A stretch of 64,000 nt of DNA from assembly GCA_026874595.1 (NCBI GenBank), contig CM049309.1:71530926-71594925 (forward strand). Reading direction: 5' to 3'. This document shows, piece after piece, positions 1 to 64,000 of the stretch. This stretch comes from Sipunculus nudus (lineage: Eukaryota; Annelida; Sipuncula; Golfingiida; Sipunculidae). A program made the translations under genes and the position numbers. The first letter of the stretch is position 1. Each line of letters begins with the position of its first letter. A model generated the notes under the pieces. The model saw only the letters and a program-made list of their open reading frames with translations, did not search any database and was not told the origin of the DNA.

Positions 1-1923
1 TCACTACATTTAATAAAATGAACAACTGATGGTATAAGATATGAAAAAAAGAAATAATAATAAAACTTCCACCTTCAGGTTACCCTTGCTCTGAGAAGAG
101 TCATGATATATTTTGTGGCTAAAACTGAGAGAATAATTTCAATTTTTCAACAACCCTAACACCAAGGTTGCTTGAACCACTGTTCCCCTTTAAACTGAAT
201 ACAAAACATAAGAAAGTAGCAACATGATTCTGATGTGCAAGGCTGTTTTTTTTTTTCTTTGGTAGCTGTTTAGGGCTATAATAATACGTAATATTTATGG
301 TATGGCTATGAAACATACTGTGTTCCATTCTGCTTGCCTAGTGCATGGCAGGTCGAGGATACAATATTTAAAGATATATTTTTGTAATGATTCCAAGCAA
401 GCCTTTTCCTTGTTATTTTTCCAAATAACCACCCAGTAATAAAAAATTATTAAATTGATATATAACGAATGCTGTCTCGGCTTACATGCCTAAGAGATCC
501 TTTGAAATTATTTTTGAATCATGAACACTAACTGAATATTGTCATGTACTGATACAGGCATACCTGACATCTCCAATACAATGGAATCTGTCTGAGAGGC
601 CAACTTGAAGGACAACTTGAACACATATTTCATAAACAAGATTGCTGGAGCTGCATTGGTGGCCATATGGGCCTTTAAACATTATTATCTTTACCTTTTA
701 AACAGAGGAATATTTATACAGAGAAACAACCAGAATGAAAATAAAACATTTTCAAACATATTATGTGGTAACAATATTATATGTAACCTATCTAGTGTCA
801 TTGACCAAATCCTGTTAATGAAATTACTCCAACCATGTAGCCATCTTGTAGCCAAGAAGTTTAAATATCTGCCAGTGCAGTACAGCCGGCATATATCATT
901 GATGTATAATGATACACACAATAACATTATATGTATTAATACCCACCAATGATGTTGCACCTAACAGAAAATTTAGCTATGAATAAAATTTAAAATAAAA
1001 ATAGTTTTAACCATCCTCCCTAATAATTTCATATACAACGAACAAATTTATGGGAATAGTGAAGTCACAGACTCACAGTAATTCAAATATTTTTATGAAG
1101 TCCAAGTTTACAACTTCAGATTCTTTACCTTAACAGATTTAAACTATTAAAATATCCAATTTAACATGAAATATATGTCATATCATGTTGTGAACTAGTT
1201 CACATTATCTGCCTCTACAGTGCAGTGCCAAAGATGATGAAAAGTTTACTTAAATTTGTATAATAATTCTGTATAATAAACAGCTTCATATTAGCAAGTC
1301 TGTGACATGACCACGCTTTAACACACCTGGATTCCGTGATCATCTCTGGTATCTATTTCATCAACAATTAACAGGAATGGAAGTGTTGGGCTGTAGTCAC
1401 TGAACTGTGAATCAAACACAACTAATATAATGCAAGTAATACAGTTCAAGAACACATGTACCAGAAATGGGACAGGCTGATTTGATTGATTCGATTCTCA
1501 ATGCCTTCCTGCCAATGCTAAAAATGTGATCAAAACATCACAGTGTGTGTGAAACGAGTGTACGCGGGCCATTTGAATGATTGGTTCAGTTGCTCTATTC
1601 ATTATTCAGATGCTAGAGAGGGATGTGGAATCAAGGTCTGTAAATGCATGGTCACAGACTTGGTGGTATGAAGATGCTGATAAAGAACTCTCAATAAACC
1701 ACATCCTGCAATAAGGATACCTTAAACTTATTATTATAAATACTAGTATGTAAACATGCCCCAAAGGCAAGGTTTAAGACATCCATCAGATCATTTGATA
1801 AGACATCACATGATTAAAGTCACAATCAATCCATGAAATACTGATTAAAAATTTCTTCTTAGACTAATTTAAATTTAACCAGGAAGTAGGTAGTATGAAG
1901 CCAATATTGGACATGATCGAGTG
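1..1923. other. AT-rich non-coding stretch, possible BLCAP 3' region
   Basis: I see no convincing coding sequence here. Open frames at about 605-960 overlap on both strands and have no recognisable motif, so they look like chance. On the minus strand this lies downstream of BLCAP and could hold its 3' UTR, but I found no AATAAA or ATTAAA on that strand. Confidence 0.4.
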
Positions 1924-2205
1924 TTATAAATAACTTTCATCGGAGCATTCTGGAACATCAGGAATGAGATAATCACAGCAGTTGGGTTTTGGACAAATCA
2001 TACATCTTCGTTCACAGGGGCTGGCACTGAAATCACTGTTTGCCGTGCTAAATTGAGTATGATTTTGAAGCACTGTGTTACTGCCACAGGGTTTTGCAAC
2101 TTGTATACTGTGAACACGCATCAGTCCTTCTTCCCTAACGTCTATTGCAAAAGACCTCACGCTTGTATTATCGGCCATTTGTAGTAACTGACGCTGGTTC
2201 GGCAT
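1924..2205 (-). CDS. Hypothetical 93-aa ORF just downstream of BLCAP
   Basis: I do not recognise this protein. The frame is open for 93 codons and begins 64 bases after the last base of BLCAP on the same strand, in a different frame. The C-terminal third is rich in cysteine, with C-x3-C-x2-C-x4-CC (CERRCMICPKPNCC), and the end is acidic (DVPECSDESYL). There is no signal peptide or membrane segment. The first ATG has a weak context; a second ATG ten codons later (MADNTS) is followed by G. It could be a second cistron, a separate small gene, or a chance frame inside a BLCAP 3' UTR. Open frames of this length also occur by chance in this window, so length is not proof. Confidence 0.3.
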   Translation of the reverse strand: MPNQRQLLQMADNTSVRSFAIDVREEGLMRVHSIQVAKPCGSNTVLQNHTQFSTANSDFSASPCERRCMICPKPNCCDYLIPDVPECSDESYL

Positions 2206-2269
2206 GGATGTACCACTATCAGTTATTACATGATATAATCGTCACTTGCGAGTGGATTTTTTTTTAACT

Positions 2270-2512
2270 TCAAGCACAAGGCTCTCCTTCGCATTCGTTA
2301 CCACAAGACCAGAATAAACAGTTTCCGATGCAACTGTAACAGATCAGAAACACCGCAGCAAGAAACACCAGACTGCAGATAGTACATGGTTTCCGCTCAA
2401 GAAAAAATCCAGCAAGGTACAGTAACATGAACATGCCGTGATTGTACAGCAGAGCAGGGTTCATCGGTTTCGGAATGAGCAGCACGGGTATCAGCCATTG
2501 TAAACAGTACAT
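2270..2512 (-). CDS. BLCAP: BLCAP, bladder cancer-associated protein homologue
   Basis: This is an 80-aa protein in one uninterrupted frame; human BLCAP, as I recall it, is 87 aa and also has an intronless coding region. The N-terminus [16 protein letters not shown] and the block LERKPCTIC followed by [14 protein letters not shown] are near-identical to vertebrate BLCAP. It is a very hydrophobic small membrane protein with two likely membrane segments (about residues 5-35 and 45-65). The short tail, [10 protein letters not shown], has diverged. Work in mammals links BLCAP to growth inhibition and apoptosis; its molecular activity is unsettled. The ATG has a good context, with A at -3. The residues recoded by A-to-I editing in mammals (Y2, Q5, K15) are all present as genomic codons. 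Any 5' UTR intron cannot be placed. Confidence 0.93.
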
Positions 2513-3267
2513 CTTGACATGTATTCTTAGTACTTATAGAGAAACCAGTTCTTCAAACCGTCGCATCGTTCGCTTACTTACGTATTAAGCGCCTTACCAA
2601 GTGACAACGTCAGCGTTAACACTAATTATTAAGCAACTTTCATATATAAATATTCGTGCGAGTCTTCGTGAAACAAACGGCCTTGACCTTACCTAGGTTA
2701 ATAGCGGGCTTGATACTAAATTTGTTTTCGTATTAATTTTGACGTCGTCTTTTGTCAAGTTTTCGACAAATTGAGCTAGTTATCCTACACGTTATTAATG
2801 GGGGAAAATATTATCTTTTTTTTTATTTTAAAGTACTAGAGAAAATGGCAAGTCGTCACAAGTGGTTCGTTCCCTGCCCTTTTATTTCTCTCGCCACATT
2901 AAAGCATTCGGGAACCAGTCTACCTGGCCACGCAGCCGGGGTTTTCCCCGCTTACTTTTGTCAGCGGATTCCCCTTGCTCACCACAAGGTTACGTGAATA
3001 AATTTACCTTTTCAAATTATATATCAATAATGGGAATTGTGTAGCTTTGGAATTGTTCCTCGACGCTCTTTGGACAGAATTACACAAATGTTATAACTAA
3101 TTAAGATATATGTTGTTAAACTTGTAAGGCCGACATGAAATATGATTGAATTGGTACCAATTAAAACCTAAGAAAATCAATGATAAAATTATAAATTGAT
3201 AATGTCTACAAATGGCTTATGGCTCTGTAAAAAGCAATAGAAAGCCCCTAAACTGCGCATTTACCTC
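2513..3267. other. BLCAP upstream region, no gene seen
   Basis: This is the presumed promoter and 5' UTR side of the minus-strand BLCAP gene. Plus-strand frames at 2752-3044 have no recognisable features. No convincing TATA box or CpG-rich block was found. Confidence 0.35.
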
Positions 3268-3268
3268 A

Positions 3269-3326
<58 letters not shown>

Positions 3327-3349
3327 TAATAATAATAATAATAATAATC

Positions 3350-3425
<76 letters not shown>

Positions 3426-3430
3426 TTATT
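3268..3430. repeat. (AAT)n-(ATT)n trinucleotide palindrome
   Basis: About 110 bases of AAT/TAA repeats with a few GAT and CAT interruptions switch near 3382 to ATT repeats. The two halves are reverse complements, so the tract can fold into one long AT hairpin. The poly-isoleucine frames on both strands come from it. Confidence 0.9.
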
Positions 3431-4639
3431 GCAATAATCATAATATATATATAGGCCTTATCATAATGATCATAATAATCACAATACTTTGCCAAAGCAC
3501 TGCATGGACTCAACATCCAGGCAGCATGCCATCAATGGGCAATATTAGAAAAGGGTTGAAAAATTGTTACATGTGATAAATATAACAAATTTAGCTTTGT
3601 AATGTTTGATATTTAACATTTGAATTTCATGATGAAAACATAAAAAAAGTAATAAAAAGAGGCCTGCATAATCATTAGGCCATAAAATAGAAACACAAGA
3701 TTATAATTCAAAAGGAAAACGATTTGCCAAATACCAACACAGCAATACGCTTAATAAACATGTATTTCATATTCAAGGGTTTATTTCAAAGCATGACACT
3801 TATAAACAGATATTTAAATAACATAAAAATCTACCGAAGGCATAATAGACTATTACAATGTTTTAAAATAAAAAAAAATGTTTGTTTTTCATATAATTGG
3901 AATAAAATAATAATTTTCTATGACACGCACGTTTGAAGAAACTGCAGTACATCAGGAAAAATGTATATATTTTAAATGGGTCATATTGAAAAGGGAAATC
4001 GATCACTTAAAGACGCTTTAATAAACATATAATTTGACCCAAAAAAATATATTTAATACTTAATTTGTCCTTATATTATCAATATTAGCAAGCTGAAAAT
4101 ATGGCCAACTTTAACTAATAGCCTACATGAAAAGAGCTAAAAAGCACAAAAAAGGTAAAAGTCAAATCGAATGTCCAAAAGAATTTGGTATGGCCTTCTC
4201 CACTCTCGATTAGATGAGCTATAAAAAACAGGGGGCGATCGCTTCTGCTATTACTGCAGAAATAATTATAAATATGAACAACCTATTATCTATATCCCAC
4301 CAACGGTGCCCATGGAAATTTGGCAATTATTCTTTCAACATTAAATATTATCTCACAGTGTGACACTAATATATAATATATATATAATTTATTATTTATA
4401 TTGCGCTCATACCAGGTACACCTCTCACAAGCGCGTTACAATACTGTTGTACCCTAATAGATAATGATAGACTAAAACAGTTATATTACTGATATATCAC
4501 AAGTTAAAATACTAAATAACATGTAAATACCAAGTTACCACTGTAAAAACAAGTAAAGATGTTGATACTAAAAAATCTAAAGAGAATATCCAAATACAAT
4601 TGACAAGTTAACTTTAAAAGAATGGTACTCTTAAAAGGT
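3431..4639. other. AT-rich spacer, no gene seen
   Basis: Only short frames occur (for example 3724-3936), rich in Ile, Asn and Lys with no motif. No repeat with a clear boundary was found. Confidence 0.35.
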
Positions 4640-6418
4640 ATAAGTTTTAAGGTTCTTTTAAAATGCTAAGATGTTGTTAGTGGAACGAATATCTTCAGGA
4701 ATAGAATTCTATAGTGTTGGAGCAGCAACTGCAAAAGCACGATCACCACAGGTCACCAGCCTCGATCGTGGCATAAATAATTTTGTGGAAGATGATGATC
4801 TAAGTGATCGTACAGGCGTCTGTATATTCAACAGTTCCAAAGATAATGTGGAGCCAATTAAACCATGCAATGACTTATAAGTAGGCAGCAAAAACTTAAA
4901 CCTAACTCTGTATACTGTATCGGTAACCAATGTACCGAACAAGTGCAGGTGAAGTGTGTTCACACCTCTTCATCCCAAGTACAAGCCTAGCAGCAGCTCA
5001 GTACACGTTGAAGTTAATGAATATGAATTGCCGGTAACCCATAAAGTAGGCTGTTACAGTAATCAGTCCTGGACGAGATGAATGCGTGAACTATATAGCC
5101 TCTGTGGCGAGTTAAGTAGGAGATTTTCGAATATCATAAACAATCTTCAGTTGGAAGAAGGCTGATCGACAAATATTGTTGATTTGAGGTGTCACATTCA
5201 TGTTGTTATCAAATAAGACAACCAAGTTCTTGGCGGTATTAGCAAGATTTACCGTAGTATCCCCAATCACTATATCACTGGATTTGAGTTTGTAAGTTGC
5301 TGTTTAGTTCCGATGATCAAAAATTTAGTTTTATCATCATTGAGTTTAGGTTTGTTATGACGCATCCATGTTTTAACTTCTTGTATACACATATTTGCAG
5401 TTTGGTTAATGTCGGTTCCTCTGACAGACCGAATGGTTGGAACTGAAGATAAAGTTGCGTATCATCAGCAAATAGGTGATATTTGATACCATGTTTACGA
5501 ATGATCTCACCCAAAGGAGATTTATAGTGTGTGAATAGAATCGGGCCCAACACACTCCCCTGCGTCACTCCATAAATCAAAGGTTTGGGTTGTGAGTTTG
5601 TTCCTAGAATGGTAACACGTTGTGTTCGACCTGTTAGATAGGTACGAAACCAATTTAACACTGATCCACAAAGTCCGAAGCCCTTTGACAGTCGATTAAG
5701 CATAACCTGATGATCAATTGTATCGAACGCTACTGAGAGATCCTAAAGCAGCAGAAGGACAAGCTGTTGGTTATCCATGTTGGTTAATATTTCTTTTTGT
5801 ACTCTCAGCAGCACTGTTTCAGTGCTATGAAATGCTTTGTATGCAGACTGATATTCTGTGCAAAGTTCATTTGCAGCTATAGATACTCAAGAAGCCGTTC
5901 AGCTACCAGCTTCTCAATGAGTTTCGATACAAAGGCAAGATTGGCAAAGGTCTGAAATTTTTGTATATCACAGGTAGCCCAGGTTTTTTAAGCAGTAGGG
6001 TGACAAGCGCTTGCTTGAAATTGTCTGGAAAACAACCATTTCCCAAGGATGAATCCACAATTATGCAGATTGAAGGCAGCAGCACGTCTAGACATTCTTT
6101 CAAAATACAGATAAGAACTGGATTAATCGAACAAGATTTAGTCGGTGACTATTGAATGAGCTTTTCGATATCAGAATCTGGAATGTGTCGAAAAGGTTGA
6201 AAGCTGTTAATTTTGGCCTAAATAATGTCAACAGTACAAGATTGAAAGATGAAATTTCCAGATGAACCATTATCAGAGTCTAATGACCCTTGGATGTGTC
6301 TGATCTTTGTCGTGAAAAAAAACTTGCTGAAAGTTTCTACAAGCTCTTCTCTGTTGTTACAGGGCGGTAGACAAGACTCCTGTTTGATGTTATTGTTATC
6401 ATTATTATAAATTATCAT
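4640..6418 (-). mobile_element. Degenerate CR1/L2-like non-LTR retrotransposon (ORF2 remnant)
   Basis: On the minus strand, broken frames follow the order of a non-LTR ORF2. From 6103 there is an RT N-terminal block (LLLKKPGLPVIYKNFRP). At about 5830-5700 comes a YQSAYKAFHSTETVLL block and then DLSVAFDTIDH, with the motif A aspartates. At 5703-5317 are QGSVLGPILF and FADDTQLY, where FADD is the catalytic motif C. At 4963-4709 is a C-terminal LLPTYKSLHGL block and GDRAFAVAAPTL. Stop codons break it: one lies just before DLSVAFD, another replaces the expected Trp after AAPTL, and there are frame changes. It is a dead copy truncated at its 5' end. I place it in the CR1/L2 group from the HSTETVLL block; the clade is inference. 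Confidence 0.85.
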
Positions 6419-6422
6419 TATA

Positions 6423-6494
6423 AATATATGTATATATACATGTATATATATATGTATATATATTTGTATATATATGTATGTATGTATGTGTATA

Positions 6495-6550
<56 letters not shown>
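6423..6550. repeat. (TA)n / TATG microsatellite
   Basis: Alternating TA and TATG/TGTA units end in a pure (TA)n run. The tract lies immediately 5' of the minus-strand non-LTR remnant. Confidence 0.9.
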
Positions 6551-6552
<2 letters not shown>

Positions 6553-7015
6553 CTTAATAATAGAAGAATTTAGGCTTACTTCATGACCAGAACTAACATC
6601 CATATATTATATAGCCTTCTGTTTCTTTCGGGTCTTGTGCCGCCTGCGAAAGGTTGCCATTGTACCAAACAACCAATCAGCAATTTTAAAATAAAGTTCA
6701 GTGTTCATGTGACATATGTGTGACACAGACCTGAATTCATCAGTGGGACCGTAATATGTTGTGAAAAATAGACTGTTTCCTCAAATTTTGATTTTACAGC
6801 TTTTCTGAAATGTTGGCAAGATATTGTATTGCATCTATTGTTTCATTCTTTTTTTGCAACTTACTTTTTGGAATTTGTCTGCAAACTGAAGCAAACCCAC
6901 CAAAATGGCCTCTGCAAAGAAAACCCTAAATAATAATTCTTATTTTATTGATCTTGGCAGTGATCATTTAAACTTCATTTATTTTACATGAATTGTACAA
7001 CTAAAGCTATAATAA

Positions 7016-7235
7016 CTAATACGAGGCACCCTCCATGGCTCGAATGGTGGCGTTCGGTAATCTGCAGGGTTGGAGGAAACCCGGGGCCCCGGAGAAAACC
7101 ATCGCCCTTGGACGGGCTACTACAGCCCACTCGCATGTCAACTCCGGGATCGAACCCGGGTCACCAACGGACAGAGCTGAGCATTTAATCATTCGCCTGT
7201 CCAGGATACAGACCCATCCTAAATATAAGCTATTC
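7016..7235 (-). mobile_element. tRNA-derived SINE with conserved metazoan central domain
   Basis: Read on the minus strand, this has a B-box-like GGTTCGATCCC inside GACCCGGGTTCGATCCCGG, preceded by a degenerate tRNA-like head. Next comes a central block with GGTTTTCTCCGGGGCCC and CGGGTTTCCTCC. That pair of motifs is typical of a SINE central domain found in many animal phyla (from memory). The 3' end runs into AT-rich DNA. The A box is weak, so the copy is old. Confidence 0.75.
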
Positions 7236-7239
7236 ACAG

Positions 7240-9830
7240 ACTCTAAATAATAAAGTTATTTGTATCTGATTTCTCTATAACTTATTTGTTATCGTATGAG
7301 TTGTTCACGTCTATTTTTATGATTGCCACGAATTTGCAATGTTTACTGCGATCGTTGTCTCGCCCATAAAAAAGTTTGTTCCATTTGTGGCTTTTTCATT
7401 CATATTTATTATTCCTGTTAATCCTTAAAGATACAGAAGGCAGAACACTGTGCAACAGGTTTAAAGAGATATGTGCTTTATGGGGATCAGTTATGAATTT
7501 AAAGCATCATTTGAACTGATTTTAAAAGAAAATGTTCCTACCAGAGTTGTTACCTCCATATCTTTATACACATGTATATAAGAACATATATAAACTTACC
7601 ATGATATATGCGTTTTTTTGTTTGTTCCAATTATGTTCATATTTTTAACTGATGTTCTGTTTTCTAGTCATATTTCTTCACCATAAACCTTGTTTGAAAT
7701 TCAGCTTTAACTTCAAGTCAGTGGATGACGATGTACATCATCATCTCACTGTGTGCTACATGTTTATTATTTGTCAGCTATCGCCTTGGACCATAAACAT
7801 TTTTTAAATTGCAACCGGATTTCATCATATTATTATACCGGATTCATGATTCACGTTTTACAGGAATTTCTTCGATGACGACTGGAAATTACATATTCTT
7901 TAAAAAGCATGTGCAGCGATACGGTCTAATAAAAGACAATATTGGCGCAGACGGGTGTGATATTGTAAACATAATGCAATTGTAGCGGATGTATACAAGA
8001 AATTACATAAAGGTAAGTCAGTCTTGAACATAACAAATGGTTAATTAGCCAGGGCCTTAATGGGACTCGATAAGCGGAATTTAACATCTCATTTGGAGAG
8101 TTGGGTTCACTATTAATGAGCTCATTCGCGTAACCGTTGCCTCGAGCTAAGTACACGCGTGTCCTTAAAACACGGAACTTCCTCATTCAAGTGTATAGAG
8201 AGTGATGCCATATAGTTTGAATTCCTCAGTATCTTTCGATTTTAACAGGGTGACATGGCAAAATTTATAATAAAGTAAGATATAGCCGGTTTATTGAGGT
8301 GACCTGAACCAGTTGGTCAGATTTGTGGAGCTTGTTGACCTAATGAGTGGACGTTTGATTTATGATTTGAATGGGTTAGGTTAGCGCCTGCGATTCCGTT
8401 CCTCTGAAACGCAGATCGATACGACACATACTGTTCGTGCGCACCCACAGAGACGTAGCTCAGTCAGACGCGGTTCACTGCTTATGCCTTGAGGGCCATC
8501 AGAGACGTATCCCAGTACGACGCGGTTCATTGCTTATGGTTGTGTAAACGCACCACGAGTCGCGTCGGACAGGCAATATCCTGCTCATGATATATTTTTT
8601 TCAGTACCCCTTTTTGTACGCAGGTTGTCACTGTGCTTTGTATACCACATGAATAAACAAAATTAGATCACTTATTACCTTAGTTGAACCTGTTAATTTG
8701 TTAAAAGAATATGCGGTTTATTTACTTACATGTTTTATTCATGTTTGACTTGATTAACTATGTGTTGTTGTTGAATGTCCCCGGGAAACAACATTTATGG
8801 TACATTTTTATTCTTTTATATACTAGTAAATAAAATATGAAACAATTGATATTACTGGTACTGTCACCAATCCGTTTGGTTTAAAATCAAAGGCTATTTG
8901 CCTTCTTTGTTGACGCATTGATGAGATTAATGTTATATTAACAATAACCTTTGAGATCCCAGTCACTAGGCCTCCGCTAATTAAGCAGATCCATTATCAA
9001 CCAACCATACAGCTAATACAAAGTCGTATAGAAAGGTTGCCAGAAAGAATGAGAGAAAAATGGAAACAAAGAAAGGAATAAAATACCATTTCTTACATCT
9101 ACACATTGTAAAGACCTGATAAATTATAGTTTTTCAAACAATAATACTACTGAATTGAACCTCCATTATCGTCCTAATGGAAATGCGATACACGCTTCGC
9201 CCGAGTCACGTCTCGCCGAGGTACGTCTCACTGGGCACCGCCTTGATTAACTGGGTGGCGCGTGTCACTGAGCTGCGTCGTAGCGAACATTGAAATCAGC
9301 CATACGTCCTATCGAGATGCGCCATACTGGGTAGACACCGTGTCTGCAGTCTGGACCTTTTTCGCGCCAAGACCTCAGCATGATATTTGTTGCCAGTATG
9401 TGAGCTCATCCTAAAAAACTGATTGAGCACTGTTCATCCGAGGCTAGTAATGTAGATCAGTTAAACCTTTTAAATCCATTTATAAAATTCTGGTTTGCAT
9501 GTATCCTCCCTATGGAGTCGGGAACACCTACAAAACACGGACCAGAAAGACCATGAAGGAAAAGTGTAAAAGAACCTTGTGACTCATATTGTCGGTGACA
9601 ACATTTTTTTTTAGTCAGGAAGATTTTTAGCCATGCAGAATAAAGTTTACCAACGACATATGGTTTTAATCTACGTGGGTAGGTTAGATTTTTGCATGAG
9701 ATGGAATTAAAGGCAGGCCAGACCTGTCATATTGAAGGGTCGTTCAAATCATTTAATTTAATTTTATAATTTAAATGTTGATAGATGATATTCAATTTCA
9801 GTGGTATAACTCTCTTTACAAGAGTACGAC
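7240..9830. other. Intergenic stretch upstream of the kinase gene
   Basis: No gene is seen. At 8449-8552 a unit of about 52 bases containing AGAGACGTA and GACGCGGTTCA is repeated twice. A more GC-rich, CpG-containing patch lies at 9180-9360 and could be regulatory. The frame at 7926-8186 (minus) has no motif. Confidence 0.4.
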
Positions 9831-10539
9831 TCTGCTGTTTAGGGATTGAGGATATATAAAAAAATACTTTCCATGCAATGTTTCCACACGTTGCATTAGG
9901 GCTTCTACATAGACCAATTGCGTGTACATAAATGTAGTGAGATAGGCCATTGATACATTCTGGATTAAAATTGTTTCAATCAACTCACATGCACATGTAT
10001 GTTTAGTGACCCTGGCTTTATTAAACCATTAACATCGGGTGGGCATGCATATGTTCAATGCAGAAAGAATTTTTTTAACTGAGTTATGGGGTTTGACTGC
10101 TAAGACAAGTCGTGCCCACAATCCCTAAGTAGAGGGAAACTTGTTTTGAATATAAACTGTACCTTTGGCGGACAGGTGATCGTGACTCACACTGCGCAGA
10201 ATCGGACTCACACGAGTACGACTCTGCTGTTTAGGGTTTGTGGGCATAAAAACACAAAGCACCGCAGTTCTAAGTGCACCAAGGGCGTTGGTATAAATAT
10301 AGTGAATAGGGTAGTTTAGTACGTAAAAATATGTTGGATAAGAATGGGTCTATTTGTGGATAAGTAACATTTTATAAGTATTTTCATGTGAAATGTAAAC
10401 AGATGGTGTTTTCTTGAAATGTAACAAATTTTGATTTTTAAGTTTTACAGTTGAGACAAGTAGTCCAGACCATCCACACAATCTCTAACTTGAAGTAATT
10501 CGTTTTGAATAGAAACGACCTCTGGCGGAAATCTGAATC
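9831..10539. repeat. Diverged tandem duplication just upstream of the kinase start codon
   Basis: Two units of about 383 bases begin with GAGTACGACTCTGCTGTTTA at 9831 and 10214. Shared landmarks follow in the same order: TACATAAATGTAGTGA against TATAAATATAGTGA, then GACAAGT, then TTGTTTTGAATATAAAC against TCGTTTTGAATAGAAAC, then TTGGCGGA against CTGGCGGA. The second unit ends at the start codon, so it probably carries the promoter and 5' UTR. Confidence 0.65.
10292..10299 (+). promoter_or_regulatory. Candidate TATA box of the SYK-like gene
   Basis: TATAAATA lies 241 bases before the start codon, in the second unit of the upstream duplication. In the first unit the same position reads CATAAATG. 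A core promoter here would give a 5' UTR of about 220 bases with no intron. This is inference; an upstream non-coding exon is equally possible. Confidence 0.3.
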
Positions 10540-31482
<20,943 letters not shown>

Positions 31483-32033
31483 ATATAAGCCAGTGTTGAG
31501 ATGATGGTCGGTAAGAGCTCCCGAAACATGGTGATTATAAACATACCCAGGTCACAACACCACCAAGTATGAGAAGTGACGTAATCAAAACAAGCCAAAT
31601 AACGTTTCTACAACAGTAACATTTTATTGGTTCTGCTGACAATGAATGTTCGGGCAATGAACTGTACCTTTCTTTTTTGGCTTTCGATTTGGCGTTGTAA
31701 AGAAGATCATCTAAGATTCTTTGGTTTGTAAGCGTTGACCATGCCGTGCTGAATCATGTGACAAGAACGCGGCACACGATTGGTTGACCACCCGCGTGCT
31801 CGTGAGAGGAAGTTGTTTCTTTAGAGAGCTTTAGTCCGGTATTTTTAAATCATCATGAAGTGATAGTTATAAAACTACATTCATAAATCAACATATTCAG
31901 TTTTCATATCAAATGAAATATTTGTTTATGCAATCGCCTGGATATTACTTGAAGCCCCCCCCCCCCCCCACATTCCCCGACCCCCGCAACTGAGGGATAA
32001 TATTGGATCGATTATCGAATGTACGACCTTGGG

Positions 32034-32209
32034 AATAAATTCAAGGTTAAAAAAAATATCAGGTGCAAATCTGTGACTTAGGCTAATATTGTGCCAAAAT
32101 GTCAGCATTTGGAGATGAGCCGTATTGGATCTGTAGCGCAAACAGAAAATGACAGAAGAAAAATATTTTTTAAGAATTCGATGGTTTTGCATTTGAATAT
32201 AGAAATAAA
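32034..32209 (+). promoter_or_regulatory. Candidate polyadenylation signals of the SYK-like gene
   Basis: AATAAA occurs at 32034-32039 and 32204-32209, 550-730 bases after the stop codon. The second is followed by the hairpin AGCCTCCCC...GGGGAGGCTT at 32226-32251. Which one is used cannot be told from sequence. Confidence 0.35.
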
Positions 32210-32251
32210 CTCATGAATCCTGTGAGCCTCCCCGTCCTACTGGGGAGGCTT

Positions 32252-34661
32252 ATTTTGTTTTGATTTCTTCTATACCGTGCATGTGCCGAAAAATGCATGA
32301 CTGGATATATTGAATTTATAAATGGTTATCATCATACATACACTACAGATCGCAGCTGTAAAATTATCTCATCTCAAGAATCTGTCTAAACTGTATATCA
32401 TGGAGACGTCAGATATATGATAATGCTACTAATCCAGACTACGTCTAAATTACATTTACAAAAATTACATTCGTAACTATTTATTCAGATTTTTTTAAAA
32501 ATTCACATGTATTTTTTATATACAAATAAATTGATATATTTTCAATATATTTTTCAGAATAACAGTATACATGTTTTATCTCAACAGTTGTCAAGTGAAT
32601 ATTTTAATGTTATTTTGCATGAACAGGAAGATTTTTCAAATTTTCACCTTAAAATAATTTTATTTGTACTGCAACCAGAACTTATTAAACTTTTAAGGGG
32701 CATTTATACAGGAATATCAATAGCGTTTTTATAGCAAGCATGTATTATCGGAAGAAGGGTTGGATTGTTGAACACCTTCAATAAAAAAATATTTATTGTC
32801 CTGTACATATTGTAAAGACTTGTAGAAAAAGATATACACATTTCCTATGATTCCCTGAATTACCTCCATGACAGTTGTTAAGGTCATAGGTTATTGGAAA
32901 CCATTTATGTTCTTTATTTATTTCTGCCTTTAAAAAAGTTTGTAATTGTCAATAAATAATTTCTTCTAGCCTCCGTGTTTGTGTTCAGCGTGCTTGCTTG
33001 CACGGAATTTCCTGCTACCTCCCTCCCCGGCAGGGAAATTGATGTAAGCAAATCAGAATCAATTATACATAAACCATGCAGTCAGGTTGTATTGATTATT
33101 CTTGGAAACCAAAACTTTATGTTACATACACTTTTACACCCTTTTAACTTGTATTTTGAGAGTGATTTAATACAATACTATCTGTTAATATGGGAAGCTC
33201 ATAATACAAACGACATGATGTCAGATTATAAAGTAAAATATTTAGGGAAATTTGTCAGACCATACAAAAAAATGTTTATTCTAGGGATGGCCCCTGTCAT
33301 TTTCTGTGGATACTTTTGTTTTGCAAATGGAAGCCAGGTCCTCGGCATTGTTGCTATATGTGCTTTTAATGGATTAAATATGTGCTGATCATTTATACCA
33401 TTTAAAGATTGAAGCATTAATTTTTTTTTATTTCCTTGGCATGCTTGGCAAAATTCTGCGCATTGTGACACGACTAGTAAAGAAAAAAAATCAGTTTGCG
33501 TGCTCGCAACATATAATTTGGCTGTAGAACAAAAAAGTGTCTTGTGTCTTTCCTCACTTTGGCATACATTTAAGTCTTAGTTCTGAAGACGTTACACAGT
33601 TGTTATTCAAATTCATATAAAATTATGTCAGATTAACCAGCAGTGGCTGATAAGATTGTCATGAAATTTTGGGCACTAAGTGATCCAACAGAAACTGTTG
33701 CAAACAACTGGAAACACTCGAAACAGGTTAACATATAACATCTAATCATGTGGTAAAAACCTCAGCGACAACCAACATGCCATACCCCAAACCATGCCAA
33801 ACCAGTGAAAATATGTGAAATATCAAGAGCAGGTCAGTTTATAAGAGCATTCTCTCTGAGAAAAAAAATGTTTCTTCATGGTCCTTTTACGAACCCACAA
33901 TGAACTGTCACGAACCATGGTTCCTTCTTGAACTCTTTTCTCAGTGATAACTTTCCATCTGGCACCCTGAGGTTCTTGCCCTGATCAGATGGAAAATTTG
34001 TTGTGACCGGAAGATTTTGCCAAGCATGCTCTTTATTTGAACTATGAGGTCAACTGTTAAATGGTCGGGTGTTTTGGTTTCTCGAGATATAAGAAGAGGA
34101 ATCAATACAGGCAATAATATTTTAAGAGGTAAGCCCTATACGTGTATGTTTATATTTATTTTCATGTGAAAAAATGTCGAGGTTTTCTGTCAAGAGATCA
34201 GCAGTCCCGCAACAATTATTCTCTGCTCGCAAAAGTATTCACTTTACCCACACCTGGATAATGGTTTGCGATAAACACGCTATTGAGTGCTTAAAATCGT
34301 TGAAGTCATGTAATACCAGTCATGTAAAATTAGAACCCAAAAATGAACCCTCTGGAGGTTCGTAAAAGAACCTTGTCTTTGATATTCCAGTTGGAACCTT
34401 GAAAGGTTATCCGCTAAGTCCACTGTGAAGAACTCTTTTGGGTTCTAGCTGGAAACCTCTGTCTTAGTGTGTAAGTTTTAAACGGATCGTATTGGGTTTC
34501 GTCTCTGAGGGTACGCCAACCATACGCAGTGAGCACTTTCATCGGTTCAAGGGACATAGAGCAATACTTTGCCTATTCTTTCACACCATCAGTTCAGTTT
34601 GTTTTTTTTCCAGCGAAACCATCCCAGCACGCAGTCTCATTACCTCGCACACAGCTGTTTG
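32252..34661. other. Gene-free spacer with one weak exon-like block
   Basis: A 74-base block at 32970-33043 is more GC-rich than its surroundings and is bordered by TTCTTCTAG and GAT|GTAAGC, but it joins to nothing. A frame continues to 33388 without motifs. Between 33870 and 34480 there are diverged GAACC/GGTTC-rich segments that may be an old DNA transposon. Confidence 0.35.
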
Positions 34662-35019
34662 ACACCTTGTTATGGCTCTGCTTGTGGTTAACACAGTCCA
34701 CGTGTGTCTGTTTACCATAACAAGGCCACGTGACCGGAGGTCTCAATATGAACCTCTACAAGTGGTGTTTTAGCCAGTGGGAACATATACTACATTTTTA
34801 TGCCAAGTCAGTCGAGGCATCCTCTGATTGACACGTCCGTTATGGCTGCGCGATGTACTTAGTCCCCCCGTGTTTGTTTATATTGACCTGTTTTTTAACA
34901 CTCGTTTACAGGAGTAAGCATACGGTTTCGAAGCAATATTTTGGCAGGTACAGATTTATTTGAAAGGGAAGAAGCTATTTTTCATGTTAATTCAACATGC
35001 TTTATAGGTGATTTGGCCC
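34662..35019 (-). mobile_element. Dispersed element, copy 2 (inverted partner 27113-27463)
   Basis: Reverse complement of the 27.1-kb copy: TTAACACTCGTTTACAGGAG, ACAGATTTATTTGAAAGG and TTTATAGGTGATTTGGCC. The two copies face opposite ways, 7.2 kb apart. Confidence 0.65.
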
Positions 35020-35430
35020 CTTTGAATCCCGGCACTCCCTTTTAGTTATCCGTTTTAGGCTGGAATTTACACAAAACATGCAGGAGACTATACAACGCAG
35101 GTATTGACTACTGATGCATCACGAATACCCCCCCCCCCTCCACCCCCACGGAATTTCCGGAATTTTTCTTTTTAAATGTCTCCTTATGCTGCCGATATGC
35201 GTGTGGATATGCGTGAAAATCGCTAATATTAATTTAGAACTAGGTCAAAATCTTGTTGTCGTCAGCCTACAAACATACATGCGTGAACGCAGGGAATCCC
35301 CGCGAAATGGCATCAGTTTAGCGTCAGATGAGGGCAAGATGTACTGTAGGCCTGCCACTGAAGTATATACGCTTGTACTGTTAATGACTGATATTTATTT
35401 TTCTCCATGCATATATACACACAGATTTTA

Positions 35431-36247
35431 AATTTTTAGACAGTTAAAAATCTTGATGAAGAACAAAATTATGTGTAAGATATGTTGTTTATATTTTTTA
35501 ATGTTTTACTAATTATAATATCGATGGTAAGCACTGTGAAAAGTTGTCCAAAACTTTTTTTGAGATCTACGAGTCATACAGTATCATTATGCCAAACCAT
35601 TGAATGAATGAATGACACAATGTATACTCCGCCTTCCAAGACTGTTACCTGAAACAAACTTTCCATATATAAATCACATTCTGAATATAGATCTGTGATT
35701 CGGTGACACGTAACGGTCACAGTAACAGCGTAATTGGCGTAAATGAATTACTCAGAATAAGAAAAACTGACAGGACTTGGTACAATATGTCATGCGTTAC
35801 TGCTAGTTATGCTTAAGGATCACACAGAGCCTTTCCTGTCATATCAACCTTGCTATCAGTGGACTGCAGACGTAATACAAGTAAGCATATCATTATATAT
35901 TTAAGCATGTTAAAAGACAGTAAGGTAGGCTATGGCGTCAATTTTTCTTCCAGAGTGGAGGATGACTTGCACACACAAACACACACACACACACACCATC
36001 ACACACATATAAACCTTTAAAGCGTCTTTATGACACATTCGAATATACATTTGTAATAACATTTCAAAGATTTTAAAATTAATTATAAGGTCTTAGAAAA
36101 TAAGGTATTATGTGTCCAGTATCAGTTAATTCTAAACAAGTTTAAGATATAATTTTTAACGGAAAATTCATAAAAGGAGCATAAGTCAATGATTCTATTT
36201 ATTAATATATTTCATTTGCAATATATAAATATTATTCTCTGAATAGT
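35431..36247 (+). mobile_element. Minisatellite-bearing dispersed element, copy 1 (empty LTR site)
   Basis: It matches 44380-45867 in order: ATCTTGATGAAGAACA, GATATGTTGTTTAT, GTAAGCACTGT, GAGATCTA, GACACGTAACGGTCACAGTA, CCTTTCCTGTCATATCAACC and CAGTGGACTGCAGACGTAA. The minisatellite follows at once. At 35534-35537 it reads straight through CTGT, where copy 2 carries an LTR. Confidence 0.85.
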
Positions 36248-37930
36248 AGGGAATCTGATACTGGTTATAGATAGTGGGTAGACATAAAAGCTGCACTAAT
36301 ACTGGTTATGATAGTGAGGTAAGTATATAAGCCGTAATGATACTGTTTGTGGATAGTTAGACAGGCATTTAAGCAGTACTGCATCTGATTATCGATAGGT
36401 TGGCAAATATAAGCCGCACATATACTGGTTATGGATGGTTAGGTAGGCATATAAGCCGTACTGTTTATGGATGGTTATGGATAGTAAGGTAGGAATGGAA
36501 GCAGTACTGCCACTGGTTATAGATAGATAGGTAGGCATATAAGCCACATTGCTACTGATTATTGATAGGTAGGCATACTGCCGTACTGCTGCTGGTTATA
36601 GATAGTTAGGTGGGCATATAAGCCGTACTGCTACTGGTTATAGATAGTTAGGTTGGCATATAAGCCGCATTGCTACTGGTTATTGATAGGTAGGCATACT
36701 GCCGTACTGCTGCTGGTTATAGATAGTTAGGTGGGCATATAAGCCGTACTGCTACTGGTTATAGATAGTTAGGTTGGCATATAAGCCGCATTGCTACTGG
36801 TTATTGATAGGTAGGCACACTGCCGTACTGCTGCTGGTTATAGAGATTTAGGTGGGCATATAAGCCGCATTGCTACTGGTTATTGATAGGTAGGCATACT
36901 GCCGTACTGCTGCTGGTTATAGATAGTTAGGTGGGCATATAAGCCGTACTGCTACTGGTTATAGATAGTTAGGTTGGCATATAAGCCGCATTGCTACTAG
37001 TTATTGATAGGTAGGCACACTGCCGTACTGCTGCTGGATATAGATAGTTAGGAAGGAATGCAAGCAGTATTGCTACTGGTTTTAGATAGTTAGGTAGGCA
37101 TATAAGCCGTACTGCTGCTGGTAATAGGTAGGTAGGTAGGCATTCAAGCCGTACTGCTACTGGTTATAGATAGTTAGGTAGGCATATAAAACTTAATGAT
37201 ACTGATTATGAATACTCAAGTTGGCATATAAGCCTTACTGATACTTGTTAGAGACACTCAATTAGGTTTCATCGGCATTGACAGTGGAAAGGGATGGTAA
37301 TATAGGCACAAATCCGTACTGATACTTGTTATGGAAAAGTAGGCATGTATGCCGTACTGATCATGCTTATGGACAGAAAGGTACGCATATGATATGCACT
37401 GGTTATGGATAGCTAGGTAGGCATATAAGCCGTTTTGATACTGGTTATGGATAGGTTTGCATATAAGCCAGACTTATACTGGTTATGGAAAGTTTGGAAG
37501 GCATATTAGTCGAACTGATACTGGTTATGGTTACACAGGTAGGCATATAAGCCGTATTGATTTTTGGTTATGGATAGGCTTCATATAAGCCGCAATGCTA
37601 CTGGTTTTGGATAGTTGGGTAGGCATAAAGGTCGCAATGATACTGGTTATGATTACTTAGGTAGGCATATAAGCCGTAATTATATTGGTTATGGATAGTA
37701 AGGTTGACTTATAAGCCGTACCGATATTGGTTATGGATAGTTAGGTAGGCATATAAGCCGTACCGATATAGGTTGTGGATAGTTAGGTAGGAATACAAGC
37801 CGTACTAATTATGGATGGTTATGGATAGTAAGGTAGGCATATCAGCCGTACTGCTACTGGTTATAGATAGGTAGGCTTACTAACCGTACTGCTTTTAATT
37901 ATAGAAAGTTAGGTAGGCTTATAAGCCGCA
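36248..37930 (+). repeat. ~40-bp minisatellite, plus orientation, with a 121-bp higher-order unit
   Basis: The unit is about TACTGGTTATAGATAGTTAG followed by GTAGGCATATAAGCCGTACTGC. Between 36601 and 37010 three monomer variants repeat as a block of 121 bases (starts at 36601, 36722 and 36843); the next block start, 36922, is 79 bases on, so one monomer was lost. The outer monomers are more diverged. Confidence 0.93.
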
Positions 37931-37952
37931 CTACTACTCGTGCTACGAGTGC

Positions 37953-37983
<31 letters not shown>

Positions 37984-38043
37984 GTCAAGTTTTACCGCTA
38001 CTGGAAAAGGCACTAATAAGCCGCACTACTACTGGTGCTACGA

Positions 38044-38111
<68 letters not shown>

Positions 38112-38139
38112 AAGTTTTACCGCTACTGCAAAAGGCACT
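37923..38139. repeat. 95-bp tandem duplication holding (TA)n tracts
   Basis: AAGCCGCACTACTACT, GTGCTACGAGTGCATATATA, a (TA)n run and TAGTCAAGTTTTACCGCTAC occur twice. The second copy has a much longer (TA)n run, at 38048-38108. Confidence 0.9.
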
Positions 38140-38534
38140 TTTAACACAAGTGCAATACATGCTCAGACGGCATAGTATATATACAGTGAACAGGTGTGAG
38201 CTTCTTAAATATGTCTGTATCCTGCCACGCACACATTGTCTGATTAAAAAATTATAAACAAGATAAATTTGATTTTATATGGATTGTTTAATTTATTTTA
38301 TATATATATATACCTGTATGGATTGTACAATTAGCAATAATTACTAGTACAAGCCACTCTCCTAGGATGGGGGTGTTCAGAAGAATATAGGGTTGGAGGA
38401 AATCGGAACTGTTTACGGACATATTAAGTTTCTAATTTTATTGCAGATTTTGACAGATAAGTCCCTTGCACCAATTCAAAGCAATTACAACCAAGGGGTC
38501 ATGACGCTCAGCTAATTAGGAAGATTTTCACAAA

Positions 38535-39910
38535 AAGAATTGACTATAAGTCATCTGAGCTGTAGTCGTGGTCCATTGTCCGTCGTCCGTCCGTAGATGT
38601 GGCACGTTTTGAAACCGTAAGACCTAGGAATCCAAAATTCGGCATAATGTTAGATGTCCCGAAGATCTCCTACCAAGCCGAATACTGGGTCTTTGCGACT
38701 TCGTTCCTTTGAGCAATTAAGGACCTTATTTTTTTTATTAAAATCCTATTTAAACACTTCATCTTTTTTTCCTCATATTTACCATAAATATTCCCCTATA
38801 TAGTTCCTATACATGCCAGAAATTATGTCTTTATTGTATAATTTAAAAAAGTTATGGGTCCAAACATAATGCATACTGTAAAAAATCAGAAAAAATATTT
38901 GATCACTTAACACAAAACATGTTAAACCTATGGACTTTTTTTCAAGTAATATAACTTTAATTAATCAATATTAAATTTTATACCCAAAATTAGATCAAAA
39001 TCTTTTAAATTTTTTTGAAATATTAACAAAAATAAAAAATTGGTACCTTAAATTTTGCCAAATTTTGACCATGGCACGTTTTTTTCCTGTAGGTACGATG
39101 GATTTAATTTTTACAGCATGTTTTTGTTAGCATTTTGTCTGTTAACACCAGAAATTTGAAACTAGTTGATCAAAAACTGTAGATTTTATTCAGGTTTTCA
39201 AGCACCATGTAACATATTGTTTACATCAAGCTAGTGTTATGCAGTTTGCAAGAGCTCAGCTCCCCAGCTTCAGCTCTCGGTTCCTAAAATTTGGCATACA
39301 ATAAGATGTCTCCAAAATCCCCTACCATGCCAAGAATTTGGTCGCTAGGACTTAATACCTTCGAGATATTAATGAATAACTTTATTTTTCCATTAAAAAC
39401 CCATTGTTACACTTCAAGACTGCCTAATATTAAAATCACTGATTTAACTTTAATCATATATAATATACATATTTTCTATACATTTTCTATGCACATGCCA
39501 GAAATGATGTCAGTATTGAGTAATTGTTTTAAGTTATGGGCCGAAACATAATGCACTTTGTAAAAAATCAAGAAATATATTTACTCCCTTAACAAGGTGA
39601 TTGTTGAAGCTAGAGATTTTTTATCAGGGATGTAACATTATTTTATCAAGATTCAATTGAATACCCAAAATTAGTTCTGAATTTTTCAAATTTTATAAGT
39701 TATTAGTATAAATTTAAAATTAGTACCTTAAACTTTGCCAAACTTTGACCATGGCACGTTTGTTTCCTGTGGGCACTGTTTATATGATTTTCATATCATG
39801 CACACATAAGGATTTCAGCTTTTTAGTTTAGAAAAAGCTGAAAGAAATTGGCAAAAAATTGTAGCTTTTATTAATGTTTTTATGAGACCATGTCAGACCT
39901 TAGCTCTCCC
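38535..39910 (+). repeat. Dispersed repeat, two diverged tandem units of ~680 bp
   Basis: It opens with GTCATCTGAGCTGTAG and a TCCGTCCGT run. GGCATAATGTTAGATGTC at 38641 and GGCATACAATAAGATGTC at 39291 mark matching positions; TTTGACCATGGCACGTTT occurs in both. The same opening motif starts the arrays ending at 41790 (minus) and starting at 54930 (plus). Confidence 0.7.
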
Positions 39911-40924
39911 CCAGCCCCTCTTGAGTCACCTGTATGTTGACCTCTTTGACCTTTCATCAAATTATGCACGCTTGACGCGAGGCATACACTGGGGCAGCCA
40001 GGCAGCTTATGGCCAGCCACAGTTGATCCAGGTGTCCAGCCCAACTCATCTAGTAGTTTAAACTAACAACATAACAATAAACAATAAATTAATAAATTTT
40101 TATTGGTTTTTAATAACAAATTAAAGAAAATGGAAAAGGAGTTTTTTAGTTGATAATAACAGGAAATTATAAGAATTTTGTATCGATTGATAGAATGTCA
40201 CGTATTCCAAATAACATCATGCAGTCACCTATGGTATTTTTCAGTTCAATTTTAATGATAAAAATTAAATGATATTTTTCATTACTAATCATTAGGGATC
40301 AAATGAAGGAAATTAATGATAGACAAAGATGCAGTAGATAACTAGATTCCTGCTGTGTCTAGTGTGTAAATTGATGTGAAATTAGTCCAAAATGAATATC
40401 TTACATTTATTTTTTTTTAATATGAATAAAAGCCATAAAACCAGGTACTTATGATCATTATTTAAATTTGTGAATTTTGTATATTCTGGATTCTCAACAT
40501 CATTGTTTGGTGAAAACTGAATAAATACCAGACATGGTGCGAATACTTTGCAAATGTATTTGAATACGAATATGAATATGTATACTCCGTTATAAAATGT
40601 CTTGCATAAGAATGGGAATTCAGGTAAAAATGAAAGTATATGAATACCAGTGCAAATACTTTCAAAATGTATTCATGAATGCATTCATGAATATATTCTT
40701 TGATATTATTTTATTAATCATTTCAGTTGTATTTTATTTTTAAAAATCATACGATTCTCTTATAATAAATAAAATGAAACTTTTAAAAGCATATTTTGCT
40801 AATAATAGGAAAATATAAAAAAGGCAAAAACTTCTTTTCTTTACTTAAACATGCGGGCTTGGTTATGAATGTACAGTTTCACAGAAAACTGCATGTTTCT
40901 TTATATTTGCCTGAACCGATTATT

Positions 40925-40964
40925 AATCGATCATCGATCGGTTTGCTCAAACCGATGATCGATT
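40925..40964. repeat. Perfect-arm hairpin of ATCGAT motifs
   Basis: AATCGATCATCG(ATC)GGTTT and its reverse complement AAACCGATGATCGATT flank a GCTC loop. The arms match apart from a three-base bulge. Confidence 0.8.
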
Positions 40965-40999
40965 ATGAAATAGGAACCGACTCCCACCACTATATTTTT

Positions 41000-41790
41000 T
41001 TATCAAATATAACAGCTGAGCGCCGTTACCCTTGGGTCCCTTGTTTTGTTAGTGGTATCCCAGTTCCACGTTTGTACCCTGTTAATGGACGACCACATCT
41101 TTGAAGGTCTCATAAATAGAGAGAAAAAAATGCGTAAAATTACATAAAATTCAGATGGCGCCACCAGTCTGCGGGAACTGATAAAACACCCTACGAAGCA
41201 AAGAATCATTGTGATGAATGCATTATTGTTCAGATACTGGAGGTTTTATATCAATTATTTTTATAGCTTAAAGGATATGGGTAAAAGAGACCTACTTTCA
41301 GGTTTCAAAGGAGATTTTTCATGGACCTCCAAGGATGTCAAATTAGAAGTTTCTAGGTCCAATGGTTACGATTTGTGCCCTGTTAATGAACGACCACATC
41401 TTTCAAGGTATCAAAAATAGAGAACAAATGCATAAAATTACATATATTCAGATGGCGCCACCAGTGTGTAGTAACTGATGAAACACTATGATGAATGTGC
41501 ATGCAAAGAATCATGGTGATGAATGCATTAGTTGTTCAGGTACTGGAGATTTTGTATCAAGTTTTTAATTATTCTAGGCGGTACTTCTTAGCCCCATAGC
41601 TCGGAGGATATTGGTAACAGAGACCTTAATTCAGGTTTTGAAGGAGATTTTGTATGGACCTCCCTTGATGTCAAGTGAGAAGATTCCAGGTCCAGCGGTT
41701 ACGATTTGTGCCGGGTAAATGGACGGACAGACGGACTGACAGGCGGACGGACGCCAGATAAAGAGTGATCGCTGCAGCTCAGATGACTTT
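41000..41790 (-). repeat. Satellite-like dispersed repeat, minus orientation
   Basis: Two or three units of about 310-340 bases share CCCTGTTAATGRACGACCAC, CAGATGGCGCCACCAGT and GAGATTTT...ATGGACCTCC. In reverse it starts GTCATCTGAGCTGCAGCGAT with a GTCCGTCCG run, like the array at 54930-56660. Confidence 0.75.
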
Positions 41791-42169
41791 ACCTTACCTG
41801 CTTACCTGTAATCTTGATTTCGGACTGTTTCCCGGGAAACAGTATATATTGACTATTGCACACAATGAATATGATTATATTATTTATATATATGAGTAAT
41901 ACATATGACTTAAATAGGTCGCCGAGCCTAGACTGGGCGCGCAAGTTCAGTAAGGGACAGTATGAACGTGAGAACATGTGATCATGTAATTTAATTTAGA
42001 TATTACACAGTTTCCTCATAACATAGATGGAATATTTTCTAATATAATATTCCATATTTATATAGCATTAACCAATGTAGTTGCAAATTGCTTTACTCTG
42101 AAATGCATATATGTATATATCTATATATATTTACTTATTTACTTTATTCAGTGGCACTATGGGCATATA

Positions 42170-43625
42170 CCCAGCTTATTTTCCTTAATCAGTATCTGTG
42201 CGGTTTACATGACAACCTAACTATCTAAAACCAATAGCAGTACGGCTTATATGCCTGCCTATCTAAAACCATTAGTATTACGGCTTAGAGCCTACCTATC
42301 TATAACCAATATCAGTACGGCTTATATGCCTACCTATCTGTAACCTAACTATCCATAACCAATATCAGAACGGCCTATATGCCCACTTAAGAAACCATTA
42401 CCAGTATCAGTGCAGTTTATATGCCTTACCAACTGTCATTAATCAGTATCAGTGCGGCTTACTCATATAAGTACCTCACTCTCCAGAAACATGATCAATG
42501 CAGCTTACACTCCTACTTACCCATAGCAAATATCAGTAAGGCTTATATGCCTACCTATCTATAACCAATATCAGTACGGCTTATATGCCTACCTATCTGT
42601 AACGAACTATCCATAACAAATATCAGAACCGCTTATATGCCTACCTTACTCTCCATAACCGATATCAGTACGGCTTATATGACTACCTGTCTATCCATAA
42701 CCAATATCATTACGGCATATATGCCTACCTAGGAAACCATAACCAGTATGAGGGCAGCTTATATGCCTAACCAACTGTAATCATCAGTATCAGTGCGGCT
42801 TACATGCCTACCTATCAATAACCAATATCAGAACGGCTTATATGCCTACCTTACTATTAATAACCGATATCAGTACGGCTTATATGCCTTCTTATCTTTC
42901 AATAACCAATATCTTTTCGGCTTATGTGCCTACCTATGTAACCATGACCACTGTCAGTTTGGCTTATATGTCCAACCAACTATCTATAACCAGTATCAGT
43001 ACGGCTTATATGCCTACCTTACCATCCCTGTCCAATATCAGTTCGGCTTATATGCTACATATCTTTTCATAACTAATATCATTATGGCTTATATGCCTAC
43101 CTTACTATCCAGAAGCAGGATCAGTCCGGCTTACCTGAAAACCTATCCATCGCCAGTATCAGTACGGCTTATATGCCTACATAACTATCCAAAACCAAAT
43201 TCAGTGGCACTCATATAAGTACCTTACTGTCGATAAACATGATCACTGCGGCTTACATGCCTACTTACCTATAGCAAATATCAGTACGGCTTATATGCCT
43301 ACCTAACTATCCCTTTCCAATTTCAGTAAGGCTTATATGCTACCTATCTTTTTATAACCAATACCAGTATGGCTTATATGCCTGCCTTACTATTTATAAC
43401 CAGTATTAATATTGCATACATGCCTACCTTACTATCGATAACCCTAGCAGTACGGCTTTTATGCCTATGTAACTATCCGTACCCAGTATCAGTGCGGCTT
43501 GTACGCCTACCTTACAACCAAATACCAGTATCAGTGCGGCTTATATGCCTTGGAACCATCAATCACCAGTACATTACGGCTTATATCCTTGTCTATCTTT
43601 CTATGACAAACTCATCCAGTTCGGC
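42170..43625 (-). repeat. ~40-bp minisatellite, minus orientation
   Basis: The unit is about CAGTACGGCTTATATGCCTA followed by CCTATCTATAACCAATAT. It is the reverse complement of the monomer at 36248-37930. Peptide frames with YQYGLYAYL-type repeats at 42793-43671 come from it. Confidence 0.93.
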
Positions 43626-44379
43626 CACAAAAATTACAAATAGGTTCCAAATCCTAGTACCTGTACCATAAAATAAATCTTTAAGAACAAAAAAAAGTTA
43701 TATCACTTGTTAACTGGTCCCCAAATATTCAATAATTACTGGGTAAATCACCAAAATTATGTAATGCTTGAATCCTACTATAGTCACCAAAAACCAATGT
43801 TAAAATATCAATCGAAGGAGATGCAACAGTTACACTTTACATTACATTGATCAGTTTGATCAACAATGAAACATATCAAATGTTTTAACTGTTTGCTGGA
43901 ACCAGCCAAGAAATTCAAATTATATTCTCAAGTTTCATTACAAGTAATATGCAACAATCATTCTGGCAGTGCACCCAACTGCTTTAAGTCTACATCATCT
44001 TAAATGATATTCAATCTTCCCATATGTGGGATGGGCCAGTGGCACCATCTGCTGGCCATAACTATGTGAGCTTCATCGGTCGAAGTCTAAAAATATATAG
44101 TTGTAATCATCATATTCATCAACCCGCCCCCCGTGCTGGAGACCCTATATGTAGCGAACCGGGGCCATTTAATCCGGATCGACAGGGTGGGGGGATGTTA
44201 GTTACCGCAGCGATCAGTCACACACAACTTTCAATGAACAGCCAATAATAAGACAAGTCTATTCGTTTGGTCATATAACAGTTATTACCAAAATGAGTAC
44301 ACAGTTCTTATCACTAACATAATTATCATGGGTCCCCGTTCACTTATTCTTATTGGGGAGTTCGGGTCACTTAGATTAC
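43626..44379. other. Spacer, no gene seen
   Basis: No exon-like or repeat structure was recognised; the frame at 44024-44248 has no motif. Confidence 0.35.
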
Positions 44380-45867
44380 GTTTTTATTGATTTAAGGCTT
44401 TTAAGTTTCACATAATTAAACATCTTGATGAAGAACATGATCATGTATTTGATATGTTGTTTATTTATTAATGCTTAACTATTGATATATTTTATTACTG
44501 ATTGTAAGCACTGTTGTTACGGAACGTAATATAAACAGATCATGTAAGCGTGATGAACACAAATTCTGTTACGGAAATAAAAAAAATCAGATTCTGTAAC
44601 ACTAGGCAGCGTGAAATGTCTAGGGGAATGAATAAACAAGTCAGTGGTTTTTTCGTTAACAAATAACTATAATTTATTCTTAAAACAGCCCTAACATTAC
44701 AATACACTAAATCAATACAGTTAAACAGTAAAACAGCGGTACAGCAACAAGTCAATACAATCACATAGAAAACAAAGTGCACAGTACCTGGATACCAACA
44801 CCATCACAACGATAAGTCCTTTAAATGTAAACTCTCGGAGAATGACAGTCGAGTGGAAAGTTCTTGCAACAACCCAGAAAGTAAACTGAAGTCCAAATGC
44901 ATAAAATCCAGGAGAAAGTCTTTGAAAATCTATAATTGCCGCATTCGTCGGATAAGGTCCTGACACACGCTTCTGCGTCCGATGGAATCTTCTCTGCTCT
45001 CTGTCTGCTTCCCCCTCCGTTCTAAAACACAGTCCTTTATATACCTTCACACCGAAAGCCGAGAATTTTCTACTTCTCGAACAGTCTATAAGATTCTGCA
45101 CAACACAGTAAGCACGCGTTTCAGGAATTATCGAGAAGAACATAGCCGTGTGTATCCCAACACCAGGGTCATCACGTGACCCACGACCAGGCGTGAAAAC
45201 CCAAGGCTTACATGACAACGAGAGTTCAACTAGTACGGATTAAACATAAAATGTAATACGCGGCCAGACACGAGTGCCACAACAGGAGTTACGCCCGTGC
45301 CACACAATAAAAAGAGCACCTGTAACACTGTGAATATAGTTGTCGTGTACCAACTATTTCCGAGATCTATGAGTTATACATTATTATTAGGCCAAACCTT
45401 AAGCTTATATGGATGTACATGTATAAGAAAATATACCAATTGCTACAGGTACAGTTTTGGGTCAGGTATTTCATGATTGCGAGCGTGCAGGCTAATTCTG
45501 TAAATAAACAGGAATGAGTGACACAGTGTATATCCCGCCCTCCGAGACTGTTACCTGAACACACTTTCCTTATGAATCACATTCTGAATAGATCTGTGAA
45601 TCTGTGACACGTAACGGTCACAGTAACAGCGTCTGTTTAAAACATTGCATAGGTCTTCATATTTCATATCGTCTTAAGGATAAATGGTGTATATGAATTA
45701 CTTAGAATAAGAAAAACTGATAGGATTTGCGCTAGTTCAATATCTCATGCGTTACTGCTATAGTTATGGTTAAGGATTACATTGAGCCTTTCCTGTCATA
45801 TCAACCTTGTCATCAGTGGACTGCAGACGTAACACAAGTAAGCATATCGTTATATATATATATAAAA
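44380..45867 (+). mobile_element. Minisatellite-bearing dispersed element, copy 2, split by an LTR
   Basis: It is the same element as at 35431-36247. It is interrupted at 44515-45327 by a minus-strand LTR and has further short insertions near 45400-45510 and 45633-45690. It continues into a short plus-orientation minisatellite. Confidence 0.85.
44515..45327 (-). mobile_element. Solo LTR, 813 bp, with 4-bp target site duplication
   Basis: In its own direction it starts TGTTACAGGTGCTC at 45327 and ends CGTTCCGTAACA at 44515, so the ends are inverted (TGTTAC/GTAACA). CTGT flanks it on both sides (44511-44514 and 45328-45331), and the empty site in the 35.5-kb copy has a single CTGT. TATATAAA at about 45037-45044 and AATAAA at 44673-44678 (minus strand) are the TATA box and polyA signal. 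The 165-codon frame within it is not a known protein. Confidence 0.9.
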
Positions 45868-46122
45868 TCTAAGCCGTAATTATACAGGTTAAGGACAGTA
45901 AGGTAGGTATTAAAGCCAAGCTGATACTGGTAAGGGTAGCAAGGTAGGAATCTCAGCCGAAGTGAGTAAAGGGGAGTAAAGTAGAGAACTAAACCTTACT
46001 GATACTGGTTATAGAAAGTATGGTAGACAACAGCCTTACTAATACCGGTCATGGGTAGTTAGGTAGGCATAAAAGCCTGACTGATACTGGGTTAAGATAT
46101 TTAGGTAAGCATATAAGCCTTA
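45868..46122 (+). repeat. Short ~40-bp minisatellite, plus orientation
   Basis: About six diverged monomers (AAGCCTGACTGATACTGG, TTAGGTAGGCATAAAAGCC), the same family as the two long arrays. It ends at the MITE. Confidence 0.85.
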
Positions 46123-46412
46123 AGGCCAAAAAAAATAAGGTATGGTTCTCAGGCACTTTTTTTCAGAAATCAGTGCGGGCGGGCGGTATTTTATTTTTGA
46201 CCTTTTTTTGAGTGTCTCCATAAAAATGTCATATGATCAGGAAAAAGTATGAAAATAACAATTTTTTTGGGGGGCAAAACAGGGAAAAGCACTACATAAA
46301 TTGTAATATTCATCTTCTTGAAAGATAAAAATCAAAATAAAAATTGTTGATGCGGGGGGTAAAAATTGACGCGGGCGGTGCCTGAGAACCATACCTTTTA
46401 TTTTTTTGGCCT
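46123..46412. mobile_element. MITE with ~36-bp terminal inverted repeats
   Basis: The left end AGGCCAAAAAAAATAAGGTA continues TGGTTCTCAGGCAC; the right end is its reverse complement with small changes (GTGCCTGAGAACCATACC, TTTTTTTGGCCT). The element is 290 bases long without coding capacity. Target duplication is unclear because CTTA and AAGG flanks blur the edge. Confidence 0.85.
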
Positions 46413-46900
46413 AAGGGGCCTTTACACAGAATAGCTATCTTTCTGCCTCCCGTTTGCAACCACGAAATTTACCAGGTCGTCGAAGGAGGCTCAAAGAAGG
46501 CAGAATGGTTGCCTAGGTCGTTAAAAGGTGGTACACAGGAGTTTCAGACATCGCAATGAACGCCATGGTCGCCGTGAGTTTTTGAACATGTACATAACAA
46601 ACGCACAAAGGTCGCCGAGGTGGTGGGTTGCTCAAAGGTGGCTCAAAGGAGGCAGAAGGGAGGCACAGGCCGTGGTTTTAGAATCAAGGCAGAGTGGTCG
46701 CGCTGGTAGCACAGGGGAAGCAGAGGGAAGGCAGGCAAGAAAATGCCATAATGCTGCATTTTGGGATGTTCAAGGGAGGCACAAGTATCGCTGAAACAGT
46801 TATGGAGCAATTACACAGAAACAGGATTTTCTGGGGTTAGGGGATCATTGAGCGTCCTGGTCATTTTTTGGTTGCTCAAGGGTGGTTCAAAGGCGGCCGC
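46413..46900 (+). other. Region upstream of the LECT2-like gene
   Basis: Purine-rich, with recurring GGTCGCCG, GCTCAAAGGTGGCTCAAAGG and GGAGGCAGAAGGGAGGCAC motifs. No protein feature is credible in the open frame at 46528-46794. It could hold promoter or 5' UTR sequence. Confidence 0.35.
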
Positions 46901-46964
46901 CCTTGCCAAAAAGTGTGGGGGTGTTTGGGGGATATATACCTCCTCCCCTATATTGACGCCCCTG
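46901..46964 (+). repeat. Short dispersed repeat, copy 2 (partner at 14889-14958)
   Basis: CCTTGCCAAAAAGTGTGGGG, ATATATACC and CCTATATTGACGCCCCTG lie 31-94 bases before the start codon of the LECT2-like gene. Confidence 0.7.
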
Positions 46965-46994
46965 TATGCTCTATTGATTTGCAGAAACCCCACG

Positions 46995-47301
46995 ATGAGG
47001 GCGTGTTCATTTCTGTGTTTTGGGATCATCGTGGTGATCCTTGCAGGCACATCTGACGGATTTTGGTTTTTCTGCCCTGTATGCCGCTGGGAGCCTTGGA
47101 CCAAATGGATCGGTTGTTACAAGTGTGGACAAGATAGGTGGGGAAGACGCTCCCGGGAACCGGCGAGGTACTGCTCCAGCAAGTGTGATCAACGGGATAG
47201 TTTCGAATACAGATACTGTGTTCATCCATGTAAAAACAGGGGCAAGAGTGTATTGGGTCGTTGTTCGTGTCCCCCTGGGTTCAGTGGTCCCTGCTGTGAA
47301 A
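46995..47301 (+). CDS. LECT2-like gene exon 1 (signal peptide, TSP1-like, EGF-like)
   Basis: The ATG at 46995 has A at -3. MRACSFLCFGIIVVILAG is a typical signal peptide. WEPWTKWIGC, CGQDRWGRRSREPARYC and YRYCVHPC look like a divergent TSP1 repeat; CSCPPGFSGPCC is an EGF-type C-terminus. The donor GAAA|GTAATT is weak; exit phase 1. The frame could also run on to 47372 if unspliced. Confidence 0.85.
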
Positions 47302-50300
47302 GTAATTATTTTTCGTTTTCTTCAGGCCACGCCAAAAATAATTGTACGACAGACTCGGGGGTTAAGCATTAGGAGCCAGAAGGCGATTCTTTTTCCGTTA
47401 ATAACTTAATTAGCGGTCGAGATAATTTGAAATAATGTTAGCTAGCACAATGATACACTTATGAAAGACAATTCTATCAATGGTGCAGATGAACCACAAA
47501 TTAAGCCCCTGTATATGACACAGGTCTATATTTGCATTGTCAATTTTTAAGGGACTGAGACAAGAGCACCAATGACCAGTATAACCATAGTTGGACTTAC
47601 ATTTGACACCTCCATGATCCGGGGCAAAAGGGGCGGCGTTTCCGTAGAAAAGTTATTTTTTGCGTGGCCTTAAATAATATTGTTGAATTAAATTCATATA
47701 AGTATTAAAGTTTTAAGAGTGAAAGGTTAAATGTAAAAAAGAACTATTGATGTAAGGCCTGAAATGTTAATATTTAAAAAAAGCTTTTTTATGATAACTT
47801 CTGAAGGGAAAATTGGAAGAATTTTGCACAATTGATGTAAAGGACGGAAATATTAAGATTTAAACATATTATACGAAAACAACGGAATATAGATTTGTTA
47901 AAATAGACAAGGCCTTCAGTCTTGAACCTCGACTATTCTGTTAATGTTGGTTATATTGTCCTATGACGTCTTGTCAGATTCTAGGTGTTCCTCCGCTGGG
48001 GGCTCTTGCCAGCAGCCCCAACAAATCTGTCAAGGAACCTATGTCAAGGGCCCGTGTGGCGACTCGGACAACATGCAGTGCTGTATGCCTGGCAAGGGTA
48101 AGTTAATACCATTCACTTATTCGGTCCATATTCCCAGGTTCATTGTGCATGAATGGCTGTATATTCGTGAATATTCCTTGATGACGTTCCAAAATTCGGA
48201 CCATGTGCCGAAATGTAATCGAAATACAAGACGACGAGAGGTTACGCGCTTGCCGGAAATCTCAGACCCAGATTTGTCATCAATAAGACAAAGAGGAAGA
48301 AAATACAGGGTTGGTTTTTAAAGATTGGACCAATATTGACAAAGTTACGATGGAAATTATAATTTGACGTGTTTTCATGACCTTGACTTTGACCTGTTTA
48401 AAAATACCCATACAGCTTCAAGAAATCGTTCCGATATACGATGGGTGAAAGTAACAACGTGATTCCAGGTAAACTGTGGCCTGTAGAATGCTGTATAACA
48501 GAGACAAGAAAGCAAAATTTACAACAAATGACAAACAGACAGACATATTGAAAAGTGACACAAAGCTGAGACCAGCTGACTACACTGAGTTATGCAGAAG
48601 ACGAAGGTGAAAAAAATGAGCCAATGTTTGTGAAGATAGGGCCAGAATTGACAAAATAATGAGGAAAGTAACATTTGAAGTGTTTCGAAATTTGAGACAA
48701 GATGACAGAACTATGTAATAAAGAAGACACAGTGGAAAAAAATAAGTTATATTTCATGTAATTTTGGTTAATAGTTTTGGAGATATGGCACAAAAATGAT
48801 ATGTTTTGTATGCAGCGCCCCCGAGCGGTAGCAATAATCGATTCTTCATTGGCCATTTCCGAAATGCCCTAATAATTTCATGAGATTCCGTTCATAATTT
48901 CGTTATTTTGTGATCAAACACACAAACGCACACGCACACGCGAACAGAGTCGACGAAGTCAATAACGCGGAGGCAATTATGTGACCAATAGGTCAGATGG
49001 TTTGAAATAGATTACAGTGAATCAGAGTGAATGGTTTGTTTGTCTTGGATGGCTCTAGAAATAATGCGAGTTGGCATTCAGAACCCGCCATTGTTTGGTT
49101 TTATGTATGTTTAGCATAATCTCAAACAGAACTGACAGTATCGCCTAGCAATGTGTGGCCAATCAAAGATAAGGGTATAATATTAAAACTTTGTTGTAAA
49201 TGTCCAAAAGACACTTCAGGGCTTATATAGATGATACAAAAATTAACAAATGGACATTCGTTATGAATTACCAAGCAAGTCTCGTGACATGTGATAAAAA
49301 ATGTCATAAATGATGTAGAGGAGCTTTCAGCAGATATTAGTTCTGCCGCGACATATCGATATATAAGCAAAATGAAATATAAAAAAATGAAATATGCATA
49401 AAGCATAAATCTTAAAGGGGGGGGGGGTATAGTCTTCTGAGGTAATTATGTATGTACCAGAGGGTCTAGTGGGGTAAATTTTCTACCCCACATGAGAACG
49501 GAATACCTTACCCCATAACAAAAGTTATTTATACACAAAACCCCAGGAGAACTGTTGACTTGCACAGTACCAAACAATTAATGGGGACACAAAAAAAGAG
49601 TACGCTTTAACTTCTGGGGTGTTCAAGCGTGTTTTTTATCAGATAGATGAACATCAAGAGTGGTGGATCCAGAAATTCGAGAACAGCGGGGGGGGGGGGG
49701 GGGGCGCTAATATACTGGGTTAGCAGTTGATGAGTATGAATATAAAGCGATTTATATATACACATGCAATATATATAATTTCAATATACATAATATATTA
49801 ACTTTTTTATTTCTCCTATATGAATAAAATCTAAAGCCACGTTCATTTGGAAGGGTAACTTTATAATACAGGAACACTGGGGGCGGGGGGAGTGTACAGG
49901 AGGGGATGTACCCCTCCGATATTGAGAAAACTTTTAAATGTGCAAAGTAATCAGGACATTTTGAGTCACCTTTCATAAACAATATGACGATTTTCTGTTT
50001 CTCACCAACTTTTTTCTTACATTTCGTAATAATTAACTTAATTAATATTCAGAGGCTCGGGGTTAACGTCTGCCCTGCTATAATATTTATATATCCTTCA
50101 AAATTTGGATATTAATTGGAATGTCCAAACATTCAATCGTTTGTAAACATGCTGATATAAATATGGTGAAATATGCATCTAACATAATTTAAATGCAATG
50201 GTAATATAATTGATATGTTCAAGTCGCATGTTAAACTAAGCATTTTACCGGCTTCTGTGGTCTAGGCAGCGCACCGGACCCTTAATACCACAGATCGTTG

Positions 50301-53194
50301 GAGTATCAGCCGAGGACATTAGATTTTTCACGGTCGACCCGGCTGAGCTCTCTGCATGTAGGCCAATGGGAAAAGCTTGCCTCACTCACGAATGCGAATT
50401 CCGGGGGGGGGGGGGGGGGAGTTTTGTCTTATGCCTCAGCAGACATTTGGATGCTATTATTTAATCACGGGGCTGTTCATATCTATCCTCCACTTATAAA
50501 CAAAAGTGTAATAGACTGTGGATAGATTAATAATCCTATTGTTAAAGAATATAAACAAATATAATAAAAATGAAATTAAATACAAATTACATGGGAAAAG
50601 ACACAGATAAATGAGTGATGCAACAATTCTGGATTCGCCACTGTGCATTTGCATCGACATGTATATGAAACGCCATCTTGTGCATATTTCATAAAAACTT
50701 CAGATGCAAATGCAGTAAAGAGAGTATAACGGCTATTGTTAACTGTAACGTGACATTGAGACCATAGATGAAGGTGACATTAAAAGTGATAACTCAACTA
50801 CATCATGGGGAGACCGCATAATATGGTACGATTCTATCCACATGTCCCATTCATATCCCATTAATAAACACAATTTGAAGGCTACAGAAATGCTTACCTA
50901 GTTTTATAGCTTAAATGGGTCACATACCTTTTTTTGGTGGGTGTGCTACCTTGCTGTACTGTAAAATGAGAACAACTGACCTGCATACCTAAGATTTCAT
51001 TTCAGAGAAATGCAGTGAATGATCAAACCACGAAGGTGGCAATAAAATCTGCATATAAAGGTCAAGGTCACTCAAAAGTTAATCAGTTTGAGAGAGTAAC
51101 TGGTCGATATTTTTCATAACCAAATCCACTGACCTTTGTGACGTCATTATTATGTTGTAAGCAGCTTTCGCTACCATGGACATGGTAGACCTTCTGCGTA
51201 GGAGCGTTTTGGTGGCTCATTATAATAATAAGGTTAATTTGGGCTGTGGTAGATATGTCAATTTCCTTCAATTTCTTTAAATTATCAGCATTATTGACAT
51301 ATTCAATTTGGTTGCCCCGGAAACCAAACAGTATGTTAAAATCACTATTAATCTTGTGCCATTGTCAGGCATATTTGTTTTATACAGATGAGTGTCTTGA
51401 AAAATGTTGGTATTCACTGTCCTTTGTTTTGGGAATGTTAGATGTATATACTGTGATTATAGTAAATATAATGGCTTCATCAAAATTTTGTATATCAATG
51501 CAATATGTGCAGATATTTTTTTATTTAATTGAAACTTTCCTGATCATAATTACTGCTTTTGGAATCTATACAGCCAATCAAATTAAAAAAAAAAAACCTC
51601 TAAATTGTGAGGAGAGCTCGAAATACAACTGGTCGCCAATGAATAGCCTACCAAGACCAGGAACCAGCAGATGTGTAAACTGGTATTACAATTTTCCGCC
51701 ATGCATATTCATAAATAACAAAATGCAAATACTATATATGCAAATTAGATCATAAAGTTGATCTTTTTATTTTTCAACCTTTTAAAGGTTGATAGCAATT
51801 GCCCCCGTACAGCACCAGGGGTCCTCGTGGCTAATAGACATAATCCTGACCATTTTTACCCAGGCACTGTGGTGACCAGAATGAATAATATTACACTATT
51901 TTAACTTTATTGGGTATAATTGTACAGAATATGAATATTTTGTAAATTATTTATGTTATTTCCACATGGTAATAAAACAGCTTTTTGGGTTTGAAAACTT
52001 TTATTGTAGAAAATGGTCGGCTGTGAGAAAATCCTCATTCGTTAAAGACTAATATGTTCTTCAAAACCAGTAACATGATAATTGACATTACGGTAGGTTT
52101 TGCATGCATATTCATTAAGATGCAACTATTAGATATGCAAATAAGGAACACATATACATTGACTCTTTATGTATCCTTTCATGAGAATAAATTGTAAGAT
52201 GAAGAAGCCCAATTAAGATGAAGAGAACATGCAGTCACTAAAAATTGCACTTAAATTTGCATATTTTTGCATATATCAGATTAAGCAATTTATGTTGTGC
52301 CAGGAAACATTTCATGTAAGAAAATCCTCTCATTTTGTTGGGGTTTTTTTTCAACTTCAAATGTTAAATTTCAACAGAGGTCAATCATTTTAATACATTC
52401 ATATAAATAATGTGATTGCATTATTAACAAATGTGGGAATAGAAATTGGCTCATATTTTAAAGAATATTACCAACCCGATACTTTAATCATGCATTTTAT
52501 AATGAAGAGCCCAATCTTGATTTCTGGTCGAAATCAAGATGGCGGCAACCAAAGGGTGCGAATTTTGGGGGTATATTTTTTTAAAGATGCCTAGGGGCAG
52601 TAGTATCCCTGTGCAAAGGTTTTGAGGATTTCTGGTGTTTAGCCGCTGTACTATTTGATACATCTGCTGGAGTATCATAGGACAAAAAGGTCTAGGTATT
52701 GACTATCTATGACATGGCATACTTAACACAAAAGTTTTGAAATAAGGATAAACTTAGTTTCATGAAGGAGGGGTGTATGTTTATTACTGCAAAATTAACT
52801 GCTTACAAATATAGATACAACAGTAATCTAAACTATGATTTGAACTATGAACTAAAGCTTAAGCAAGTGTTATATTGGCTTAAAAGACTCAAACAAGATT
52901 ACCTGTACTGTCGTGTGTTCGACAAGATGAGAATATGTATGTCATACCTGTGGCGTCACTTATATGTTGCTCCCCGTCTGAAAGAAACATACATATATAA
53001 TACTATATATAAATATTACATATAATCAGATACATGTGTTTATGTACACACACATTATATAGAAACATTTAATCATAATGGTCTTTTTTATTTGTTTACA
53101 AAAAAACTTAAGCGTATCGTCAATACATATCGGGTATCGCTTTATGTGTATCGCAATGCGTATTGAACCTGAATAGGCTGTCAGATACCCTGTC

Positions 53195-53248
<54 letters not shown>

Positions 53249-56200
53249 TTTGTTTCTGGTCGATATCCCGTAATAATTTGACAATTTTAACAAAAAAAGT
53301 TGATCCTAACGAAAACGTTTTATTTATCTATATTTGGTTTTATTGATATTTACATTGTGTTTGAATTTCGAATATCCGATATGTGACTGTTAACAATAGA
53401 TAATTCCTTTAAAAAATAGGCAAGAAAACGCTGATCTCTCGCACACAGGCTATTATAGTTTTGTTTATATCCGTGTGTTTATAACATGTGGTGTGCCGCC
53501 AAACTAATCCAAACACATGAAATGAGGACATCTGGAAGCAATTTAGACGAACCAGAATATTGCAAAAGGTGTTTTACAACAAGTGAACTTTTGACTTTCT
53601 GTTTGTCAACAATGGCCCATGTACTTTGTTTACTAACAACTTGTAGATAAAAAAAAAATCAAGTTCACAGAGTAAGCTGAAAATCGCTAGAATTCAGCAG
53701 AATAGGTAGGTGAATAGCTGGTTTTAATATTTAAGGGCAATCGCAAACTCTGTTATGGTTGCTGCCTTAAAGAACAATCAAAATAGCATTTACCCTTGGT
53801 GTTTTGGTCCCTTAATCCAGGGTCTGTTAAACAACTTATTATTGTGTGTTACCTAAAATGAGTTGTCTCTGTTCTTGACAGATCCCAAGTGTACCGCTCA
53901 TGGTGGTTCTTGCCAGCTGACTAATCAAGCCTGTGACGGGACATATGACAGGGGCCTTTGTGACGGCCCCGTCAATAGAAAATGTTGTCTGCCCGGCCTA
54001 GGTAAGTGAAACGGTTTTATAGGTCTTGCATCAGGGCGGTAACTTTTTGTCTGGTGTGTTAAGGCAACAAGGTGTAGAGTGAAGCTGCGGTAGGGTGAAG
54101 TTCAGAACAAGCACACTTTGGCGTAAATTTTATTCTCATATAATAAAATTGTGTGGAACATGACTACATGTAGGTGCGCCGCAATCAAAAGAAGGGCATC
54201 GGACACAGCGCAGCGGGGAATCTAGTAACAGATTTCTCTTTGTTCACTTCCTCCGTAAGATTTTCATATGTAATTGGATATTTCGATAACAGTTGAAATT
54301 AATTATATTTTGAAATATTTTTATAAAAGATTTTGAGTTTTTTTCAACCTTTATAACTCTCCAGTCTAAGCATTTGATAAAGAACATGAATTCCCCCCCC
54401 CCCCGGTGTGGGCAAATCTCGCCAGGTCAATATAACATTTATTTATTTCATCTAGATGGAAAAAGAAGAAGCATCTGGCATGTCTGACTCAGTGTTAGAG
54501 TGGAACTTTTATCATGAGACAAAAGCTAGCAACAGACCGTGGAAATCCGTTATGTTATCCGTTACGTTGTCTGTTACCAATCACAAGTCTACATCTAGTA
54601 TCACCGATAACAAAATTGCAGCAGAACTGATGTGTACTAATGTCACTTCTTTATAATGCCTCCGTAGATTAAAAGTGACCTTTGCTTTTACATATTTGTC
54701 ACAGATATTACATATTATTACTAGAATGGGTATATGCCTCATTCAAAATACCAAATATATAACCTAAGCATGATGTTATGGACTCCTACAGTGAAAACCG
54801 TGTAATGAGACCGTCTGTGGGACTGGCCAAAAGCGGTCTTATTTTACAGGTGGGCCAATCAGACAGGTCAGCTGTAACCATTGTGAATGCTTTCAGTTCA
54901 CTGGAGGGTTTTAAGATCAGCTGAATGAAAGTCATCTGAGCTATAGCGATCAGTCTTAGTCCGTTGTCCGTCCGTTAACAAGGCTCAAATCGTAACCGCT
55001 CTCCCTATAAACTTCTAACTTAAAATCCATAGAGGTCCATGAAATTCTCCATGGAAAGCTGAAATTAGATCACTGTGACCTATATCCTGCGAGCTATGGG
55101 GCTCAAAAATACCCAACAACAATTATTAAAAAATTGATACAAAAGCCCATGTATCTAACTAAAACATCGGTTGCCATGATGCTTTCCATGCATTATTTTC
55201 TGAAGGTTGATAGCGCCACCTGTATGTTTCTAATTATTACGCATTATTTTTTTTATATTTGAGACTTTCAGATGAAGAAGTCCATGGGTTAACAGGGCAC
55301 AAACCGTAACCGTTAGACCTAGATACGTTTAACTGTACATCATGGGAGGTCCTAGAGCAATTTTCCTGGAAACCTGAAATTAGGTCAGTAATGAGCACCA
55401 AGTCAGACGTGGCACAAATTATATCTAGTTGCCCTAGAATCTTCTATCATAACATCCAGGTAAGTCTTGGGCAAATCTATATGATATTAAGTCATAGTGA
55501 TCTATATTGTACGAGCTACTAGCCAAAAACATAATTTTAATCACCCAGTCAGGCTGACGGGGCACAAATTGTATATGATAGTCCTAGAATCTTCTAAAGA
55601 ACATCCAAGGAAGTCTTGGACAAATCTCCATGACACCTGAAATTAGGTCGCTGTGACCTATTTAGGGCTCGAAAGTGCCCCCCCCCGAATAATTTAAAAA
55701 ATTGCTACAAAAACCCATTTATCTAATTAATTTATGAATTGTCACAATTACTTCCAGGCTTATTGTTATTGAGTAGTTCATCATTTCCTGACAACTGATG
55801 GTGCCACCTATATTTTTCCAATTTTTACCCATTATTGTTCCCTATTTTTAAAACCACATGAAGCAGTGCGTCCGTTAACAGGGCATAAACCGTTACCATT
55901 AAATCTAGAGGTCCTAGGAAAATCTCCGTAGAAACCAGAAATTAGGCCATTTTGACCAATATTTTGAAAAATATAAGCCAAAAAATATGATTTTGTGAAC
56001 CCAGTCAGACAGACGAGGCAAAAATGTATCTGCTAGCCTAAATTCTTCTAACATAACATCCAGGGAAGTCTTTGACAATGATGTCCATGGAAACCTGAAA
56101 TTAGGTAATGGTGACCTATATTTTGCCAGCTACCAGCCAGAAACATGATTTCAGGCACCAAGGTAGTCAGACAGGGCACAAAAGTTAACTATTGCACTTA

Positions 56201-57341
56201 GAATCTTCAAACTTTACATCCATTGAGGGCCTTGAAGAATCTCGCTGCACATCACTGTCACATATTTTCTCTTGGGTTAAGGTCTACGGAAAAAATTCAC
56301 AAAAGGAGAACCTTGGAGAGGGATCCCAGATACCGCTTTACTAGAGTGATCGACGAGTCCACCATCTACCATACCATACAAAAACCGTTAGAACTCAGGG
56401 AGGTCTTTGGGAAAACTCTGTGGAAACCTGAATTTAGGTCATGGTGACCTATAGTCTGCAAGGCAGTGCAAGCTATGTTCAAAAATATGATTTGAACACC
56501 CTATAGGACAGGTGTGCATGATTGGTTACCGTTGGACGTAGAAACGTCTAACTTATCATCTGGGGAGTTCCTGGTAAAATCTTCTTGGAAAGCCTTAATA
56601 AGGTCACGGTAAACTATTGCCAAGGACTATTGGCAAAATGCATGATTGTGAGCACTCTTGGAGTCATTTTACCCATTGCTCAAGCTTCCTTGAGTTCAGC
56701 TCGGAGTCATGTCCAATGAGTCACTTGTTTCAATAGGCAGGTGGTCTTTCAGACAAGTTCCATTGTACTTGTTTCCAGGGACTAATCAGCAGATATGTGA
56801 AGGTAACGTGGGTAACACCATCAGAGGTCAGGATCCAGCAGGGGCTGGATGGTGGCACGCGAGTAGAACGTAAGTGTTTAATCATCCATGTCTGTTCGTT
56901 TGTCTGTTTGCCTGTTTGATACTGCTTCATTGACATTCTTCTATGAATTAGGAGAGCAAAAATGAACCCGGCCAACAGAATTCTCAGAATAAGCCCACAC
57001 ACACGTACTCGTAAGAAATATCTAAAAGTTTGTCTGTGGACAGCTACTCGGGTAATTGGTCTTTATAACAACTGGACACAAGGTAATCGTTAGACATCAT
57101 CATAGTGTATAATTACTCATGGGTATCATTAAGACGAACTTGATTTATAACAGTGGGCAAATATTCGCTATGCTCAGCAAACGCTAGATTCAGTATACAT
57201 TTAATACTAATAAACCATAAATAAGTTTTACATTCCGTATTCTGCCTAACAAGTGTACAATTGTCAAGTAACAACTGTTTTTAAGAATGTAACGAGAGAT
57301 AACAAAGGCGTGATAAAAACAACGACGTCCATTAAATATTT

Positions 57342-57413
<72 letters not shown>

Positions 57414-58925
57414 GTATTTCCTTGAATAGACGCCCGGGCGTTTATTTTTTTCAAACCCTGCTTTGACCCGGCGTCTAAACAAGGCCGGCTTCTATTTAAG
57501 GCCGGCGTTTATTAAAAAATACATTATCAGGCTCATCAGACAAACTAAAAAAATAGAACACGCCGAAACAATAAACCCGCCGGTCACTACTTAGGGACAC
57601 AATTGAAAACATTGCCGGTACACGGATTGTGTTTACGAAATTTCCTTTGATGTCATAGGGATATGGGAAACGCGCAATCTCCACAATTACGCACCATAAT
57701 AAGAATTAACGGAGAATCACAGCGAGAGATTGCAGTTGTCCACAAGAATCTGTCCGCGCGGGCCTCAGGTGTTTCATGTGGCTGTTCCATTTATTTTACA
57801 CCGCGTGTTATTTCCTTCTGAACACGGGTGGCTCTTCCATGAACTTTTCTCCGCGTACAACTGGTAACAGTGGTTCCATCGACATACGGGGGGTCGGTAC
57901 GGCATAGCGTAATTCATTGTCATTACACTTTCCTCCCGTCAACTATTCAACTGATTCAGCTCGACACAGCGTAATCAAGTGTTTCTGACCTGGTTTATAC
58001 TTAACACGGTTGGCTCTCCCATTAACTGTGCACCGTGGAGAACTGTTAATATTGGTTCCATCGAAAAACGGGGGGCTGGTACATATAACGGCACTGCGTA
58101 ATTCGTTTTCATGACACCATCCGTCCGACTTTTAACTGATTTAGCTTGAGACAGCGTGTTGAAGCGTTTCCGACCTTGTATATACTTGTATGTGACATTT
58201 ACTGCCGGGAATATTTCTGAATATAGAGTAATACTATTTTCAACTTTAAAGTTTATCTCAGAAACCTGGTGCTGGTAACAATGGGGACGCACTTAAAGCG
58301 CTTAAAAATGAACGCAAGGAGCGTAATTTGGCTTGACAGTAGCTACAAATTGTACCGCTTGAAACCATCATTTGGTGTCTTCATGCTACACAAGAAATAT
58401 GTGCCCAAACGTATTTTAACAGTTCTGTTCAACCATCCGTTAGGTATACTTTTACCGTACCAAGATTAACCTCTTGTATCAGGCGGTACTATTTTTATCT
58501 AGCTTGACAGCAGTGATAGTGTTAGCTTCTCACTGCTGACGTATTTGTGGAGCGTTTATTAGGATCGGTGATCGGCTTTAATCATAAGGACGGATCGGGA
58601 ATATTTGGTGGTCCCTCGTGCATTGAAACAGGCATTCACGTAAGATAAAAACATATTTACAGAAGAATTAAATATCAATAAAACTTAAATCGAAATTCAT
58701 ACAACAATCTTTGGTCGATTTGACTGGTAAATACACCAATTATAGTGAAGGGATAAGACATCTGGCGACAAACATGGAAACTACTCTGACACCAGGCCTG
58801 TGAACAAGACCGGCGTCTATTTAAGGCCGGCGTTTATTTTTCTGGGACACTGTTTTACCCCGGCGACTAAACAAGGCAGGCGACTATTTAAGGCCCGGCG
58901 TCTGATCAAGGAAATACGGTATATA

Positions 58926-58987
<62 letters not shown>

Positions 58988-61900
58988 CGTGTAAATATGT
59001 GTAATGAGACAAGGGATCGAGGCCATTTTCAATAATACTAGGTGATAAACCCGGTAACCGGGACTTTAATCGAGAATGGGGGATGTATTAAATGAAATGA
59101 AGAATGTTGGATCACTTATTTTTATTGTAAAAGTTCAAACAAAATATAAATTTTCAGTGGGATGCTGTCCCAAAAAGATATGTACAAATATTCTTACATT
59201 TATTTAGTGGCGCTGCGTCGTGGCAAGAAATGCATACATCGTTTTTTGTTAACCTTGAAGACGAATCGGAATTGGACGCATTTGCAAAAGTTTAGACCTA
59301 TAAAGGGTAGATTGATGAAGATATAAATGATCAATTGAATGTATGTTTTAAGGCATGGAAGCTGTTCCTGAAGAAAGAAACGGGGATCTGTATTCCTCGT
59401 TAGTTGCAAGGCGGAACCAAGGGGGTCCAGACCCCCTCCCCCGTTTCAGCCGCCACACTCTTTCTGAAGGGGTCAAGAACAATATGTGGACCACCTACCC
59501 CCCCCCCCCCCCCCCCCCGGCCTCCCTTTATCCGAAACTTTTAACCTATCCTAGGTTTTGTAGGACTAAATGATGTATTTCAGGGAAACCACTAAAAGTA
59601 TGGAATAATGTGTTTGTAGTGACTTTAATTGATGTATTTAAAGTGGAAAACAACATAAAATAAGGAATCAAAGTCTTGATAGACGGTTATCTGTATTGTG
59701 CACTGTTTCCCCTGATTATCGGCCGGTTAATGTTCTTGTTAACTTTATTTCACATTCTCCCAACAGACGGTCTATGAATGCCAAGGATAAAATCCTGGCC
59801 ACATTCATTCACGCAACACGCTTTTCGCCGATAACCTGAGGATTGTAATTACAAAAATGAAGGAAATGGAGCAATTATAGAGTATGCATTGAAAATATAA
59901 CGGTATTTGTCCGTGAAACATATTGATAAACTAGTGGATCTGTTTGCGGTGTGATATCCGTGACGTGGAATTGTAAACAGAAACAGAACTTATACACGAG
60001 CTCCCTTGAGTAGTTAAAGTGGTACATCTGTTTCGAGAATTGTTAAATTAAGATGAAAATGCAAGGTGATAGTGCAGCGCCAAATGTTGCGGTCACTTCA
60101 ACATCAAGCAAAATGATTACCTGAATGAATTGTGAGATTAACCATATTTGCTGACATAAGAAATGAGAGCCAAGGGAACTCGAGACACATCTTTTCACAT
60201 TTACTGACCATCAAGTGGGTCAGATATTTGGTCAATTGTTAGGCCATACATGCTTAATTAAATCCATCACCGACAGCAGGGGTTATTCATGTGCACTACA
60301 GTCATAAATCCTGCGCTGGAGATTTCTGTGTCAGGATGTCTTAGTCCCTCCAACAGACGCCAGGTGCCGCTACTGCTTTGCTATGCACCAGTTCTGGTCA
60401 TTGCCCAGGGCAGTTCGGTTGTTCTTGGTGCATGGTAGCCTCAGCCTAATTTAATAACCACGAAAAATCACTCAGAAGGATGTGTACATTAAAAATTATT
60501 TCTTCTAAAATCGGCGAGGTCACTTCGGGGACAATTACCTTTAATATGAGTTATAAAACAAAATCATACGCAACGGGGTTTCAGAGAGTATTGAGAACAA
60601 AAGTGGACCGAATTCCTTTTACAATTCTTAGATAACAGAGTACAGAGGTACTAGAATTCGAAACATAAATAATTTGAAGCTGCGATTCAGAAAAAAAGTT
60701 TTGTTTGTGTGTGGCTTAAGTAGATTACATCAGGTTTGTCACACCTAAAACTTGGAATGCAGACGGTTTAATTGTCTCTATACAGGTCTGGACTACACAA
60801 GGGCATCGACATTGAGTGCGCCGATGGATCAAAAGTGTATGCTCCAATAAGTGGTAGGCTCGTCAGGAACTTTCCGTACCCGAAGGGAAAAGAGTGTATT
60901 AACAACGGCGTGCAAATTGGCGACAGATCAGGTGTGTCCCTATTTGTTTTTTTAAAGACCATGTATATTTAACAGATTTTCAAACTTTAAACATAAGGGT
61001 TAAAAATAATATCAAGGAACAAATGATAATAACACAGTTGTTTTATTCAACAGTTACAGTAAAACATAGCACTGGAATCTTTTATGGAAATTTTATTATC
61101 TTATTTTCTGAAAGAAATATCCGAACGAATAAAGCTCTGAATTATAAAATTTCCGCGAAAAGTAAAAAGTACAAAAGAGGAAGAGGGTCAATATTGATGA
61201 GCGGTGCCTGAGAAATCACCATTTTTTCTCAGATTTTTACTTAATATAACTTAATAATTTACATGTTTATATTATTCATGACAACAGCCTACTCTTTAAG
61301 AACTCATCCCAGAGGGGTATCTTAATACCTATTATCGGCTCGGGTCGTGCGATCTTTATCAGTTAAAGTAGGACTGGTATCGAAATATATGTTAATGTTG
61401 ATTTTTGGCAACGTTTTAAAAACATATTTTCATAAAAGGGTAATCTTAGAATTATTTAGATAACCGAGCCCTGAAACAATTTAGTCAGCCAATAACAGAA
61501 GATTTCGCCTATCGTCTCGAATAGGTCTTCTAAAATATACTGTCACCAGTTTCCCTTGATAAACTAGTGCCTTTATGGCTATCTAAAATCTTCGTTCCGT
61601 GCGCGATATGTGGGATAATGTCGAAATATAGTAATCAATCTTTGTTATGATAAAAGAGCCTGTGAAACAAAGCCCGCGCCATGACGCAACTTGGTTTATG
61701 CAACTCCAGAATCTTTGTTCCCTCGTTTACTTTGACATACATATAAAGAAAAACATGTAAGAAAACCTGTTAGGTGTATTACAAAATTATGTGAGGGATT
61801 GTATCTATTGCATCCCTTGTTGTCAGAGCAATCGATAATTGTATCAAATCTTGTCGTAGCCATCGATATTCACATTGTTTATTGATTGTCTTTTTTTCAG

Positions 61901-62227
61901 AGCCAACCATACTCGTAAGGTTTCTCTTGCAGGATCCATATAATAATATTATATAAATATACATGTATAACGTCAGCTGTAGTACTTTTTCCTTGCTTCC
62001 AATCATACTTTCTTCGTCTTTTAGAGACCTCTGTTTCTCTGTGGTATGTGGATCCTGATCCCAGCAAGATAAATACCATTGTGAGGTATGGTGACGTGGT
62101 GGGGACACATATCGGACTGCACTGCATTTACCCTGAACACATGACGGATCATGTGCACGTGACACTGTGGAGAAAAGGCACGAAAGTCGACCCCACTGAG
62201 GAGCTAGGTGGAGCAGACCCGCGGTGA
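46995..62227 (+). CDS. Secreted TSP1/EGF/2x six-Cys/LECT2-like (M23 fold) protein, 6 exons
   Basis: Six exons join in phase to 987 bases, 328 aa. Order: signal peptide (1-about 22); TSP1-like W-x2-W-x2-W with cysteines and an R-rich strand (32-78); EGF-like end C-x10-C-x-C-PPGFSG-C (79-101); six-Cys module 1 (106-138) and module 2 (146-178), both C-x6-C-x6-C-x8-C-x7-CC; and a LECT2-like M23 domain (about 186-320). In the last, HKGID gives zinc ligands H217 and D221, and DHVHV gives H304 and H306. Y269 (LWYVDP) sits where active M23 enzymes have histidine and where I recall vertebrate LECT2 also having lost it. So it probably binds zinc but may not cleave. Likely extracellular; a recognition or immune role is inference from LECT2. 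Seven-exon forms with a 5' UTR exon are possible: TTTGCAG ends at 46984. Confidence 0.88.
47324..47670. mobile_element. MITE with ~20-bp TIRs (AGGCCACGC-AAAAATAA)
   Basis: Left AGGCCACGCCAAAAATAAT faces right TTATTTTTTGCGTGGCCT. It is 347 bases long, non-coding, and lies in intron 1 of the LECT2-like gene only 22 bases after the exon 1 donor. Confidence 0.8.
47978..48097 (+). CDS. LECT2-like gene exon 2 (six-Cys module 1)
   Basis: Acceptor is CTTGTCAG and donor AAGG|GTAAGT. The exon is 120 bases, phase 1 to phase 1. It encodes C-SSAGGS-C-QQPQQI-C-QGTYVKGP-C-GDSDNMQ-CC. Such GGSCQ...CxGxY..G.C...CC units also occur beside cell-wall hydrolase domains in other invertebrates and fungi, as far as I recall. 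Confidence 0.85.
48110..48850 (+). repeat. Dispersed repeat, copy 2 (partner 25108-25320)
   Basis: Starts TTATTCGGTCCATATTCCCA and holds CCTTGACTTTGACCTG-type sequence and AATCGATTCTTCATTGGCC. The longer of two copies; in intron 2 of the LECT2-like gene. Confidence 0.6.
49845..50355 (+). mobile_element. Dispersed repeat with decayed tRNA-like head, copy 2
   Basis: Matches 19295-19775: CAGGACATTTTGAGTCACC, ATTCAATCGTTTGTAAACAT, GCATTTTACCGGCTTCTGTG, GGTCTAGGCAGCGCACCGG and TTCACGGTCGACCC. Its B box has decayed. Confidence 0.6.
50356..53881 (+). other. LECT2-like gene intron 2, rest: no gene seen
   Basis: It holds a G run (50403-50419) and a (TA)n tract (53197-53245). A 169-codon hydrophobic frame at 51246-51755 has several possible membrane segments but no recognisable motif, and AT-rich DNA gives such frames by chance. 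Confidence 0.35.
53882..54001 (+). CDS. LECT2-like gene exon 3 (six-Cys module 2)
   Basis: Acceptor is CTTGACAG and donor CTAG|GTAAGT. It is also 120 bases, phase 1 to phase 1. It encodes C-TAHGGS-C-QLTNQA-C-DGTYDRGL-C-DGPVNRK-CC, exactly 40 residues after module 1, as expected from exon duplication. No methionine-started frame marks it. Confidence 0.88.
54930..56660 (+). repeat. Satellite-like tandem array, plus orientation
   Basis: It opens AGTCATCTGAGCTATAGCGA with TCCGTCCG. Seven or more diverged units follow with GGCACAAA..GTAACC, CATCCA.GGAAGTC and GGAAACCTGAAATTAGGTCA. Spacing alternates between about 150 and 320 bases. It fills intron 3 of the LECT2-like gene and is the inverse of 41000-41790. 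Confidence 0.8.
56779..56869 (+). CDS. LECT2-like gene exon 4 (start of LECT2 domain)
   Basis: Acceptor is TGTTTCCAG. Residues 183-212 plus two bases: GTNQQICEGNVGNTIRGQDP, then WWHASR. It matches the opening of LECT2 (ICAGKSSNEIR..D). Donor is GAAC|GTAAGT; exit phase 2. No methionine-started frame marks this exon. Confidence 0.85.
57345..57410. repeat. (TA)n microsatellite flanking the transposon (left)
   Basis: A pure TA run up to the base before the terminal inverted repeat. Confidence 0.95.
57411..58920. mobile_element. Non-autonomous DNA transposon, 1.5 kb, inserted in (TA)n
   Basis: The left end ACCGTATTTCCTTGAATAGA and right end CTGATCAAGGAAATACGGT are inverted. Next to each end are repeated GCCGGCGTTTATT, GGCGTCTA and ATTTAAGGCC sub-terminal motifs in mirrored order. 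The inside has a tandem duplication of about 185 bases (57810-58180; TGGTTCCATCGA, TGTTTCTGACC against CGTTTCCGACC) and no transposase. Flanks are TA repeats, consistent with a TA target. Confidence 0.85.
58921..58987. repeat. (TA)n microsatellite flanking the transposon (right)
   Basis: A TA run with one TTTA and one TACA interruption, the right-hand continuation of the tract at 57345. Confidence 0.95.
58988..60785 (+). other. LECT2-like gene intron 4, rest: no gene seen
   Basis: It holds a palindrome CCCGGTAACCGGG (59049-59061) and a long C run (59498-59518). No exon-like block was found. Confidence 0.35.
60786..60931 (+). CDS. LECT2-like gene exon 5 (M23 core, HxxxD)
   Basis: Acceptor is CTATACAG. 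Residues 213-261 plus one base: GLHKGIDIECADGSKVYAPI, GRLVRN, then INNGVQIGDRS. H217 and D221 are the zinc ligands; the C224/C250 pair may form a disulfide as in LECT2. Donor is TCAG|GTGTGT; phase 1. Confidence 0.9.
62025..62227 (+). CDS. LECT2-like gene exon 6 (M23 end, HVH, stop)
   Basis: Acceptor is GTCTTTTAG. Residues 262-328: LWYVDPDPSKI, RYGDVVGTHIG, then TDHVHVTLW with H304/H306 and the tail GTKVDPTEELGGADPR before TGA. RYGDVVG is the M23 turn seen as KKGEKLG in LECT2. Confidence 0.9.
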
Positions 62228-63366
62228 ACAACACTGATGCCATCCACGACCACGCCGACCAATCCAACCGCAGACATCATGCGATAGTGTACAGACAGAA
62301 GTCGTGAAGCTTATATATTTCATATACTGCTGTGAACTGTTTAGCAGTGCATTGCCATAGATAGAGGTTTCTTCTTCCAGTAAAATCGCAAATGGTGAAA
62401 TCAATTGAGTCTGTTATAATCAGTTTGAATACTCCAAATAACATCTAGGCTTGATTTTACTCTACCAATGTCTTAGTGATTATATTTATTCTTATTTTCG
62501 TAAGTGATATCGGAGAGAAAGAATATTATGTCAATTGTTTTAAAAGAGAAAGCGTTATATATTACAGAATATTAACAAAAGTAATTATTTACGAACATTA
62601 TTGGTTAATCTGATTTATTTATAGCAGAATACACCCAAAACCCCTCTGTATATTCAGATGATAGGCCTACCTTGGTGAGGCATGATATTCATTGTAATTT
62701 TTTTGAGAGATCACTGTCTGCCACGATGTAATATAACTATGATTAACTCCATCGTTTTTCTTATGAACATAGGTACCTTTGTTTACAAAGGTTGCTGAGG
62801 CTGACAAAAAGAGGTGGGAGTGGGAATATTTTTATAGGAGACTGTATGCTGTCATATAATGGTCTCCAGTATTGAATATATTTTGTTCTTATGTTCTTTT
62901 TTTTCACCTGCACGATATATCTTTTTTCTATAATTCAAAGTAAAAACTGGATATGTGGATTGATATGAGAGAGATTATAGCTGAAAAACAGATATTTTTG
63001 AAGATATATAATTGTTACAAAACCCTGAAGAATTACATTGATTTCAGATCAGAGCAAGACTATAAATGCCTACATCGAGAAACAAGCTCTCATTGGTCTG
63101 ACTCTTGGCTCTATGTAAGAAACTGTTATCATACCAACGATATCGATTTGTTTTACATTTTGGCTGGATGCACAAGACAATGTCATTCGTCTGATTACAA
63201 TTATGTGTTCTGTTCGCGCCATGGTTTCCTTTCCAGAGAACCTGGCTGCAGCATTAAACACGAATGGACGACTGCAGTGTATACCCGCTGCATGTGGAGC
63301 GTACTAAATGTCCGGCAAACATTACATGTAGAGTCGGATTCACACACACTGCGCACTTTCGGAACA
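62228..63366 (+). other. LECT2-like gene 3' flank
   Basis: Presumed 3' UTR and spacer. I found no AATAAA in the first 700 bases. A 151-codon frame at 62953-63408 has no recognisable domain and runs into the MITE. Confidence 0.35.
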
Positions 63367-63894
63367 CCTAGGCCGAATCCGTTGGCTTCTAGCCCCGGAT
63401 GTATATAGGGGGCCGCCATTTAACGTATTTCTCGCAAGACACGGTTAAGGCTAGGTCAACTGCAAAAAAGCAAAACAATGTGTTTTGTCTACAGGTACTG
63501 CCAATTCTCACAGATAATACCATGAAAGCTATAAGACAACACCAAGAAATAGTGGGGATAATCCCAAGTGTACTGCTATAGACCGTACGAGGATACAGTT
63601 TACGCCAGGAAGTCCATCCCACTTGTATGAGGCATTTGTTATAAACCGAACTTTCTTTTTAAATTACTGTCAGAACCTGGTCGTATGTGATGTTTTGCAA
63701 CATATGCAACCCACACGTACAATACACATTATTAGGTCAAATCAATGTATTCTTTGTGGAAATTGTGATCTTTTCTCAGACATGTCAGTAGAAATGGCAA
63801 CCCGGTGGATTTCCGGCGAACTTCTCCATATCTGGTGGTGTATTACTGGGCCATAGATACACCCGAGGCTAGAAGGCAACGGGTTCGGCCGAGG
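63367..63894. mobile_element. MITE with ~48-bp terminal inverted repeats
   Basis: The left end CCTAGGCCGAATCCGTTGGC, then TTCTAGCCCCGGATGTATAT, faces the reverse complement of the right end (CCTCGGCCGAACCCGTTGCC, TTCTAGCCTCGGGTGTATCT). It is 528 bases and non-coding. No clear target duplication. Confidence 0.85.
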
Positions 63895-64000
63895 TAATTT
63901 TAATTCAATGCACTGGGACTTATAAATACACCTGCGTCATAGGTATAAATGAAGTGAAGAGGGTAGTGCAGCCCATTCAAATATGTTTGATTAAAAGGAA

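Follow-up and report, generated by a model that had tools for sequence, protein, structure and literature searches.

A Sipunculus nudus locus predicted to encode a LECT2 domain behind a TSP1-EGF-like unit and two rusticalin-type cysteine-rich repeats

The vertebrate cytokine LECT2 shares its fold with a peptidase that acts on bacterial walls. A locus in the genome of Sipunculus nudus raises a question about this domain: what does a LECT2 domain do when it stands at the end of a longer, cysteine-rich protein? We analyzed a 64,000-nt stretch of DNA, hereafter the window, that occupies positions 71,530,926-71,594,925 on the forward strand of contig CM049309.1 (assembly GCA_026874595.1, 1.43 Gb in 153 contigs). 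The explanation that best accounts for the whole, and that we favor by a modest degree, is that the locus encodes a multi-domain, probably non-catalytic LECT2 innate-immune humoral factor of the bacterial-wall-recognition kind, and not a free chemokine.

The gene model has six exons on the plus strand, between window positions 46995 and 62227, and its predicted product is 328 amino acids long, followed by a stop codon. All five introns are GT-AG, with phases 1,1,1,2,1, which bears out the proposal of a first-pass annotation that six phase-compatible exons yield a protein of this length. The features of the model are as follows.

46983-46984, plus strand: possible splice acceptor (TTTGCAG, ten bases 5' of the ATG), from reading the sequence
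46995-47301, plus strand: exon 1, with the start codon, a signal-peptide-like stretch (about residues 1-22) and a divergent TSP1-EGF-like unit (about residues 24-103)
47978-48097, plus strand: exon 2, the first rusticalin-type cysteine-rich repeat (CRR), Cys106-Cys138, from its cysteine spacing
53882-54001, plus strand: exon 3, the second CRR, Cys146-Cys178, with length and phases as in exon 2, from its cysteine spacing and 49% identity to exon 2
56779-56869, plus strand: exon 4, start of the LECT2 domain (ICEG..IRG..GWWHASR), with a 73% identical stretch in a second gene on contig C1
60786-60931, plus strand: exon 5, LECT2 core with HKGID (His217, Asp221), with a 69% identical stretch in the C1 gene
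62025-62227, plus strand: exon 6, end of the LECT2 domain with HVH (residues 304-306) and the stop codon, with a 71% identical stretch in the C1 gene

The putative acceptor hints at an upstream 5' UTR exon. The joining of exon 1 to exon 2 is predicted from phase and the start codon. Mean hydropathy reaches 2.7 at residues 4-18, whereas no 15-residue stretch from residue 26 onward exceeds 0.7, and the product is predicted to be exported. Very probably, then, the locus specifies a secreted protein with LECT2 in its last third and two CRRs in its middle. Inside the 64-kb window, a tblastn search for additional gene copies returned only the resemblance between exons 2 and 3, the remaining rows having E 0.18 or worse. 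Rfam (at the gathering score), ARAGORN, and NCBIfam gave no match.

The last third resembles LECT2. HKGID and HVH, which had been read as marks of the M23/LECT2 fold, lie at residues 217-221 and 304-306, and the fold assignment holds: Pfam Peptidase_M23 matches residues 216-318 at 29.2 bits (cut-off 28.7), and phmmer aligns residues 184-308 with human LECT2 at E 6e-18, with 38% identity over 121 columns. In a PDB search, the two top matches are LECT2 chains (E 6e-18 for residues 184-308; E 9.6e-18 for residues 187-308), and the next M23 protein is bacterial, at E 0.078. His217, Asp221, and His306, which we take to be the zinc ligands, align with those of the human LECT2 motif, so that HxxxD..HxH is retained. 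Searching the S. nudus genome with the PF01551 profile gave 38 matches, none of them on a contig numbered below C61; neither LECT2 gene is included, because the domain is split across three exons. Exon 4 has no DNA match in phages, and a literature search for invertebrate LECT2 with M23 found no paper.

The middle of the protein had been described as two defensin-like cysteine modules. There are indeed two modules: exons 2 and 3 are each 120 bases long, have equal phases, and encode repeats that are 49% identical, an agreement that is most simply explained by exon duplication. They are not generic, however. Both fit the published rusticalin CRR pattern, Cx6Cx6-7Cx8Cx7CC, and HHpred placed that repeat near a beta-defensin-like fold (PMC6339383, available text). 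The spacing C6C6C8C7CC occurs twice in the window versus never in 200 dinucleotide shuffles. Among 20 aligned CRR copies from the same genome, a subset of all copies picked by a looser pattern, 16 match the published spacing, both window copies included; the remaining four have one extra residue between the third and fourth cysteines. The window pair has no Pfam match, and a profile built from the 20 copies has none in the PDB. With one bounded pattern, none of four candidate stretches in viral contigs and none of 89 in prokaryote genomes was confirmed as a CRR.

In the available text of a survey of 382 CRR proteins, 374 are eukaryotic, and 258 have no recognized partner domain (PMC7379824). 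Bacterial-wall-cutting domains occur in 63 of the 124 that do; those named are phage lysozyme (26), Amidase_2 (17), and M15 (6), and the partners include 16 prokaryote-type domains. Neither "M23" nor "LECT2" appears in the main text of that survey, "LECT2" does not appear in the main text of PMC12855814, and "M23" does not appear in the available text of PMC6339383. No CRR-LECT2 fusion is named in the searched text of these papers.

Does the CRR-LECT2 order belong to one gene? A search of the S. nudus genome with the whole product (E up to 10) returned at least 104 rows. Among the matches listed, at least six are LECT2 exons (three in the window, three on C1), at least 78 are CRRs, and at least 20 are front-end rows. 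The CRR rows listed, many of them weak, comprise 2 in the window, 3 on C1, 27 on C13, 14 on C16, 31 on C6, and 1 on C14. LECT2 exons occur at two loci among these matches, and CRRs precede LECT2 at both.

C1:80871910-80877223, minus strand: second CRR-LECT2 gene, with three CRR exons, then a proline-rich linker, then three LECT2 exons; splice sites canonical, phases as in the window gene

The C1 gene is 56% identical to the window product over window residues 106-328. The 142 aligned LECT2 codons give dN 0.20 and dS 1.09 (Nei-Gojobori; dS is saturated for exon 4 alone), and therefore the LECT2 exons are under purifying selection. Because C1 shows the CRR-LECT2 order with equal phases, it is the strongest argument for placing exons 2-3 and exons 4-6 in one gene. 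The alternative is that two neighboring genes have been joined, such that exon 1, by itself or together with exons 2-3, codes for a short secreted TSP1-EGF/CRR peptide, and exons 4-6 are part of a distinct LECT2 gene whose first exon is unseen. Introns of 5.8 and 2.8 kb part exons 2, 3, and 4, and unspliced exon 1 reads through to a stop (ORF 46752-47369), as such an arrangement would allow. Against it stand the independent C1 locus and the consensus donor that ends exon 3 in phase with exon 4. For exon 1 alone, the counterevidence is weaker, consisting of phase, the start codon, and one other TSP1-before-CRR locus in this genome (L036, where a TSP1 exon scoring 29.0 bits precedes a CRR by about 600 bases). 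Overall, we judge the two-gene arrangement to be quite unlikely.

If the six exons form a single gene, is its LECT2 domain an enzyme? Active M23 enzymes have a catalytic histidine in a YxH motif. In the window protein, the stretch where that residue is expected (residues 218-289, a position judged by eye) contains no histidine, leaving the M23 catalytic set incomplete. In the bacterial M23 of locus L001, a YGH is seen; the automatic alignment does not match that motif to the window domain. The catalytic histidine thus appears to have been lost, and for that reason the domain most likely binds rather than cuts. LECT2 has likewise been described as lacking the catalytic histidine (PMC9662197, available text). 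One could suppose that the protein is nonetheless an active M23 peptidoglycan peptidase in which another residue replaces the lost histidine, a supposition that the kept H..D..H motif and the purifying selection would suit. We consider it very improbable, given that residues 218-289 lack a histidine, that the C1 counterpart, by eye, has none except one in NHGVQ, and that no activity is known for LECT2.

The front end is more divergent. It had been called TSP1/EGF, and that designation survives in part: Pfam TSP_1 does not match exon 1, and EGF_2 scores 19.1 bits, below its cut-off of 22.1, but the tryptophan, cysteine, and arginine pattern is present. Moreover, exon 1 is 39% identical (E 8.6e-6) to a 447-aa ORF on contig C10 that contains five TSP_1 stretches (E 3.7e-35), and the alignment retains the WxxW, CxxCG, and CxC..F.G.CC patterns. 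This pattern and these relatives in the same genome support a divergent TSP1 unit in exon 1. As far as can be told from the sequence, the proposed domain order of TSP1/EGF, cysteine modules, and LECT2 holds. The TSP1/EGF part looks variable, because the second LECT2 gene keeps the CRRs and has a different upstream exon. Specifically, no TSP1-EGF exon was seen within 7.7 kb upstream of the C1 CRRs, the nearest front-end row on C1 among the matches listed is about 20 kb off on the opposite strand, and none of those matches reveals another gene that combines this front end with LECT2. The exons upstream of the C1 CRRs instead resemble stanniocalcin, with scores under the cut-off of 23 (13.5 bits for the nearer exons and 20.3 bits for a pair farther up). 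The last of these exons has a phase-1 donor, compatible with the CRRs.

An exon 46% identical to the last of these C1 exons, also ending in phase 1, adjoins a single CRR at C13:16.95 Mb that runs into a stop codon. By itself, the C13 exon matches no Pfam family. Weakly stanniocalcin-like exons directly ahead of CRRs at these two loci (L039 on C1 and L026 on C13) form a possible fusion family.

What follows CRRs elsewhere in the genome bears on the setting in which the window protein may act. Reading CRR stretches and downstream exons as single genes, as strand and order suggest, two of seven other stretches would lead into PGRP-type amidase exons, one into a weak M15-like domain, one into a lipase, and three into nothing recognized. 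On C13, Amidase_2 exons lie on the same strand 5.8 kb behind the stretch ending at 16359065 (exon scores 53.9 bits) and 1.1 kb behind that ending at 16438289, the latter pairing being judged from position only. Amidase_2 has 24 matches in total, 12 of them on large contigs, and 10 of these 12 have no nearby CRR among the matches listed. The M15-like case, at C13:18.50 Mb, consists of two exons behind a CRR that score 19.6 and 19.4 bits, below the cut-off of 25, and a PF13539 search of the genome at E 0.001 gave no match. The lipase exons follow an array on C16; one scores 41.4 bits with PF00151 and a second 21.0 bits, below the cut-off of 27. Reading about 7 kb by eye revealed no recognized domain for either the C6 array (19.18 Mb) or the C13 CRRs at 18.49 Mb.

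C16:49149000-49156800, minus strand: lipase exons behind a CRR array (L047), PF00151, same strand as the array
C6:19178910-19197725, minus strand: tandem array of CRRs, at least 22 CRR rows, spaced roughly 890 bases apart, partly L040

Because one of the seven stretches precedes lipase exons and three precede nothing recognized, CRRs are not tied to wall enzymes. Threonine-rich open frames lie downstream of the C6 array and could belong to a large secreted tandem-repeat protein. Fusions of phage-type lysozymes with PGRP and other genes occur in bivalves (PMC5303276, available text).

How might such a protein work? We propose a secreted layout of signal peptide, TSP1-EGF-like unit, two CRRs, and LECT2 domain, in which splicing, secretion, loss of catalysis, binding targets, and processing are all predictions. 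The LECT2 domain, with its H..D..H zinc-motif residues kept and its catalytic histidine apparently lost, would most likely bind rather than cut. The CRRs, accessory repeats often found ahead of peptidoglycan-cutting domains in eukaryotes, probably stabilize the precursor, and they may be cleaved as the protein matures or help it stay attached to bacteria. For the TSP1-EGF unit, anchorage on matrix or hemocyte surfaces is the probable role. It is possible that, as the first-pass annotation suggested, the front end targets the LECT2 domain to microbes or matrix.

That annotation had left the choice between innate immunity and development open. TSP1-EGF units are matrix-type domains, and stanniocalcin is a hormone-type family. 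Both the front end and the stanniocalcin-like exons of C1, below cut-off as they are, would suit a developmental or matrix protein in which LECT2 acts as a signaling ligand, as in vertebrates, with no bacterial link. The recognized partners of CRRs, in contrast, are often bacterial-wall domains, both in print and at three stretches here. We hold the developmental explanation to be an unlikely one, though a more serious contender than the two-gene arrangement. Given the published CRR record and these three of seven stretches, an antibacterial or wall-sensing setting is likelier than a purely developmental one; of the earlier proposal, the innate-immune half gains from the CRR partners elsewhere, and the view of the repeats as generic modules does not stand.

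The origin of the arrangement invites a more speculative proposal. When it first appeared in animals, LECT2 could have been a wall-cutting M23 domain of bacterial origin placed behind CRRs, along the path suggested for other domains that CRRs carry, M15, amidase, and lysozyme among them; the window gene would keep that ancestral layout after losing catalysis, and vertebrate LECT2 would be a stripped-down remnant, a hydrolase turned cytokine. The missing catalytic residue and the two CRR-LECT2 genes fit such an origin. We offer it tentatively and think it rather improbable as it stands. The promiscuity of the CRR speaks against it, and late domain shuffling is an equally possible source of the CRR-LECT2 order. 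LECT2 behind CRRs at both listed loci of one animal genome provides a concrete route by which a murein hydrolase could become an immune factor.

Several other features of the assembly and the window deserve mention. Bacterial-type M23 and Amidase_2 genes with near-equal scores recur on contigs C61-C90, C99, and C115 (loci L001-L008 and L042-L045). These contigs are 0.2-3.3 Mb where length is shown, GC is 34-36% at 12 loci, and on C89 the matches come back at intervals of about 2.04 Mb, a spacing that would arise if a single circular genome had been traversed more than once. We read them as a bacterial associate, symbiont or contaminant, assembled along with the host. A phage-type lysozyme candidate was set aside, its sole PF00959 match lying on C66, a contig that also bears bacterial-type M23 genes. 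Within the window, one apparent minisatellite family with a unit of about 40 bases occurs at 36256-37875, 42216-43550, and also 45975-46090, with opposite orientations flanking 38-42 kb. Intron 4 holds an element that is probably a DNA transposon or MITE. The remaining features are these.

57411-58920, strand not assigned: element of about 1.5 kb in intron 4, whose ends share the inverted repeat ACCGTATTTCCTTGA, set in TA microsatellites
5320-5742, minus strand: reverse-transcriptase fragment, LINE-like by eye, RVT_1 43.9 bits
24400-24753, plus strand: possible protein-kinase exon, 13.2 bits, below the cut-off of 23.1

Comparison with known systems places the window protein. Vertebrate LECT2 (human, PDB 5b0h) can be aligned over the whole domain and shares the HxGxD..HxH motif. 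The aligned human stretch holds five cysteines, of which two have counterparts (Cys189 and Cys224) and three do not; the sixth human cysteine lies outside that stretch, and the window product has no cysteine after residue 295. Cys250 and Cys295 are new here, being absent from human LECT2 and common to the window product and the C1 gene. Since the conserved vertebrate cysteines are incompletely matched, we class the product as a LECT2-domain protein and not as an orthologue of vertebrate LECT2. Vertebrate LECT2 is also short, at about 151 aa in Nile tilapia (PMC8174566, available text), whereas the 328-aa window protein has about 180 residues, mostly cysteine-rich, ahead of its LECT2 domain. 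The contrast previously drawn with a short, single-domain vertebrate protein therefore holds as far as the sequence goes.

The C1 gene is the closest counterpart, with CRRs followed by LECT2 and equal intron phases; it differs in having three CRRs, a proline-rich linker, stanniocalcin-like exons upstream, and no TSP1-EGF exon in 7.7 kb. The placozoan (Trichoplax) PLys, a CRR and GH23 lysozyme protein, likewise has CRRs N-terminal to a bacterial-wall domain. Unlike the predicted window protein, PLys is an active enzyme, and, in the available text of its description, the repeat domain is shown to stabilize the lysozyme, lower its activity, and be removed on maturation (PMC12855814). Finally, rusticalin and rusticalin-like proteins share with the window protein a signal peptide, two CRRs with the cysteine spacing seen in the window, and then a wall-type zinc-peptidase fold (PMC6339383, available text). 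Their C-terminal domain is of the MD/M15 kind, similar to the phage A500 L-Ala-D-Glu peptidase, whereas that of the window protein is LECT2/M23; and while no TSP1-EGF unit is described in front of the rusticalin repeats in that text, the window protein carries a TSP1-EGF-like unit there.
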